A stretch of 64,000 nucleotides of DNA, taken from positions 1-64,000 of the forward strand of contig JAAYVB010000010.1 of the NCBI GenBank assembly GCA_012517405.1. Direction: 5' to 3'. This document shows, in pieces, positions 1 to 64,000 of this stretch. Position 1 is the stretch's first letter. Each line of letters opens with the position of its first letter. The notes below the pieces were generated by a model that saw only the letters and a list, made by a program, of their open reading frames with translations, searched no databases and was not told the DNA's origin. The position numbers and the translations under genes are program-made. The stretch comes from Propionibacterium sp. (GTDB taxonomy: Bacteria > Actinomycetota > Actinomycetes > Propionibacteriales > Propionibacteriaceae).

Positions 1-60
1 ACGGCGAGCGCCTAGTACCGACGGCGAGCGAACTGGCGGAGGATTGCTGGAACAGAGCCA

Positions 61-114
61 ATGGCACATGACTGATGGCACACAACTGATGAAACACAGC
101 TGACGGAACAGAGC
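61..114. repeat. 14-bp imperfect tandem repeat
   Basis: Three full copies of a 14-base unit (ATGGCACATGACTG, ATGGCACACAACTG, ATGAAACACAGCTG) begin at 61, 75 and 89, and a decayed fourth copy runs into the 3' end of the tRNA gene. No coding sense is apparent. Confidence 0.6.
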
Positions 115-184
115 CCCCGGAGGGAGTCGAACCCTCGACCTTCCGCTTACAAGGCGGGTGCTCTGGCCGCTGAGCTACGGAGGC
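112..184 (-). tRNA. tRNA-Thr (anticodon UGU)
   Basis: On the minus strand a complete cloverleaf reads from GCCTCCG at 184 to CGGGGGC plus discriminator U at 112. The acceptor stem pairs over seven positions with one G-U pair. The D arm (GCUC...GAGC), the anticodon loop CUUGUAA and the T loop GGUUCGACUCC are all canonical. Anticodon UGU reads ACA threonine codons. CCA is not encoded. The gene is single, downstream of a small membrane-protein gene on the same strand. Confidence 0.93.
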
Positions 185-265
185 GTGCGCCCAAGAAAGG
201 CGCTTGACTATTCTGCCCGGACGACGCCCCTGCGCGAAATCCGGCCCGATCGCAAAATGAGCAAA

Positions 266-517
266 CTAAGCACGCTCCAACTGGAGATCAGCGTCCGAGA
301 CAGCTTGCTGCTGGCGTCGGGTGAACAGCACCGAGACGACCACTCCGCTGACCAGAGTGACCAGGCCAGCAACCCAGACGGGCTGGCCCGAGGGCGCGTT
401 CATCTGAAGCGCGGCGAACAGCAGGGGCAGGCCGATCACCAGGGTGCAGAGCTTCCCCACGCTCTCCAGTACTCTGCCGCGCCTGTGCTTCGGGCTTATG
501 CTCTGTGGGGTTCCCAT
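266..517 (-). CDS. small two-helix membrane protein
   Basis: An 83-residue protein of unknown function. After a basic N-terminus there are two hydrophobic stretches, about residues 22-38 (LCTLVIGLPLLFAALQM) and 48-65 (VWVAGLVTLVSGVVVSVLF), followed by a polar, Gln-rich tail. This suggests a two-pass inner-membrane protein with both ends in the cytoplasm. It lies 84 bases downstream of the DedA-like gene on the same strand and could be co-transcribed. No catalytic motif is visible. The ATG at 517 lacks a strong ribosome site, so the start is uncertain. Confidence 0.55.
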   Translation of the reverse strand: MGTPQSISPKHRRGRVLESVGKLCTLVIGLPLLFAALQMNAPSGQPVWVAGLVTLVSGVVVSVLFTRRQQQAVSDADLQLERA

Positions 518-601
518 GCCGAAAACGTTAAGCGAACTCTCAGCATGTTTGCGCCATTTGACACGGCATTTCGGGTCACACCGGGGAGAACCCTGAGAAT
601 T

Positions 602-1402
602 TCAGGCCTTGCGGCTACTCCGGACGAAAGTCAGCACGACCACGGCGACCACCAGGGCGATGGCGACATAGTTGGCGAACTTGCTGTAAAACGCCAGCAC
701 CCTGACCGCCGGCTCACCGACCAGAAAACCGAACGAGAAGAAACCGATCATCCACAACAGACAGGACGCGAAGTCGAGCAGCATGAACTTCTTCCAGCTC
801 ATCCCCTGCGCCCCGGCCAGCACGAAGATGACGCCGGTCAGCGGCAACGGGATGGGAACATAGGCGACGAAGATGCCCACCCAGCCGAGCTTGTTCGCCC
901 ACCGTTCGGCCCGGGCGTAGTTGCGGGTGGCGCGCTCGGATTTGCCGGCCCACACCTCGATCATGCCGCGTCCCCACAGCTTGCCGGCCCACCAGTACGT
1001 CCAGTCCAGCTTGATCGACATCAGCGTGCCCAGCAGGATCGGCCAGACGAACGGCAGATCGGTGCCGACCCGGATCACCGACCCGAGCAGCGTGGTGCCC
1101 GAGCGAGAACCCAGCAGGCCCACCAGCCACGGCAGCCGCTCGGGCGCCCCCAGCAACCATGCCCGCAGTGGCAACATCGCGAGACTGAAGACACCCAGGA
1201 AACCGATCCACGACATGCAGATGAGATCGGTACGCGTCGGCTTGCGCCGCCACGGCATGCCCGGATCGTCCCACCATTCGCGCTCGGGCTGCTTGTCCCC
1301 GGCCGCGTCGGGCGGGGTCACCTCATCGGACGGCGCGTCGGCGTCCACCGGGTCGACAGGCTCGTCGTGCCGGGAGATCTCTGTCGGACGCTCATCAGCC
1401 AC
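602..1402 (-). CDS. DedA/VTT-family membrane protein
   Basis: A 266-residue integral membrane protein. The first ~60 residues are acidic and hydrophilic (cytoplasmic). Hydrophobic helices follow from about residue 62, and the C-terminal half resembles the VTT (DedA/SNARE-associated) domain: a proline-rich re-entrant segment YVPIPLPLTGVIFVLAGAQG, then MSWKKFMLLDFASCLLWMIG and a final helix. DedA-type proteins are linked to lipid carrier flipping and membrane homeostasis; the substrate here is unknown. The GTG start at 1402 is chosen because TAAGCT lies 6 bases upstream (leaderless-type promoter), divergent from the NTF2-like gene. Confidence 0.75.
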   Translation of the reverse strand: MADERPTEISRHDEPVDPVDADAPSDEVTPPDAAGDKQPEREWWDDPGMPWRRKPTRTDLICMSWIGFLGVFSLAMLPLRAWLLGAPERLPWLVGLLGSRSGTTLLGSVIRVGTDLPFVWPILLGTLMSIKLDWTYWWAGKLWGRGMIEVWAGKSERATRNYARAERWANKLGWVGIFVAYVPIPLPLTGVIFVLAGAQGMSWKKFMLLDFASCLLWMIGFFSFGFLVGEPAVRVLAFYSKFANYVAIALVVAVVVLTFVRSSRKA

Positions 1403-1408
1403 CCAGCG

Positions 1409-1414
1409 AGCTTA
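1409..1414 (-). promoter_or_regulatory. -10 hexamer of DedA-like gene
   Basis: TAAGCT on the minus strand, 6 bases before the GTG at 1402, predicts a leaderless transcript. Confidence 0.5.
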
Positions 1415-1452
1415 CCTGCGACTCGACGAGGACTGCGTCATCCCAAACCCTC

Positions 1453-1458
1453 TAGGCT
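1453..1458 (+). promoter_or_regulatory. -10 hexamer of NTF2-like gene
   Basis: TAGGCT ends 6 bases before the ATG at 1465, placing the transcription start at the start codon. It is divergent from the promoter at 1409-1414. Confidence 0.55.
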
Positions 1459-1464
1459 GACTCC

Positions 1465-1830
1465 ATGAGTGATCAGACCACGGCCTTCACCGAACTGCTG
1501 CAGATCAACGAACGGATAGGGCAGGCAGAATCCGACGCCGACAAGGCCTGGTTCGAGCACCTGCTGCACGAACGGTTCACCATGCGCCGCCCCAGCGGCC
1601 CCCTGTCGACCAAGGCCGACTTCATCTCGGGCCTGGCCACCGGCGCCAAACGCCAGACCACGATGCTCGATCTCGAACTGCACGGACGCTACCGCGCCAC
1701 CGCCCGCTGCACCGTCGAGAAATGGGCGCTGGCCGACCCCGAGGCTGTCCAGATCTTCGACAATCTGCGGGTCTTCATCCGCGAGAACGGACGCTGGCAG
1801 CTGATCACCTGGCTGGCCGAACCCATCTGA
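1465..1830 (+). CDS. NTF2-like (DUF4440-type) protein
   Basis: A 121-residue cytoplasmic protein with the length and pattern of a single NTF2-like/DUF4440 domain. An N-terminal amphipathic helix (LLQINERIGQAESDADKAWF) is followed by a pocket-forming FTMRRPSGPLSTKADFI region and by beta strands ending FIRENGRWQLITWLAEPI. The closing G-x-W-x-L-I-x-W strand is typical of SnoaL/DUF4440 proteins, which bind or turn over small ligands. No specific substrate can be inferred. It is monocistronic, with a likely leaderless start at 1465. Confidence 0.65.
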   Translation: MSDQTTAFTELLQINERIGQAESDADKAWFEHLLHERFTMRRPSGPLSTKADFISGLATGAKRQTTMLDLELHGRYRATARCTVEKWALADPEAVQIFDNLRVFIRENGRWQLITWLAEPI

Positions 1831-1990
1831 TCCGCCCCTCCCGCGCCGCCGGCACGGATTCGATATGCGAAACGACTTTGCAATACCCCGCAACTATGGC
1901 ATCCTGTCCGGGAGGACGAGGTAGTCCTTCGTCCTTCTACCACGGATCGTTGGGCACGTTCCTGCCCATAGAAAGGATGGTGGCACAGGC

Positions 1991-3085
<1,095 letters not shown>

Positions 3086-3168
3086 TCGGTTCCTCATCGA
3101 TCCAGAGCAGACGGCCGCGGGCGCACAGCGCCACCGGCCGGTCTGCCAAGGCGGTACTTAGTGGCAAA

Positions 3169-3200
3169 CAGCGGGGCTCTCGGCAACGGGAGCCCCGCTG
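3169..3200 (+). terminator. rho-independent-type hairpin
   Basis: An 11-base perfect arm pair (CAGCGGGGCTC / GAGCCCCGCTG), extended inward by two more pairs, lies 84 bases after the ABC ATPase gene and just before the metB promoter. The T-run after it is poor (ATCATTGTTC), as is common in actinobacteria. Confidence 0.7.
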
Positions 3201-3230
3201 ATCATTGTTCTGCGTGGTCGGTCGGAGCGC

Positions 3231-3236
3231 TATCTT
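3231..3236 (+). promoter_or_regulatory. -10 hexamer of metB
   Basis: TATCTT ends 7 bases before the ATG at 3244 and supports this start as leaderless. Confidence 0.5.
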
Positions 3237-3243
3237 GGCAGCC

Positions 3244-4416
3244 ATGGACCCGACGATCTCCCAGCTCGGACGCGGACTTCGCGCCGGTCTCGATTCCGAT
3301 ACCGCGTTCTCTTCGATCGTGCCCCCGATCTATCTGGGCACGAACTACGCATTCGCGGGGCTGAACAACCCGCCCAGGTACGACTACAGCCGCTCGGGCA
3401 ACCCGACCCGCGACCTGCTGGGTGAGGCGATCGCCACCTTGGAGGGCGGCGCCACCGGCGTCATCACGTCGTCGGGCCTGTCGGCGCTGACACTGTGCTT
3501 CACCGCGCTGGTCAAGGCCGGTGGACGCGTCGTCGCCCCGCACGACTGTTACGGCGGCACCTGGCGGCTGCTCAATCATCTGGCCGGGCTCGGTCATTTC
3601 ACGGTCGACTACGTCAATCAGACCGACCCGCAGGAGCTGGCCGCCGCGCTGGAGACACCGGCCGACCTGGTCCTGATCGAAACCCCGTCCAATCCCCTGC
3701 TGCGGTTGGTCGATCTCCAACCGACCATCGAGACGGTGCATGCCGCGGGCGCGCTGGCGATGGCCGACAACACCTTCTGCTCGCCGCTGCGGCAGCGCCC
3801 GATCGAGTTCGGCGCCGATGTGGTCGTACATTCGACGACGAAATTCATCAACGGCCACTCCGACGTGGTGGGCGGCGCCGTCGTCGCCGCGGACGAGGAT
3901 CTCGGTGAGCATCTGAAGTTCTGGGCGAATGTCATCGGGGTCACCGCGGGGGCGTTCGATTCCTGGCTGGCGTTGCGCGGGCTGCGCACCCTGGACGCGC
4001 GGGTGCGCGTCCACGACGCGAACGCCGCCGAGATCGTGGCTACGCTGGCCGGCCATCCGGCGGTGACGGCGGTCTACTACCCCGGACTGGCCGAGCACCC
4101 GGGTCACGAGATCGCGGCCCGCCAGCAAGACAGCTTCGGTTCGATGATCAGCTTCGAGGTCGTCGGCGGCCTGGCCGGCGCCACCGCCTTCTGCCGGGGC
4201 CTACGGGTCTTCGACATCGCCGAATCGCTGGGCGGGGTCGAATCGCTGATCGCGCATCCGGCGTCCATGACCCATGCCTCAATGACCCCCGAGGTGCAGC
4301 TGGCCGCCGGCATCACCCCGGCGCTGCTGCGACTGTCGGCGGGCATTGAGCCGGCCGGCGATCTCGTGGCGGACGTGCGCGACGGCCTGGAGCGAGCTCT
4401 CAAGGTCGATCAGTAG
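3244..4416 (+). CDS. metB: cystathionine gamma-synthase
   Basis: A 390-residue PLP enzyme of the Cys/Met metabolism family. It joins an activated homoserine with cysteine to give cystathionine in methionine synthesis. Seen directly: the substrate and PLP-phosphate segment YDYSRSGNPTRD, the TSSGLSA loop, the PLP-stacking region PHDCYGGTWRL, ADNTF with the PLP-binding Asp, and HSTTKFINGHSD with the Schiff-base lysine near residue 200. The HSDVVGG context fits MetB better than the lyases or O-acetylhomoserine sulfhydrylase, but cystathionine gamma-lyase cannot be excluded from sequence alone. The in-frame ORF extends upstream; 3244 is preferred because of the -10 spacing and the family N-terminus. 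Confidence 0.88.
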   Translation: MDPTISQLGRGLRAGLDSDTAFSSIVPPIYLGTNYAFAGLNNPPRYDYSRSGNPTRDLLGEAIATLEGGATGVITSSGLSALTLCFTALVKAGGRVVAPHDCYGGTWRLLNHLAGLGHFTVDYVNQTDPQELAAALETPADLVLIETPSNPLLRLVDLQPTIETVHAAGALAMADNTFCSPLRQRPIEFGADVVVHSTTKFINGHSDVVGGAVVAADEDLGEHLKFWANVIGVTAGAFDSWLALRGLRTLDARVRVHDANAAEIVATLAGHPAVTAVYYPGLAEHPGHEIAARQQDSFGSMISFEVVGGLAGATAFCRGLRVFDIAESLGGVESLIAHPASMTHASMTPEVQLAAGITPALLRLSAGIEPAGDLVADVRDGLERALKVDQ

Positions 4417-4419
4417 GCT
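4414..4419 (+). promoter_or_regulatory. -10 hexamer overlapping the metB stop
   Basis: TAGGCT includes the metB TAG stop codon (4414-4416) and ends 7 bases before the GTG at 4427. Confidence 0.45.
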
Positions 4420-4426
4420 GGAGGGC

Positions 4427-5815
4427 GTGCCCAGGTTCTTGTCCGCCACGCCGAACGTGCAGTTGCTCCCGCTTCCGTGGGATACGCCGTTGGCCGATTG
4501 GCCCGAAGAGAATCTCGTCGCGCTGCCCCGAGGCATCTCACGCCATGTTGTGCGGTTCATCGGAGTCGGCGACGAAGTGCTCGCCGCGAAGGAAGTCAAC
4601 GAGGATCTGGCCCTGCACGAATACCGGCTGTTGCACGATCTGGGCCGGCTACAGACGCCGGCGGTCGAGCCGGTCGGTGTGATCAGCGCCCGCCGCGACG
4701 CCGAGGGCCAGCCCCTCGATCCGATCCTGCTCACCAAACACCTCCAGTTCGCGCTGCCCTACCGGTCGCTGTTCACCCCCGGCGTCCGCAATGAGACGGT
4801 CTCCCGGCTGCTGGACGCCATGGTCGTGCTGCTGGCGCGGCTGCACCTGATCGGTCTGATGTGGGGCGACGTCTCACTGTCGAACATCTTGTTCCGGCGC
4901 GACGCCGGTGAGTTCGCCGCCTATCTGGTCGACGCCGAGACCGGTGAACTGCACGACAAGCTGACCGACGGCCAGCGCCAGCACGATCTGTCGATCGCCC
5001 GGGTCAACATCTTCGGCGACTTCTGCGACCTCGAGGCTGGCGGGCTGCTCGACGAGTCGCTGGATCCGCTCACCATGGTCGAGACCATCGATGCCCGCTA
5101 CAACGAGCTCTGGAACGAGCTGACCGGCGCCGAGGAGTTCAGCGGCTCCGAGCTGCACCGCATCGAGGGCCGCGTCCGCCGGCTCAACGCGCTCGGTTTC
5201 GACATCGCCGAACTCGACATCAACACCTCGGCCGACGGCCGGACCGTCCGCATCCAGCCGAAGGTCGTGGACGCCGGCCACCACTCCCGCCGACTGCTGC
5301 GGCTCACCGGGCTGGACACCGAGGAGAACCAGGCCCGCCGGCTGCTCAATGATCTCGACACCTACCGCATGCGCCGCGGGCTTCAGGGGCTGGACGAGGC
5401 GGTCGCCGCCCACCGGTGGCTGACCGACTTCTTCGAGCCGGTAGTCAATTCGATCCCGACCGACATGATGGGCAAACGCGATCCGGCGCAGATCTACCAC
5501 GAACTGCTGGACTACCGCTGGTATCAAGCCCAGCGCGAGCACCGCGATGTGCCGCTGCTGGAAGCTGCCCAGGGCTACATCCGTGACGTACTGGCGAACC
5601 TGCCGGACGAGGCGATGATCTCGATGGGGCCTGGCGTGCGGACGCTGGCCAACCCGTACGATCCCTCGCTCGGCTTCCAGGACGATCCGCTCAGCGAGCA
5701 GCTTCCCCCGGTGATCGACCCCTGGGAAGCCGAGGCCGATCAGATCGACCCGGCAGAGGCATCACATTTTGATATCGATGCCCTGCGGGCGCGCGCCAAG
5801 GACAACCCGGCCTAG
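4427..5815 (+). CDS. DUF4032 protein with kinase-like fold
   Basis: A 462-residue cytoplasmic protein of the DUF4032 family, mostly actinobacterial. The N-terminal half looks like a degenerate lipopolysaccharide-kinase/aminoglycoside-kinase fold: AAKEVNEDLALHEYRLLHDL resembles the ATP-lysine and C-helix region, and WGDVSLSNILF followed by AYLVDAETGE resembles the catalytic loop and metal-binding Asp. The C-terminal half (from about residue 270) carries the DUF4032 core. The GTG at 4427 is used; the open frame runs back into metB, but the conserved region begins here and a -10 box sits 7 bases upstream. Substrate unknown. Confidence 0.75.
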   Translation: MPRFLSATPNVQLLPLPWDTPLADWPEENLVALPRGISRHVVRFIGVGDEVLAAKEVNEDLALHEYRLLHDLGRLQTPAVEPVGVISARRDAEGQPLDPILLTKHLQFALPYRSLFTPGVRNETVSRLLDAMVVLLARLHLIGLMWGDVSLSNILFRRDAGEFAAYLVDAETGELHDKLTDGQRQHDLSIARVNIFGDFCDLEAGGLLDESLDPLTMVETIDARYNELWNELTGAEEFSGSELHRIEGRVRRLNALGFDIAELDINTSADGRTVRIQPKVVDAGHHSRRLLRLTGLDTEENQARRLLNDLDTYRMRRGLQGLDEAVAAHRWLTDFFEPVVNSIPTDMMGKRDPAQIYHELLDYRWYQAQREHRDVPLLEAAQGYIRDVLANLPDEAMISMGPGVRTLANPYDPSLGFQDDPLSEQLPPVIDPWEAEADQIDPAEASHFDIDALRARAKDNPA

Positions 5816-6177
5816 TCTTCGTCCAGATCGTCTTCGTCGACTTCATCGGAGTCATCGGCGGCGAAGTCGTCCTCGTCCAGGTCATCCTCGTCGGCTTCGT
5901 CCGAGTCATCGGCGGCCGTTGTCGCCGCCGGGCTCGCCAGCATCGCAGCCATCGCATCGGAATCGAGAGTGAACCAGCCGCCGGTGCTGACCACCGTCGC
6001 CGCCGACGCAGTGATCTCGAAACCGCCGGCAGCCTCGCCGGCCGTATCGTCCGGCTCTTCGAAGAACGGATCGTACTCTTCGCCGGGGACGATCGGGCGT
6101 GGGCCGGAGTCCACGCTGGCGCGCACTTGGTCACCGATCGAACTGGTGCGCGGACGATGCTTACGGATCTGAGCCAT
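5812..6177 (-). CDS. small protein with acidic repeat tail
   Basis: A 121-residue protein of unknown function. The N-terminus is basic (MAQIRKHRPRTSS), the middle is polar, and the last ~35 residues are almost only Asp and Glu, with a unit like DDSDE(A/V)DEDDLDED occurring twice. A good ribosome site (GGAGG, 5 bases before the ATG) supports translation. It overlaps the DUF4032 gene tail to tail by 4 bases and diverges from cysS. Such tails often bind basic proteins or metal ions, but nothing here shows which. Confidence 0.6.
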   Translation of the reverse strand: MAQIRKHRPRTSSIGDQVRASVDSGPRPIVPGEEYDPFFEEPDDTAGEAAGGFEITASAATVVSTGGWFTLDSDAMAAMLASPAATTAADDSDEADEDDLDEDDFAADDSDEVDEDDLDED

Positions 6178-6262
6178 GATTCCTCCACTGAAGTATTGAA
6201 TTCAGCGTCTGCGAGCATAGTCGGCGGCCCTGAGCGTGCGCGACAGGCCCACGGTTGACAAG

Positions 6263-6268
6263 TAAACT
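6263..6268 (+). promoter_or_regulatory. -10 hexamer of cysS
   Basis: TAAACT ends 7 bases before the GTG at 6276. An upstream in-frame TTG at 6255 would place the -10 inside the gene, so 6276 is preferred. Confidence 0.55.
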
Positions 6269-6275
6269 CCACCCT

Positions 6276-7679
6276 GTGAGCTTTCATCTCTTCGACGAAC
6301 GTATCGGCGCGGTCACCGAGTTCATCCCCCTGAACCCGGGAAAGGTGTCGATCTACCACTGCGGTCTGACGGTGCAGTCGGCCCCGCATCTGGGACATAT
6401 CCGCAAGGAGGTCGTCTTCGACGTGCTGCGGCGCTGGCTCACCGCCGAGGGCTTCGAGGTGAAGGTGGTGGCGAACGTCACCGACATCGACGACAAGATC
6501 CTCGCCAAGTCCGCCGCCTTGGGCATGGAGTGGTACGAACTGGCCTATTCGGTCGAACTCGAACTGCACCGGGCCTATCAGGCGCTCGGCTGCTTGCCGC
6601 CCAGCTACGAGCCGCGCGCCACCGGGCACATCCCCGAGATGATCGAGCTGATCAAGAAACTCATCGGACGCGACCACGCCTACGTGGCCGAAGACGGCTC
6701 CGGCGACGTCTACTTCGACGTGCATTCCTGGCCCGACTACGGCGAACTGTCGAATCAACGGATCGAGGACATGGCTCCGGCCGCCGACGCCGATCCCCGC
6801 GGCAAGCATGATCCGCGCGATTTCGCGCTGTGGAAGGGCACCAAGCCCGACGAACCGACGACTGCGTCGTGGCCTGCCCCGTGGGGAGCCGGGCGTCCGG
6901 GCTGGCATCTGGAATGCTCGGCGATGAGCCTGAAGTATCTGGGCGCCGAGTTCGACATTCACGGGGGCGGCCTGGATCTGCGCTTCCCTCATCATGAGAA
7001 CGAGTTGGCCCAGTCCCGGGCAGCCGGGTACGGATTCGCCCGCTACTGGATGCACAACGCCTTCGTGACGATGGCCGGCGAGAAGATGAGCAAGTCGCTG
7101 GGCAACGGCACGGTGGTCACCGAGGTCACCCAGCAGTACCCGGCCCGCGCGGTGCGGCTCTACCTGGCCGCCCCGCACTACCGGTCGGCCGTCGAATTCA
7201 GCCCAACCTCTTTGGACGAGGCGAGCGCGCAGCTGGAACGCATCGATTCCTTCTTGGAGCGGGCCGGCGCGAGCGGCGAGTTCGTCTTCGACTTCAGCCA
7301 GCTGCCCACCGCCTTCGTCGAGGCCATGGACGACGACCTGGGCACCCCGGCTGCCGTCGCGGTGATCTTCGAGGCCGTCCGGCAGGGCAACCGCTATCTG
7401 GACGCCGGCGACAAGCAGGCCGCCGAGCTGACGCTCACCCAGGTGCGCGCGATGCTGCATGTGCTCGGACTGGAGCCCTTCGACCCGGCCTGGGCGGGAT
7501 CGCACGACGGCAGCGACCTCGCCGACATCGTGGACGGACTCGTCCAACTGCTACTGGAACAACGCGCACAGGCACGTGCGCGCAAGGACTGGGCGGCTGC
7601 CGACGCGATCCGCGATCAGCTCACCGCGCTCGGCCTGACAATTGCGGATACCGCCGATGGCGCCCGCTGGAGCCGGTGA
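6276..7679 (+). CDS. cysS: cysteine--tRNA ligase
   Basis: A 467-residue class I aminoacyl-tRNA synthetase that charges tRNA-Cys. The zinc-site cysteine (YHCGLTVQS) and the HIGH-type motif [14 protein letters not shown] are near the N-terminus, and the second zinc-ligand region is [15 protein letters not shown], followed by [17 protein letters not shown]. The KMSKS loop reads [13 protein letters not shown]. The C-terminus has the DALR-type helical region and the short [15 protein letters not shown] anticodon-side segment. Length is normal. It lies 9 bases before the rlmB-like gene, a pairing conserved in actinobacteria. Confidence 0.97.
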
Positions 7680-7688
7680 GGAGACATC

Positions 7689-8627
<939 letters not shown>

Positions 8628-8699
8628 GCCCGGCCGGCACACGGCCCGGACCGCTCCCGCAGCACCCGCAGCGGGCAGCCTTGGCGACTGCGGCCGGGC
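8628..8699. terminator. possible terminator: GC-rich inverted repeat after rlmB
   Basis: Starting directly after the rlmB stop, GCCCGGCCG (8628-8636) is matched by CGGCCGGGC (8691-8699), with a smaller inverted repeat (CCCGC/GCGGG) between them. The enclosed loop is long, so this is a weak terminator call. Confidence 0.35.
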
Positions 8700-8766
8700 G
8701 CCTGCTGCGAAGGGCAGCATTGGCTGTCGGCGACCTCCCCAAATCTCACTCCCAGCCAATATTTGA

Positions 8767-8772
8767 TATGAT
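8767..8772 (+). promoter_or_regulatory. possible -10 upstream of the dehydratase
   Basis: TATGAT sits in a short AT-rich island (AATATTTGATATGATTT) that stands out in otherwise GC-rich sequence, about 60 bases before the gene at 8834. The neighbouring GntR regulator could bind here, but no clear palindrome supports that. Confidence 0.35.
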
Positions 8773-8833
8773 TTCTCGCAGCGAAACGGTTCGACGGATG
8801 CCGATGCAGCTATCCGTGGCATGACCTTGGGGG

Positions 8834-10375
8834 ATGATGAGGATGGCGTCCGATGACGCAGTTCTGGTGCTGAACAACGCCGATGATGTCGCGGTGGCGC
8901 GTCGCAAACTCCTTCCGGGCGAGATCCTCTCGGTCGGCGACGCCCGGATCCCGGTGCTCGATGTCATTCCGCTGGGTCACAAGATCGCCTTGCACGACGT
9001 CGCCGAGGCCGAGCCGGTCACCAAGTACGGCTATCAGATCGGTGTCGCGCTGCAGCCCATCAAGGCCGGACAGCACGTCCATGTGCACAATCTGGTCTTC
9101 TCGAGTCACCACAAGCCGAAGGCCTCCGACCTCGACCACCATGCCTGGACGCCGCCGGCCACACCGGAACGAACCACCTTCATGGGGGTGCGCCGCAACG
9201 ACGGCACCACCGCAACCCGTAACTACATTGCGGTGTTGTCGACGGTGAACTGCTCGGCCAACGTCTGCGAGATCGTCGCCAACGAGGCCGTCCGCCGCGG
9301 CCTGCTGGACGATTACCCGAACATCGACGGGGTCATCCCGCTGGTTCATGGGATGGGCTGCGGGATGGCCACCAATGGCCTGGACCTGCTGCAGCGCACC
9401 CTCGCCGGTTTCGCCACTCACCCCAACGTCAGCGGGGTGGTGGTCATCGGCCTGGGCTGCGAGGTCAATCAGGTCGATCTGATGATCAAGCAGATCCACA
9501 CCCGCCGTGGTGTCGCCCAGGAACGCATGACCATCCAGGCCACCGGCGGCACCCGCGCGACCGTGGAGGCGGCCCTGGAAGGCATCAAGAAGATGCTGCC
9601 GGGAGTTAATGACTCGTTCGTGCGTACCGAGCGTCCGGTCAGCGAGCTGGTGCTCGGGCTCAACTGTGGCGGATCCGACGGTTTGTCGGGGCTGACGGCC
9701 AATCCCGCGCTGGGCTACGCGTCCGACCTGATCGTCGCCCAGGGTGGACGATCGGTGCTCGCCGAGACCCCCGAGATCTACGGCGCGGAATCGCTGCTGG
9801 TGCACCGCTCGACCAGCGAGGCGACCTCGCGGCGCCTGATGGACAAGATCGCCTGGTGGGAGGACTACACCGCCAACCTCGGCGCCACCATGGACGCCAA
9901 CCCGTCGCCGGGCAATAAGGCCGGGGGCATCACCACCATCTTGGAGAAGTCGCTCGGTGCGGTCGCCAAATCGGGGCACGCTCCCTTGGAGGCGGTCTAT
10001 GACTACGCCGCGCAGATCGACCAGCCCGGCCTGGGTTTCATGGACACCCCGGGCTACGACCCGGTGTCGGTGACCGGCCTGCTCGCCGGCGGCGCCAACC
10101 TGATCTGCTTCACCACCGGACGGGGCTCGGCACTGGGCACGGCGCCGGCGCCGACCCTCAAGGTGGCCACCAACAACGCCCTGGCAGCCCGGATGCCTGA
10201 CGATATGGACATCAACTGCGGACCGATCTTCTCCGACGGTGTCGCCGTGGCCGAGAAGGGCCTCGAGATCTACAACGCGCTGCTCGATCTCGCCAGCGGC
10301 ACCCCGTCGAGCAGTGAATCGCTCGGCTACGGACGCAATGAATTTCAGCCTTGGCATATCGGCGTCGTGATGTAA
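8834..10375 (+). CDS. UxaA-family altronate/galactarate-type dehydratase
   Basis: A 513-residue enzyme of the UxaA/GarD family, which dehydrates sugar acids to 2-keto-3-deoxy sugar acids using an iron centre. The N-terminal SAF domain (about residues 1-95: VALQPIKAGQHVHVHNL) is followed by the large catalytic region with VNCSANVCEIVANEA, HGMGCGMA, VVVIGLGCEVNQ, LGLNCGGSDGLSGLTANPA, TTGRGSALGTAPAPTLKVATNN and DMDINCGPI, carrying the conserved cysteines. Overall length and order match altronate dehydratase, but galactarate or another aldarate is possible. It is followed by a GntR regulator 36 bases downstream, which probably controls it. No other uronate genes are in the window. Confidence 0.82.
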   Translation: MMRMASDDAVLVLNNADDVAVARRKLLPGEILSVGDARIPVLDVIPLGHKIALHDVAEAEPVTKYGYQIGVALQPIKAGQHVHVHNLVFSSHHKPKASDLDHHAWTPPATPERTTFMGVRRNDGTTATRNYIAVLSTVNCSANVCEIVANEAVRRGLLDDYPNIDGVIPLVHGMGCGMATNGLDLLQRTLAGFATHPNVSGVVVIGLGCEVNQVDLMIKQIHTRRGVAQERMTIQATGGTRATVEAALEGIKKMLPGVNDSFVRTERPVSELVLGLNCGGSDGLSGLTANPALGYASDLIVAQGGRSVLAETPEIYGAESLLVHRSTSEATSRRLMDKIAWWEDYTANLGATMDANPSPGNKAGGITTILEKSLGAVAKSGHAPLEAVYDYAAQIDQPGLGFMDTPGYDPVSVTGLLAGGANLICFTTGRGSALGTAPAPTLKVATNNALAARMPDDMDINCGPIFSDGVAVAEKGLEIYNALLDLASGTPSSSESLGYGRNEFQPWHIGVVM

Positions 10376-10411
10376 TCGAAGGCGCCACCCCCGAACGAAA
10401 GGCAGAATGCG

Positions 10412-11146
10412 ATGGCCCAACCAAGAGTCAGGCCCCTGGAACGCAAGGTGCTGCGCGACACCGTCTACGAATCCCTGGTCGACATGCTCATGTCGGGTGC
10501 GCTGCTACCCGAAGCCCCGCTCAGCATCGACGGGCTCGCCAGCGAGCTGGCGGTCTCCCCCACTCCGGTGCGTGAGGCCCTGGTGCATCTCGAGCGTACC
10601 GGGCTGGTGACTCGCGCGCCCCTGCGCGGCTACCGGGTCGCACCGCCGCTGACCCCCGACCAGATCGCGCAGCTGTGCGACACCCGGCTGATCCTCGAGC
10701 CGGGCGCGCTCGCGCTGGCGTTCCGCCGGGTGCAGGAACTGAAGCCGGTGCTGGCCAAGGCGCACGCCAAGCATGTGAAGGCGGCCGGAGCGGTGGCGGG
10801 GATCGTCCCCGACAAGTCGACGATGAATGCCTACCGCGAGTATATGGACGCCGATTGGGGCTTCCACAACACCATCTTCCGGTTCACCGACAACGTCTAC
10901 CTGCAGAACACCGCAGACCAGCTGCCAGCCCACATGCACCGGCTGCGTCAGTCGGTGCGGCGCGGCATCAATGACTCCGAGCTGGCGGTCGCCGAGCATG
11001 CGGCGGTCCTGGCGGCCGTGGAGGCCGAGGACCTGGTGGCGGCCCAGCAGGCGATGTACGACCACATCGCCAGCGTCAAGGAGCGCTCGCTTCGCGACGA
11101 GACCAGCCTCGACACGGTCGAGCCGGCAACCGCTGCGGGGCAATAA
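10412..11146 (+). CDS. GntR-family regulator (FCD/FadR type)
   Basis: A 244-residue transcription factor. The N-terminal winged helix (about residues 10-75) contains LSIDGLASELAVSPTPVREALVHLERTG, the standard GntR recognition helix. The C-terminal FCD domain is all-helical, with metal-ligand candidates in DADWGFHN and the later histidines (LPAHMH, AEHAAVLAAVE). FCD regulators bind small organic acids, which fits control of the dehydratase just upstream, with which it appears co-transcribed. The effector is not known. Confidence 0.85.
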   Translation: MAQPRVRPLERKVLRDTVYESLVDMLMSGALLPEAPLSIDGLASELAVSPTPVREALVHLERTGLVTRAPLRGYRVAPPLTPDQIAQLCDTRLILEPGALALAFRRVQELKPVLAKAHAKHVKAAGAVAGIVPDKSTMNAYREYMDADWGFHNTIFRFTDNVYLQNTADQLPAHMHRLRQSVRRGINDSELAVAEHAAVLAAVEAEDLVAAQQAMYDHIASVKERSLRDETSLDTVEPATAAGQ

Positions 11147-11223
11147 ACAGCAGCGGCCGCAGCGGCTGGGGCGCGCGCCGGACGGCGGCGCCCGGCGTGC
11201 AGCGCGCCACCGTAGCGCAGCGG

Positions 11224-11229
11224 TAGACT
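11224..11229 (+). promoter_or_regulatory. -10 hexamer of glyA
   Basis: TAGACT ends 6 bases before a GTG at 11236 that is in frame with glyA. Either the transcript is leaderless from 11236 or it has a 30-base leader to the GTG at 11266. Confidence 0.5.
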
Positions 11230-11265
11230 AAGGGGGTGTTTCGTCCCCTTCTATCTGGAGTGCCC

Positions 11266-12708
11266 GTGACCGACTCTGCTGCCCTCGCCACCACCGCCTA
11301 CCAAGCAATGCTGACCCTTGTCGGTCAGACCGAACCACGCATCGCCGAGGCGATCAAGGCTGAACTGCACGACCAGCGGCATTCGCTGAAGCTCATTGCG
11401 TCCGAGAACTACGCGTCGCTGACGACGCTGCTGGGTCTGGGCACCTGGCTGTCGGACAAATACGCCGAAGGAACCATCGGTCACCGCTTCTACGCAGGCT
11501 GCCAGAACATCGACACCGTCGAGTCGGTGGCCGCCGAGCACGCTCGTGAACTGTTCGGCGCCGAGTACGCCTACGCCCAGCCGCATTCCGGCATCGACGC
11601 CAACCTGGTCGCCTACTGGGCGATCCTGTCGCACCTGGTCGAGCGTCCGGCTCTGGAGAAGTACCACGCGAAGACCGTCAACGACCTCGATCAGGCCGAC
11701 TGGGACGAGCTGCGTTATGCGCTCGGCAACCAGCGGTTGATGGGCATGAGCCTGGACGCCGGCGGCCATCTCACGCACGGTTTCCGGCACAACATCTCCG
11801 GCAAGATGTTCGACCAGCGCAGCTACGGCACCGACCCGGTGACCGGGCTGCTCGACTACGACGCATTGCGCAAGCAGGCGAAGGAGTTCAAGCCGGCGAT
11901 CCTGGTGGGCGGGTACTCCGCCTACCCGCGGCGCATCAACTTCGCCATCATGCGCGAGATCGCCGACGAGGTCGGCGCGGTGCTGATGGTGGACATGGCC
12001 CACTTCGCGGGGCTGGTGGCCGGCAAGGTGTTCACCGGGGACGAGAACCCGGTGCCGTTCGCCCAGATCGTCACCACCACCACCCACAAGTCGTTGCGCG
12101 GGCCGCGCGGCGGCATGGTGCTGGCCACCAAGGAATTCGCCGACGACGTGGATCGGGGCTGCCCGATGGTGCTCGGCGGGCCACTGGGCAACATGATGGC
12201 CGGTAAGGCCGTCGCACTGGCCGAAGCCCGGCAGCCCTCCTTCCAGGACTACGCCCAGCAGATCGCCGACAACGCCAAGGCCCTGGCCGAGGGGCTGCTG
12301 AAGCGCGGTGCGACGCTGGTGACCGGTGGCACCGACAACCACATCGTGCTGTTGGATGTGGCCAGATCGTTCGGGCTGACCGGACGCCAGGCCGAGGGCG
12401 CGCTCATCGATTCGGGTGTGGTGACCAACCGCAACTCGATCCCGCGCGACCCGAACGGCGCCTGGTACACCTCGGGCATTCGGCTGGGCACCCCGGCGCT
12501 GACCAGCCGCGGTTTCACCACCTCCGATATGGATGTGGTCGCCGGACTGATCGCCGATGCGCTGGCCGCCACCAAGCCCGTGGTGACCTCGGCAGGCGCA
12601 CCGGGCAAGGCCAAATACACCATCGCGGACGGTGTCGCCGAGCGCACCCAGGCCGCTGCGGACGAGCTGCTGGGCAACCATCCGCTGTACCCCGGCTTGG
12701 AGCTGTGA
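11266..12708 (+). CDS. glyA: serine hydroxymethyltransferase, long form
   Basis: A 480-residue PLP enzyme that interconverts serine and glycine, feeding one-carbon units to folate. Seen: [11 protein letters not shown], the [18 protein letters not shown] active-site segment, [11 protein letters not shown] with the PLP aspartate, and [14 protein letters not shown] with the Schiff-base lysine. It is longer than the usual ~420 residues because of about 40 extra residues between [18 protein letters not shown] and [13 protein letters not shown] ([15 protein letters not shown] and following), plus a longer C-terminus. The GTG at 11266 has GGAG 5 bases upstream; the in-frame GTG at 11236 adds 10 residues and is the alternative. 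Confidence 0.93.
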
Positions 12709-12726
12709 GCAGGTAGGCAGAGTCGA

Positions 12727-12762
12727 CTGCCAAGCGATCCTGGTTCGGTGATCGCTTGGCAG
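12727..12762 (+). terminator. perfect 13-bp hairpin after glyA
   Basis: CTGCCAAGCGATC and GATCGCTTGGCAG flank a 10-base loop. It ends 17 bases before the dcd start and overlaps the region where the dcd -35 would be. Confidence 0.75.
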
Positions 12763-12767
12763 TTCGA

Positions 12768-12773
12768 TAGATT
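12768..12773 (+). promoter_or_regulatory. -10 hexamer of dcd
   Basis: TAGATT ends 6 bases before the ATG at 12780; with no Shine-Dalgarno present, the transcript is probably leaderless. Confidence 0.55.
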
Positions 12774-12779
12774 GCCTAC

Positions 12780-13379
12780 ATGCTCTTGTCCGATCGCGAC
12801 ATCTGCGCTCAGGTCCAGGCGGGACGTGTCAGCCTCGATCCCTGGGACGCAGCCATGGTGCAGCCCGCCAGCATCGATGTCCGGCTCGACCGGTATTTCC
12901 GCATCTTCGAGAATCATCGATACGATGCGATCGATCCGGCCGCCGACCAGTCGGAACTGACCAGGATGGTCTCCCCCGACGGTGACGAGCCCTTCGTCCT
13001 GCATCCTGGTGAGTTCGCGCTGGGGGCCACCTATGAGTATGTGACCCTGCCCGACGACATCGCGGCCCGCCTGGAGGGCAAGTCGTCGCTGGGTCGGCTG
13101 GGGCTGCTCACCCACTCGACTGCGGGGTTCATCGATCCGGGGTTCTCGGGCCATGTCACCCTCGAGCTCAGCAATATGGCCACGCTGCCGATCAAGCTGT
13201 ACCCGGGCATGAAGGTCGGCCAGCTGTGCTTCTTCCAGCTGAGCTCGCCGGCGGCCCACCCCTATGGCTCCGCCGGCGTCGGCTCGCACTACCAGGGCCA
13301 GCGCGGGCCCACCGCCAGCCGCTCGCACCTGCATTTCTCGCGGATTCCGGTGCCGCACAACCCCGATCTGGAGGCCTGA
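12780..13379 (+). CDS. dcd: dCTP deaminase (dUMP-forming type likely)
   Basis: A 199-residue nucleotide enzyme of the dCTP deaminase/dUTPase family. Conserved parts include [56 protein letters not shown] with the catalytic Glu and Ser/Arg residues, and the C-terminal lid [11 protein letters not shown]. Mycobacterial relatives are bifunctional, converting dCTP to dUMP. The HSTAGF segment fits that group, but bifunctionality is inference. It supplies dUMP for thymidylate synthesis, near glyA, which supplies the one-carbon unit. Confidence 0.93.
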
Positions 13380-13397
13380 TCGCCGCAACCCCGATCG

Positions 13398-13438
13398 TGG
13401 GTCGGGTTATCCGCGGGGCCTGCAGACAGCCCTACCCA
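13398..13438. terminator. hairpin between dcd and the ABC exporter
   Basis: TGGGTCGGG (13398) pairs with CCCTACCCA (13430-13438) with one mismatch. The left arm sequence TGGGTCGGGTTATCCGCG reappears almost unchanged in the hairpin at 53985-54025, so it is a repeated terminator-like element. Confidence 0.5.
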
Positions 13439-13511
13439 ACTTCCGGGTCTGGCTCCTCGCCCGCGATAAACCGGCCCCGGATCATGCGATCGGTGCGTGA
13501 ATCGCCTGCGG

Positions 13512-14351
13512 TCAGCGCGACAGCCGGCCCATCAGGGAACTTGCCACGGCGATGCCCACGACGCCAGCCACGATCAGCACCGTGAGATCGGCGAGGTAGT
13601 TCGTCGGCTGGCCCAACAGCAGTCCGCGCAGCATCGACACCTCGTAGCTCATCGGATTCACCCGCGCCAGCACCTGCACCCAGCTCGGCATCATCTCGAT
13701 CGGGTAAAGGGCGTTGGAAGCGAAGAACAGCGGCATCGTGATCGCCTGCCCGATGCCCATCAGCCGATCTCGGTGCAGGACCAGCCCGGCGATGCACAGT
13801 GACAGGCAGCAGAAGAAGGCCGAGCCGAGCATCACGACCCCGCAGGCAGCCAGCCACTTCAACGGATTCAAGGTCAGGTCGACGCGAATGATCAACGCGA
13901 ACGCGATCACCACCAGCGCGATCGCCACCGACCGGATACCGGCCGCGAACGCCTTGCCCGCCGCCAGAGCGACCCGCGGGGTGGGAGTGACCAGCAGCTT
14001 CGCCAGGATTCCGGCATCACGCTCCCAGATGATCTGGATGCCGTAGAAGATCGCCACGAACATGCCCGACTGCGCGATGACCCCCGGACTCATGAAGGCC
14101 AGGTAGGACACGTCACCGGTCGGGATCGCCCGGACACGGGAGAACGTGGTGCCAAAGATGCCCAGCCACAGGATGGGTTGAATCGCGCGGGTGAACAGCT
14201 CGGTGCGGTCATGGCTCAGCTTCTGCAGTTCGACCAGGCAGAAGGTGATGATGCGCGAGAACGTCACCCGGATGGTCGCGAGCGGCCCGCGGCTAACCCA
14301 GACGTCCGGCGGTACGGCGGCCTTGACGGACACTGGCCAGTCCTCCCTCAC
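13512..14351 (-). CDS. ABC-2 type exporter permease
   Basis: A 279-residue membrane permease of the ABC-2 family (daunorubicin-resistance DrrB or lipid/polyketide exporters). About six helices are visible, with the cytoplasmic loop IIWERDAGILAKLLVTPTPR typical of this family and the late motif PLFFASNALYPIEMMPSWVQ followed by NPMSYEVSMLRGLLLG. It overlaps the ATPase gene by 59 bases, so the two are translated as a unit. Substrate unknown. The start at 14351 lies inside the ATPase frame; a later start is possible. Confidence 0.85.
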   Translation of the reverse strand: MREDWPVSVKAAVPPDVWVSRGPLATIRVTFSRIITFCLVELQKLSHDRTELFTRAIQPILWLGIFGTTFSRVRAIPTGDVSYLAFMSPGVIAQSGMFVAIFYGIQIIWERDAGILAKLLVTPTPRVALAAGKAFAAGIRSVAIALVVIAFALIIRVDLTLNPLKWLAACGVVMLGSAFFCCLSLCIAGLVLHRDRLMGIGQAITMPLFFASNALYPIEMMPSWVQVLARVNPMSYEVSMLRGLLLGQPTNYLADLTVLIVAGVVGIAVASSLMGRLSR

Positions 14352-15114
14352 TGTCGTCGTTCAGATCGGCACCGGCATAGTGCCGGAAGACATCTTCCAA
14401 GGTGGCCCGCGGGCCGACGGCACGCTTCAGGTCGTCCGGGCTGCCCAGCGCCGAGAGTCGTCCGCGGTTCATCATCGCGATCCGATCGCACAACATGTCG
14501 GCCTCTTCCATGTAATGCGTGGTGAGCAGCACCGTCATGCCGAACTCCTCGCGCATCTGACGGACATGGCCCCACACGCTGTCACGGGCGACCGGATCGA
14601 GACCGACGGTCGGCTCGTCCAGCACGAGCAGTGCCGGACGATTCACCAGCGCCTGGGCGAGTTCGAGTCGACGCACCATACCGCCCGAATAGGTGGAGGC
14701 CAGCCGGTCGGCGGATTCTGTCAGCTGCATCATCTCGAGCACCGCATCCACTCTGGCCCGGCGTTCGCGGCGGGGAATGTCGAAGAGCCTGGCGAACCAT
14801 TCGACGTTCTCGCGTCCGGTCAGGGCACTCTCGATGGACAGCTGCTGGGGCACATAACCCATCAGCGCACGCACCGCCATCGGGTGGTGGGCGACATCAT
14901 GACCGAAGACCCGCACCGATCCGGTCTGGATGGGTAGCAGGGTGTTGATCAGCCGGATCGTGGTGGTCTTGCCGGCGCCGTTCGGTCCCAGCAGGCCGAA
15001 GCACTCCCCGTGCGCCACGGTGAGGCTGAGGTCGTCCACGGCGATGTGCGGGGCATGCTTGCGTGCCCGGAAGACGTGAGTCAGATGCTCGATCTCCACC
15101 GCGTCGGAATCCAT
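14293..15114 (-). CDS. ABC-2 type exporter ATP-binding protein
   Basis: A 273-residue ATPase partner of the permease that follows. Walker A GPNGAGKTTTIRL, Q-loop VPQQLS, signature STYSGGMVRRLELAQAL, Walker B LLVLDEPTVGLD and the switch histidine LTTHYMEEAD are intact. The signature reads YSGGM, as in DrrA-type drug exporters. The ATG at 15114 (MDSDAVEIEHL) is preferred; an in-frame ATG at 15144 would add 10 residues. The C-terminal ~30 residues overlap the permease gene. Confidence 0.88.
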   Translation of the reverse strand: MDSDAVEIEHLTHVFRARKHAPHIAVDDLSLTVAHGECFGLLGPNGAGKTTTIRLINTLLPIQTGSVRVFGHDVAHHPMAVRALMGYVPQQLSIESALTGRENVEWFARLFDIPRRERRARVDAVLEMMQLTESADRLASTYSGGMVRRLELAQALVNRPALLVLDEPTVGLDPVARDSVWGHVRQMREEFGMTVLLTTHYMEEADMLCDRIAMMNRGRLSALGSPDDLKRAVGPRATLEDVFRHYAGADLNDDSEGGLASVRQGRRTAGRLG

Positions 15115-15317
15115 TGAGGCGCCTCTTCTCTCGTGCTCTATCAACGGTAGACCGCCGCTCGCCGAAAACCAGCTCGCCTCCGTTGGAACGCGAGCGTGAC
15201 GATTCAGTGGCGTCGCGGTGGCTCACCCCGGAGCGACTGCCAGGCCGGAGCGAACCGATTGCCGGGTGCCGGAGCACGGGATCACCGGCGCCCGGAACGA
15301 CCCCCGGGAAGGCCCGC

Positions 15318-16934
15318 TTACTGGGGGGCCAGCAGCGAGATGGTCTGCGCATCGCCCAGATCGATGGCGCCGCCGATCACCAGGTCGATGCTCTGGCCTT
15401 GCACCAGGTGCACCGAGCGGCCGTCCGGGAAGACCACGATGGTGCCGTTGGTGGAGTTCATATCGGTCACCTCGAAGCGGCCATTCTTCGGCGCAATCCG
15501 CAGATGGGTACGGCTGATGTCATGGTTGGGGCTCGGCACGCGGAGCAGCTGCTCGCCCGAATCGCTCGCGGGCGCCCGGCCGATCAACATCGGGCCGGTC
15601 AGCGCGACACGCTCGCCGGCCGCGGTCAGCAGAATGGCTGCCGGCAGCTGCGCGGCCGGCGGCGGGGGCTGGAGGCCCGCGAAGCCCGCGGCGCCCCAGG
15701 GGCCGGTGGTTCCCGACGAGCCGAGTGGCTGGCCGGCGGCACCCGAGAACTGCCCGGGTTCGGCGTCCGGCTCCTGGCCGGGAGCGTAAGGGGGACGCTG
15801 GCCGAGCACCTGCGTGGGTTCGCGGCCGACCGCGGCAGGGATCTCCGGCATCGGCGGCAGTTCGGGCTCCGGGGCGGACGACACCGCGGGTTCGGCCGCG
15901 ATTTCGGGTTCGATCACGGTCGCGAAGGCGGGCGGAGGCGGCGGGACGATGGGTTCGGAATACTCCGGCGCCCGGACCACGGGCTCGGAGTACTCGGGTG
16001 CCCGGAACGCCGGCTCGGAATACTGCGGTGCCGCGTCGATGGTCTCCTCGGCCGCGTAGGTTGCCCGTTCCTCGGCCTGAGGCTGGCCAGCGTGCGGCTG
16101 GTCGGGCCGAGGCTCGTCGGTGTCCGGCTGGTCGGTCCGCGGCCGGTGGACGCCTTCGCTGCCGGCGGCGGCGACATCGGCCTCCGGTTCGGAATCAGGG
16201 AAGACCGGCGGCACGATCAGCCGTTCGCCGAAGACCGAGTCGTAGAGGTTCACCGAGTTCTCCACCGGAGCGAAGGCCGGCTCATCTGCAGCCGCAGCTG
16301 CCGGGGCGACCGCAGGTGCTTGGGCGACCACGGGTTGGGGTGCGACGGCAGGTGCCGGGGCGACCACGGTTGGGGCAACAGCTGCACGCTCGGGAACGAC
16401 GGCTGGTTCCGGAGCAGCCGCAGGATGGGAAGCGGCGGCGGGTTCAGCGGCCGCGGCCGGCGAGCCGGCGGCCACGGGCTGGGCGTCCAAGTAGACCGAG
16501 GCGGCCTGCACCGCGCCGACGACCAGCGGCAGCTCCAGCAGATCACCGGACCCGGCCGTATCGTCCAGCGGCAGCTGCACCGACCGCGCGCTGAGGGTGG
16601 TCTCGTACCAGGTGCGCGCGCCGGCACCCGAGGCGAGCTCGGCATCGGTGGCAGCATCGAAGACCGTCAGCGAGCCACGCAGCAGGCAGTGCAGCCGATC
16701 GTCATCCCAGAAGAAGACTCCGAGATTGGGCATCTGATCGAGTCCGTGAGTGGTCAGCGTCGTGACGATTTCGCCGATCGAGGCGCAGTCGAGCAGCTGG
16801 GCCCACAGGCGAGCGATGAAACCGGCGGCACTGCTGGGTGCGGGTTCCAAGACGACCATCGAGGTCGGTCCGCTCAGCACCGTCCATCGTCCATGAACAT
16901 AGCTGGCACGCCACGCGCCGTAGGGGGTCTTCAT
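15318..16934 (-). CDS. FHA-domain protein with Pro/Glu-rich repeat linker
   Basis: A 538-residue protein. The N-terminal ~160 residues form a conserved globular region (MKTPYGAWRASYVHG, FFWDDDRLHCLLRGS). About 270 residues of Ala/Pro/Glu-rich low-complexity linker follow, containing repeats of a YSEPVVRAPE-like unit. The last ~100 residues are a forkhead-associated domain with GRAPASD, ISRTHLRI and NSTNGT, which binds phosphothreonine. The N-terminal part resembles a phosphatase-associated or self-reporting module, but I cannot name it. It lies 68 bases after metI on the same strand. It probably reads Ser/Thr kinase signalling; its partner is not in the window. A GGAGGAG ribosome site supports the start. 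Confidence 0.75.
   Translation of the reverse strand: MKTPYGAWRASYVHGRWTVLSGPTSMVVLEPAPSSAAGFIARLWAQLLDCASIGEIVTTLTTHGLDQMPNLGVFFWDDDRLHCLLRGSLTVFDAATDAELASGAGARTWYETTLSARSVQLPLDDTAGSGDLLELPLVVGAVQAASVYLDAQPVAAGSPAAAAEPAAASHPAAAPEPAVVPERAAVAPTVVAPAPAVAPQPVVAQAPAVAPAAAAADEPAFAPVENSVNLYDSVFGERLIVPPVFPDSEPEADVAAAGSEGVHRPRTDQPDTDEPRPDQPHAGQPQAEERATYAAEETIDAAPQYSEPAFRAPEYSEPVVRAPEYSEPIVPPPPPAFATVIEPEIAAEPAVSSAPEPELPPMPEIPAAVGREPTQVLGQRPPYAPGQEPDAEPGQFSGAAGQPLGSSGTTGPWGAAGFAGLQPPPPAAQLPAAILLTAAGERVALTGPMLIGRAPASDSGEQLLRVPSPNHDISRTHLRIAPKNGRFEVTDMNSTNGTIVVFPDGRSVHLVQGQSIDLVIGGAIDLGDAQTISLLAPQ
15953..16035 (-). repeat. repeat encoding YSEP units
   Basis: Three to four copies of a 30-33 base unit (core CTCGGAGTACTCGGG on the plus strand) encode EYSEPVVRAP-like decapeptides in the FHA protein linker. 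Confidence 0.6.
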
Positions 16935-17002
16935 CGCGTTCTCCTCCCGATGGCCAACTCACGGCCTCCTGCAAGCCTGACAGTTTCGGGACGCGCGGGC
17001 AA

Positions 17003-17674
17003 TCATCCTCGCCGGTAAGCCATCCGGTGGACGATGCCGTCTCCGATCGATTGCACCAGCTGGACGATCGCGATGAGCACGATGACCGCCACCAGCAGCA
17101 CCTCGCCATTGAATCGCTGATAGCCGTACCGGATGGCGAAGTCACCGACGCCGCCGCCACCGATGGCACCGGCCATCGTCGAATAGCCGATCAGGGTGAC
17201 CAGCGTGAGCGTGGCGCCCGAGATCAGACCGGGCAGCGACTCGGGGAGCAGCACCTTGCGGACGATCTGCCAGGTATTGGCGCCCATCACCTGGGCGGCT
17301 TCGATCTTGCCTGGCGCGACTTCGCGCATGGCCGACTCGACGACCCGGGCATAGAACGGGATCGCCCCCACCGACAGCGGCACCACTGCCGCGGTCGGGC
17401 CGTAGGCGGTGCCGACCAGCCAGCGGGTGAAGCTGAGCAAGGCGATCATCAAGATCAGGAAGGGCAGCGAGCGAGCGATGTTCACGATCGCGCCGACCAC
17501 CTGATAGATCACCGGCTGCGGGTTCAGTCCGTCGGGCGAACTGAGTCGCAGGACGACCCCCAGCGCAAGGCCGAGCACCGTGACGATGACGAATGAGGCG
17601 CCGACCATCCATGCGGTCTGACCGAGCGCGTGCATGAGTTCGGGGAATGCCTCGATCCAGCTGGCCTTCTTCAT
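17003..17674 (-). CDS. metI: D/L-methionine ABC transporter permease
   Basis: A 223-residue permease with five to six helices and the MetI-type EAA loop (ESAMREVAPGKIEAAQVMGA). IARSLPFLILMIALL and LIGYSTMAGAIGGGGVGDFAIRYGYQRF are hallmark MetI segments. It imports methionine together with metN and metQ, overlapping metN by 4 bases (ATGA). Length matches the family. Confidence 0.94.
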   Translation of the reverse strand: MKKASWIEAFPELMHALGQTAWMVGASFVIVTVLGLALGVVLRLSSPDGLNPQPVIYQVVGAIVNIARSLPFLILMIALLSFTRWLVGTAYGPTAAVVPLSVGAIPFYARVVESAMREVAPGKIEAAQVMGANTWQIVRKVLLPESLPGLISGATLTLVTLIGYSTMAGAIGGGGVGDFAIRYGYQRFNGEVLLVAVIVLIAIVQLVQSIGDGIVHRMAYRRG

Positions 17675-18654
17675 AGCCGCGCGCTCACTTCCCGCTCGAT
17701 CAGGTACTGGTGGACCGCGGCCCGGTCGTAGAAACCGTCGGGGTGGGTCAGCGCGACGCGCAGGCGTCCGACTTTCTGACCCGCGATCCAGTCGACCGAT
17801 CCCCCGAGGATGGCGACATCCAACCCGAAATGCCTGGTCAAACCCGAAATGATCGGCTCGGCCGTGTGGCTGCCGGTGAATGTCAGCACCATTGAGCGCT
17901 GCTCGGGGTCCAGCGCCGGATCGCCGGTGGGCAGCAGGATGTCGGCGAGCTGGGAGTTGGGATCGGCCACCAACTCCAGTAGCGGGCCCTGCTCCACGAT
18001 GCGTCCGTTCGCCATCAGGGCGGCGGAGTCGCAGATACGGCGCACCACTTCGGACTCGTGGGTGATCAGCACCACGGTCACTCCGGTCTCCTGGTTGATG
18101 CGTTTGAGCAGATCGAGGATCTGCTCCGTGGTGGCGGGATCGAGAGCGCTGGTGGCTTCATCACAGAAGAGCACCTGCGGGCCGGCGGCCAGCGCGCGGG
18201 CAATACCGACGCGCTGCTTCTGGCCGCCGGACAGCTGAGAGGGATAGGAGCCGGCCCGATCGCTCAGTCCCACCAGCTCCAGTAGTTCGTCCACCCTCGC
18301 CTTGCGCTGGAGACCCGAGATGCCCTGGATCTCCAGCGGAAAAGCGATGTTGGCGGCGGCGGTGCGGCTGCCCAGCAGGTTGAAGTGCTGGAAGATCATC
18401 CCCATCCGGTGCCGCATCTGGCGGAGTTGGGGCCGGTTGAGCGAGGTGAGCTCGATACCGGCGACTTCCACTGAACCTGACGTTGGACGCTCGAGTGCGG
18501 TGAGGCAGCGCATCAGCGTCGTCTTACCTGCACCACTGCGTCCGAGGATGCCGAAGATGCCGCCGTCGGGCACGTGCAGGCTGACGTCCTGCACGGCCGC
18601 GACGGCCTTGTCACCTTTGCCGTAGACCTTCGTCAGGTTAGTGACAGTGATCAT
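17671..18654 (-). CDS. metN: methionine ABC transporter ATP-binding protein
   Basis: A 327-residue ATPase. Walker A GRSGAGKTTLMR, Q-loop IFQHFNLLGSRT, signature LSGGQKQRVGIARAL, Walker B VLFCDEATSALD and ITHESEVVRRICD are all present. The C-terminal ~90 residues form the NIL/ACT-like domain of MetN (LTFTGSHTAEPIISGLTRHFG), which binds methionine and shuts down transport when the cell is replete. It starts 4 bases after metQ. Confidence 0.95.
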   Translation of the reverse strand: MITVTNLTKVYGKGDKAVAAVQDVSLHVPDGGIFGILGRSGAGKTTLMRCLTALERPTSGSVEVAGIELTSLNRPQLRQMRHRMGMIFQHFNLLGSRTAAANIAFPLEIQGISGLQRKARVDELLELVGLSDRAGSYPSQLSGGQKQRVGIARALAAGPQVLFCDEATSALDPATTEQILDLLKRINQETGVTVVLITHESEVVRRICDSAALMANGRIVEQGPLLELVADPNSQLADILLPTGDPALDPEQRSMVLTFTGSHTAEPIISGLTRHFGLDVAILGGSVDWIAGQKVGRLRVALTHPDGFYDRAAVHQYLIEREVSARL

Positions 18655-18658
18655 CGGC

Positions 18659-19513
18659 TCAGCCGTTCACCGGCAGCACACTGCCCTGGTAGTTGTCGAC
18701 GATGAACTTCGCGAGCTCAGGCGATTCGAGAGCCTCGGCCAGCTTCTGGACGCGCGGGTCGTCCTTCATGGTCTCCTTGGTGACCAGCACGTTGGCGTAC
18801 GGGTTGCCCTCGGCGGACTCGAGGATCAGCGCGTCGTTGGCCGGGACCAGACCGGCTTCCAGCGCGTAGTTGCCGTTGACGATCGACAAGGTCACGGCCG
18901 GGTCGTCGAGGGAGGCGGCCAGTTGCGGGCGGTCGATCTTGACGAAGGAGATGTTCTTCGGGTTCTCGGTGACGTTGGCGTCGGTGATCTGCGAGTAGTC
19001 GAGGTTCGGATCGTTGCGGTCGACGTTCAGCTTGATCAGTCCGGCGTCCTCCAGGAGGAACAGGCCACGGGCCTGGTTGGTGGCGTCGGCCGGGATGGCG
19101 ATCACGGCGTTCTCGGGGACGTCGGTCAGCGAGGTGACCTTCTTGGAGTACAGGCCGAGCGGCTCGACGTGCACGGTCGCGACGGGGACGAGGTCGGAGC
19201 CGGGATGGTTGGCGTTCCAGTCGTTCAGGTAGGGCACATGCTGGAAGAAGTTGGCGTCCATGTCGCCGGCCTCCGTCAGCTGATTGACATCCACGTCACC
19301 GGAGATCTCGGTGACATCGACCTTGACGTCGCCCAGCAGGCCCAGGGTCTCGGCCTCGCGGATGAGCTCCGCGTGAGGGATCACGTCGGCCATCACCTTG
19401 AGCGGCTGGGAGGGGTCGGCGGAGCCATCGCCGCTCGACGAGCCACCGCAGGCAGCCATTGAGGTGAGCAGCGTGGCAGCCAGCGTGGCTGTCAGCAGGT
19501 TACGAAGTCGCAT
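18659..19513 (-). CDS. metQ: methionine-binding lipoprotein
   Basis: A 284-residue substrate-binding lipoprotein of the NLPA/MetQ family. A lipoprotein signal peptide (MRLRNLLTATLAATLL) ends in the lipobox SMAAC, with the acylated cysteine near residue 22. Family segments include VMADVIPHAELIREAE, TEAGDMDANFFQHVPYLNDWN, IAIPADATNQARGLFLLEDAGL and VIVNGNYALEAGL-like sequence. The ATG at 19513 has AGGA 8 bases upstream and gives a normal signal peptide; an in-frame ATG at 19531 is the alternative. It is first in metQ-metN-metI and preceded by a long structured leader. Confidence 0.94.
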   Translation of the reverse strand: MRLRNLLTATLAATLLTSMAACGGSSSGDGSADPSQPLKVMADVIPHAELIREAETLGLLGDVKVDVTEISGDVDVNQLTEAGDMDANFFQHVPYLNDWNANHPGSDLVPVATVHVEPLGLYSKKVTSLTDVPENAVIAIPADATNQARGLFLLEDAGLIKLNVDRNDPNLDYSQITDANVTENPKNISFVKIDRPQLAASLDDPAVTLSIVNGNYALEAGLVPANDALILESAEGNPYANVLVTKETMKDDPRVQKLAEALESPELAKFIVDNYQGSVLPVNG

Positions 19514-19559
19514 GGGGTAAATCCTATTCATCGGGTTCAGCGGAGGTTTGATCGTCCAT

Positions 19560-19642
19560 CAGCACGGTCCGCAGCGATCTCTGCGCAATGAGAAACATCA
19601 ATCGCTGCAACTCCGGCTTGGAGGAGCGATCGGTCCGTGCTG
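19560..19642 (-). ncRNA. candidate structured metQ leader element
   Basis: An outer helix pairs 19560-19571 with 19631-19642 (11 of 12 positions, one A-A mismatch in the RNA). Directly inside it, CAGCGAT (19572-19578) pairs perfectly with ATCGCTG (19601-19607). A second copy AGCGAT (19625-19630) can compete for the same middle strand, and a small CTCC/GGAG helix (19611-19623) lies between. The element ends 46 bases before the metQ start. Mutually exclusive helices upstream of a methionine importer suggest a regulatory leader. It does not match the SAM-I pattern I know. Function is inferred, not shown. Confidence 0.45.
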
Positions 19643-19778
19643 TCAACGTGGCATTCGCCGGCAGCACATGGGCATCATCAGGACGGTGCAGCGGTTGCTG
19701 CTCGTGCTGATAATCGGACCCACGTGCTCGAGGCTACTTCACTTCGCGTTGCCGGCCCAACGGCGGCGGCAGGCTGTT

Positions 19779-19846
19779 ATCGCACTGTGACCAGCGCCGC
19801 GCGCTGCCACGTATCGCAACTGTGATCAGCAGCGCGCGCCGTCACG
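19779..19846. repeat. two imperfect 32-34-bp direct repeats
   Basis: Unit 1 (19779-19810) and unit 2 (19813-19846) share ATCGCA, CTGTGA, CAGC, GCGCGC and a CAC end, with small differences and indels. They lie about 70-140 bases before the FecCD permease gene and could bind a regulator. Confidence 0.55.
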
Positions 19847-19890
19847 CCCGCGGCGCGAGCCCTCTCGGAGGCCTCCCAACTGCCGCATGT

Positions 19891-19896
19891 TAGCCT
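19891..19896 (+). promoter_or_regulatory. -10 hexamer of FecCD permease gene
   Basis: TAGCCT would start transcription near 19903, giving a ~16-base leader that contains the GGTGGAG ribosome site for the ATG at 19919. Confidence 0.45.
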
Positions 19897-19918
19897 GTCG
19901 TCGTCATGGTGGAGCCGG

Positions 19919-20941
19919 ATGAGTCAAACAGTCGCCACGTCCTCTGACTGGGGGCGCGTGCAGGCGCGTCCTGGGTTCCGGACGATGGTCTTCGCGATCC
20001 TGCTGGTGCTGCTCGTCGCCGCCTTCATCTACGGCGTCGGTACCGGCAGCATCCCGCTGAGCCCCGAGCAGGTGCTCCAAGGGATCTTCGGGCCCGACGA
20101 CTACGAGTGGCATCGCGTCGTCTGGGATATCCGGCTGCCGCGGGTGCTGCTGGCAGCGATGGTCGGCGCCAACCTGGCCACCTCGGGTGTGATTCTGCAG
20201 GCGATCATGGGCAACCCGCTCGCCGACCCCGGCATCATCGGTGTCTCCTCGGGTGCAGGCCTGTTCGGCATCATCATTCTGCTGGCCTTTCCGAGCATGT
20301 ATCTGATGGTGCCGCTGTTCGCCTTCGTCGGCGCGATGCTGGCCTGCATCGTCATCTACGTGCTCGCCTGGAAAGGCGGCATCCAGCCGATGCGCATCAT
20401 CTTGGCCGGTGTGGCCGTGTCCACGCTGTGCGGCGCCGGGATCTCCGCGGTCATGGTGCTCCACTCCGACCGGCTGCAGAACGCACTGCTGTTCATGAAT
20501 GGCTCGCTGTCGATGCGTGGCTGGGGTGAGGTGCGCACGCTGTGGCCGTACTGCCTGCTGGCGCTGGCTGCCGCGCTGTTCTGCGTGCGCAGGCTGGACG
20601 TGATCGTCCTCGGCGATGATGTCGCACGCTCCATGGGCATGAATGTGCAGGCGAACCGCATCCTGTTGACCGCGATCGCCGCTTTGCTGGCGGCCAGCGC
20701 GGTCAGCGCCGTGGGCCTGCTCGGCTTCGTCGGGCTGATCGTCCCGCACATCATGCGGATGATCCTCGGCACCAACCACGCCTTCCTGGTGCCCGGCTCG
20801 ATTCTGTTCGGCGCCACCCTGGTTATGTTCAGCGACACCCTTGCGCGCACGCTGTTCAGCCCGATCGAGATCCCCGTCGGCATCGCGATGGCCGTGCTCG
20901 GCGTCCCGTTCTTCCTCTTCTTGTTGAGGAGGGCGATGTGA
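19919..20941 (+). CDS. FecCD/BtuC-family ABC permease
   Basis: A 340-residue permease with about ten helices, of the family importing ferric siderophores, haem or cobalamin. Seen: WDIRLPRVLLAAMVGANLATSGVILQAIMGNPLADPGIIGVSSGAG (the family signature region, shown here in parts), AMGMNV-like DVARSMGMNVQ, VSAVGLLGFVGLIVPHIMR with the coupling loop, and PIEIPVGIAMAVLGVPFFLFLL at the C-terminus. It is followed by its ATPase with a 4-base overlap. The cargo cannot be read from sequence. The binding protein is probably the lipoprotein at 23939. Confidence 0.9.
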   Translation: MSQTVATSSDWGRVQARPGFRTMVFAILLVLLVAAFIYGVGTGSIPLSPEQVLQGIFGPDDYEWHRVVWDIRLPRVLLAAMVGANLATSGVILQAIMGNPLADPGIIGVSSGAGLFGIIILLAFPSMYLMVPLFAFVGAMLACIVIYVLAWKGGIQPMRIILAGVAVSTLCGAGISAVMVLHSDRLQNALLFMNGSLSMRGWGEVRTLWPYCLLALAAALFCVRRLDVIVLGDDVARSMGMNVQANRILLTAIAALLAASAVSAVGLLGFVGLIVPHIMRMILGTNHAFLVPGSILFGATLVMFSDTLARTLFSPIEIPVGIAMAVLGVPFFLFLLRRAM

Positions 20942-21789
20942 GTGCCCCGATCCTGAGCGCCCGCGAGGTGCGCTTGAACCTGGGTGGGCATGAGATCCTG
21001 CACGGCATCAGCCTCGATTTCGAGCCGCACCGCATCCATGCGATTCTCGGTCCCAACGGCTGCGGCAAGACCACGCTCATCAAGGCGCTGTGCGGCGCCA
21101 CCAAGCTCAGTCACGGCGAGGTCCGGTTGGACGGTGAGTCGATCAGCCGGCTGAGCGCGTCCGCCATGGCACGCAAGATGGCGGTGGTCTGGCAGGGCGG
21201 TCACATCACCGGTGATATCACTGTGCGTCGCCTGGTGAGCTACGGACGCTACGCGCATCTGCCCTGGTGGCAGCTTCGTCCACCGGCCCACGATCAGGCG
21301 GTCGAGCAGGCGATGGCACGCACCGGCGTACTGCCGATGGCCGAGCGGCGGGTGGAAACACTGTCGGGCGGCGAGCGTCAACGGGTCTGGCTGGCGGCGG
21401 CCCTGGCGCAGGAGCCGCAGTTGCTGCTGCTCGACGAGCCCACCACCTACCTCGACATCGCGCACCAGATCGACATCCTGGAGCTGGTGAGTGACCTCAA
21501 CCAGACCATGGGGCTGACCGTCATCGCCGTGCTGCACGACCTCACCCAGGCCGCCCGCTACTGCGACCACTGCGTGGTGATGGGTGATGGACGCGTCCTG
21601 CGCCAAGGCTCCCCCGACCAAGCGCTGTCGTGGTCGGCGGTCGCCCAAGACTTCGCAGTCGACTCATGGGTTACCCACGACCCGGACGGTCAGCGTCCGG
21701 TCATTCAGCCCAGGAGACGAATGCGGGATACCGACCCGGAAACGTGGCCTTCTACGATGCCGGCCGAACTGCACCACAAGCAGCGATGA
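20938..21789 (+). CDS. FecE/BtuD-type ABC ATP-binding protein
   Basis: A 283-residue ATPase for the permease just upstream (GTGA overlap). Walker A GPNGCGKTTLIKAL, Q-loop VWQGGHI, signature LSGGERQRVWLAAALAQ, Walker B LLLLDEPTTYLD, and HQIDILELV / AVLHDLTQAARYCDH are typical of the iron-siderophore group. The C-terminal ~40 residues are polar and poorly conserved. Followed 56 bases later by a small lipoprotein gene. Confidence 0.92.
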   Translation: MSAPILSAREVRLNLGGHEILHGISLDFEPHRIHAILGPNGCGKTTLIKALCGATKLSHGEVRLDGESISRLSASAMARKMAVVWQGGHITGDITVRRLVSYGRYAHLPWWQLRPPAHDQAVEQAMARTGVLPMAERRVETLSGGERQRVWLAAALAQEPQLLLLDEPTTYLDIAHQIDILELVSDLNQTMGLTVIAVLHDLTQAARYCDHCVVMGDGRVLRQGSPDQALSWSAVAQDFAVDSWVTHDPDGQRPVIQPRRRMRDTDPETWPSTMPAELHHKQR

Positions 21790-21845
21790 AGATCGTCGTG
21801 ATCACATCCGACAACCCAATATGTCGTAACACAAGGAGAAACCCA

Positions 21846-22430
21846 ATGAAACGAATTCTCGTCTCGGTCGCGGCCGCGGCCCTGATCGGGGTGGCCGCGA
21901 CGGGCTGCGGCTCGTCGGCCGACTCCGGCGCCAGCGCCTCGGCGGAGCCGGCATCGGCAGCCACCGGCGTCAGTGCCGCTGCCTCGTCCAGCGTGGCGGC
22001 CGCGCCGGGCGCCACTCTCACCGAGCAGGACGGCAAGCTGGTGGACCGGGACCCGCAGGCCGGTGTCGTGGAAGGCACCGGTTTCGACATCACCATCGAT
22101 CCAGCCGCCCAGACGGCACTGTTCCAGACGATCGATCCTTCGACGGGCGACGCTTTCCAGAACTCGGCGCTGTTCGACTATGCCAACGGCACCTTTGTCC
22201 GGCACGTCTTCGTGTCGGCGACCGGCTCCGCCTACGTCTACACCTGCGATCTGGCCACGGGCGAACTGCAGATGGTTCAGAACGCTGCGGGCGAAGACGT
22301 CAGCGAGGCCGTCAGGGGCCAGGGCCGCTGGGAGAGCGCCGGAAGCGGTTCGGCAACCCAGCGCGCCGATATCGAGAAGTACTTCGAGGCTCGTTACGGC
22401 ATGACCGTCGAGCAGGCTGCGACGGCCTGA
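21846..22430 (+). CDS. small lipoprotein of unknown function
   Basis: A 194-residue exported lipoprotein. The signal peptide MKRILVSVAAAALIGVAATGC ends at the lipidated cysteine (residue 20 or 21), followed by a Ser/Ala-rich tether to about residue 60. The remaining domain (TLTEQDGKLVDRDPQAG to the end) has alternating polar/hydrophobic strands and two aromatic-rich patches (FVRHVFVSATGSAYVYTCDL), but I recognise no family. The ATG at 21846 is well supported by AAGGAG 6 bases upstream. Its place after the permease-ATPase pair suggests a surface accessory to that importer, which is inference. Confidence 0.7.
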   Translation: MKRILVSVAAAALIGVAATGCGSSADSGASASAEPASAATGVSAAASSSVAAAPGATLTEQDGKLVDRDPQAGVVEGTGFDITIDPAAQTALFQTIDPSTGDAFQNSALFDYANGTFVRHVFVSATGSAYVYTCDLATGELQMVQNAAGEDVSEAVRGQGRWESAGSGSATQRADIEKYFEARYGMTVEQAATA

Positions 22431-22461
22431 CCAGGGGACCTGTTGCACTACCCGGCCAACA

Positions 22462-22491
22462 AAGGGTCAGTCGCGGTTGCGGCTGGCCCTT
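22462..22491 (+). terminator. hairpin terminator of the importer operon
   Basis: AAGGGTCAGTCGC pairs with GCGGCTGGCCCTT over 13 positions including two G-U pairs, around a GGTT tetraloop. Confidence 0.7.
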
Positions 22492-22628
22492 CGTGGTTTC
22501 TTGCTGCGCGGGACGAGGTGCTGGTGCTGAACGCAGGCCACGAGCATTTCGGCTGAGCACCCCACCAATCCAGGGGACGAGGTGGCTGGCGCTGAAGGCC
22601 GGCCCACAGGCCCGGATGGCCCGGGCCC

Positions 22629-22634
22629 TAGACT
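22629..22634 (+). promoter_or_regulatory. -10 hexamer of dxr
   Basis: TAGACT ends 6 bases before the GTG at 22641; no Shine-Dalgarno is present, so dxr is probably leaderless. Confidence 0.55.
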
Positions 22635-22640
22635 GAGCCC

Positions 22641-23801
22641 GTGCGCAATGTGGTGATTCTCGGCAGTACCGGATCGATCGGAACCCAGGCCATCGACGTC
22701 ATCTCGGCCAGGCCCGAGCAGTTCAACGTGGTCGGCCTGTCCGCCGGAGGAACCTCACTCGGCTTGCTGGTCGAGCAGGCGAAACTCTTGCGGCCCGAGG
22801 TCGTCGCGGTCGCTTCCACGACGGCCGCGGCGGAATTGCGCGAGCGGCTACCAGGCATTCAGGTCTGGGAGGGCGCGGATGCGTCCACCCGGTTGGCCGC
22901 CTACGACAGGGCCGACGTGGTGCTCAATGCGATCACCGGCGCGGCCGGCCTCGAACCCACCCTGGCGACGCTCGCGGCAGGCATCACGCTGGCGCTGGCG
23001 AACAAGGAGTCGTTGGTCATCGGCGGCCGGTTGGTGACCGAGGCGGCCGCGCCGGGCCAGATCGTGGCGGTCGATTCGGAGCATTCGGCCTTCGCGCAGG
23101 CGTTACGCGCCGGACGCAAGTCCGAGGTGCGCCGGCTCATCCTCACCGCTTCCGGCGGGCCGTTTCGTGGACGCAGCCGCGCGGAGCTGAGCGGCGTCAC
23201 CCCCGATGAGGCGATGGCGCACCCGACCTGGGCGATGGGCCGGGTCATCACGATCAATTCGTCCACGCTCGTCAACAAGGGTTTGGAGTTGCTGGAGGCG
23301 GGATTGTTGTACGACGTGCCGCTGGACGCGATTCAGGTGGTCGTCCACCCGCAGTCGATGGTGCATTCGATGGTCGAGTACGTCGACGGGTCGACCATCG
23401 CGCAGTGCTCGCCGCCCGATATGCGGTTGCCGATCGCGCTCGGGCTGACCTGGCCCGACCGGGTGCCGGACGCCGCGCCCGCTTTCGACTGGACGAAGGC
23501 GTCCGCCTGGACGTTCGAGCCGCTGGACGACGAGGCCTTCCCCGCAGTCGAGCTGGCCCGCCGGGTCGGCAACGCCGGTGGTGTCGCGCCGGCCGTGTAC
23601 AACGGCGCCAACGAGGTCTGCGTCGACGCCTTCTGCGCCGGCAAGCTGGCATTCACCGGCATCGTGGACGTCATCACCGTCTGCGTTGACCGGCTACTGG
23701 GCCCCGACGGCCCCGACTTCGGCGAGCTGTCGGTCCCCGGCGTGCTGGCCGCCGACGCCTGGGCCCGCGAGACCGCCGCCGAACTCATCGCCTCGCGGTA
23801 G
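22641..23801 (+). CDS. dxr: 1-deoxy-D-xylulose 5-phosphate reductoisomerase
   Basis: A 386-residue NADPH enzyme making 2-C-methyl-D-erythritol 4-phosphate, the committed step of the MEP isoprenoid pathway. The NADP-binding motif GSTGSIGTQAIDVI is at the N-terminus, ANKESLV follows, then VDSEHSAFAQ with metal ligands, TASGGPFRG, MGRVITINSSTLVNKGLE and VVHPQSMVHSMVEY. The C-terminal helical domain holds YNGANEVCVDAF. Length is normal. It lies between the two halves of a metal/cofactor importer but has its own promoter. Confidence 0.97.
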   Translation: MRNVVILGSTGSIGTQAIDVISARPEQFNVVGLSAGGTSLGLLVEQAKLLRPEVVAVASTTAAAELRERLPGIQVWEGADASTRLAAYDRADVVLNAITGAAGLEPTLATLAAGITLALANKESLVIGGRLVTEAAAPGQIVAVDSEHSAFAQALRAGRKSEVRRLILTASGGPFRGRSRAELSGVTPDEAMAHPTWAMGRVITINSSTLVNKGLELLEAGLLYDVPLDAIQVVVHPQSMVHSMVEYVDGSTIAQCSPPDMRLPIALGLTWPDRVPDAAPAFDWTKASAWTFEPLDDEAFPAVELARRVGNAGGVAPAVYNGANEVCVDAFCAGKLAFTGIVDVITVCVDRLLGPDGPDFGELSVPGVLAADAWARETAAELIASR

Positions 23802-23938
23802 TCGCCCCTGGGCGCTCGCCGAGCGAACGACCCCGAGAGTCCGCTGGGGGCCCCGGAGTGTTACCGTGATCGCGCATCATTCCCGATGGTCAAGGGGCAG
23901 GGCCGGCCCGGGCTGACTCTGTTCCGGAAAGAGCTACC

Positions 23939-25000
23939 TTGAAGAACCGGACGTATTCCTGGGCCTTTCGAGTTCTGGGCGCACTCGCCGCATTGACGCT
24001 GACAGTCGGCTGCGGAGCCGCAGCCCCGACCTCCTCGGGATCGGTCTCGAACGGCAGTCAGCCGGCCGGCACGGCGACCGCCACTCCGGCCAGTGTCTCG
24101 GGCACCAGCTTTCCAATGACCGTCACCGACTTCACCGGGCACACGCAGACCTTCGAGCAGCAGCCGCAGCGGATTGCCGTCGTCTCGGGCACCCCGCTCA
24201 ACATCTTCTATGACGCGGGCGGCACGGCCATTGCCGGGCCGAACCTCACCGAGAACATCCGGCTCACCGAAGACCGCGCCGACGAGATGCGCGCGCTGCC
24301 CCAACTGGGCCTGCCACGCACCATCGACAGCGAGGCCCTGGTCGGCCTCAACCCCGACCTGGTCATCACCCAGGCGGGCGCGCAGACCGCCCTCGACTCC
24401 CAGATGCAGCAGATGGGCATTCCGACCTTCACCACCTCGGCCAAGAACCTGGACGATCTGACTGCCGCCTACCGGGTCTTCGGCGCTCTGGCCGGCACCA
24501 GCGACCGGGCGTCCCAGCGCATCGAAAAGATCACCGCTGACACGCAGGCAATCGTCGATCAGTGGCCGAGCGACGACGACCTCTCCGTGGTCATCTTGTT
24601 CGCCACCGCGCAGGGGCTCACGGTCAAGCTCGACAACTCGATCGCCGGGCAGATGACCTCCATGCTCGGCATCACCAACATCGTTTCGGCGATGACACCC
24701 GACAATCCCGGCTCCGAGACCACCACCTTGGACATCGAAGCGATCGTGCAGGCTCAGCCCGACTACGTGCTGGTCACCAGCATGTTCAACAGCAACGACG
24801 AGGCCAAGGCCAGCCTGGAGCAGCAGTTCGCGTCCAATCCGGCCTGGCAGGCGGTGGACGCGGTCCGCAACGGCAAGATCGTCTACCTGCCGCAGCAGTA
24901 CTTCTTGTACAGCGCAGGCCCGCACTATGCGGATGCGGCCCGTTACCTGGCCGCCAGCCTGCGCCCCGACGTCTACGGCAGCCCCGCCGAATCCGCCTGA
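23939..25000 (+). CDS. iron/cobalamin-type ABC substrate-binding lipoprotein
   Basis: A 353-residue exported lipoprotein starting at TTG 23939. The signal peptide (residues ~1-20, ALAALTLTVGC) ends in a lipobox, with a Ser/Thr/Ala-rich tether to about residue 55. The rest is a periplasmic-binding-type 2 (BtuF/FecB) domain: FPMTVTDFTGHTQTF, RIAVVSGTPLNIFYDAGG, EALVGLNPDLVITQAG and IEAIVQAQPDYVLVTS. This class partners FecCD permeases, so it is probably the receptor for the permease and ATPase at 19919-21789, although dxr lies between them. Confidence 0.85.
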   Translation: MKNRTYSWAFRVLGALAALTLTVGCGAAAPTSSGSVSNGSQPAGTATATPASVSGTSFPMTVTDFTGHTQTFEQQPQRIAVVSGTPLNIFYDAGGTAIAGPNLTENIRLTEDRADEMRALPQLGLPRTIDSEALVGLNPDLVITQAGAQTALDSQMQQMGIPTFTTSAKNLDDLTAAYRVFGALAGTSDRASQRIEKITADTQAIVDQWPSDDDLSVVILFATAQGLTVKLDNSIAGQMTSMLGITNIVSAMTPDNPGSETTTLDIEAIVQAQPDYVLVTSMFNSNDEAKASLEQQFASNPAWQAVDAVRNGKIVYLPQQYFLYSAGPHYADAARYLAASLRPDVYGSPAESA

Positions 25001-25076
25001 GCCCTGCTGCACTCCTGACCCCGACCCGGAGCACCATCACCCCAAGAAAACGCGCCAAACCAAGCCCCACACAAGA

Positions 25077-25114
25077 CGAGTGGCCCGGTCCCCCGAAGGA
25101 GACCGGGCCACTCG
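25077..25114. terminator. bidirectional 14-bp hairpin
   Basis: CGAGTGGCCCGGTC and GACCGGGCCACTCG form a perfect stem with a 10-base loop between the convergent binding-protein gene and ppdK. Confidence 0.8.
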
Positions 25115-25147
25115 CCCATTCAGATCAGTTCAGATCCCAGCGATCAG

Positions 25148-27793
<2,646 letters not shown>

Positions 27794-27854
27794 TGCTGAA
27801 ATCTCCTTTGACTAGCAAAATCGTGCGGGGACGGGGGGTCCATGACACGCGATG

Positions 27855-27875
27855 GAGCACCGATCATTGGTGCTC
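27855..27875. promoter_or_regulatory. inverted repeat upstream of ppdK
   Basis: GAGCACC and GGTGCTC flank GATCATT, 62 bases before the ppdK start; a further GCACC copy follows at 27876-27880 on the plus strand. It may be an operator or leader hairpin. No regulator is identified. Confidence 0.4.
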
Positions 27876-27963
27876 GCACCTCTTTATTCTGCCTTCTCGG
27901 ACAGACAAGTGGAAACCAGCCGCCATTTTTCTTGAATTGAACGTTTATCGCCCGGCTGCGGCG

Positions 27964-28860
27964 CTACGGCTTCAGCCGCAGACTCCCGGGCAGACGCCGA
28001 AGATGTGTCCCGGCCTTGCGGGCACGTCCCTCGACGATGTCGGTGACCCTGGCCGCGGCCTCCTCCAAGGCCAGCCCGGTGGTGTCGATCACCGGGCAGC
28101 CGAGCTGACGCTGGATACGGCCGACCTCGTCGAGCTCGTCATAGATCTTCGCCAGATCGGCATAGCCGCCGTCCTTGGTGCCATACCCGCCCAGCGATTT
28201 CACCCGCCGCGAACGGATCTGAAGCAGTCGTTCGGCATCGATCGTCAGCCCGACGATGCGCCAGCGCTCGATCTGGAAGAGCTCGTCCGGCGGCTTGATG
28301 CCCGGCACCAGCGGCACATTGACGGTCTTGTACCCCACGTATCCCAGGTAGAGCGACAGCGGGGTCTTACCGGAGCGAGAGGCGCCCACCAGGCAGATAT
28401 CGCACTCCCGGAGAGTCTCGGGCATCACCCCGTCGTCATTGCGGACCGCGAATTCCATCGCACTGATCCGGTCGAAATAGTCGGCCTCGACCGCAACCGG
28501 ACGCATCACGACCTCGTCGGCCGCAGACCCGGTGGTCTGGCCGATCGCCCGCAGGGTGTCGCCCAGCAGATCTGCGCATTCGATCTGTTTATCGTCGCAG
28601 TAGCGCCTGACCATCTCGGCCATCTCCCGCTTCACCAGGGTAAACAAGATGACCACACGGCAGTCCGGCTCGGCAGCGCGCGCCGCGGTGATGCGGTCGA
28701 AGACCCCCAGCAGGGCGTCGGCGTCCTTCACTCTGGGGTGGCGGACGATGGAGAACTGGGTCTGCGGGAATTGCGCCTGGGCCGCTCGGGCCAGACGTGC
28801 TGCGGTCTCACCCGAACTGTCGGCGATGACGTGGATGCTCAAACGGTGGTTGGCCAGCAT
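27964..28860 (-). CDS. PPDK regulatory protein (DUF299 kinase/pyrophosphorylase)
   Basis: A 298-residue bifunctional regulator of the DUF299 family, which uses ADP to phosphorylate, and Pi to dephosphorylate, a threonine next to the catalytic histidine of PPDK. Seen: IHVIADSSGETAARLARAA at the N-terminus, the P-loop GASRSGKTPLSLYLG, VGYKTVNVPLVPGI, and the C-terminal GCPVIDTTGLALEEAA. It sits 170 bases upstream of ppdK on the same strand, which makes PPDK the clear target rather than PEP synthase. The ATG at 28860 is chosen by family N-terminus and a -10 box 7 bases upstream; the open frame continues further. Confidence 0.92.
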   Translation of the reverse strand: MLANHRLSIHVIADSSGETAARLARAAQAQFPQTQFSIVRHPRVKDADALLGVFDRITAARAAEPDCRVVILFTLVKREMAEMVRRYCDDKQIECADLLGDTLRAIGQTTGSAADEVVMRPVAVEADYFDRISAMEFAVRNDDGVMPETLRECDICLVGASRSGKTPLSLYLGYVGYKTVNVPLVPGIKPPDELFQIERWRIVGLTIDAERLLQIRSRRVKSLGGYGTKDGGYADLAKIYDELDEVGRIQRQLGCPVIDTTGLALEEAAARVTDIVEGRARKAGTHLRRLPGSLRLKP

Positions 28861-28867
28861 GGCCGAC

Positions 28868-28873
28868 AGGTTA
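28868..28873 (-). promoter_or_regulatory. -10 hexamer of the DUF299 gene
   Basis: TAACCT on the minus strand, 7 bases before the ATG at 28860. It overlaps the opposite-strand -10 at 28872. Confidence 0.45.
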
Positions 28874-28877
28874 TCGT
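28872..28877 (+). promoter_or_regulatory. -10 hexamer of the methyltransferase gene
   Basis: TATCGT, 8 bases before the ATG at 28886; shares two bases with the divergent -10 element, so only one promoter could be occupied at a time. Confidence 0.35.
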
Positions 28878-28885
28878 ACGGACAC

Positions 28886-29899
28886 ATGGACCCCGTCGAC
28901 CGCATCATCGTGGCCAATTCACCGGCCGCTGCCCGCCATCTGCTGATCGTCGACGCGCCGGGACTGGTCGATGAGGCGCTGCTGCGCGCAGATCGGGTCA
29001 GCGCGTGGTGCGACGACATCCGCGATGCGGCACTGGTGCGCGACGACGTGCTGATCGACCGGCTCGACGCGACCACTCTCGACGGCGTCGACCTGGTCTG
29101 GATGCGGCTGCCCCGCGCCCTGGGTGCCCTGGACGAATACAGCGAGCTGATCGCGAGCCATGCCGCTGATGATGTTCAGGTGATCGCCGGCGGCCGCGAG
29201 AAGCACCTGAACCGCTCCATGAACAGCACGCTGGCAGGCCATTTCACCTCGGTATCGGCGAGCCTCGGACAACAGAAATCGCGAGCCCTGAGGGCGTCCG
29301 GGCCGCGGCGCGGCGACCCGGTGTGGCCACGCCACAAGACCATCACCGTCGGTGGCGAGCAGCTCGAGATGTGGTGGCATGGCGCCACCTTCGCCGCGGG
29401 CCGCGTGGACGACGGCACCCGGCTGCTCATCGACCACCTCGATCGGGTCGCCGACGCCGATCGCTACCTCGACCTGGGCTGCGGTTCGGGGCTGCTGGCC
29501 ACCCTCATCGCACGTGCCCATCCCGACTCCGACGTGGACGCCACCGACACCAGCTGGGCAGCCGTCGATTCGACGCGCCGCACCGCGGCCGGAACCGGCG
29601 TGCGCACCCACTGGGCAGCCGATCTCGGCGATTTCGCCGACCAGGACCTGGACGTCATCGTCTGCAACCCGCCCTTTCACCGTGGTGCCGCGAAGGACTC
29701 CGCACCGACCATCGCACTGTTCGAGCAAGCGGCCCGGGCTCTGGCCGACGGCGGCGAGTTCTGGTGCGTCTTCAACTCGCACCTGCCATGGAAGGCGCAC
29801 CTGTCGAGACTGATCGGAGCAACCACGCTGGTGGCCCAGAATCCCGGCTTCACGCTCACCCGCAGCCTGCGGCGCCGGGAGGATCATGGGCAGCCCTGA
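28886..29899 (+). CDS. RsmC/RlmG-type rRNA guanine-N2 methyltransferase
   Basis: A 337-residue two-domain protein. The N-terminal ~160 residues look like a degenerate methyltransferase domain, as in RsmC/RlmG (residues such as DLVWMRLPRALGAL). The C-terminal domain is a working class I SAM enzyme: YLDLGCGSGLLATLIA binds SAM and VIVCNPPFHRG is the NPPF motif of base N-methyltransferases. Expected product is m2G in 16S or 23S rRNA; which base is not decidable here. The last 14 bases overlap the SNF2 gene. Start chosen at the ATG after the divergent promoter. Confidence 0.85.
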   Translation: MDPVDRIIVANSPAAARHLLIVDAPGLVDEALLRADRVSAWCDDIRDAALVRDDVLIDRLDATTLDGVDLVWMRLPRALGALDEYSELIASHAADDVQVIAGGREKHLNRSMNSTLAGHFTSVSASLGQQKSRALRASGPRRGDPVWPRHKTITVGGEQLEMWWHGATFAAGRVDDGTRLLIDHLDRVADADRYLDLGCGSGLLATLIARAHPDSDVDATDTSWAAVDSTRRTAAGTGVRTHWAADLGDFADQDLDVIVCNPPFHRGAAKDSAPTIALFEQAARALADGGEFWCVFNSHLPWKAHLSRLIGATTLVAQNPGFTLTRSLRRREDHGQP

Positions 29900-32021
29900 C
29901 TTCGCAGCAGCCCACGACGCGGCACGGCGTGCCGGCCAGTTCACCAAGACACTCGCCTGGGCGCTTGGCGTCACCGAGCAAGCTGTGCGCGACGCCCGAC
30001 AGGCCCACCTCGGGCTCGTGCAGGATGCGGCCCGCGAGCAGATCGATCGCATGGACATCGATTCGCTGCGAGAGGTCACCTCGGCCACCAGCCTCTATCT
30101 CGCGCCGCTGCGCGCCGCCGGCATCACCACCGTGGGACAGGTGCAGCGGACCCCCGATGCCGTGCTGCGCAGGCTGCCCGGGATGGGCACCGCGCGTATC
30201 CGGGCCATTCGAACCGCGACCCAGGCGGTCTGGGAAGCCGCCGTCGCTGCTCAGCCGGTCATGCTGGATCCCGCTGCCCGCACGCCCTTCAGCAGCAGGC
30301 TGGTCTGCGCTTTGGCCACGACCCTGCACTCGCGCGAGGCGGCAGTCGCGATCGGACGCTGGCAGGACGACCGGCAGCCCGAACTCGCCGATCTGCTGGC
30401 GCAGACCACCCCGGCGCGCAACCGGATACGTTGGCTGTTCAGCTCCTCACAGCGCAGACTCGCTGCCACTACGGCAGGTCGGCGCCTGCTCGAGCTGATC
30501 GGCGACGGCACGCGACTTGCTGCGGCGTTCGAACAGATCAGCGCGTCCTCGCGCATCAGCATCGCCCAGGCCTGGCAGCTGTTCGAGCGAGATGCCGCGC
30601 AGTTCTATGCAGAGCTGGAACGGCTGACCGGCGCCGGCGCTCCGGGGGCGGCGGTGACCGGCGGGTTGGCGGCGGCCATCGTCACGCGGGTCGAGCGTCA
30701 GCCTCTTGATCTCTCGCTGCTGCGCGGATCGCTGCGCGCCTACCAGGATTTCGGCGCTCGCTTCATCCTGGCTCAACGCCGAGTGATAATCGGCGACGAG
30801 ATGGGCTTGGGCAAGACCTTCCAGGTGATCGCTGCGATGACTCATCTGGCAGCAGCCGAAGACGCCACCCATTTCGTCGTGGTATGCCCGGCGTCGGTGA
30901 CGATCAACTGGCAGCGCGAGATCCTGCAGCACAGCCTGCTCACCCCCTATCTGGCACACGGCGAGCAGCGCGACCAGGTACTCCACGACTGGGCGTCCAG
31001 CAGCCGCTCGGTGCTGATCACCACCTACGAGACCCTGCGGTCGCTGGACTGGCCCCCGGTGCAGGCATCGATGGTGACCATCGATGAGGCGCACTACATC
31101 AAGAACCCGGCCACCAAACGGACGCAGGCCTGCGCGCGGCTGATATCGGCTAGCCCGTATGTGGCTTTGCTGAGCGGCACGCCCATGGAGAACCGGGTGG
31201 ACGAGTTCGTCGAGCTGATTCGCCTCGTCCAGCCCGAGTTGCTCAGCAGTCTGGACCGCCCTCGCCTGCGGCTGGGGCCGAGAGCATTTCGTCGCGCGGT
31301 GGCGGCGGTCTATCTGCGTCGCAGCCAATCCGATGTGCTGATGGAACTGCCCGAACGCATCGACACCGACGACTGGGTGCACCTGGGCAGCGACGAGATG
31401 CACGCCTACCGCGCGGCTGTCGAGGCAGGCAACTGGATGGCGATGCGGCAGGCCGGGTTTCGTGGCAGATCGCCCGAGAAACTGGAGCGCCTGCTGGATC
31501 TGTGCGCAGAGGCAGGCGCCAATGGCCGCAAGGTGGTCGTCTTCTCGTATTTCCTGGATGTCCTCGAACGTGTCTGCCGGGAGCTGGGGCCGCTGGCGGC
31601 AGGCCCGATCACCGGGGCTGTTCCGGCACGACGACGCCAGGAGGTCCTCGACGAGTTCAGTTCGACCGACCACCTTCAGGTCCTGGTGGCGCAGATACAG
31701 GTGGGAGGAATCGGCCTCAACATTCAGTCCGCCGCCGTCGTCGTGCTCTGCGAACCGCAGCTGAAGCCGAGCACCGAGGCACAGGCCATCGCTCGCGTCC
31801 ACCGCATGGGACAGATCCACCGGGTCGAGGTGCACCGGCTCTGCGCCGCCGACAGCATCGACGAACGCATCATCGCACTGCTGGTCGACAAGCAGCGGGC
31901 CTTCGACGACTTCGCCGCGCACAGTGCACTGGCCGCAGCCTCATCGGACGCGACCAACCCCAGCCGCGACGCGCTCGCAAGACAGCTGATAGCGGCCGAA
32001 CAGGCCCGGCTGGGGATCTGA
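29886..32021 (+). CDS. SNF2-family helicase with N-terminal helix-hairpin-helix
   Basis: A 711-residue DNA-dependent ATPase. Residues ~76-110 contain a helix-hairpin-helix (TTVGQVQRTPDAVLRRLPGMG), a non-specific DNA-binding unit. The Snf2 core follows from about residue 285: motif I GDEMGLGKTFQ (about 302), the DEAH motif VTIDEAHYIKNP, SGTPMENRVDEF, then the helicase C domain with VVFSYFLDVLERVC, VGGIGLNIQSA and IARVHRMGQIHRVEVHRL. The middle (about 115-280) is unrecognised. It begins inside the methyltransferase gene, so the two are translationally coupled. A role in DNA repair or chromatin-like remodelling is likely; the partner is unknown. Confidence 0.88.
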   Translation: MGSPDFAAAHDAARRAGQFTKTLAWALGVTEQAVRDARQAHLGLVQDAAREQIDRMDIDSLREVTSATSLYLAPLRAAGITTVGQVQRTPDAVLRRLPGMGTARIRAIRTATQAVWEAAVAAQPVMLDPAARTPFSSRLVCALATTLHSREAAVAIGRWQDDRQPELADLLAQTTPARNRIRWLFSSSQRRLAATTAGRRLLELIGDGTRLAAAFEQISASSRISIAQAWQLFERDAAQFYAELERLTGAGAPGAAVTGGLAAAIVTRVERQPLDLSLLRGSLRAYQDFGARFILAQRRVIIGDEMGLGKTFQVIAAMTHLAAAEDATHFVVVCPASVTINWQREILQHSLLTPYLAHGEQRDQVLHDWASSSRSVLITTYETLRSLDWPPVQASMVTIDEAHYIKNPATKRTQACARLISASPYVALLSGTPMENRVDEFVELIRLVQPELLSSLDRPRLRLGPRAFRRAVAAVYLRRSQSDVLMELPERIDTDDWVHLGSDEMHAYRAAVEAGNWMAMRQAGFRGRSPEKLERLLDLCAEAGANGRKVVVFSYFLDVLERVCRELGPLAAGPITGAVPARRRQEVLDEFSSTDHLQVLVAQIQVGGIGLNIQSAAVVVLCEPQLKPSTEAQAIARVHRMGQIHRVEVHRLCAADSIDERIIALLVDKQRAFDDFAAHSALAAASSDATNPSRDALARQLIAAEQARLGI

Positions 32022-32092
32022 GCCGGGGCACATCGTGGGCTCCAACCGCCGAAATGGGCGCGCTGTCGGGCCGGCAATTCGAATCGCGGGGC

Positions 32093-33268
32093 ATGCTTGA
32101 TGACATGCCCACCTGGCTCCAGCCGACATCCCCGGCAATATTGATCATCATCGTCGCGCTGCTGCTCGCCACCTTGGGGTGGACGCTCGTCTGGTTGCCG
32201 ACTCATCGGCATCCCCGCCGGCATCACGCGATCGGCCAGCAATCCATCGCGGTGCTGGTGAGCATCGCCTTGTCGCTGATGCTGGCCTTCGTCGTACTCA
32301 ATCAGCAGAACAGCTGGTTCACCACCTGGTCGAGCATGGGTGGGGTCGGCGATCTCAGCCACAGCGAGACCGTCGGCGATCCGACACCGACCAGCCAAGA
32401 CCCCATCGCGTGGCAGACCGGCACTCCCACCGACCTGCAGGCCGACCCGCGCAGCAATCCTGCCTTCGCGGAGCAGAGCTGGGTCGATCCGGCGCCCGAA
32501 GGGCAGTACTTGACGGTGTCGATCCCCGGCCCGGCCAGCGGGCATACCTCCTCGGCGTTGGTCTGGCTGCCGCCGTCGTATCTGGATCATCCGGAGCGCT
32601 TCTATCCGGTGCTGATCGGGTTCCCGGGACTGCCCGGCTCGATCAATGCGGTCGCCGACGGTCTGCACCCCGACGAGCTCATCACGTCATTGAGTTCCCA
32701 GGGTCAGTTGCGCGAGAGCATCGTGGTGATTCCCGACGTCTTCCCGGACAATGTCGATACCGAATGCGTGGACGCCTCCGACGGCTCGATCCTCATGGAG
32801 ACCTTCGTCACTCGCGATGTCGTCGGCTGGATCCGGACGAACCTGCGAGCCGATTCCGATCGCGCCGGCTGGACGACCATCGGATACAGCGCGGGCGGCT
32901 TCTGCTCGTCCATGCTCACCATGCGCCACCCGGACATCTTCGGTTCAAGCATCAATATGTCTGGATACTTCGTGGCCGGTTTCGAAGGACCCAAGCTGCG
33001 CGAAGATGGCGATACCACCTATGACCTGACCGTTCTCGCCCAGACCGATCCACCCGACGTCGATCTGTGGTTCTACGCCGCGAAGGATGACCAGATGGCC
33101 TACGAAGCATGGCAGAGCTTCAATTCCGTCGTCCAACCGCCCACCTCACTGACCACCGAACTCGTGGAGAGCGGCGGTCACACGACCCAGGTGTGGGCGG
33201 CCGGGTTGGCGTCCGGGCTGAAGTGGCTGGGCCAGACCCAGCCCCACTTCGCATGGCAGGCAGCATGA
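32093..33268 (+). CDS. membrane-anchored alpha/beta-hydrolase (esterase family)
   Basis: A 391-residue protein. Two N-terminal helices (about residues 12-33 and 49-68) anchor it. The extracytoplasmic part is an alpha/beta hydrolase of the putative-esterase (Esterase D/antigen 85-like) family. The nucleophile is in GYSAGGFCSS, an acidic residue candidate lies in YAAKDDQMA, and the histidine in ESGGHTTQVW. It overlaps lysX by 4 bases (ATGA), so it is part of the same operon and probably acts on an envelope lipid or acyl group; this is inference. Start: ATG 32093 with GCGGGG upstream; in-frame ATGs at 32054 and 32105 are possible. Confidence 0.8.
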   Translation: MLDDMPTWLQPTSPAILIIIVALLLATLGWTLVWLPTHRHPRRHHAIGQQSIAVLVSIALSLMLAFVVLNQQNSWFTTWSSMGGVGDLSHSETVGDPTPTSQDPIAWQTGTPTDLQADPRSNPAFAEQSWVDPAPEGQYLTVSIPGPASGHTSSALVWLPPSYLDHPERFYPVLIGFPGLPGSINAVADGLHPDELITSLSSQGQLRESIVVIPDVFPDNVDTECVDASDGSILMETFVTRDVVGWIRTNLRADSDRAGWTTIGYSAGGFCSSMLTMRHPDIFGSSINMSGYFVAGFEGPKLREDGDTTYDLTVLAQTDPPDVDLWFYAAKDDQMAYEAWQSFNSVVQPPTSLTTELVESGGHTTQVWAAGLASGLKWLGQTQPHFAWQAA

Positions 33269-36200
33269 ACACGCCGGCTGCCGACACTGCGGCAGGCCCC
33301 GCCCGTAGCCAACGGTTGGCGAACGCGATCACGGGGGTTTACGCCATCGCGACCCTGGTCGCCTTGCTGATGTGGCTGAGCCGCCGGGTCTTCGCCAATC
33401 ATCTGCGTCTCAGCTGGGCCGAGATGGCCTTCTGGACGGCCAACATCCCGGCGACCGCATCGATCGTCTCGTTCACCGGGCTCGGACTGCTGACTGTCGG
33501 CCTGCTGTACCACAAGCGTCTTGCCCTGTGGATCGTGATTGTGATGCAGATCATCGGCGGCGCGTGGGCCGGCGTGGGCATCGTGATGATCACCGCGGTG
33601 TCGAACGAGCCGGAGATCTTGGCCAGACGCGACGAGGTGCTGCCGCTGCTGGTCGTCTCGGTGGCCATCGCGGTGCTGACGATCCCGATACTGGTGCGGC
33701 TGCGGTCGGCCTTCCCTGCCCGGGTGCCACCGGGTTCGTGGGCGGCCGCTCTCGGCGTGCTGGGCGGCGGGCTGGTGCTGGCGATAGCCGCCACCGAGGC
33801 GCTGGTGCTGATCTGGCCGGGAGCCAGCGGCCCGGCCTGGCAGCAGACGGTGACCGCGCTGATGCATGCCGTCGGCATGACCCCGCCGCACTCCTGGAAC
33901 GTCCACGTCGCCCATCTGGTGCCGCAGATCGCCTCACTGATCATGGCGATCGCGCTGGTCGCGGCCACCATCATCTTCCTGCGCTCGTCCAGATCCGATG
34001 AACAGTGGAACCCGGACTCCGCACTGACCGCCCGCCGGATGATCGCCCGGTACGGCGACAGCGACTCGCTCAGCTACTTCAATACTCGCGGCGACAAGCT
34101 GCTGCACTTCTCCCCCGACGGAAAGGCGGCAGTGGCCTACCGGGTGGTCGCCGGGGTCTGCCTGGCATCCAGTGACCCGCTCGGCGACCCGCACTCGTGG
34201 CCGCAGGCGATCACCACCTGGCAGGACGAGGCGCGCCGCTACGGCTGGGTCCCGGCCGTGTTGTCGTGCAGCGAAGCAGGCGCCCGCTCGTACAACAAGG
34301 TGCTCGGCTACGGCATTCTGCAGCTGGGGGATGAGGCGATCCTCACCACAGAGCGATTCCGGCTCGACTCGACCGCGATGACCGAGGTGCGGCGCTCGGT
34401 GAACCGGGCCCGCCGCGACGGGCTGACCGTCCGTATCACGCACACCGCAGACCTGGAGGCCGACGAACTGGCGGCGATCGGCAAGGCAGCCGACGAATGG
34501 CGCGAGGGCGATGAACGCGGCTTCTCCATGGCGCTCGGGCGTTTCGGCGATCCAGCCGACGGTCGCACGGTGGTGGCCACCGTGCACGATCCGGCCGGCA
34601 CGATGGTGGCGCTGCAGAGCTTCGTGCCGTGGGGACGCCGCGGACTGTCGCTGGATCTGATGCGCCGCAGCCCGGATGCGCCGAACGGCACCAACGATTT
34701 CCTGGTCGCCGAGTTGATGAGCTGGTGCGGCGACCACGGCATCGAGCATGTCTCGCTGAACTTCGCGTTCTTCCGGCAGGTCTTCGCCGAAGCAGAAGAC
34801 GTCGCTGCCCCCGCCTACCGCAAGGTGAACTCGCAAGTGCTGGGCCTGCTCGATCGGTTCTGGCAGATTCAGAGCCTGTACCGAGCGAACTCCAAGTACA
34901 ACCCGCAATGGACGCCCCGCTATGTCGCGCTGGCCAATCCCTTGACCATCCTGCAAGTGGCCGTCGCCTGCCTGATCGCCGAGGGCTTCCTGCGGGTGCC
35001 GTTCATGAAGTCTCAGCAGCCCGACAAGCTCGAGTTCACCACCGAGCAACTCGCCGAGCTGGAACAGATCGAGACCCCGCCGCCGCCGGAGACCGACCTG
35101 CATTCACGGGGATCCGACCAGACCCGGCAGCGGCTGACACATCTGGCCGCGCTCGAGGCGGCCGGGCGGCCCGGGTACCCGGTGGGCCACCGGACATCGG
35201 TCTGGCTGTCGTCCCTGAAACCGGGTGCTGCCGGGGCCGATGGGCGGCCGGTGGCCGGACGGGTGCGCCGCATCCGCGATCACGGCGGAGTCTGTTTCGC
35301 AGACCTGACCGACCACGGTGTCAACCTGCAGCTGTTGCTCGACGCCCAGACGCTCGGACGCGACCAGGTACACCAGTTCGCTCAGCTGGTCGATTCCGGT
35401 GACATCATCGACGCCACGGGCAAACCCGGGCAATCCCGCAACGGCACCGCGTCCCTGCTGGTCACCGGGTGGACGATGCTCGCCAAGGCGGTGCATCCGG
35501 TGCCCTGGCAGGGACTGGCCGACCCGCAGACGCGGGCACGCAACCGCTCGCTCGATCTGCTCATCAATCCGTCCGAGCTCGATCTGCTGCTGGCCCGCAG
35601 CCGGGGCATCGCGGCGGTGCGGCAGACCCTGCTGGACGAGGGATTCTCCGAGGTCGAGACGCCGATTCTGGGTACCACCAACGGCGGGGCGACTGCTCGT
35701 CCCTTCCGCACGCACATCAACGCCTACGACACCGATCTGGTGCTGCGCATCGCGCCCGAACTGCCCCTGAAACGGCTGCTGGTGGCCGGCATGGGCCCGA
35801 TCTTCGAGATCGGACGCAACTTCCGCAACGAGGGCGTCGACAACACCCACAATCCGGAGTTCACCGTGGTGGAGGCCTACCAACCGCTGGCCGACTACGT
35901 CGATATGCGGCTGCTCACCCAGCGGATCATCCAGAATGCCGCCATCGCCGTGCACGGGAGCGCGATGCTGCCGCTGCGTGATGCGAATGGCTCGCTGAAG
36001 CTGACCGATGTCAGCGGTGACTGGCCGGTCGTGCCGGTCTCGGAGGCCGTCTCGGCCAAGCTCGGCCGCCAGGTCAGCATTCATACCGATCTGGACGATC
36101 TGATCGAGATCGCCCGCAATCTGAACATCGACCTGAAGGAGGGGCTCGGTCCGGGCGCGGTGCTGGAGGAGATCTACGGTGTGCTGGTCGAGAAGACGAC

Positions 36201-36567
36201 GGTCTTTCCCACCTTCTACACCGACTTCCCGGAGGAGAGCTCGCCGCTGACCGCCCGGCATCGCAGCAAGCCGGGGCTGGTGGAACGCTGGGATCTGGTG
36301 GCCGGTGGCATGGAGCTGGGCACTGCGTACTCCGAGCTGGCCGATCCGCTGATCCAGCGTTCCCGGCTGGCCGAGCAATCCTGGTTGGCCGCGCAGGGCG
36401 ACCCGGAAGCGATGGAGATCGACGAGGACTTCCTCAGCGCACTGGAGCTCGGTATGCCGCCGACCGGCGGACTGGGCATCGGCCTGGACCGGCTGATCAT
36501 GGCGATCACCGGCAGCACCATCCGTCAGGTCCTGACCTTCCCCTTCGTCAAACCGGTCGGACGCTGA
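33265..36567 (+). CDS. lysX: bifunctional lysyl-phosphatidylglycerol synthase LysX
   Basis: An 1100-residue fusion. Residues ~25-235 are six or so membrane helices. Residues ~250-560 form the DUF2156/MprF aminoacyl-phosphatidylglycerol transferase domain (SYFNTRGDKLLHFSPDGKA, SLDLMRRSPDAPNG). From about 640 a complete class II lysyl-tRNA synthetase follows: OB fold, then IFEIGRNFRNEGVDNTHNPE at ~850 and the ATP motif GLGIGLDRLIMAITG at the C-terminus. It charges tRNA-Lys and transfers lysine to phosphatidylglycerol, reducing membrane negative charge. In M. tuberculosis LysX does this and gives resistance to cationic peptides. The start is taken at the ATGA overlap with the esterase; the open frame extends upstream. 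Confidence 0.95.
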   Translation: MNTPAADTAAGPARSQRLANAITGVYAIATLVALLMWLSRRVFANHLRLSWAEMAFWTANIPATASIVSFTGLGLLTVGLLYHKRLALWIVIVMQIIGGAWAGVGIVMITAVSNEPEILARRDEVLPLLVVSVAIAVLTIPILVRLRSAFPARVPPGSWAAALGVLGGGLVLAIAATEALVLIWPGASGPAWQQTVTALMHAVGMTPPHSWNVHVAHLVPQIASLIMAIALVAATIIFLRSSRSDEQWNPDSALTARRMIARYGDSDSLSYFNTRGDKLLHFSPDGKAAVAYRVVAGVCLASSDPLGDPHSWPQAITTWQDEARRYGWVPAVLSCSEAGARSYNKVLGYGILQLGDEAILTTERFRLDSTAMTEVRRSVNRARRDGLTVRITHTADLEADELAAIGKAADEWREGDERGFSMALGRFGDPADGRTVVATVHDPAGTMVALQSFVPWGRRGLSLDLMRRSPDAPNGTNDFLVAELMSWCGDHGIEHVSLNFAFFRQVFAEAEDVAAPAYRKVNSQVLGLLDRFWQIQSLYRANSKYNPQWTPRYVALANPLTILQVAVACLIAEGFLRVPFMKSQQPDKLEFTTEQLAELEQIETPPPPETDLHSRGSDQTRQRLTHLAALEAAGRPGYPVGHRTSVWLSSLKPGAAGADGRPVAGRVRRIRDHGGVCFADLTDHGVNLQLLLDAQTLGRDQVHQFAQLVDSGDIIDATGKPGQSRNGTASLLVTGWTMLAKAVHPVPWQGLADPQTRARNRSLDLLINPSELDLLLARSRGIAAVRQTLLDEGFSEVETPILGTTNGGATARPFRTHINAYDTDLVLRIAPELPLKRLLVAGMGPIFEIGRNFRNEGVDNTHNPEFTVVEAYQPLADYVDMRLLTQRIIQNAAIAVHGSAMLPLRDANGSLKLTDVSGDWPVVPVSEAVSAKLGRQVSIHTDLDDLIEIARNLNIDLKEGLGPGAVLEEIYGVLVEKTTVFPTFYTDFPEESSPLTARHRSKPGLVERWDLVAGGMELGTAYSELADPLIQRSRLAEQSWLAAQGDPEAMEIDEDFLSALELGMPPTGGLGIGLDRLIMAITGSTIRQVLTFPFVKPVGR

Positions 36568-36629
36568 CCGCCTCGTCCGTGCCAACCGCTGCCGGGGGCG
36601 GGGCTGCAGACCCAACTGCTTACAACCGC

Positions 36630-36648
36630 TTAGGTGCACCTAAGCTAG
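36630..36648. promoter_or_regulatory. DtxR/IdeR-like iron box
   Basis: The 19-base site matches the DtxR consensus (TTAGGTTAGCCTAACCTAA) at 14 positions, and GCTTAGGTGCACCTAAGC (36628-36645) is a perfect palindrome. It covers the -10 hexamer of the YwiC-like gene, a position where a bound repressor would block transcription. Confidence 0.65.
36641..36646 (+). promoter_or_regulatory. -10 hexamer of the YwiC-like gene
   Basis: TAAGCT ends 6 bases before the ATG at 36653 and lies inside the DtxR-like box. Confidence 0.55.
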
Positions 36649-36652
36649 GACG

Positions 36653-37603
36653 ATGACTCACAGGCCAACGACATCGCGCCGGCGCCCGCGCAGATCTACC
36701 GCGGCGCGCGGCTGGCTGCCGAACCAGCACGGCGCGTGGGCGATGCTGATCGTCCCCTTCATCGTCGGCGTGGTCCTGAGATCGCGGGCCGGCGAGCCTG
36801 GGGGTGCGTGGCTCATCCCGCTGGCCGCGGCTGAATTCGCCGCCTACTTCGCCTTCAACGTGCTCGGATTGTGGCTGCACGCCGCCCCGGCACGCCGCGC
36901 CGGATTTCGTCCGGCACTGATCACGTACACGGCGATCACCGCGGTCACCGCGGTCCTGGTGATCGTCCTCGGTGGCCGGCCACTGCTGGGCTGGTTGCCG
37001 GTCGCCCTGCCGCTGATGGCCTGGGCGATCTGGCAGGCCTCCCGCAAACAGGACCGCTCGGTCACCAGCGGGTTGGCGACCGTCGCACTGGCCGTGGGGA
37101 TGGGAGTGGTGATCCGATTCACCAGTCCATCGCAGATCGTGTCCAGTCCCGAAGACGCGCTGCGCGATATCGCCGTCTTCGTCGCGCTCTTCGGCTACTA
37201 CGCGGGCACGGTCTGGCATGTGAAGTCCCTCATCCGCGAGTGGGGAAACCGGCAGGCAAGACGCGACTCCATCATCTGGCACGTCGCGTTCATGGCGCTG
37301 ACCACTGCCGCAGCGGCGGCAAAGCTGCTGACCCCGGCCTGGCCGGTCTTTTTCGCGGTCTGCACCGCCCGCACCTGGTGGCTGTCCGCGCCGCCCGCCA
37401 CCCGGTCCACCTCCAACAGCACCACCCAGTCCATCTCCGGCAGCACCACCCAGTTCCCACCGCACTCCGCCACAGCCGCCGAGACCCGCCGCGTCACCGT
37501 GCCGCCCGCGACCGACCCCCCGCCGCGGCGTCCCCGGCCGCTGCAGATCGGCCTACTGGAGATCGCGATGAGCCTCGCTGCCCTGGTCATCGCGATCAGC
37601 TGA
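36653..37603 (+). CDS. YwiC-like family membrane protein
   Basis: A 316-residue membrane protein. After a basic N-terminus the hallmark GWLPNQHGAWAMLIVPFIVG appears, as in YwiC-like proteins. About seven to eight helices follow (residues ~35-245), with a polar 70-residue Ser/Thr/Pro-rich stretch and a last helix (LLEIAMSLAALVIAI) at the C-terminus. Function is unknown. The iron box over its promoter suggests expression under iron limitation, so a role in haem or iron handling is possible but unproven. Monocistronic. Confidence 0.85.
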   Translation: MTHRPTTSRRRPRRSTAARGWLPNQHGAWAMLIVPFIVGVVLRSRAGEPGGAWLIPLAAAEFAAYFAFNVLGLWLHAAPARRAGFRPALITYTAITAVTAVLVIVLGGRPLLGWLPVALPLMAWAIWQASRKQDRSVTSGLATVALAVGMGVVIRFTSPSQIVSSPEDALRDIAVFVALFGYYAGTVWHVKSLIREWGNRQARRDSIIWHVAFMALTTAAAAAKLLTPAWPVFFAVCTARTWWLSAPPATRSTSNSTTQSISGSTTQFPPHSATAAETRRVTVPPATDPPPRRPRPLQIGLLEIAMSLAALVIAIS

Positions 37604-37668
37604 GCGACCCGCACCTCACTTTTCGGACGAACGCCGACCGCCCGGCCCCACGCGCCGCATCGGCCCGC

Positions 37669-37674
37669 TAGCGT
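37669..37674 (+). promoter_or_regulatory. -10 hexamer of the DUF1015 gene
   Basis: TAGCGT ends 7 bases before the GTG at 37682 and favours it over the in-frame GTG at 37676. Confidence 0.45.
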
Positions 37675-37681
37675 AGTGTCC

Positions 37682-38896
37682 GTGCCACGATTCGAACCGT
37701 TCAACGCCATTCGCTACGCCTCGAACGTCAACTGGGACGAGGTCATCGCCCCGCCCTACGATGTGCTCTCCGACGACGACGTCATCGAGCTCGGCCGCCG
37801 AAGTCGGCACAACATCACCTGGATCGACGTGCCGCGCGGTGGCTCCGACCGCTACAAGGTGGCCGCCTACCTGCTCTGGGAGTGGCTCGAGAAGGGCATC
37901 CTGGAGCGTGATTCCGAGCCGTCGTTCACCATCTACCGGATGGACACGGTCGACGCCACTGGTACCCAGCGCACCATCTCGGGCGTCCTGGGTGGCCTCG
38001 AAGTCGTGGACGAGGGCGCCGGCGGCGTGTTGCCGCACGAGAAGACCACGAAGAAGGCCAGCACCGACCGCCTCGACCTGACCATCGCAACCGCAGCCAA
38101 CCTCTCCCCGGTGTGGGGGCTGTCACTGGCGTCCGGCCTGACGGCAGCATTGGCCGAGCCCGGCGAGCCGATCGGCCAGATCGAGGTCGACGGAGTCGTC
38201 CATCGCGCCGAACGAGTGACCGACCCCGACCGCATCGCGGCCATCCGGCAGATCATCGGCTCCGACGACGTGCTGATCGCCGACGGCCACCACCGCTATG
38301 GCGTCTCCAGGGTCTACCGCGACATGGTTCGCAAGGCGACCGGGCGCAAGGACACCGCCGCCGAACTCACCTTGACCTTCATCAACGAGTTGGTGGACGA
38401 CCAGCTGTCGATCGAGGCCATCCACCGCATCTACGACGGCTTGTCCTTCGACGAACTGAAGAATGCCCTGTCGGGCAGCTTCACCATCGAACCGATGACC
38501 GAGCCGCTCGGCCCGGCGACCCTCGCCCAGATGGTGGAGACCGAACGCCTGGTGCTGCTGGACCCCAAAGGTGAGCCCAGCTGGCTGGTTGCGCGTCCGG
38601 GAGCATTCAACGGCGTGCGCGCGCTCGACGGAGCCTGGCTGGAACACGCGCTGTCCGGCAGTAAGGCCCAGGTCAGCTACCAGCACGGCCTGGACGAAGT
38701 ACTCGCCGAACTCGACAACGCGGGCACCGGGCCGTTCGGCGGGCACGCCGGAGCGGTGCTGATCCGTCCGACCTCGCTGGCCGAGATCGAGCGGACTGCT
38801 CGTGAGGGGCTGCTGATGCCTCCGAAGTCCACCTTCTTCACCCCGAAACTGCGCACCGGTCTGGTCATCCGGCCCACGCAACGTCTCCCGCGCTAG
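37682..38896 (+). CDS. DUF1015 family protein
   Basis: A 404-residue soluble protein that is one DUF1015 domain from end to end. It begins PRFEPFNAIRY, continues with VIAPPYDVLSDDD and RGGSDRYKVAA, and has a central IADGHHRYGVSRVYRD. The DGHHR motif resembles the ParB/sulfiredoxin-like fold found in some free-serine kinases, so a kinase-like role is a guess only. A second conserved patch lies near the C-terminus (FTPKLRTGLVIRP). It is followed 78 bases later by the CoA-transferase gene, which has its own strong ribosome site. Confidence 0.82.
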   Translation: MPRFEPFNAIRYASNVNWDEVIAPPYDVLSDDDVIELGRRSRHNITWIDVPRGGSDRYKVAAYLLWEWLEKGILERDSEPSFTIYRMDTVDATGTQRTISGVLGGLEVVDEGAGGVLPHEKTTKKASTDRLDLTIATAANLSPVWGLSLASGLTAALAEPGEPIGQIEVDGVVHRAERVTDPDRIAAIRQIIGSDDVLIADGHHRYGVSRVYRDMVRKATGRKDTAAELTLTFINELVDDQLSIEAIHRIYDGLSFDELKNALSGSFTIEPMTEPLGPATLAQMVETERLVLLDPKGEPSWLVARPGAFNGVRALDGAWLEHALSGSKAQVSYQHGLDEVLAELDNAGTGPFGGHAGAVLIRPTSLAEIERTAREGLLMPPKSTFFTPKLRTGLVIRPTQRLPR

Positions 38897-38974
38897 CCCG
38901 GGACCGACCCCCTGATCACCAGCCAGATCCAAACCGATAACCTTTTAGCCGTAGGTTTTTCGACAGGAGGAGCA

Positions 38975-40660
38975 ATGTCAGCTCGCATCGCGAACCCAGC
39001 GTTCGCCGCCAAGGTCATGAGCGCCGCAGACGCCGCGGCCCTCATCCACCCCGGGGCCTCGATCGGCTTCTCCGGGTTCACCGGCTCGGGGTACCCGAAA
39101 GAGATCCCCGGTGCCCTGGCCGCGCGCATCACCGAGGCGCGCTCACGCGGCGAGGACTTCACCATCAAGGCGTTCACGGGCGCCTCGACGGCGCCCGAGC
39201 TGGACGGTGTGCTCGCGGATACCGGTGGCATGGCTTTCCGCACCCCGTACCAGTCCGACCCGCACCTGCGGGCCAAGATCAACGACGGTACGACCAACTA
39301 CTGCGACATCCACCTGTCGCACCTCCAGAAGCTCATCAACATGGGCTTCTTCGGCTCGCTGGACTTCGCGGTGATCGAGGCCACGGCCATCACCGAGGAG
39401 GGCGACATCATCCCTAGCTCCTCCATCGGCAACAACCGCACCTACCTCGATATCGCGGACAAGATCATCATCGAGGTCAACTCCTGGCAGACCGATGATC
39501 TCTACGGCCTGCACGACGTCTACTACGGCATGGACATCAAGGCTCGCCGCGAGCCGATCCCGATCAATCACCCCGGTGACATCATCGGGCGTCCGACCTT
39601 CCGGGTTGATCCGAGCAAGGTCGTCGCCGTCGTCGAGACCAACGACCCCGACCGCAACACGCCGTTCAAGCCGCTGGACGATGACTCCCGCGCGATCGCG
39701 GCCCATCTGCTCAACTTCTTCGACATGGAGGTCAAGGCGCACCGGATGCCCTCGACCCTGTGGCCGCTGCAGTCGGGCGTCGGCAACATCGCGAATGCCG
39801 TTCTCGCAGGCCTGATGGACGCGCCGTACGAGCACATGACCAGCTACACCGAGGTCATCCAGGATGGCATGATCGAGCTGATCGACGCCGGCAAGATCGA
39901 TGTGGCCTCGGCGACCGCGTTCTCACTGTCGCCCACCATGGCCCATCACATGAATGATCATGCCAAGGAGTACCACGGCAAGATCATTCTGCGCCCGCAG
40001 GACGTGTCGAACCACCCCGAGGTGATCCGCCGCCAGTTCGTCATCGCCACCAACGGCATGATCGAGGCCGACATCTACGGCAACGTCAACTCGACCCACA
40101 TCATGGGCACCAAGATGATGAACGGCATCGGCGGCTCGGGTGACTTCGCCCGCAACGCCGGCTACTCGATCTTCGTCAGCCCGTCGCTGGCCAAGGGCGG
40201 CAACATCTCCGCGATCGTGCCGATGGTTAGCCACGTCGACCACACCGAGCACGATGTCATGGTCATCATCACCGAGCAGGGGCTGGCGGATCTGCGCGGC
40301 CTGGCCCCGCGGCAGCGCGTCAAGCTGATCATCGAGAACTGTGCCCATCCGGACTACCGCGAGCAGCTGTGGGATTACTACAAGGAGGCGCTGTCGGTCA
40401 GCAAGGGCATTCACACCCCGCATGTGTTGTCCAAGGCGCTCAGCTGGCATGAGAACCTGCTCGAGACCGGCACGATGAAGATCGACAAGGCAGCCGGTGC
40501 CGCGGGCCCGGCCGCCCGGGCTCAGAGCGCTTCGCAGGAGGCCGCCGAGAAGGCCGCCGGCGCTGCCGAGGAAGCCAAGAAGGCCGCTGCTCAAGCTGCT
40601 GACGCCGCCGATCGCGCGACCGCTGCCGCGGCCGCGGCGAAGGACGCTGCCGTCAAGTGA
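38975..40660 (+). CDS. succinyl-CoA:acetate/propionate CoA-transferase family
   Basis: A 561-residue family I CoA-transferase (acetyl-CoA hydrolase/transferase group, Cat1/AarC-like). Seen: HPGASIGFSGFTGSGYPKE, the SSIGNN loop, LQSGVGNIANAVLAGL, TEVIQDGMIEL where the catalytic glutamate is expected, and GSGDFARNAG near the CoA site. In propionic-acid bacteria this class moves CoA from succinyl-CoA or propionyl-CoA in the Wood-Werkman cycle. An unusual C-terminal tail of about 60 residues is made almost only of Ala, Lys, Glu, Gln and Asp and should form a long charged helix. The ribosome site AGGAGGAG is very strong, suggesting high expression. Confidence 0.9.
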   Translation: MSARIANPAFAAKVMSAADAAALIHPGASIGFSGFTGSGYPKEIPGALAARITEARSRGEDFTIKAFTGASTAPELDGVLADTGGMAFRTPYQSDPHLRAKINDGTTNYCDIHLSHLQKLINMGFFGSLDFAVIEATAITEEGDIIPSSSIGNNRTYLDIADKIIIEVNSWQTDDLYGLHDVYYGMDIKARREPIPINHPGDIIGRPTFRVDPSKVVAVVETNDPDRNTPFKPLDDDSRAIAAHLLNFFDMEVKAHRMPSTLWPLQSGVGNIANAVLAGLMDAPYEHMTSYTEVIQDGMIELIDAGKIDVASATAFSLSPTMAHHMNDHAKEYHGKIILRPQDVSNHPEVIRRQFVIATNGMIEADIYGNVNSTHIMGTKMMNGIGGSGDFARNAGYSIFVSPSLAKGGNISAIVPMVSHVDHTEHDVMVIITEQGLADLRGLAPRQRVKLIIENCAHPDYREQLWDYYKEALSVSKGIHTPHVLSKALSWHENLLETGTMKIDKAAGAAGPAARAQSASQEAAEKAAGAAEEAKKAAAQAADAADRATAAAAAAKDAAVK

Positions 40661-40711
40661 GTGCGGCTCGCCGGCCTGGCTGTTTCAGGCCTCAGTGAGG
40701 TTCGCCGCTTT

Positions 40712-40751
40712 GAAAGGGGTGGACGCGACGTAGTTCGCGTCCACCCCTTTC
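40712..40751. terminator. strong 16-17-bp hairpin terminator
   Basis: GAAAGGGGTGGACGCGA and TCGCGTCCACCCCTTTC form a perfect stem with a 6-base loop, followed by TCTTGTTC. It ends the CoA-transferase transcript. Confidence 0.85.
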
Positions 40752-40769
40752 TCTTGTTCGCGCATGCGA

Positions 40770-40856
40770 GTGACTGATCTTCTTCACTTGCGGGGTTAGA
40801 TCGATCCAAACCGGTCGATTCGACGGTTCTGGGCCCAACTGAAGAAGATCAGTCAC
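40770..40856. repeat. 87-base nested inverted repeat
   Basis: Outer arms 40770-40790 and 40836-40856 match at 20 of 21 positions (GTGACTGATCTTCTTCA outer part). A second, imperfect pair inside them (CCAAACCGGTCGA / TCGACGGTTCTGG) closes almost the whole span. It lies between the CoA-transferase terminator and the convergent HAD gene, 12 bases from the latter's stop. It could be a terminator for the HAD gene or a mobile hairpin relic. Confidence 0.6.
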
Positions 40857-40867
40857 GCCCTGGCGTC

Positions 40868-41518
40868 TCAACCGATCAGGTGATCGCGCAACTGCGAGAC
40901 CGTGTCGACGACGGCGACATGCGGCTGAGCGCGCAGCGCGGCGGGGCTGCCAGCGCCCCAGGTGACGCCGATCCCGTCCATGCCGGCAGCTGCGGCGGCC
41001 TGCAGATCGTAAATGGCGTCCCCGATATAGAGGCTGCCTTCGACGGGGGCGTCCAGTGCGGCCAGTCCGGTGAGCAGCGGCGTCGGATCCGGCTTGTGAC
41101 GATCGGTATCGTCCATCGCGCAGGCCAGCACCATCTCGCTGGGCAGCCCGGCCAACTGCATGCCGGTCAGCACGTTCCGGCGACGCTTGGATGTGACCAC
41201 CCCGGTGCGGATGCCGGCATCCACCAGCTCCTGCGCCAACTCCGAGATGCCGTCGTACTGCCTCACTGCGTTGGCCAGCGTCGCCGCGTTGTGGCTGAGG
41301 TAGACGTCCTCGAGCTCGGCGGCGTTCGCGGGATCCTCGTCGGCGAAGACGTCGGCCAGGGTGCGGCCGATCCACGGCAGGATCTCCGAGCGGACGACCT
41401 GGCGTCCGGAGACCGTCTGCCAGGTGTAGATGTAGCTGGCCACGATTCCGTCGATCGTATTGAGCAGGGTGCCATCAAAATCGAAGAGGACGACGGGCCA
41501 TCGCGGTGCGGGACTCAT
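40868..41518 (-). CDS. HAD-family phosphatase (phosphoglycolate phosphatase-like)
   Basis: A 216-residue haloacid-dehalogenase phosphatase with a helical cap. Motif I is LFDFDGTLLNT (Asp13 nucleophile, Asp15 acid), motif II VVTSKRR, motif III lysine in DRHKPDPTPL and motif IV YIGDAIYDLQAA. The cap lies between about residues 20 and 85. This arrangement is that of Gph/PGMB-like enzymes acting on small phosphates such as 2-phosphoglycolate; the substrate is not fixed by sequence. It has its own likely leaderless promoter. Confidence 0.88.
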   Translation of the reverse strand: MSPAPRWPVVLFDFDGTLLNTIDGIVASYIYTWQTVSGRQVVRSEILPWIGRTLADVFADEDPANAAELEDVYLSHNAATLANAVRQYDGISELAQELVDAGIRTGVVTSKRRRNVLTGMQLAGLPSEMVLACAMDDTDRHKPDPTPLLTGLAALDAPVEGSLYIGDAIYDLQAAAAAGMDGIGVTWGAGSPAALRAQPHVAVVDTVSQLRDHLIG

Positions 41519-41525
41519 GGCGGCC

Positions 41526-41531
41526 AGCTTA
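41526..41531 (-). promoter_or_regulatory. -10 hexamer of the HAD gene
   Basis: TAAGCT on the minus strand, 7 bases before the ATG at 41518. Confidence 0.5.
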
Positions 41532-41718
41532 TCGTCCGGCCTGTCTCCCCCATTCTCGTGCTCGCGCTCACGCCGTCGTCACCAGCTGACCTCGCGGCGC
41601 CGCACCCCCTGCCGGCTGGCTGTGTCCCCGCTGCCGCGGAGTCCACGCCGTGCGAGTGCGGCTAGTCTGGAGCGCGAACGTGCACGATCGCGGACGCGCC
41701 GTGGGCAGGAGACAGTCG

Positions 41719-42585
41719 ATGACCGAGCAGCATGGCACCTATCACCCGACCCGTCGCGCTGCCGACCCCATCGACACCGATGCGACCGCCTCCGACCTGA
41801 CCGGCGCCGACCAGACCGCCATCGACCCGGCCGCGACTGACCTGACCTATACCGACCCAACCGCTTCCGACCCAACCGCCACCGGGCCGACCGCCACCGA
41901 GCCAGCCAACACCAACCCGACCCCCGCGGGGCCCGCTAGCGATCCGGAGAGCGCCGCCCCAGCCAGGCAGCAAGCGCCGGGCACGGATACCGCCCCCAGC
42001 GAGGGTCTTGGTGATGCACCTGAGGAGCCGATCGTCTCGCTGCCCCCGATCGCGGCCGAACTGGCCGGCTATCCGTTGAGCAAGCGAACCGGGGAGCCCA
42101 GGCGTCCACCCGTGATCGTGGGCGCGGTGGCCGCCTTCACCTGCTCAGCCGTGGTGGCTGTGGTCACCTACTGGTGGTACTGGTGGGTGGCGATCCACAT
42201 CGAGAACTTCGCAACCAGTTCGAAACTGATCGAATTGTTCGATCCGCGTCCGGGCTCGGGCAGCTCGGTGGTGCTGGTCTGCGTGATGGCCATCATCGGC
42301 GTCATCATGACCGCCGGGCCCGCCCTGGCCGGATACAACGCCTGGCACGGTGCCTTGTGGAGCCGCTTCGCCGGGTTCGCGGCGTGCGCGACGAGCCTGC
42401 TCGCCTTCTTCATGATCCCGTGGTCGTGGCTGGCGTTGATCTTCGCCGCGATCGGCACCGGCCTGATCTGGTTGCCGCAGGCCAAACGGTACTTCGACGC
42501 CTATGATCACTTCGCCAATCCGCCGCGTCCGGCCATCGTGCCGAAGACGAAGGTGGCCTACGGTCCGGCACCACGGTTCCGCTGA
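41719..42585 (+). CDS. four-helix membrane protein with Thr/Asp/Pro-rich N-terminus
   Basis: A 288-residue protein. The first ~125 residues are disordered and contain degenerate repeats of a (S/T)DPTA(T/S) pentapeptide type. Four hydrophobic helices follow between about residues 135 and 255 (PVIVGAVAAFTCSAVVAVVTYWW; SVVLVCVMAIIGVIMTAGPALAG; FAGFAACATSLLAFFMIPWSWLALIFAAIGTG, given in parts), and a short cytoplasmic tail. No known family recognised. AGGAGA lies 8 bases before the ATG at 41719; an in-frame GTG at 41650 is less likely. The stop overlaps the start of the PemK/MazF-like gene. Confidence 0.7.
   Translation: MTEQHGTYHPTRRAADPIDTDATASDLTGADQTAIDPAATDLTYTDPTASDPTATGPTATEPANTNPTPAGPASDPESAAPARQQAPGTDTAPSEGLGDAPEEPIVSLPPIAAELAGYPLSKRTGEPRRPPVIVGAVAAFTCSAVVAVVTYWWYWWVAIHIENFATSSKLIELFDPRPGSGSSVVLVCVMAIIGVIMTAGPALAGYNAWHGALWSRFAGFAACATSLLAFFMIPWSWLALIFAAIGTGLIWLPQAKRYFDAYDHFANPPRPAIVPKTKVAYGPAPRFR
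41775..41950 (+). repeat. coding repeat, (S/T)DPTA units
   Basis: About ten degenerate 15-18-base units (core CCGACCCAACCGC) encode the Thr/Asp/Pro-rich N-terminus of the membrane protein. Confidence 0.5.
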
Positions 42586-43127
42586 TGCGCTGGAGCGATT
42601 TCGAGTCGCTGGCCCGGCTGGCCGGCAGGCTGCTGCACGACAACACCTCGGCGACCAAGACCGCAGCCATTCGGACGACAAGCCAGGCGCCCACCGCGCG
42701 GCCGGCCGCCGGCACCGGGCAACCCGCCGCGGACTTCGACGGCCTGCCCGAGATGCGCTACCAGGCGAAGGGGCCGGGGGGCTTCGCGTCCGGGCAGATG
42801 GTCTGGACATGGATCGCGTACGAGGAAGACCCGAGCCAGGGCAAGGATCGTCCGGTTCTGCTGATCGGGGCGCAGAGCGGCTGGCTGCTCGGCCTGCCCG
42901 CAACCAGCCAGGACCACGACCGGGATGCCGAGCAGGAGCGCCGGGCCGGCCGCTACTGGGTCGAGATCGGATCGGGCGAGTGGGACAAGCAGCGCCGCGT
43001 CAGCGAGGTGCGCACCGACCGCATCGTCCGGATCGACCCGGCGTACGTGCGCCGAGCGAGTGGGAGCGTGAGCGCCGCGGTCTTCCAGAAGGTCGCCGCC
43101 GAGGTCCGCGAGCACTGGGACGACTGA
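42585..43127 (+). CDS. PemK/MazF-like protein
   Basis: A 180-residue protein. The C-terminal ~115 residues look like a PemK/MazF fold: GQMVWTWIAYEEDPSQGKDRPVLLIG matches the opening strands of MazF toxins (shown in parts), followed by WLLGLPATSQDHDRD and the helix AVFQKVAAEVREHW. The first ~60 residues are an Ala/Thr-rich leader not seen in classical toxins. No antitoxin gene is adjacent; instead it is coupled (TGATG) to a membrane protein. Such single PemK-like proteins are common in actinobacteria and may not be toxins. Confidence 0.7.
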   Translation: MRWSDFESLARLAGRLLHDNTSATKTAAIRTTSQAPTARPAAGTGQPAADFDGLPEMRYQAKGPGGFASGQMVWTWIAYEEDPSQGKDRPVLLIGAQSGWLLGLPATSQDHDRDAEQERRAGRYWVEIGSGEWDKQRRVSEVRTDRIVRIDPAYVRRASGSVSAAVFQKVAAEVREHWDD

Positions 43128-43145
43128 CTGCCGGCTGCCGAAGAT

Positions 43146-43170
43146 TCGGCTTGTCACATCGACAAGCCGA
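43146..43170 (+). terminator. 10-bp hairpin after the PemK-like gene
   Basis: TCGGCTTGTC and GACAAGCCGA flank a 5-base loop; followed by TTCAATCT. Confidence 0.75.
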
Positions 43171-43266
43171 TTCAATCTCGACAGCGAACCGCCGACGCAT
43201 CCCAACCAGACGCAGCATCCGCGCGAATGCGCTAGACTCTCAACCGCGTCGTTGCCTCAACGCCCT

Positions 43267-43340
43267 GCGGGCGTAGCTCAATGGTAGAGCGCCAGCTTCC
43301 CAAGCTGGACACGCGGGTTCGATTCCCGTCGCCCGCTCCA
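43267..43340 (+). tRNA. tRNA-Gly (anticodon CCC)
   Basis: A full cloverleaf: acceptor GCGGGCG/CGCCCGC, D arm GCUC...GAGC, anticodon stem CCAGC/GCUGG around UUCCCAA, T arm CGGGUUCGAUUCCCG. Discriminator U and an encoded CCA follow (to 43340). It reads GGG glycine codons. Confidence 0.96.
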
Positions 43341-43491
43341 CCTAGTCAGACATGGAATCCGCCGCCTCAACGCCAGACCGTGATAGGGCGTGAGATAGCC
43401 AAGTTGATAGCCGCGATCGATATCCCAGCCAGGCGCGTCCCGCCGGCCTAAGCCGACGGCGAAACCCTCCCCTGCGCTTGGGCATCCCCAC

Positions 43492-43497
43492 GACAAT
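43492..43497 (+). promoter_or_regulatory. possible -10 of tpx
   Basis: GACAAT ends 6 bases before the ATG at 43504; a weaker fit to TANNNT but at the same spacing as elsewhere. Confidence 0.35.
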
Positions 43498-43503
43498 GAA
43501 GCC

Positions 43504-44001
43504 ATGGCCAGTATCACGTTAGCTTCTCAGCCCATCTCCACCGTCGGCGAACTCCCCGCGGTGGGCACTCCCGCGCCCGCGGTGGAACTCGTCGGCTCAG
43601 ATCTGAGCACCATCACCCTGGACGATTTCGCCGGCAAGCGCATCGTCTTGAACATCTTCCCGAGCCTGGACACCGGCATCTGCGCCATGAGCATCCGCAA
43701 GTTCAACGAACTCGCTGCCGGACTCGACAACACCGTCGTCCTCGCCATCAGCAAGGACCTGCCGTTCGCGGCGGGGCGTTTCTGCGCCGCCGAAGGCATC
43801 GACAACGTGATCACCGCCTCCGCGTTCCGTTCCAGCTTCGGCGAGGACTATGGGGTGACCATCGCCGACGGCTCGATGGCCGGTCTGCTCGCCCGTTCGG
43901 TGGTGGTCATCGACACCGACGGCACGATCAGCTACACCCAGCTGGTGCCCGAGATCAAGACCGAACCCGACTACGACGCCGCGATCGCCGCGCTCGGCTG
44001 A
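43504..44001 (+). CDS. tpx: thiol peroxidase
   Basis: A 165-residue atypical 2-Cys peroxiredoxin that reduces peroxides using thioredoxin. The peroxidatic cysteine is Cys60 in [17 protein letters not shown] and the resolving cysteine Cys94 in GRFCAAEG, both at the positions expected for Tpx. Length is standard. It is alone between tRNA-Gly and a strong hairpin terminator. Confidence 0.95.
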
Positions 44002-44033
44002 TCGGACGACGCGCCGAGCCGCCGTCGACCAAT

Positions 44034-44073
44034 CCGTTCAACGTCCGGCCTGTTTGTGCCGGACGTTGAACGG
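44034..44073 (+). terminator. perfect 16-bp hairpin after tpx
   Basis: CCGTTCAACGTCCGGC and GCCGGACGTTGAACGG form a perfect stem with an 8-base loop. Confidence 0.85.
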
Positions 44074-44100
44074 CTGACTCCCAGTTGAGACGATGGAGGT

Positions 44101-44610
44101 ATGACCGGTCAGCCGATGAACGACGAGCCGCAGTTCCGCCAGCCCGAGAACAGTGAGCGGAACATCCAGGACGCCCACCACGCCGATGATCTGGTACTTC
44201 CACAAACGAATCCCCAAGCCGTCGCACCGACGCACTATCTGACGAATTCGGTCAGCGCCGTGCTCGGCACCAAACAGCGCGACGGCGCGTGGATCGTGCC
44301 ACCGAGCCTGACGGTCAATTCGACACTGGGCACGGTGAAACTCGACATGCGTGAGGCGGTCTTCGAGTCGCTCAACGTCGTCATCGACCTCAGCTGCTTC
44401 ATGGGCGATGTGAAGATCTGGGTGCCCAAAGGCACCGTCATCGTCGACGAGACCCGCACCTTCGGGTCGGACATCAAGCTGAAGAAGCTCAGCCCACCCC
44501 AGCCCGGCAGCCCGAAGCTCACCCTGACAGGCACCCTCGTTTTCGGTGAAGTGATCGTCTACGGCAGCAAACACATCACCTTGAGCGACCGCATCCAGGG
44601 CAACTTCTGA
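44101..44610 (+). CDS. LiaF C-terminal-like (cell-wall stress response) protein
   Basis: A 169-residue soluble protein. The first ~45 residues are polar. From about residue 48 a beta-helix-like domain follows (SVNSTLGTVKLDMREA-type strands, VIDLSCFMGDVKIWVPKGT, FGEVIVYG) as in LiaF C-terminal/DUF2154 domains, where repeated short strands with G-D-V/I turns build a right-handed solenoid. No membrane helices, unlike full LiaF. It is one base from the PH-domain gene and so probably belongs to the same envelope-related operon. GGAGG lies directly upstream of the ATG. Confidence 0.7.
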   Translation: MTGQPMNDEPQFRQPENSERNIQDAHHADDLVLPQTNPQAVAPTHYLTNSVSAVLGTKQRDGAWIVPPSLTVNSTLGTVKLDMREAVFESLNVVIDLSCFMGDVKIWVPKGTVIVDETRTFGSDIKLKKLSPPQPGSPKLTLTGTLVFGEVIVYGSKHITLSDRIQGNF

Positions 44611-44611
44611 G

Positions 44612-45139
44612 ATGGACAGATCCCAGGTCGCCCTGTTCGCTCCTCCCACCGAAGCCTGGACGCCGGTGTCTGCCCGCTACGCAAGTCTGCGCCGGTTGCT
44701 GTCGGCGATCAGCTGGCTGATCCTGGCGCTGATTATCATCGCTCCGCAAGCCATCACCCTGCTGGTTTTCGAGCAGGCTCCGCGCCAGCTGTACTGGGCC
44801 CTGATCGCCAGCATCGCGATCTGCGCCGGGCTCGCCATCTGGCGCTTCTGGCGCCAGGGTGCGATCGCTCGGTCCTGGGCGTACGCCGAACGCGAATCCG
44901 ATCTCTACATCAAGTCGGGCATCTTCAACCGGCGACTGACGGTCGTACCGTACGGCCGCATGCAGGCCGTCAACATCTCGGCGGGCCCGCTGGATCGTGC
45001 CTTCAAGGTGGCCACGGTGGCGTTGGTAACAGCCTCCGCGCAGTCGGACGCCGTCATCCCCGGCCTCGATCCCGACGCGGCCGCCGCGCTGCGTGACCGG
45101 CTCACCGAACGCGGCGAGATGCAGGCGACCGGGCTGTGA
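44612..45139 (+). CDS. PH-domain membrane protein (YdbS-like)
   Basis: A 175-residue protein with two helices (about residues 27-47 and 54-72) and a bacterial PH domain (bPH2) at 85-165: YIKSGIFNRRLTVVPYGRMQAVNISAGPLDRAF. This is the small partner of the YdbS/YdbT pair, with a 4-base overlap to the larger partner gene. These pairs are envelope proteins, and in Bacillus they are linked to stress and competitor resistance; the mechanism is unknown. Confidence 0.82.
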   Translation: MDRSQVALFAPPTEAWTPVSARYASLRRLLSAISWLILALIIIAPQAITLLVFEQAPRQLYWALIASIAICAGLAIWRFWRQGAIARSWAYAERESDLYIKSGIFNRRLTVVPYGRMQAVNISAGPLDRAFKVATVALVTASAQSDAVIPGLDPDAAAALRDRLTERGEMQATGL

Positions 45140-46836
45140 GCAGCACCGATCCGGGTCCCGGATACCAGGACGGGTCTGTCGGTCCTGACCAGCCGGTTCG
45201 CCCCGACCAACCGGTTCACCTCGACCAGCCGCTTCGTCCCGACCAACCGGTTCACCCTGACCAATCGGTTCACCCTGACCAGCCGGTTCAACCCGGCCCG
45301 CCCTCGCAGACCGGCGAGCCCCACCAGGCTGGGACGCCGGCCGGACCACTATCCGGATATGCCCCGGTCCTGGAGCATCCGCATCCACTGACCCCGATCG
45401 CCAAGAGCTGGATCGCGTTGCTGGCGGTCGGCTACTTCATTCTGCGCGACGTCCCGGACATCCTCCGGCAGGCCCAGGCCGGCGGCTGGCAGACCATCGC
45501 CACCTACTGGTATGTTCCGGCAGGCATCCTCGTGCTCGTGCTTGCCGTCTCACTGGGGGCCGGCTATCTGGCATGGCGCTTCACCAGCTTCATCATCGAC
45601 GACGAGCAGGTGCGCATCGAGCACAACTTCATCTCGCAGCGCTCGGAGAAGATCGCCTTCACCAAGATTCAGTCGGTGGACGTCACCCAGCCGCTGATCG
45701 CCCGGCTGCTGGGCCTGGCGGCGCTGCGCATCGACGTGGGCGGCGGCGGCTCGAATGCAACCATCGAGTACCTCTCCCGCAAGCGCGCCTACCAGCTGCG
45801 CGATTACCTGATCACCCGCGCGCACGGCACCCGCACCACCGTGGCCGAGGCGGCGCAGGTTCCCGTCGGCACCGCGTTCACCGACGCCTCCCCGGCTGAT
45901 CGCCGGATCGTGACCGTGCCACCGGCGCGACTGCTGGCGTCCATGGTGGTCACCAATTCGACGGTATTCCTACTGATTCTGATCGCCGGGGTGGTCGGCT
46001 GGTCGATCTGGAACGACCAGCCGATCGGTCTGCTGTCGACATCGATCCTGCTGCCGTGGCTGCTCGCGATGGGTGCGATGGTGCTCAACCGGTTGCGCAA
46101 CGAGTGGAACTTCGTCCTCAGCATGACCCCGGACGGCGGGCTGCGCACCGCGTCGGGCCTCACCTCGCTGACCAGCCAGACGATCCCCCGCAACCGGGTG
46201 CAGGCCGTCGACATCAGCCAGCCGCTGCTGTGGCGGGCCTTCGGTTGGTACCGGGTCCGCATCGATGTGCTCGGCCTGCCCAGTGAATCCAGTGAGCATG
46301 TCCCGGCGAACCTGCTGCTGCCGGTCGGACCGGGCGCCGACGTCGACGTCGTCTTGCGCACCTTGTGGCCGAGGCTGAACATGCCCGCGATCAGGATGCA
46401 TCCGATCCCCCAGCGTGCACGCTGGCTGCGCTGGTTGGACGCGCAGACCTACTTCTGGGGCTACGACGATCGGGTGCTGGTCGCCGCGGGCGGGCTGCTG
46501 CGCAGGCGCACGTCGATCGTCCCGCATGCCCGGGTGCAGTCGGTGCGCATCCGGCAAGGAGTCATCCAGCGGCGATTGGGGCTGGCCGATGTGCAGGCAC
46601 ACACCACGCCGGGCCCGGTCGATGTGGTCTGCCAGCATCTGGATCAGGCCGATGCCCGGGCATTGGCGATGAGCGAACTGGACCGGATGCGGGCCGCCCG
46701 TTCGAATCCCGAGCTGTCACTGCTGCATCTGCCCGACCAACCCCCGTGGATCGTGGGCCCAGCGGCGCAGCCGTCGCCGCCCGGACCGCAACCCGGCCAG
46801 CCGCCCTCGGCTGGGGAGCCGGTTCAGGGCCGCTGA
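45136..46836 (+). CDS. PH-domain membrane protein (YdbT-like) with hexapeptide repeats
   Basis: A 566-residue protein. Residues ~15-55 hold six tandem hexapeptides of the form DQPV(H/R)P. Helices lie near 90-108, 120-142, 255-275 and 285-305. Three bPH2 domains are visible: one after FTSFIIDDEQVRIEHNFISQ, one at FVLSMTPDGGLRTASGL, and one at YDDRVLVAAGGLLRRRTSIV. Each contains the R-x-Q-(A/S)-V-D/R-I core. This matches the long YdbT type with duplicated PH units. The N-terminal repeat is extra to the family. The GTG start overlaps the preceding gene. Confidence 0.82.
   Translation: MSSTDPGPGYQDGSVGPDQPVRPDQPVHLDQPLRPDQPVHPDQSVHPDQPVQPGPPSQTGEPHQAGTPAGPLSGYAPVLEHPHPLTPIAKSWIALLAVGYFILRDVPDILRQAQAGGWQTIATYWYVPAGILVLVLAVSLGAGYLAWRFTSFIIDDEQVRIEHNFISQRSEKIAFTKIQSVDVTQPLIARLLGLAALRIDVGGGGSNATIEYLSRKRAYQLRDYLITRAHGTRTTVAEAAQVPVGTAFTDASPADRRIVTVPPARLLASMVVTNSTVFLLILIAGVVGWSIWNDQPIGLLSTSILLPWLLAMGAMVLNRLRNEWNFVLSMTPDGGLRTASGLTSLTSQTIPRNRVQAVDISQPLLWRAFGWYRVRIDVLGLPSESSEHVPANLLLPVGPGADVDVVLRTLWPRLNMPAIRMHPIPQRARWLRWLDAQTYFWGYDDRVLVAAGGLLRRRTSIVPHARVQSVRIRQGVIQRRLGLADVQAHTTPGPVDVVCQHLDQADARALAMSELDRMRAARSNPELSLLHLPDQPPWIVGPAAQPSPPGPQPGQPPSAGEPVQGR
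45187..45294 (+). repeat. 18-bp tandem repeat, six copies
   Basis: Six in-frame copies of GACCARCCGGTTCRCCCC-like units encode DQPVHP hexapeptides at the N-terminus of the YdbT-like protein. Confidence 0.85.
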
Positions 46837-46915
46837 GTTCAGAGGTTCAGGACCGCCGAGTTCAGAACTGCCGAATCCAGAACCATCGAGTTCAGAACCG
46901 CCGAGTTCAGGACTG
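46837..46915. repeat. 15-bp degenerate tandem repeat between convergent genes
   Basis: About five copies of a unit close to CGCCGAGTTCAGAAC run from the YdbT-like stop codon across the galE stop codon (46907-46909). It may be an expanding microsatellite-like tract. Confidence 0.7.
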
Positions 46916-47875
46916 GTGAGCCTGCCGAGCGCTCCAGGCCGAGGAGACCATCTCGTCCAGGGTGTAGCGCATCTTCCAGTCGATATCGTGTGCCGCCGCG
47001 TCGCCGTTGGCGACGATCCGGGCGGGGTCTCCGGGTCGCCGGGCCGCGATCTCCGGAGTGAAATCGACGCCGGTGACCCGGGCGATCGCCGACATGATCT
47101 CGGCAACGCTGGAACCGTCCCCGCTGCCCAGGTTGTAGGCGACCTGCAGGCCCGTGCCGGCGGCCATCGCTTTCGCGGCGGCGACGTGCGAGATCGCCAG
47201 GTCCGCGACATGCACATAGTCACGCACACAGGTGCCGTCCGGGGTCGGGTAGTCGTCGCCGAAGATCTTCGGGGTGCGGCCGGCGAGCAGCGCGTCGAAG
47301 ACGATCGGGAACAAGTTGTGCGGGCTGGTGTCGTAGAGGGCGTCCGAACCGGAGCCGACCACGTTGAAGTAGCGCAGATTCGTGTAGCGCCACTGCGGAT
47401 CGACCTTGGCGATGTCGCCGGCCAGCCACTCGCCGATCAGCTTGGTCTGACCGTACGGCGACTCGGGGGCGGTCGGGGTCTGTTCGGTGACCTGATCGAC
47501 GTCCGGGGTGCCGTAGACCGACGCCGAGCTGGAGAAGACGTAGTTGTGCACCCCGACCGACTGCATCGCCCGCAGCAGCGAGACGGTTCCGGTGACGTTC
47601 TGGTCGTAGGTGTGCAGCGGCCTGCTGACGCTCACCCCCGCGTATTTGAAACCGGCGAGATGGACGACACCTTCGCACGCATTCTCGGTGAGAGTCCGGG
47701 TGACCAGGTCGGTATCGAGGATCGTTCCCTGAACGAAGACCACGCCCTTGGGGACGAAGTCGGCGTGCCCGCTCGACAGATCATCGATCACGACCGGGGT
47801 GATCCCGGCGTCCAGGAATGCTTGCACCACATGCGAACCGATGTATCCGGCTCCGCCGGTGACCAGCCAACTCAT
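46907..47875 (-). CDS. galE: UDP-glucose 4-epimerase
   Basis: A 322-residue short-chain dehydrogenase of the extended family, interconverting UDP-glucose and UDP-galactose for the Leloir pathway and envelope glycans. The NAD motif is VTGGAGYIGSHVV, the catalytic region SSSASVYG, and the Tyr/Lys pair lies in ESPYGQTKLIGEW. NLRYFNVVGSG and GDDYPTPDGTCVRDYVHVADL are typical GalE segments. GGAGAGGA lies 4 bases before the ATG. Confidence 0.95.
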   Translation of the reverse strand: MSWLVTGGAGYIGSHVVQAFLDAGITPVVIDDLSSGHADFVPKGVVFVQGTILDTDLVTRTLTENACEGVVHLAGFKYAGVSVSRPLHTYDQNVTGTVSLLRAMQSVGVHNYVFSSSASVYGTPDVDQVTEQTPTAPESPYGQTKLIGEWLAGDIAKVDPQWRYTNLRYFNVVGSGSDALYDTSPHNLFPIVFDALLAGRTPKIFGDDYPTPDGTCVRDYVHVADLAISHVAAAKAMAAGTGLQVAYNLGSGDGSSVAEIMSAIARVTGVDFTPEIAARRPGDPARIVANGDAAAHDIDWKMRYTLDEMVSSAWSARQAHQS

Positions 47876-47926
47876 TCTCGTCCTCTCCGTTGGGGTACTG
47901 CTTGGTGGGGGATGCTCCTTGCGAGC

Positions 47927-48484
47927 CTAGCTGTTGCTGAGCGTCCCAGCGGTCTCGGCGGCCCAGTAGCTGAACAGCCCGGTCGCGTTCAGCGACGCCA
48001 GATAGCTCTCGTCGGTCGCCGGATCGATCCAGATGACATTCCCGCCGATCCGCGGATACTCCGTGGTCGGTGCATAGCTGGTGGCCAGCAGCACCAGCGG
48101 CACCACCGGCAGCCAGTCGGCGGGCTCGCCGGGGTGTTGGGGCAGCTCCAGGCTGAGCGACAGCGATTTGTCGGTCACCAGGATCTGCACGAGTGGCGCC
48201 ACTTCTGCGTCGTCCGGGTCGAATGTGCCCTCGTAGCGTGCGCGGTCGATGACCATCTGCTGGACGACGGCCGCGGTCCGCGCGGCATGACGGATCCGGG
48301 CCTGACTCCTGGCCGGCTCATCGAGCGAGTCGAGACCGGGCATCATCTCCTCGACGATCTCGGCCGCGGTGTCCGCGTAGACGGTGCTGCCATCATGCAG
48401 CATCATCGCGTGCGTCCACTCACCGCCGGAGGGACGGACCGGATTGAATCCATGACAGGACGCGTGGTGGTCTCGGAACTTCAT
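47927..48484 (-). CDS. hypothetical protein
   Basis: A 185-residue soluble protein I do not recognise. It begins MKFRDHHASCHGFNPVRPSG, has an acidic helical middle (about residues 35-80) and ends with beta-rich sequence (WLPVVPLVLLATSYAPTTEYPRIGGNVIWIDPATDESYLASL, read in parts). No signal peptide or membrane helix. It lies upstream of galE on the same strand, 51 bases apart. The -10 box 6 bases before its ATG supports the start and a separate transcript. Confidence 0.65.
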   Translation of the reverse strand: MKFRDHHASCHGFNPVRPSGGEWTHAMMLHDGSTVYADTAAEIVEEMMPGLDSLDEPARSQARIRHAARTAAVVQQMVIDRARYEGTFDPDDAEVAPLVQILVTDKSLSLSLELPQHPGEPADWLPVVPLVLLATSYAPTTEYPRIGGNVIWIDPATDESYLASLNATGLFSYWAAETAGTLSNS

Positions 48485-48490
48485 CCCATC

Positions 48491-48496
48491 AGCCTA
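48491..48496 (-). promoter_or_regulatory. -10 hexamer of the hypothetical gene
   Basis: TAGGCT on the minus strand, 6 bases before the ATG at 48484. Confidence 0.5.
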
Positions 48497-48560
48497 GTCG
48501 CCGCGTCCGTGGTCGGATCATCGGCGTCGGCGGGGGTGAGCCGGCGCGGCCGGGCAGAGC

Positions 48561-48605
48561 ACAGGCCCCGGAGCTGACTGAACGAGTCACGGCTCCGGGG
48601 CCTGT
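48561..48605 (-). terminator. 14-bp hairpin ending the heat-shock operon
   Basis: ACAGGCCCCGGAGC and GCTCCGGGGCCTGT pair perfectly, with a TGACT/AGTCA pair inside. It lies 39 bases after the hspR stop. Confidence 0.8.
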
Positions 48606-48643
48606 GTGGTGGAACTATCGGCGATCGCTGCTCGAGGCCGGCT

Positions 48644-49066
48644 TCAGCGGCCCGGCAGGGCGAGCGGAAGATGGTAGAACCGTCCCTGGGCAACGTTTCC
48701 GGTCGAACCGGCGGAGAAGATCCGCCGTCCTTGCGATTCGTGCTGCTCGACCAGCCGGCGCACCAGCTCGGTCATGTCGTCCATGCGGCGCTGAGCTTCC
48801 TCGAGTTCGGATTGCAGTGCGAGGATCCGGCGGATCCCGGTGAGGTTGATGCCTTCCTGGGAGAGCCGCTGGATCAGCCGCAGCCGCTGGATATCGCGCG
48901 GCGAATAACGTCGCCCGCCGCCCTTGGTGCGGCTCGCGATGACCAGCCCGAGCCGGTCGTACTGCCGCAGGGTCTGCGGATGCATCTCGGCCAGGGAAGC
49001 TGCTACCGAAATACCGAAGATCGGGCCGTCGGGGTCCATGACCTCGGGCAGCATCCCCGCACTCAT
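48644..49066 (-). CDS. hspR: heat-shock repressor HspR (MerR family)
   Basis: A 140-residue MerR-type DNA-binding protein. The helix-turn-helix is at about residues 17-75 (VAASLAEMHPQTLRQYDRLGL, GGGRRYSPRDIQRLRLIQRL), followed by a coiled-coil dimer helix (ELEEAQRRMDDMTELVRRLV). HspR represses dnaK by binding HAIR sites with DnaK as co-repressor. Two HAIR sites are present upstream of dnaK here. It is last in dnaK-grpE-dnaJ-hspR and overlaps dnaJ by 4 bases. Confidence 0.95.
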   Translation of the reverse strand: MSAGMLPEVMDPDGPIFGISVAASLAEMHPQTLRQYDRLGLVIASRTKGGGRRYSPRDIQRLRLIQRLSQEGINLTGIRRILALQSELEEAQRRMDDMTELVRRLVEQHESQGRRIFSAGSTGNVAQGRFYHLPLALPGR

Positions 49067-50235
49067 CGGTTGCTCGCCAACAGATCCGCGCGCGGATTCG
49101 ACTGGTGCGCCACATCGGTGAAGGTGCGCAGCGCCTGCTGGGCCTCGTCATTCAGCATCGGCGGCACCTGCACCTCGATCGTGGCGAGCAGGTCACCCTT
49201 CTGGCCGTTGCCCTTGGCGACCCCGCGACCACGCACCCGGAAGGTGCGTCCGTTCGGGGTCCCTGCGGGCACCCGCAGTTTGACGCTGCCGCCGCCCAGG
49301 GTCGGCACCTCGATCTCGGCGCCCAGCGCGGCCTCGGTGAAGGTGACCGGCACGGTGACCGTGATGTTGTCGCCGTTGCGCCCGAAGATCGGGTGCGGAC
49401 GCACGTGCACGATCACATACAGATCGCCGTTGGGGCCACCGTTCTCGCCGGGAGAACCCTTGCCCTTGATGCGGATCTTCTGCCCGTCCGAGACCCCTTC
49501 GGGGATCCGGACCTGCATGGTGCGCCGGCTCTGTGCCCGGCCGCTGCCGTGACAGACCTCGCAGGGGTCGTCCACGATCAGGCCACGGCCGTGGCATTCG
49601 CTGCACGGCTCGGTCATCTGGAACAGACCACCCGCGCTCGCCTGCTGAACGCCCGATCCCTGACAGGTCGGGCAGACCCGCGGCGATGTGCCGGCTTTCG
49701 CGCCGGTGCCGTGGCAGGCCTGGCAGGCTTCCTCACTGACCATCTGGACGCCGACCGTGGCTCCCTCGACAGCTTGGTTGAAGCCGATGGTGACTTCGCC
49801 CTCGATGTCGGCGCCGCGGCGCGGTGAACGGGTCTGCGTCCGTCTGGCCGATGACGTGCCGCCGGCCTGGCCGAACAGATTGCCGAGCAGATCACCCAGA
49901 CCTGCGTCGCCCACGTTGGTACGGAAGACGTTCTCGCCGCCCATCCCGCCGGAGGCACTGGGCCCAGGCCCGGGACGCTGGAAGCGGAAGCCGCCCGATC
50001 CGAACAAGCTGCGCTGTTCGTCGTACTCGGCGCGCTTGCTCGGATCGCTCAGCACATCGTGGGCCTCGGAGGCTTCCTTGAAGCGCTGCTCGGCCTTCTT
50101 GTCGCCGGGATGCTGGTCAGGATGGTTCTCGCGGGCGATCTTACGGAACGCCTTCTTGATCTGTTCAGGCTTGGCGTCCTTGGGGACACCGAGGATCTTG
50201 TAGTAATCCTTCTCCATCCAGTCTTTTTGGCTCAT
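49063..50235 (-). CDS. dnaJ: chaperone DnaJ
   Basis: A 390-residue Hsp40. The J domain (residues ~9-75) carries YYKILGVPKDA and the HPD motif in ARENHPDQHPGD. A G/F-rich stretch follows. The zinc region has four CxxCxGxG-type motifs (CQACHGTG, CPTCQGSG, CSECHGRG, CEVCHGSG), then two beta-sandwich substrate domains. It stimulates DnaK ATPase and delivers clients. Confidence 0.97.
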   Translation of the reverse strand: MSQKDWMEKDYYKILGVPKDAKPEQIKKAFRKIARENHPDQHPGDKKAEQRFKEASEAHDVLSDPSKRAEYDEQRSLFGSGGFRFQRPGPGPSASGGMGGENVFRTNVGDAGLGDLLGNLFGQAGGTSSARRTQTRSPRRGADIEGEVTIGFNQAVEGATVGVQMVSEEACQACHGTGAKAGTSPRVCPTCQGSGVQQASAGGLFQMTEPCSECHGRGLIVDDPCEVCHGSGRAQSRRTMQVRIPEGVSDGQKIRIKGKGSPGENGGPNGDLYVIVHVRPHPIFGRNGDNITVTVPVTFTEAALGAEIEVPTLGGGSVKLRVPAGTPNGRTFRVRGRGVAKGNGQKGDLLATIEVQVPPMLNDEAQQALRTFTDVAHQSNPRADLLASNR

Positions 50236-50264
50236 CGCCCTACCTCCTTTCCAGTCTGGTCACG

Positions 50265-50843
50265 TCACTCGGCCGGTACCGAGACGACCACGCGCGCCGG
50301 ACGAACCACCTGATCATTGATGCGGAAGCCGTTCTGCATGACCTCACGCACGACCATCTCGGTGACGTTCGGGTCGGGCACCTGCATCAGGGCTTCGTGC
50401 AGCCGCGGGTCGAACTCGTCGCCCGGAGCACCGAACGACTCGAGTCCATACACCTTGGTGACCTTGGACAGTTCGTCCGCAGTCAGCTTGAAGCCTCCGG
50501 TCAGCTCGCCCTGCTTCTCGGCCGCGGTGATCGAATCGAAGACCGGCAGCAGGTCGCGCAGCAGCGCTTCGATACCACCTTGACGGGCCAGTGCGCGATC
50601 ACGGTCGACGCGCCTCTTGTAGTTGACGTACTCGGCATGGACACGCTGCAGATCCTCGGTGCGCTCGGCAGCCAGGGCCTTCAGCTGAGCGATCTGCTCG
50701 TCACTGCCGGGGGCGGCGCCGGAGGCGGCCCCGGCATCAGCCGGAGCCGCCTGGCCGGCGTCATCCGAGGTCAGGCCAGCCTGCTCGCCGGCCTCATCAA
50801 GAAGCTCGTCGGGCTTGGCTGCCTGGTCCACGGGTTCACTCAT
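50265..50843 (-). CDS. grpE: nucleotide exchange factor GrpE
   Basis: A 192-residue protein. An acidic, disordered N-terminus (about 1-55) is followed by the long coiled coil ([32 protein letters not shown]) and the C-terminal beta wing ([30 protein letters not shown]). It releases ADP from DnaK. It lies 6 bases after dnaK. Confidence 0.96.
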
Positions 50844-50849
50844 GAATGA

Positions 50850-52754
<1,905 letters not shown>

Positions 52755-52797
52755 CTAAGCTTCTTATGGCTCACGTCCGAGCGAGCCGCGTCATGAC

Positions 52798-52818
52798 CAT
52801 GAGTCTAACGCACTCAAC
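52798..52818. promoter_or_regulatory. HAIR operator 1 (HspR site)
   Basis: CATGAGT-N7-ACTCAAC matches the HspR inverted repeat CTTGAGT-N7-ACTCAAG with two mismatches, 91 bases upstream of dnaK. Confidence 0.8.
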
Positions 52819-52824
52819 TTTGAC

Positions 52825-52845
52825 CTTGAGTCCACCTGACTCAAC
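52825..52845. promoter_or_regulatory. HAIR operator 2 (HspR site)
   Basis: CTTGAGT-N7-ACTCAAC matches the HspR inverted repeat with one mismatch. Centre-to-centre distance from operator 1 is 27 bases. It lies between dnaK and the divergent CPBP gene. Confidence 0.88.
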
Positions 52846-52948
52846 TATGGAGATGCTGGGGTTATTCCAGGGATCGCAGGGGTTCGTCAAGAAAACGCCG
52901 CTGGACGAGTTCATCAGGGGCAAAGGCGGGCGTGATAGGGGTTTGTCC

Positions 52949-54016
52949 ATGAACCGTGACGCGCAGCAGGTACCGTCGCCGGCGTCGGGTGGACGCCCGG
53001 CCGACCTGCTCGACCGGATCTTCGGCGAGCCCCGGCCACTGCGGACGCTCGACCTGCTGCCACCGGATCAGCCGTTGCGCCCGGTGCCGCCCATCCGGCG
53101 CTGGCGGTACAACGGTTTGGTCCGGCTGCTGGCTTTCGCCGCGATCCTGGTCGTGGGCGCAATCGTGGTGGGCTTCGGCGCCACGGTCGTCCTGAACTCG
53201 CTGGGGATGTCCACCGACGCCATCCTGGACCGCTTCGCCGGCCTGGTGCAGGTGACGGCGATCGTCGGCGTGGTGCTGGCGTACTGGCTGGTCGGACGCT
53301 TCGTCGAGCAGCGGCGCCCGCTGTTCGAACTGGCTGCTTCCCGGGCAGGGCGGGGTCTGCTCTGCGGGTTGGGGCTCGGCGTGGTGCTGATGCTCGGCTG
53401 CGCCACGCTGCTCGGTGTGCTGGGAGTGTTCCGGATCGAGGGTTTCAATGCCGGCTACTCACCGTGGGCGGCACTGCTCAGTCTCGGATTCTCGGCGGCG
53501 ATCACCGAGGAGATCGCCTTCCGCGGCATCTTGTTCAGGCTCGTCGAGGGCACCTTGGGCAGCTGGATCGCGATAGCCGTCAGCGCGCTGGTCTTCGGTG
53601 CGGCCCATCTGGGCAATCCGGAGGCGACCTGGTTCGGGGCGATCGGGATCGCGCTGGAGGCCGGGGTGCTGTTCGCGGCGCTGTACGCGTTCACCCGCAG
53701 CCTGTGGACGGTCATGGGGCTGCATTTCGCCTGGAACGTAGTGCAGGGGCCGGTGCTGGGCATCGTGGTCTCGGGCTCGTCTGCGCAGGGCAACGGCTTC
53801 GTCCAGTCGTCGCTGACTGGGCCGGCATGGCTGAGCGGCGGGCAGTTCGGGATCGAGGCGTCCGCAGTGACCATCGTCGTGCTCACCGCGCTGGGCGGAT
53901 GGCTGCTGGTCGAGCTGGCGCGGCGGGGCCTGATCGTCCAACCGTTCTGGGTGCGGCACCGGCTGCTGGGCCAGCGGCCGGACTTGGGTCGGGTTGTCCG
54001 CGACCCCCGCGGATAA
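52949..54016 (+). CDS. CPBP-family intramembrane metalloprotease
   Basis: A 355-residue membrane protein with about eight helices. After a ~50-residue cytoplasmic N-terminus, the CPBP/Abi core includes motif 1 ITEEIAFRGILFRL (EExxxR), motif 2 FGAAHLGNP and the last histidine in LHFAWNVVQG, all with the metal-binding residues intact. These are Rce1/MroQ-like proteases or immunity proteins. The ATG at 52949 has AGGGG upstream; an in-frame ATG at 52847 would add 34 residues and start right at the HAIR box. Divergent from dnaK, so heat-shock control is possible. Confidence 0.82.
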   Translation: MNRDAQQVPSPASGGRPADLLDRIFGEPRPLRTLDLLPPDQPLRPVPPIRRWRYNGLVRLLAFAAILVVGAIVVGFGATVVLNSLGMSTDAILDRFAGLVQVTAIVGVVLAYWLVGRFVEQRRPLFELAASRAGRGLLCGLGLGVVLMLGCATLLGVLGVFRIEGFNAGYSPWAALLSLGFSAAITEEIAFRGILFRLVEGTLGSWIAIAVSALVFGAAHLGNPEATWFGAIGIALEAGVLFAALYAFTRSLWTVMGLHFAWNVVQGPVLGIVVSGSSAQGNGFVQSSLTGPAWLSGGQFGIEASAVTIVVLTALGGWLLVELARRGLIVQPFWVRHRLLGQRPDLGRVVRDPRG

Positions 54017-54025
54017 CCCTACCCA
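53985..54025. terminator. bidirectional hairpin containing two stop codons
   Basis: TGGGTCGGGTTGTCCGCG and CGCGGATAACCCTACCCA pair over 17 of 18 positions (one G-T) around a 5-base loop. The right arm holds the TAA stop of the CPBP gene (54014-54016) and the TAG stop of the convergent GntR gene (54019-54021). Confidence 0.8.
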
Positions 54026-54738
54026 GCCTGGGGCTGCGAGCCGTCGGCCTGCCGTTCCTGCCGGATGCGCGTGCGCAGATTCGACAGGTGCAGCGCCATC
54101 GCTGCTTGTGCCGCGTCGGGATTGCGGTTGCCCAGCGCCTGGATGATGGCGCGGTGCTCGACGAGGGTCAGCTCATGATCGGTGACGACCGCCTGGTCGA
54201 AGGACCGGAACCGCTGCACGTGGCTACCCATGGCCTCCAGGGCCGACGCCAGATAATAGTTGCCGGATGCCCGGGCGATGTGAGCGTGGAAATCGTGATC
54301 GGCATCCAGGAATGCCCGGAAGCCTTCGAAGTCGGGATCCGTGCTCCGCTCGCGCTGACAGTTCCAGGTGGCCTCCAGCTTGCTCATCAGGAGGTCGTCC
54401 ACGTTCGAGGCGGCCAGCCAGGCGGTCTTCGTCTCGATGGTGAGCCGTGCCTCGAACAGGTCGTCCAACTGGGTGATGCCCGGGCGCGGGGAAACCCGGA
54501 AGCCCTTGTTGTTCTCGCGCACCACCAGCCCACTGGCGCTGGCGCGCACCAGCGCCTCTCGAACCGGGGTGGCGGATACTCCCAGGCTCTCGGCCAGCGA
54601 GTGAATGCGCAGCGGCTGCAGCGGCTTCACCTGGCCGCTGAGTACCAGATCGACCAGGCTGTCGTAGACCTGGCCGGCCAGTCCCAGCGGGTGTTCCATG
54701 AACATCACCCCGGGAAGCGCATCATCCTCGATGGCCAT
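54019..54738 (-). CDS. GntR-family regulator (FCD/FadR type)
   Basis: A 239-residue transcription factor. The winged helix (residues ~20-85) has LRIHSLAESLGVSATPVREALVRASASGL. The FCD domain follows, with metal/effector residues in FLDADHDFHAHIARASGN and VEHRAIIQALGNRN. The ATG at 54738 follows GGAGGAG at good spacing; the open frame extends well upstream but without family similarity. No target gene is adjacent except the divergent ppgK, 257 bases away. Confidence 0.85.
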   Translation of the reverse strand: MAIEDDALPGVMFMEHPLGLAGQVYDSLVDLVLSGQVKPLQPLRIHSLAESLGVSATPVREALVRASASGLVVRENNKGFRVSPRPGITQLDDLFEARLTIETKTAWLAASNVDDLLMSKLEATWNCQRERSTDPDFEGFRAFLDADHDFHAHIARASGNYYLASALEAMGSHVQRFRSFDQAVVTDHELTLVEHRAIIQALGNRNPDAAQAAMALHLSNLRTRIRQERQADGSQPQAG

Positions 54739-54983
54739 ACCCGCTCCTCCTACCGTCCAGAGGCCGAAATGAATTGTACGCGATCCCATCATCTGCCATC
54801 GCCACCGCTGCTCTTCGCCGGACCGGCGGGCAGGGTCTCGCGCCGTGACCACGCCCGCTGTCGGCACCGGTTCCGACGGCGCGATCGGCGGCTCGGGGCT
54901 GCCATGACACGGACGCTCTCGGCTGACCTTCACCAGAGCCACTGCGTGCTGGGAAACGGCTGACCCGGCGGCGGCTTGGCCGA

Positions 54984-54989
54984 TAGCAT
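54984..54989 (+). promoter_or_regulatory. -10 hexamer of ppgK
   Basis: TAGCAT ends 6 bases before the ATG at 54996. The rest of the 257-base gap back to 54738 shows no clear gene or hairpin. Confidence 0.5.
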
Positions 54990-54995
54990 TACCGC

Positions 54996-55769
54996 ATGAC
55001 ATCAGCATCCCAGCCTGTACTCGGTATTGACATCGGCGGATCCGGCATCAAGGGTGCCCCCGTCGACCTCGCGACCGGTACCTTGAGTGCGGACCGTCTC
55101 CGCATCCCAACCCCGAAGAAGTCCACCCCGAAGGCCTGCGCGGACGTGGTGGCTCAGATCGTCGAGAAGTTCGCCGACCAACTCGGTGACGGTCCGATCG
55201 GCATCGCCATACCCGCCCCCGTCGTGCACGGCAGCGTCCCAATGATCGCGAATCTGCACTCGTCGTGGGTCGGAGTGAACGCCGAGCAGCTGTTCAGTGA
55301 TCGGCTCGGACGCCAGACTGTGCTGATCAACGATGCGGACGCGGCCGGCCTGGCGGAGGTGCACTTCGGTGCCGCCAAGGACCACCCCGGGCTGGTCATC
55401 ATGACGACGCTGGGTACTGGCATCGGCACCTCGTTGATCATGGACGGCACGCTGGTGCCCAACACCGAACTCGGGCATATCGAGATCGACGGCATCGACG
55501 CCGAGACCAAGGCGTCGGCTAATGCGAAGGCATTGGAGCACCTCAGCTACCCGCGCTGGTCGAAGCGGCTGCAGAAGTATTACTCGACGATGGAGCGGTA
55601 CTTCTGGCCCGACCTCTTCGTGGTCGGCGGAGGGGTGTCGAAGAACCACGAGAAGTTCTTGCCGCTGCTCAGCCTGCGGACCCCGATCGTGCCGGCGCAG
55701 TTGCTCAATCAGGCCGGCATCGTCGGCGCTGCGGTCGCCGCCGACACACTGACGGACAAGCAGAACTGA
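54996..55769 (+). CDS. ppgK: polyphosphate glucokinase
   Basis: A 257-residue ROK-family kinase that phosphorylates glucose with polyphosphate or ATP. The phosphate loop is [17 protein letters not shown], followed by [32 protein letters not shown] and [15 protein letters not shown]. The C-terminal region [29 protein letters not shown] is typical of the actinobacterial PPGK group (about 250-270 residues, no zinc-cysteine loop of bacterial ROK kinases). With pgi nearby it starts glycolysis. Confidence 0.93.
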
Positions 55770-55863
55770 CCGCTGGTTTGAGGTAGCCGCAGCACGCCGA
55801 TCCGACGCACCATCCGGTCGCCCGGCACGGCTCAAACGGACGGTGGGCTGTTCCCGGGCGGGG

Positions 55864-57498
55864 CTACATCCGCTCGGGAGCGACGATTCCCAACAGACCG
55901 AGGCCGGTGGCCAGTACCTGCTTGGTCGCGGCGACCAGCGCCAGCCGGGAGGTCTGAACCTCACCCTCGCTCTTGAGCACCGGGCACTTCTCGTAGAAGG
56001 TCGAGAACTTGGTAGCCAGCTCGAACAGGTAGGTGCACAGCTTGTGCGGGGTCAACTCGTCGGCCACCGCCTGCACGGTCTCCCCGAAACGAGTCAGCCA
56101 CAAGGCGAGTTCCTGCTCGGCCGGCTCGTCCAGCACCGTGACGATGCTCCAGGTCAGCTCCCGAGCGGCGGCTTCGCGCAGGATGCCCGCGCACCGCGAG
56201 TGCGCGTACTGCAGATAGGGTCCGGTGTCGCCGGTGGTCTGGGTCATCCGCTCCGCGTCGAAGACGTAGTCCTTCTGCAGGCTGTTCGACAGGTCGGCGT
56301 ACTTGATCGCGGCCAGCGCGATCTCGGGGGACGCATGCTCCTCGGCGGCGTCCAGGAGGCTTTCGAGGGTGACGGCGCCGCCGTCACGAGTCTTGATCGG
56401 GGTGCCGCCGGGCCCCAGCACCATGCCGAAGCCGACGTGCTGCGCCTGCACATCGTCCGGCAGGTATCCGGCCATCCGGGCGACGGCGAAGACCAGCTGA
56501 AAGTGGTGTGCCTGCCGGGCGTCGGTGACGTAGATGATGCGTTCGGCACCCAGCTCGTTCACCCGGAAGCGGATCGCGGCCACATCTGTGGCGTCGTAGC
56601 CGTAGCCCCCGGTCGAGTTACGGATGATCGCCGGAGCGTCGAAGCCGTCCACGAAGACCACCAGGGCCCCGCCGTCCTGGACGGCGATGCCGCGGGCCTC
56701 CAGATCATCGGCGACCTGGCCGAGCATCTCGTTGTAGGCGGACTCCCCCGCCACGTCCTCGTCGGTGAGCAGCACATTCATCCGCTGGTAGGTGCGGTTG
56801 AACCCGGCCAGCGAGATCTTGATCAGGCGCTGCCACGAGGCCCTGGTCTCCGGATCGCCCGATTGCAGCTTCACGACCCGCTCACGGGCGCGTTCGGCGA
56901 ACGCCTCGTCCTCATTGAGATGGGTGTTGGCGCGCCGGTAGAGCGCTTCGGCGCCGGGCAGATCGAGGGTGTCCAGATCGAGCATCTCGTCGGTGACCTG
57001 CTCGATCAGCATGCCGAACTGCCGTCCCCAGTCACCGATGTGGTTCTGGGCGAGCACTCGGTTTCCCTGGGCGCTCAGCACCCGGTTGAAACAGTCGCCG
57101 ATGATGGTCGACCGCAGGTGACCGACGTGCATCTGCTTGGCCACGTTCGGTGACGAGTAGTCGATGACGACCGTCTTGGGGTCGTCGACCCAGGCGATCC
57201 CGGCATGCGGGTCAGCCAGCTGCTGGTCGACGGCGTGGGCCAGCACGTCGGTGCGCAGCCGGAAGTTGATGAAACCGGGCCCGGCGATCTCGGGGGGCTC
57301 GCACAGATCGTCCAGATCAAGGGCGCCGACGATGCGCTGGGCTACGTCGCGCGGTTTGGCGCCTTCCTGCGGGGCCAGTCGCAACGCGACATTCGACTGG
57401 AAGTGACCGAATTGCGGCTTGGTGGCTGGACGCAGCTCCGGGTCGGCGCCGGCAACCGCTTCGATCCGCTCGGAGAGAATCGAGGGCAGTGAAGACAT
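55864..57498 (-). CDS. argS: arginine--tRNA ligase
   Basis: A 544-residue class I synthetase. The N-terminal ArgRS-specific domain (about 1-90) is followed by the HIGH-type motif SSPNVAKQMHVGHLRSTIIGD. The KMSKS loop is degenerate, as is common in ArgRS (PIKTRDGGAVTLE). The DALR anticodon-binding domain follows, with GPYLQYAHSRCAGILR and a C-terminal helix ending PERM. The ATG at 57498 is preferred over the upstream in-frame ATG at 57537, because MSSLPSILSERI is the family N-terminus. Confidence 0.97.
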   Translation of the reverse strand: MSSLPSILSERIEAVAGADPELRPATKPQFGHFQSNVALRLAPQEGAKPRDVAQRIVGALDLDDLCEPPEIAGPGFINFRLRTDVLAHAVDQQLADPHAGIAWVDDPKTVVIDYSSPNVAKQMHVGHLRSTIIGDCFNRVLSAQGNRVLAQNHIGDWGRQFGMLIEQVTDEMLDLDTLDLPGAEALYRRANTHLNEDEAFAERARERVVKLQSGDPETRASWQRLIKISLAGFNRTYQRMNVLLTDEDVAGESAYNEMLGQVADDLEARGIAVQDGGALVVFVDGFDAPAIIRNSTGGYGYDATDVAAIRFRVNELGAERIIYVTDARQAHHFQLVFAVARMAGYLPDDVQAQHVGFGMVLGPGGTPIKTRDGGAVTLESLLDAAEEHASPEIALAAIKYADLSNSLQKDYVFDAERMTQTTGDTGPYLQYAHSRCAGILREAAARELTWSIVTVLDEPAEQELALWLTRFGETVQAVADELTPHKLCTYLFELATKFSTFYEKCPVLKSEGEVQTSRLALVAATKQVLATGLGLLGIVAPERM

Positions 57499-57505
57499 GC
57501 CGCCT

Positions 57506-57511
57506 ATTGTC
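57506..57511 (-). promoter_or_regulatory. possible -10 of argS
   Basis: GACAAT on the minus strand, 7 bases before the ATG at 57498. Confidence 0.35.
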
Positions 57512-57551
57512 TCACCTCTTCCCGGATGGGCCGGCATCGTCCGTCCGCGGG

Positions 57552-58193
57552 CTAACGATGCCGGGCCAAGGCTTCGTCCACTGCGGGATCGTAAATGAGG
57601 GTGCCGACATCGGTCTTCATCACCACGTCAACGATCATCTTGATGTTGGCGATCAGCTCGCGGCGTTCGTAGCTGCGCCAGGTCTCGTTCTTGGCTGTCT
57701 CGTCGTCGCCGACACCGATGGCATCCACGCCGACCATCCGGCAGGTGGCGACCGTGCGCGGCACGTGGTAACTCTGCGAAATGACCGTCAGCTGGGTCAC
57801 TCCGAAGATTCCCTTGGCCCGCACGCATGACGAGTAGGAGGAGTTGCCGCCTTCGTCCTCGACGATGTCGAGCGGATCGACGCCGTTCTCCTCGAGGTAG
57901 GCGCGCATCACGGCCGGCTCATCGTCGCTGGTGCTGCCCGACACGATGAAAACGGTGATCTTGCCCTGCTCCCACAGCTGCAACGCCAGGTCGAGCCGGG
58001 CCTTCAGATAACCGGAGGGCCGACCGTTCAGGGTCGCCGCACCCATCACCAGTCCGACGTCGTTGGAGGGTGCCTCATCCGCGCTGGTCCAGGTGCGCCC
58101 GAATGACAGCACCTGGACGAGGGCCCATGGCCCTCCCACGACGAGCAGAGCGATCAGGAGCAGGGCGAGCAGCGCGCGCCAAAGTTTGCGCAT
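57552..58193 (-). CDS. SanA/DUF218-family membrane protein
   Basis: A 213-residue protein with one N-terminal helix (residues ~3-22, LWRALLALLLIALLVVGGP) and an extracytoplasmic DUF218 (YdcF/SanA-like) domain: DVGLVMGAATLNGRPSG, LDLALQLWEQGKITVFIVSG, VVEDEGGNS-like VEDEGGNSSYSSCVRA, and VISQSYHVPRTVATCRMVG. SanA affects envelope permeability (vancomycin exclusion) in enterics, probably through a nucleotide- or lipid-sugar. The ATG at 58193 is chosen over 58220 because TAGGGT sits 7 bases upstream. Confidence 0.82.
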   Translation of the reverse strand: MRKLWRALLALLLIALLVVGGPWALVQVLSFGRTWTSADEAPSNDVGLVMGAATLNGRPSGYLKARLDLALQLWEQGKITVFIVSGSTSDDEPAVMRAYLEENGVDPLDIVEDEGGNSSYSSCVRAKGIFGVTQLTVISQSYHVPRTVATCRMVGVDAIGVGDDETAKNETWRSYERRELIANIKMIVDVVMKTDVGTLIYDPAVDEALARHR

Positions 58194-58200
58194 GGGGCCA

Positions 58201-58206
58201 ACCCTA
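58201..58206 (-). promoter_or_regulatory. -10 hexamer of the SanA-like gene
   Basis: TAGGGT on the minus strand, 7 bases before the ATG at 58193. Confidence 0.45.
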
Positions 58207-58209
58207 CGT

Positions 58210-58230
58210 GGCTTGGTCAAAGACCAGGCC
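58210..58230 (-). terminator. 9-bp hairpin after pgi
   Basis: GGCTTGGTC and GACCAGGCC pair (one G-U) around AAA, 34 bases beyond the pgi stop and upstream of the SanA-like gene. Short for a terminator. Confidence 0.45.
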
Positions 58231-58263
58231 TGATTGCGCTGTCAGGATCGCAGACCGCAGGGA

Positions 58264-59937
58264 TCAGATCCGATGATCGCGGTAGAATCCGATCAGGTTC
58301 TGGGTGGACGTATCCTGGCGAGCCAATGCCTCGTCGTCCCCGGTCACCGCCGGCGCGATCTCCATGGCGAGTTGCTTGCCCAACTCGACGCCCCACTGAT
58401 CGAACGAGTTGATGCCCCAGACGACCCCCTCGACGAAGGTGATGTGCTCGTAGAGGGCGATCAGCTCACCGACGACCCGCGGGCTGATCTCGGCGGCCAT
58501 GATCGATGTGGTCGGCTTGTTGCCCGGGAAGACCCGCGCCTCGACGATCGCCTCACGGGTGCCTTCGGCGCGCACCTCGTCGGCGGTCTTGCCGAAGGCG
58601 AGGGCCGCGGTCTGCGCGAAGAAGTTGGACAAGAAGAGCGCGTGCACGTCGACCCCGCCTTCGCGCAGCGCGTGCGCGGGGTTCACGGCGGCGATGAAGT
58701 CGGCCGGAATCACCTTGGTCCCCTGGTGAATCAGCTGGTAGAAGGCGTGCTGACCGTTGGTGCCCGGCTCACCCCAGAAGACCTCGCCGGTCTGGGTGGT
58801 GACCGGTGAGGCATCCCAGCGGGTGCGCTTGCCGTTGGATTCCATGGTGAGTTGCTGCAGGTAGGCGGCGAAGCGGTGCAGGTACTGCGCATACGGCAGC
58901 ACGGCGTGCGACTGGGCGTCGTAGAAGTTGTTGTACCAGACGTTGAGCAGACCCATCAGCACCGGCAGGTTCTCGGAGAAGTCCGCGGTGCGGAAGTGTT
59001 CGTCCATGGCGTGGAAGCCCGCCAGGACGCTCTGCCAGTTTTCCGGCCCGATCGCGATGACATCGGCCAGGCCGACTGCCGAGTCGACCGAGTAGCGGCC
59101 GCCGACCCAGTCCCAGAACCCGAAGGCGTTCTGCGGATCGATGCCGAACTCGGCAACCTTCTCGAGGTTGGTCGATACGGCCACGAAATGCCGGCGGATG
59201 GCCTCGGCCCGGGCCTCGTCCGTGTTGTCGATGATGCCACTGGTCTGCAGCGAGTTCAGCAGCCAGTTCTTGGCCATCCGGGCGTTGGTCATGGTCTCCA
59301 AGGTGGTGAAGGTCTTGGACGCCACGATGAACAGCACGGTCTCGGGGTCGACGTCATGGGTGGTCTCGTAGATGTCGGCAGGATCGATATTGCTGACGAA
59401 GCGGCACTCGAGGCCGGGCTGCTGGTAGGGCTTGAGCGCCTCGTAAACCATGACGGGGCCCAGATCGGAGCCACCGATTCCGATGTTGACGATGGTGCGG
59501 ATCGGCTTGCCGGTGATGCCCACCCACTCGCCGGAGCGGATCTGGTCGGCCAGGACGTACATGCGGTCGAGCACTTCGTGCACCTGCTGGACGACATCCA
59601 CGCCGTCAACGATCAAGGAGGCGTCGCGCGGCAGCCGCAACGCCGTGTGCAGCACCGAACGGTTCTCGGTGGTGTTGATCCGCTCGCCGGCGAACATCGC
59701 CTCACGGCGGCCGGCAAGGTCGACCTGCTCGGCGAGCCGGACGAGTGCATCCTTGATCTCGTCGGTCAGGTAGTTCTTGGACAGATCCGCATAGAGATCG
59801 GCAGCGGCGAGCGAGAACCGCTGGGCCCGGTCGGGATCGTCGGCGAACCAGGCGCGGAAATCAACATTCAGATCGTCATGCAGCCGGGCGAGTTCCGCCC
59901 AGGCGGGAGTGGCAGTCGCATCAACGGGAGTACGCAT
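58264..59937 (-). CDS. pgi: glucose-6-phosphate isomerase
   Basis: A 557-residue glycolytic isomerase (glucose 6-phosphate to fructose 6-phosphate). Signature regions: [47 protein letters not shown], the catalytic glutamate in [18 protein letters not shown], and the late [10 protein letters not shown] with the catalytic lysine. Length matches the eukaryote-like long Pgi. A -10 box 6 bases before the ATG suggests a leaderless transcript. Confidence 0.97.
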
Positions 59938-59943
59938 AGGCCA

Positions 59944-59949
59944 AGCTTA
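59944..59949 (-). promoter_or_regulatory. -10 hexamer of pgi
   Basis: TAAGCT on the minus strand, 6 bases before the ATG at 59937. Confidence 0.55.
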
Positions 59950-60010
59950 TGGGTTTTGGCCTACCAGTGGCGAGACGGCCAGCGGGAATTCCCACCGGCC
60001 CCGAGCCGGC

Positions 60011-61060
60011 TCAGGCCACCCGGCGCATCGCGGTGATGTCGTACCCGCTGATCGAGCTGACGATGACACCGATGCCGTAGTCGGCTGCATGCACCATCTG
60101 ACCGTTGCCGATGTACATGCCGACGTGGCCGCCGCCGTAGGAGATGATCAGGTCGCCGGGCTGCAGTGCCGAGGTCGATGACACCGCGGTGCCGGCCGAC
60201 ATCATGGCGCCGCTGGTGCGGGGCAGGCTGACACCCATCGCGGAGTAGGAGTACACCATCAGACCCGAGCAGTCGAAGGCGTTCGGGCCGGTGGCACCCC
60301 ACGAGTAGGCCTTGCCAACCTGGGCGAGCGCGATCGAGACAGCGCCGGAGGCGGTGCTGCTCGCCGAGCCGGCGATGGCCGCGGTGTCGGCTGTCGAGGT
60401 GGCGGCGGATGTGGACGCCGAACCGGTGGTCTGGCTGGCCGCGCTGCTGGCGGCAGCCGCTGCGGCGGCCGCTTCCTCAGCCTGCCGGGCCGCTTCGGCC
60501 TGCCGGGCTTCCTCAGCCTGGCGAGCCTCTTCAGCCTGCCGGGCCTCCTCGGCCTGGCGAGCCTCTTCAGCCTGGCGAGCTTCCTCGGCCTGACGGGCCG
60601 CCTCGGCCTGCCGGGCCTCTTCGGCATTGCGGGCATCCTGCTCGGTGACGGGATCGACGAGCGTGGTCCGGTCGGCGCTGCGCGAGATCGGCGTGGTGGT
60701 CTGCAACGCCGGTTCGGCGGCGGTGACCGTGCTCGACAGATTCGGGACGATGAGTGCCGCGCTGGCGGTTGCCACTGCGGCTGCACCCATCAGGCCACGC
60801 TGCAGGCGGGAATGCAGGCCGCGCGGCTTGGGCTTGATGGTGGTGATGGCGGCAAGCTGACGGGTGCTGGTCAGCGGTTCGTCCGGCTCGAAACTCAGCG
60901 GCGCATCGATCGCGCGGGTGGCTCGCGCGGCGGACACGCTGAGCAGCGTGTCGTCCACGAGCTCCAGGGGTGGCGTCGGCATGGCGCGCCGCGCGCAGGA
61001 CTGCTGAATGCTGTCCGTGGCGTCGACGACCGGGTCGAGCAGTGCCCTTCGTGCGCTCAT
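60011..61060 (-). CDS. NlpC/P60 cell-wall hydrolase with cytoplasmic RRA-motif N-terminus
   Basis: A 349-residue protein. Residues 1-90 precede the only hydrophobic segment (about 89-115, GLMGAAAVATASAALIVPNL) and carry basic SARRALLDP and related motifs. Residues ~145-200 are tandem ARQAEE hexapeptides forming a coiled coil. After a Ser/Ala/Thr linker, the NlpC/P60 domain (about 240-349) has catalytic Cys264 (AFDCSGL), His312 (GGHVGMYIG) and His324 (MVHAADYG). It should cut peptidoglycan stem peptides. It is 32 bases downstream of a sister gene with the same N-terminal module but another catalytic domain. Confidence 0.85.
   Translation of the reverse strand: MSARRALLDPVVDATDSIQQSCARRAMPTPPLELVDDTLLSVSAARATRAIDAPLSFEPDEPLTSTRQLAAITTIKPKPRGLHSRLQRGLMGAAAVATASAALIVPNLSSTVTAAEPALQTTTPISRSADRTTLVDPVTEQDARNAEEARQAEAARQAEEARQAEEARQAEEARQAEEARQAEEARQAEAARQAEEAAAAAAAASSAASQTTGSASTSAATSTADTAAIAGSASSTASGAVSIALAQVGKAYSWGATGPNAFDCSGLMVYSYSAMGVSLPRTSGAMMSAGTAVSSTSALQPGDLIISYGGGHVGMYIGNGQMVHAADYGIGVIVSSISGYDITAMRRVA
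60470..60622 (-). repeat. 18-bp tandem repeat encoding ARQAEE
   Basis: About eight in-frame 18-base units (plus-strand form GCCTCTTCAGCCTGGCGA) encode the coiled-coil hexapeptides of the NlpC/P60 protein. Confidence 0.85.
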
Positions 61061-61092
61061 TTATCAATCCTTAAGGTTGCGATGTGCCGTGG

Positions 61093-62112
61093 TCAGCGTA
61101 CCGTGACATGCACGTGGTCGTAATGATTCGCGGTGGGAGATCCGCGATCTTCCATCATGGTGAAGCCAGCGCTGGGGGCCCAGTTACCCCACATGCTCTG
61201 TTGATAGATGACGTATTCGACGTTCAGCGAGCTTGAGTTGGCGACCAGCCAGTTGGCGATCTGCCAACCTGCGTCGCCGCTGATCATGATGTCAATGGCC
61301 TGGCCAGCGCCATGATCATCGGCTGAGTTGCGCCAGCCACCGTACGAGGTGACATTGGGGAACTGCGCGCACACGGCCAGGAAGGTGGCATAGGCCTGAG
61401 AGGTGAGCCCAAGGCCGGATCCGTCGAACGAGCAGCTGCCACCAGTTGCCACGGCCGGGGCCGACGAGGTGGCGGTAGTGGCCGATGTCCCTGCTGGGGA
61501 CGGGCTCTGCTTGGCGGCCTCGGCGGCTGTCTGCTCGGCAGCCACGCGCTGTTCTTCGGCCACCCGGGCGGCTTCGGCAGCCGCGGCGGCCTCCTCGGCC
61601 TGACGGGCCTCCTCGGCCTGGCGCGCTGCTTCGGCTTCGGCAGCCGCCTTCGCGTTGGCCAAGGTGACCGGGTTGATGGCTTCTTCGGTGCGGTCGAGGC
61701 CGCGGGAGATGGTCTCATCGCTAGTCGGCGCCGGTTGGGCGGTCACGACGCTGACGGCGCTGGGGGTGAGCAGGATGGCGGATGCGGTGGCCACGGCGGC
61801 GGCTCCGAACAGCCCGCGGCGCAGCCGCTGGCCCTTCACGGCCGGCCTCACCGAGGCGGCACCGGTGACCTTCGGCAGCTGGCGGGTGCTGCCGAGAGCT
61901 TCGTCCGGCTCGAAACTGATAGGGGCCGAGATGGCTCGGCGGGCCGCAGAAACACTGACCGGTGAGTCGTCAACGATGACGGCTTCGTCGGCTACCCCCC
62001 GACGCGCGGACGCGTAGGTGAAGACGGGGGTGATGGGGTCGTCGATCTCAGTGCCCGGGTCGAGGATGGCTCGGCGTGCTGTCACTGATTCTCCCAAGGG
62101 ATTGTCTGTCAT
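61093..62112 (-). CDS. secreted M15-like (ARB-07466-type) protein with RRA-motif N-terminus
   Basis: A 339-residue sister of the NlpC/P60 protein downstream. The N-terminal ~150 residues share TARRAILDP, VSVSAARRAI, ISFEPDEALGSTRQL, RRGLFGAAAVATAS (membrane segment ~100-125) and ISRGLDRT. Residues ~155-200 are an Ala/Glu/Gln/Arg coiled coil. The C-terminal ~115 residues resemble the ARB-07466-like domain: His267 and Asp274 in DDHGAGQAIDIM and His333/His335 in NHYDHVHVTVR match the HxxGxxxD...HxH zinc pattern of M15 (VanY-like) peptidases. A cell-wall peptidase role is probable but unproven. First gene of the pair. Confidence 0.8.
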   Translation of the reverse strand: MTDNPLGESVTARRAILDPGTEIDDPITPVFTYASARRGVADEAVIVDDSPVSVSAARRAISAPISFEPDEALGSTRQLPKVTGAASVRPAVKGQRLRRGLFGAAAVATASAILLTPSAVSVVTAQPAPTSDETISRGLDRTEEAINPVTLANAKAAAEAEAARQAEEARQAEEAAAAAEAARVAEEQRVAAEQTAAEAAKQSPSPAGTSATTATSSAPAVATGGSCSFDGSGLGLTSQAYATFLAVCAQFPNVTSYGGWRNSADDHGAGQAIDIMISGDAGWQIANWLVANSSSLNVEYVIYQQSMWGNWAPSAGFTMMEDRGSPTANHYDHVHVTVR

Positions 62113-62113
62113 T

Positions 62114-62143
62114 CCTGAGAAGAATCTTAAGGATCTTCTCAGG
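62114..62143. promoter_or_regulatory. 30-bp palindrome before the M15-like gene
   Basis: CCTGAGAAGA (62114-62123) and TCTTCTCAGG (62134-62143) are perfect arms around a near-palindromic ATCTTAAGGA centre. It abuts the ATG at 62112 and includes the AGGA ribosome site. The sister gene start (61060) is preceded by a related CCTTAAGGATT. Confidence 0.55.
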
Positions 62144-62203
62144 AGAACACAAGTTGTCAGGGGAATCTGCTCAGAAAAGATTCAGAAAGGGCCGTCCGGA
62201 CGG

Positions 62204-62851
62204 CTAGCTGCGGGTTCGGGTGGCCTCGACGATCGGACGAGCACGAGAGCGCAACGCACTCAGATCGCCGCGATGCAGGGCGTCCCCGATGAGCCTGTCG
62301 GCCAGGCACACCGCTACCGCACCGGCACCCAGCCAGGCCTTGACCTCGTGCACTGACTCGGCCCCGCGGGCCAGCACTGCGATGTCGGGCAGCAGGGCGG
62401 CCAGCTGCGCCGGGTAGCTCGTGCCGAGCACCCCGGCCGGGACGACCTGGACCGCGGCCGCATCCGGTTGCTTCCAGGCGTTGGCGATCTCGGTCGGAGT
62501 GAGCGCGGCCGGGCACTGGGGGATCTGGGCGGCGGCGAGCTCTGAGCGGAGCTGGTCGTCGTCACCCAGGGTGAGGGCGAAGGCGGCCTGCTCAGATACC
62601 GCCCACTGCGCGTCCGCGGGGGTGCGCAGGTCATGGGTCCCGACCAACAGCCGGCGTCCGAACACCCGGCGCAGCATGGACGGGGTCAGCCGCTGACCCG
62701 GACTGAGGCTGAGGATCGGCAGACCTTCCTCGATGAGGACCTCGACCGGGGCGACCGCCTCGTCCAGGGTGCAGCCGGGCAGCAGCACAATGACCTTGGC
62801 CTCGACGAGTCCGGCAGGCAGTTCGACGCGTGGATTCACGGCATCAATCAT
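62204..62851 (-). CDS. KDPG-aldolase-family homologue lacking catalytic residues
   Basis: A 215-residue protein that follows the Eda (2-keto-3-deoxy-6-phosphogluconate aldolase) fold pattern throughout, including CPAALTPTEIANAWKQPD and VQVVPAGVLG. The Schiff-base lysine of the FKFFPAE motif is Gln135 here. The catalytic glutamate of LEVTLRT is Ser48 (ILSLSPG), and the phosphate-site TLRT is lost too. It is therefore unlikely to be an aldolase. It starts 3 bases after the YeiH-family permease gene, so a linked, perhaps regulatory or ligand-binding role is possible. Confidence 0.7.
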   Translation of the reverse strand: MIDAVNPRVELPAGLVEAKVIVLLPGCTLDEAVAPVEVLIEEGLPILSLSPGQRLTPSMLRRVFGRRLLVGTHDLRTPADAQWAVSEQAAFALTLGDDDQLRSELAAAQIPQCPAALTPTEIANAWKQPDAAAVQVVPAGVLGTSYPAQLAALLPDIAVLARGAESVHEVKAWLGAGAVAVCLADRLIGDALHRGDLSALRSRARPIVEATRTRS

Positions 62852-62854
62852 GGA

Positions 62855-64000
62855 TCAGAAAGTGAAGCTGCCCCACAGCAGGACGGCCAGCAGCAGCCCG
62901 ACCGCCAGATTCACGACCGTGGCCGCGGCGAAGACGAGCACCGGCTTCCAGCCCGCTTCCTTCAGCGAACCGAAGCTGAACTCCAGGCCGATGCTGACGA
63001 ACGCCAGGATCAGGAACCAGGTGCGCAGCTCGTTGGCGACGCCGATTGCGGAAGCGGCGAAGGTGGGATCGGCGTTGGACGCGAAGATGGTCGCCACGAC
63101 GGAGGCGATCAGGAAGCCGAGCACGAACTTCGGGAAGCTGCGCCACAAGGTGATCAGCGTCGGAGCCGAGGTATCGCCGGCCTCGCGCTGGGTCTTGACG
63201 GTGAAGCACATCGTCAGCAGCACGGCGACCACACCGAGCAGCGCGTTCTGGGTGACCTTGACGATGGTCGCGACCTGCAGCGGCTGCTCACCGGCCATCG
63301 TGCCCGCGGCGGTGACGGCTGCGGTGGTGTCGATATTGCCGCCGATCCAGGCGCCGGTGACCGCGGGGCTGAGCCCGAGCAGTCCGGAGGCCCAGGGCAG
63401 CAGGAAGATCATCGGAACCGCGAAGACAATCACCAGCGAGGCCGTGTAGGCGAGTTGCTCCTTCTTGGCCTGTACTGCGCCCGCGGCGGCGACGGCGGCC
63501 GATACGCCGCAGATCGAGATAGCCGAGCTCAGCAGGGCGCGGAGTTTGTCGTCCAGCCCGAGCAGGCCGGAGAACCACCAGGTGAACAAGAAGACGGCGG
63601 TGATCAGCAGACAGGCCTGGACGATGGCGGGCACCGCGGCCTTCGCGATGACCGCGAAGTTGATGGAGGCGCCGAGCAGGACCAGGCCGGTCTTGATCAG
63701 GAATTCGGTGCGGAAGGCCCTCGACATCTTCTTCCGCAGGCCCAGCGCGGACAAGATCGCGTTGGCGGCGAAGCCGACGAGGATCGCATAGACGGGGAAC
63801 TCGATCGACTTCGCGATCTGGCCGAAGCCGGTGCCCTTGGTGGCGGCCGGCACCCATTCGGTCAGGGAGTGGACGAGGAAGCCGAGTCCCAACAGCACGA
63901 CGATGCCGAGGATCGTCCAGATGATCGGGTGTTGTCCGGCCTGCGGCGCGGCGGGGGCGGCGGGGGCTGTCTCGGTGGGGGCTGTCTCGGCGGAGGCGGC
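62855..64000 (-). CDS. YeiH/UPF0324-family permease, 5' end beyond the window
   Basis: At least 381 residues; the frame stays open to the window edge, so the start is missing. An Ala/Pro/Thr-rich N-terminal stretch (ETAPTETAPAAPAAPQAG) is followed by about ten to eleven helices. Family segments include KTGLVLLGASINFAVIAKAA, SAISICGVSAAVAAAGAVQAKK, SPAVTGAWIGGNIDTTAAVTAAG and LIASVVATIFASNADPTF (each within 20 or so residues). The YeiH group is annotated as putative sulfate/sulfonate exporters; the substrate is uncertain. It is coupled to the aldolase homologue. Confidence 0.85.
   Translation of the reverse strand, partial: AASAETAPTETAPAAPAAPQAGQHPIIWTILGIVVLLGLGFLVHSLTEWVPAATKGTGFGQIAKSIEFPVYAILVGFAANAILSALGLRKKMSRAFRTEFLIKTGLVLLGASINFAVIAKAAVPAIVQACLLITAVFLFTWWFSGLLGLDDKLRALLSSAISICGVSAAVAAAGAVQAKKEQLAYTASLVIVFAVPMIFLLPWASGLLGLSPAVTGAWIGGNIDTTAAVTAAGTMAGEQPLQVATIVKVTQNALLGVVAVLLTMCFTVKTQREAGDTSAPTLITLWRSFPKFVLGFLIASVVATIFASNADPTFAASAIGVANELRTWFLILAFVSIGLEFSFGSLKEAGWKPVLVFAAATVVNLAVGLLLAVLLWGSFTF

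Follow-up and report, generated by a model that had tools for sequence, protein, structure and literature searches.

Wall hydrolases can be lethal, and how bacteria confine them to the right site ahead of export is an open question. The Enterococcus faecalis hydrolase AtlA carries a 53-residue extended signal peptide that has been linked to inefficient secretion of a reporter, and the AtlA signal together with the LysM domain has been described as effecting septal recruitment before translocation; the same report states that elongated signal peptides had previously been studied only in Gram-negative proteins, and describes the ESPRs of type V secretion (Pet, FHA) as 23-25 residues long and as delaying translocation (PMC10113225). 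In staphylococci, YSIRK/GXXS signal peptides are reported to mediate pre-translocation sorting to the cross-wall of dividing cells (PMC12004944).

We analysed a stretch of 64,000 nucleotides from Propionibacterium sp. (contig JAAYVB010000010.1; hereafter the window), in which two adjacent genes encode exported wall hydrolases with a common N-terminal part, the module. The best reading of this part is a Sec signal peptide of unusual length, not a retained tether. None of the titles and abstract openings inspected, all from open-licence literature, describes the module. The locus comprises the following features.

58264..59937, minus strand: pgi, the conserved neighbour that serves as a landmark (PF00342; synteny)
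60011..61060, minus strand: gene for an exported NlpC/P60 (C40) hydrolase (ORF, 349 aa; PF00877, E 1.5e-23)
60797..61060, minus strand: extended n-region of the NlpC/P60 protein, residues 1-88, with ARRA/ARRA/ATRA (alignments A1 and A6; dN/dS 0.17-0.50 against three congeners)
60854..60895, minus strand: SFEPDEPLTSTRQL motif, residues 56-69 (alignment A1)
60719..60796, minus strand: hydrophobic core and c-region up to VTA-AEP, residues 89-114, with a putative signal peptidase I site (by eye)
60668..60688, minus strand: ISRSADR motif, residues 125-131, near the predicted mature N terminus
60431..60643, minus strand: Ala/Glu/Arg/Gln-rich helical spacer, residues 140-210, of 18-bp tandem repeats (AlphaFold2 helix)
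60047..60316, minus strand: NlpC/P60 catalytic domain, residues 249-338 (PF00877; C264 and H312)
61093..62085, minus strand: gene for an exported VldE/MT3-type peptidase (330 aa from the probable GTG start)
61816..62085, minus strand: extended n-region of the VldE/MT3 protein, residues 1-90, with ARRA/ARRG/ARRA (blastp; alignment A1)
61876..61917, minus strand: SFEPDEALGSTRQL motif, residues 57-70 (blastp; alignment A1)
61738..61815, minus strand: hydrophobic core and c-region up to VTA-QPA, residues 91-116, with a putative signal peptidase I site (by eye)
61690..61710, minus strand: ISRGLDR motif, residues 126-132, near the predicted mature N terminus (blastp)
61510..61671, minus strand: helical spacer, residues 139-192 (AlphaFold2 helix)
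61096..61440, minus strand: VldE/MT3 domain, residues 216-330 (homology; zinc ligands)

The two proteins are identical at 85 of 175 aligned positions of the N-terminal part (49%; E 1e-20, blastp between the pair), and their similarity is limited to this part and ends in divergence, as a sequence-only reading of the window had noted. That reading also recognised, correctly, the ARRA-type motifs (ARRA, ARRA, ATRA in the NlpC/P60 protein; ARRA, ARRG, ARRA in the MT3 protein), the SFEPDE(P/A)L(T/G)STRQL motif, one hydrophobic segment and ISR..DRT, all of which are present in the pair. From its first ATG, the MT3 gene would form an ORF of 339 aa (61093-62112, minus strand); its start is most likely the GTG at 62085 and not the ATG at 62112, because GGGAG lies immediately upstream of this GTG and M-x-ARRA opens 11 of 11 rows of alignment A1, the two proteins of the window included. 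A wrongly called upstream start was rejected, as conservation starts at M-x-ARRA and the n-region has a dN/dS below 1. A search for a known RNA or riboswitch upstream returned no Rfam match at E 1 within 57000-64000.

Behind the module, the catalytic ends had been proposed to be NlpC/P60 and M15-like, and the first of these assignments held. The NlpC/P60 protein matches PF00877 with 83.2 bits against a cut-off of 23, and its residues C264 and H312, which we take to be the catalytic Cys and His, are invariant in eight proteins. Its best NCBIfam match, to RipC (NF038345, E 1.4e-36), starts at residue 139, past the module, and scores 126.7 bits where 425 are required, and the protein is therefore not RipC; it also matches PDB 8idc, presumably a RipC chain, at E 2.4e-20. 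Pfam gave no family, M15 included, for the whole MT3 protein at E 0.1, nor for its C-terminal domain at E 10, and none for its G086 orthologue at E 0.01. The domain is instead homologous to VldE/Spr1875 (phmmer 3.1e-15; profile E 1.7e-26 to PDB 9flh), and its residues H258, D265 and H326, which correspond to the zinc ligands H301, D308 and H375 of Spr1875, and H324, the counterpart of H373, are invariant in the five rows of alignment A3. The region between module and catalytic domain had been described as a coiled coil. It consists of an 18-bp repeat, six residues long and rich in Ala, Glu, Arg and Gln, for which AlphaFold2 gave a single long helix (pLDDT 85-92 across residues 141-200 of the NlpC/P60 protein).

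The n-region is hydrophilic and near-neutral to slightly positive, carries two or three RRA-type motifs and spans 79-92 residues (60 in P. cyclohexanicum) of a putative signal peptide of 104-118 residues (88 in P. cyclohexanicum). The core and c-region of the NlpC/P60 protein (residues 89-114) are identical in genomes G086 and G072. AlphaFold2 assigned a pLDDT below 50 throughout the module, even to the hydrophobic core, from alignments of eight and five rows. A twin-arginine signal was considered and rejected: ahead of the core, three of the four MT3 proteins have RRGLF and that of G096 has RRGLL, but the NlpC/P60 proteins have QRGL or other residues there, so the twin-arginine-like motif is not common to the module.

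The sequence-only reading had taken the module for a retained cytoplasmic part that tethers the exported enzyme. The proteins would then be type II membrane proteins, with an uncleaved anchor, a wall-facing enzyme and a tail docked to a cytoplasmic or divisome partner, and a long, conserved cytoplasmic tail that is coding and constrained is indeed the expected look of a docking module. The single hydrophobic stretch exists as claimed, but it is short, and in all 12 NlpC/P60 and MT3 proteins a signal-peptidase-like site of the AxA type, located by eye, comes after it, with A at -1 and, at -3, a residue that is small or aliphatic. The stretch thus resembles a cleavable signal-peptide core, which goes against an uncleaved anchor and is not proof of cleavage; we consider the anchor unlikely. 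Of the earlier proposal, a cytoplasmic role before export stays plausible, and retention as a tether is not supported; the site in all 12 proteins points to what that proposal had itself named as contrary to it, a cleaved atypical signal peptide.

We hold it moderately probable that the module is a Sec signal peptide with a motif-bearing extended n-region that a partner reads to set the place or time of export and that is then cleaved, leaving a mature enzyme free of the module. In the course of events that we infer, from pre-export targeting or timing by a partner through cleavage to the bonds cut, the n-region would remain cytoplasmic while the pre-enzyme waits at, or is guided to, the Sec translocon. 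The motifs of the n-region would be recognised by a partner in the cytoplasm or the membrane, which would decide where or when export takes place, in the simplest case where the wall grows or the cell divides. Cleavage by signal peptidase I would follow, behind the AxA-type site, and the mature enzyme would depart without the module. Outside the cell, the two enzymes would cleave neighbouring bonds of the stem peptide, the NlpC/P60 enzyme that between D-Glu and the diamino acid and the MT3 enzyme that between L-Ala and D-Glu. RipA/RipC-type enzymes cut the D-Glu to diamino acid bond. Spr1875 is reported to cleave the L-Ala to D-Glu bond, in cross-linked peptide (PMC11667670).

Besides G039, a genome of the same species, single-sequence search detected the module in six further genomes of the family (G086, G072, G096, G057, G012 and G026); the first such search, at E 0.1, gave matches in 43 of 117 genomes, and the weak ones inspected were due to chance. 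The module genes adjoin pgi in each stretch inspected. The catalytic part behind the module is NlpC/P60 in g1, g13, g26 and P. cyclohexanicum, and M23 in three of seven genomes of the sister genus g8, where the 1.4 kb ahead of pgi in one genome, G065, contains no gene of this kind. A second copy of the module, joined to MT3, occurs in four of the five module-bearing g1 species and adjoins the NlpC/P60 copy in the same orientation. The window's own genome has two copies of the module and no more; neither the second NlpC protein of this genome nor its M23 proteins have such an n-region. All carriers found belong to one clade of Propionibacteriaceae, recovered in the PGI tree with support 100/99 (the M23 carriers being represented by G007 only).

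Profile searches of family, order and class genomes found no new carrier, because the accepted genomes were rows of the profile or of the window's own species: alignment A1 matched 16 of 198 family genomes at E 0.01 (eight accepted, eight inspected and rejected), A5 matched 24 of 391 order genomes at E 0.001 (10 accepted, 14 inspected and rejected as hydrophobic-core or chance matches) and A6 matched nine of 394 class genomes at E 0.001 (one accepted, from the window itself, and eight inspected and rejected). As these searches scored only the first 10-20 candidates per genome and the A1 profile did not recover the M23 proteins of g8, they may have overlooked diverged copies elsewhere.

The M23 domain was confirmed by Pfam in the proteins of G101, G049 and G031. 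Compared with an M23-free profile, the M23 n-regions were equalled by 0 of 1000 shuffles in G101, 8 of 1000 in G049 and 13 of 1000 in G007, and in each case by 0 of 1198 unrelated ORF starts; that of G031 (62 of 1000 shuffles, 7 of 1198 ORF starts) was kept only as weak. The start and end points of these six tests were chosen by hand and the homology is modest. An MT3-plus-SH3 gene beside pgi in g17 (G017, L171) was rejected as a carrier, its n-region being chance-like (475 of 1000 shuffles, 179 of 1198 ORF starts). The data show that the module is homologous across the genus and in G012 and G026, where in the proteins it lies, that it stands beside pgi and that it goes with different catalytic classes; we hold its association with M23 domains, judged from n-region similarity, with moderate confidence. 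The module is thus not limited to the pair in the window, and the suggestion that it is a unit joined to different catalytic domains gains a third class, M23, in relatives.

Together, 11 n-regions contain 35 RRA-type motifs, whereas 5000 shuffles gave 10.2 on average and never more than 20; the pattern was picked post hoc and the rows are related. The third motif is at its place in 9 of 12. The (I/V)SRxxxR motif occurs in 8 of 12 proteins; the four without it are the two of G072 and those of G026 and P. cyclohexanicum. SFEPDExLxSTRxL is clear in the nine Propionibacterium rows of A1, unrecognisable in G012 and G026, and absent outside Propionibacterium among the sequences inspected (these two, P. 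cyclohexanicum and the M23 proteins). Between the window and the congener G072, the n-region is 82% identical, the core 100% and the NlpC domain 54%, and the module therefore seems to have been retained irrespective of the enzyme behind it; for G096 the values are 50% for the n-region and 81% for the NlpC domain. Among the sequences compared, the G072 NlpC domain best matches a Nocardia domain (63%, 135 bits) and may be a foreign replacement; fast divergence may also account for it, since the scores of G086 (58%, 126 bits) and of P. cyclohexanicum (60%, 123 bits) come near that of Nocardia.

Plain common descent, in which a duplication copied the 5' part of the gene and the long n-region does nothing that a signal peptide would not do anyway, would fit the adjacency and shared orientation of the two copies and the confinement of the carriers found to one clade. 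It also fits the dN/dS of the n-region (0.17-0.50), which is not below that of the low-complexity spacer (0.18-0.37), exceeds that of the catalytic domain in the MT3 gene (0.11-0.26) and therefore indicates coding constraint, not special importance. We nevertheless find this explanation quite unlikely, in view of the excess of RRA motifs over shuffles, the joining of the module to M23, NlpC/P60 and MT3 domains, the far better preservation of the G072 module than of its NlpC domain and the lack of such an n-region in the genome's other NlpC and M23 proteins. That the module is a released cytoplasmic regulatory peptide or a phosphorylation-controlled export brake, with SFEPDExLTSTR as kinase or adaptor site, and not an address is very improbable: a Ser/Thr and acidic motif beside STR suits it in the nine Propionibacterium rows, but G012, G026, P. 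cyclohexanicum and the M23 proteins inspected lack this motif.

A signal common to relatives with swapped enzymes suggests a reusable instruction on where or when a dangerous enzyme is exported. More tentatively, and with less than even probability, the extended signal peptide may be a portable actinobacterial export address without YSIRK, held at one chromosomal place while the enzyme is exchanged (M23, NlpC/P60, MT3, possibly the G072 NlpC domain) and sending chemically different wall cutters, by way of a dedicated reader in the cytoplasm, to one common site or one common moment of the cell cycle. These natural swaps, which put one extended signal before three unrelated peptidase folds, separate the job of the signal from that of the enzyme and are ready-made constructs to test the signal.

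P. freudenreichii is reported to secrete an NlpC/P60 peptidase of 59 kDa, with truncated forms of 21-24 kDa (PMC5902329), and to carry an abundant surface NlpC/P60 peptidase (PMC11494915); the 59-kDa peptidase, as described in PMC5902329, cannot be a module protein. RipC-type endopeptidases resemble the NlpC/P60 protein in having a helical region followed by the catalytic domain and differ in that the match begins after the module. VldE (Spr1875, PDB 9flh) has the same MT3 catalytic domain as the second enzyme, with conserved zinc ligands; a long disordered linker is described before its domain (PMC11667670), whereas the second enzyme has the module and a helical spacer in this position.

Among described signal peptides, those with YSIRK/GXXS hold a motif with a sorting role of the kind proposed here; YSIRK itself occurs in 0 of 13 rows of alignment A6, and SpA is a sortase-anchored surface protein whereas the module carriers are wall hydrolases with RRA-type motifs. 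The ESPRs extend an otherwise ordinary signal peptide at its N terminus, as the n-region is proposed to do, but belong to Gram-negative proteins and span 23-25 residues, a likeness in layout and not a claimed homology. AtlA, like the proteins described here, is a Gram-positive wall hydrolase, and has an unusually long signal peptide (PMC10113225) such as is proposed for them, but comes from another phylum, and its targeting is reported to require the LysM domain and AdmA (PMC10113225), whereas the module proteins have no LysM match in Pfam. Its 53-residue signal is about half as long as the one proposed for the module, whose extension thus far exceeds both this signal and the ESPRs as these are described.

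The window lies on one contig of the 3.17-Mb genome, where two minus-strand genes adjoin:

60011-61060, minus strand, exported NlpC/P60 hydrolase gene (PF00877, 83.2 bits)
61093-62085, minus strand, exported MT3-type hydrolase gene (inferred start GTG 62085)

The N-terminal parts of the two proteins are 49% identical over 175 residues (E 1e-20), beyond which nothing meaningful aligns, confirming the sequence-only reading that a shared N-terminal part precedes diverging catalytic domains. The MT3 gene probably starts at GTG 62085, since GGGAG lies directly upstream and an M-x-ARRA opening is found there in 11/11 rows of the module alignment A1, the window's own two among them. A Pfam search of the MT3 protein returned no match; its catalytic part matches the MT3 domain of the L,D-endopeptidase VldE/Spr1875 (phmmer 3.1e-15; profile 1.7e-26). 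The zinc ligands of VldE/Spr1875 are H301, D308 and H375, plus H373 (PMC11667670). These correspond to H258, D265, H326 and H324 of the MT3 protein, which are invariant in 5/5 rows, and the enzyme is predicted to have peptidase activity.

The element that stays constant is best read as a signal peptide whose cytoplasmic part is long. Its n-region spans 79-92 residues in Propionibacterium, the relative G012 and Propionimicrobium lymphophilum, and 60 in P. cyclohexanicum, with a net charge of -2 to +5. RRA-type motifs occur at residue 3 and at residues 21-27 in 12/12 sequences and at 42-48 in 9/12, whereas SFEPDExLxSTRxL is clear only in the nine Propionibacterium rows (the version of congener G057 reads SFEPAESLNSSRAL). 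Downstream lie the hydrophobic core and then the c-region with its AxA-type site, identified using the general rules for signal peptidase sites: judged by eye, the -1 residue is alanine in 12/12 NlpC and MT3 proteins, and position -3 holds a small or aliphatic residue in all of them. A few residues further lies (I/V)SRxxxR (8/12), followed by a helical Ala/Glu/Arg/Gln repeat; this spacer is encoded by 18-bp tandem repeats (60471-60639) and varies in length among relatives. AlphaFold2 pLDDT is below 50 over residues 1-134 and 1-138, which, with alignments of 8 and 5 rows, is compatible with disorder of the module rather than proof of it. Signal cleavage is predicted, with good support from the sequence features judged by eye, and the earlier proposal that a retained cytoplasmic part tethers the exported enzyme is probably wrong in that form.

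Six comparisons of the window's own n-regions with those of three congeners gave dN/dS values of 0.17, 0.22, 0.23, 0.31, 0.36 and 0.50 at dS of 0.6-1.7, the larger of which are near saturation; these values indicate that the n-region is translated and constrained. The same comparisons yielded 0.18-0.37 for the spacer, 0.25-0.31 for the NlpC domain and 0.11-0.26 for the MT3 domain, so dN/dS does not mark the n-region off from the spacer or the catalytic domains. For the NlpC gene, identities to congeners G086 and G072 are 78% and 82% in the n-region, 100% in the core for both, and 69% and 54% in the NlpC domain, respectively; the order is reversed against G096 (n-region 50%, NlpC domain 81%). 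For the MT3 gene, conservation is higher over the catalytic domain (73-86%) than over the n-region (41-63%). Among the sequences compared, the G072 NlpC domain is nearest to a Nocardia domain (63%), then to P. cyclohexanicum (60%) and congeners (49-58%), which points either to a domain swap that left the signal in place or to rapid divergence. Both G072 paralogues (stretch L035, 7890-9967) lack the ISR motif and have in common another post-signal segment (SSDL..PLTQ..., SQASRG), which looks as if copied between the NlpC and MT3 genes; the NlpC domain there is also unusually divergent.

The module proved wider than the first reading could see. Relatives also carry it before NlpC/P60 and MT3 domains and, on moderate evidence, before M23 domains. 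The window's own genome holds two copies: a start-motif pattern matches 23 places, the MT3 gene being the sole plausible N terminus, and the NlpC gene evades the pattern by one codon. Among the NlpC/P60 and M23 hydrolases checked there, the module is missing from the other NlpC/P60 protein and from those of the M23 class (8 matches, 7 frames read). A single-sequence search of the family found it in the window's own species (G039), the four congeners G086, G072, G096 and G057, G012 and P. lymphophilum. Profile searches accepted 8/198 family, 10/391 order and 1/394 class genomes and revealed no new carrier, every accepted genome being a profile row or the window's own species. P. cyclohexanicum has a diverged version (score reached by 2/1000 shuffles). 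The module was not found in two genomes of the window's genus, G106 and G016; the latter is placed in the genus and is 98% complete, yet a PGI search at E 1e-50 found nothing in it, and it seems that the module site was lost or that the genus is broad. Diverged copies may exist outside the carriers found, since profile A1 failed on the M23 proteins of genus g8.

In the stretches inspected, the NlpC module gene lies directly before pgi; in Propionibacterium it is preceded by the MT3 gene, G057 being the exception with only the NlpC gene. We inspected by eye the longest non-overlapping ORFs before pgi in one genome from each of 26 genera. In g1 (Propionibacterium), g13 and g26 this place holds NlpC with the module. 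The g8 genome has an M23 peptidase there whose n-region is of the RRA type but diverged, and the g17 genome an MT3-plus-SH3 protein bearing an n-region without significant similarity to the module; nothing comparable was recognised by this approach in the other 21. Across seven g8 genomes, the M23 gene, an assignment backed by Pfam matches, precedes pgi in G007, G049 and G101 and not in G065, three having too little upstream sequence; G031, also of g8, has a comparable M23 gene on another contig. We scored these hand-bounded n-regions with a profile excluding them, against 1000 shuffles and 1198 ORF starts: G101, 13.3 bits (0 and 0 reaching the score); G049, 7.7 bits (8 and 0); G007, 6.9 bits (13 and 0); G031, 4.0 bits (62 and 7). 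The G101 sequence MSAQRAM...ATRGL...MRAIAAPVTF resembles MSARRAL...ARRAM...TRAIDAPLSF. The g17 protein was rejected as a carrier (0.7 bits; 475/1000 shuffles, 179/1198 ORF starts). This hydrolase (G017, L171, 551-1456), directly before pgi and outside the module clade, has an SH3 match just below cut-off, an MT3-like domain and a VSRSDAR motif past its signal peptide. In a 31-row PGI tree, the nine module carriers, with G007 representing M23, form one clade (support 100/99). The simplest history would be that the module arose once, was joined to M23 or to NlpC/P60, in either order, and that a duplicate later carried MT3.

Before the MT3 gene, two perfectly complementary 10-bp arms flank a 10-base loop at 62114-62143 (CCTGAGAAGA...TCTTCTCAGG). 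This inverted repeat is the sole window match at up to three mismatches, and 100 shuffles gave none; G072 has retained it and G086 part of it. An ACTTG(A/T)GT element upstream of it is present in 5/5 aligned upstream regions, and the two possibly form a promoter with operator. Also upstream of the MT3 gene, 62204-62851 encodes a weak KDPG-aldolase-like protein (28.0 bits against a 27.8 cut-off), and a similar gene occupies the same place in G072, G086, G096 and P. cyclohexanicum but was not recognised in G057. A DUF218/SanA-like gene (57552-58220) follows pgi, as in 6/6 relatives' stretches inspected by eye; E. coli SanA is linked to peptidoglycan integrity (PMC13046291).

A pre-export role of the module is moderately supported. 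A cytoplasmic or membrane partner would read the RRA motifs and set the place or time of export for both enzymes, signal peptidase I would then free the enzyme, and the two exported enzymes could cut adjacent bonds of one stem peptide. None of the open-licence papers listed in the literature searches describes the module, which we regard as a variant of extended signal peptides, so far in one propionibacterial clade. The 53-residue signal of the Enterococcus faecalis hydrolase AtlA is associated with inefficient reporter secretion and, together with the LysM domain and AdmA, with septal recruitment inside the cell (PMC10113225; restated in PMC12208459), and YSIRK/GXXS signals are described as guiding precursors to the cross-wall (PMC12004944). 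A pre-export task is known for these signals; for the module such a task is proposed by analogy, and only by analogy might the septum be its export site.
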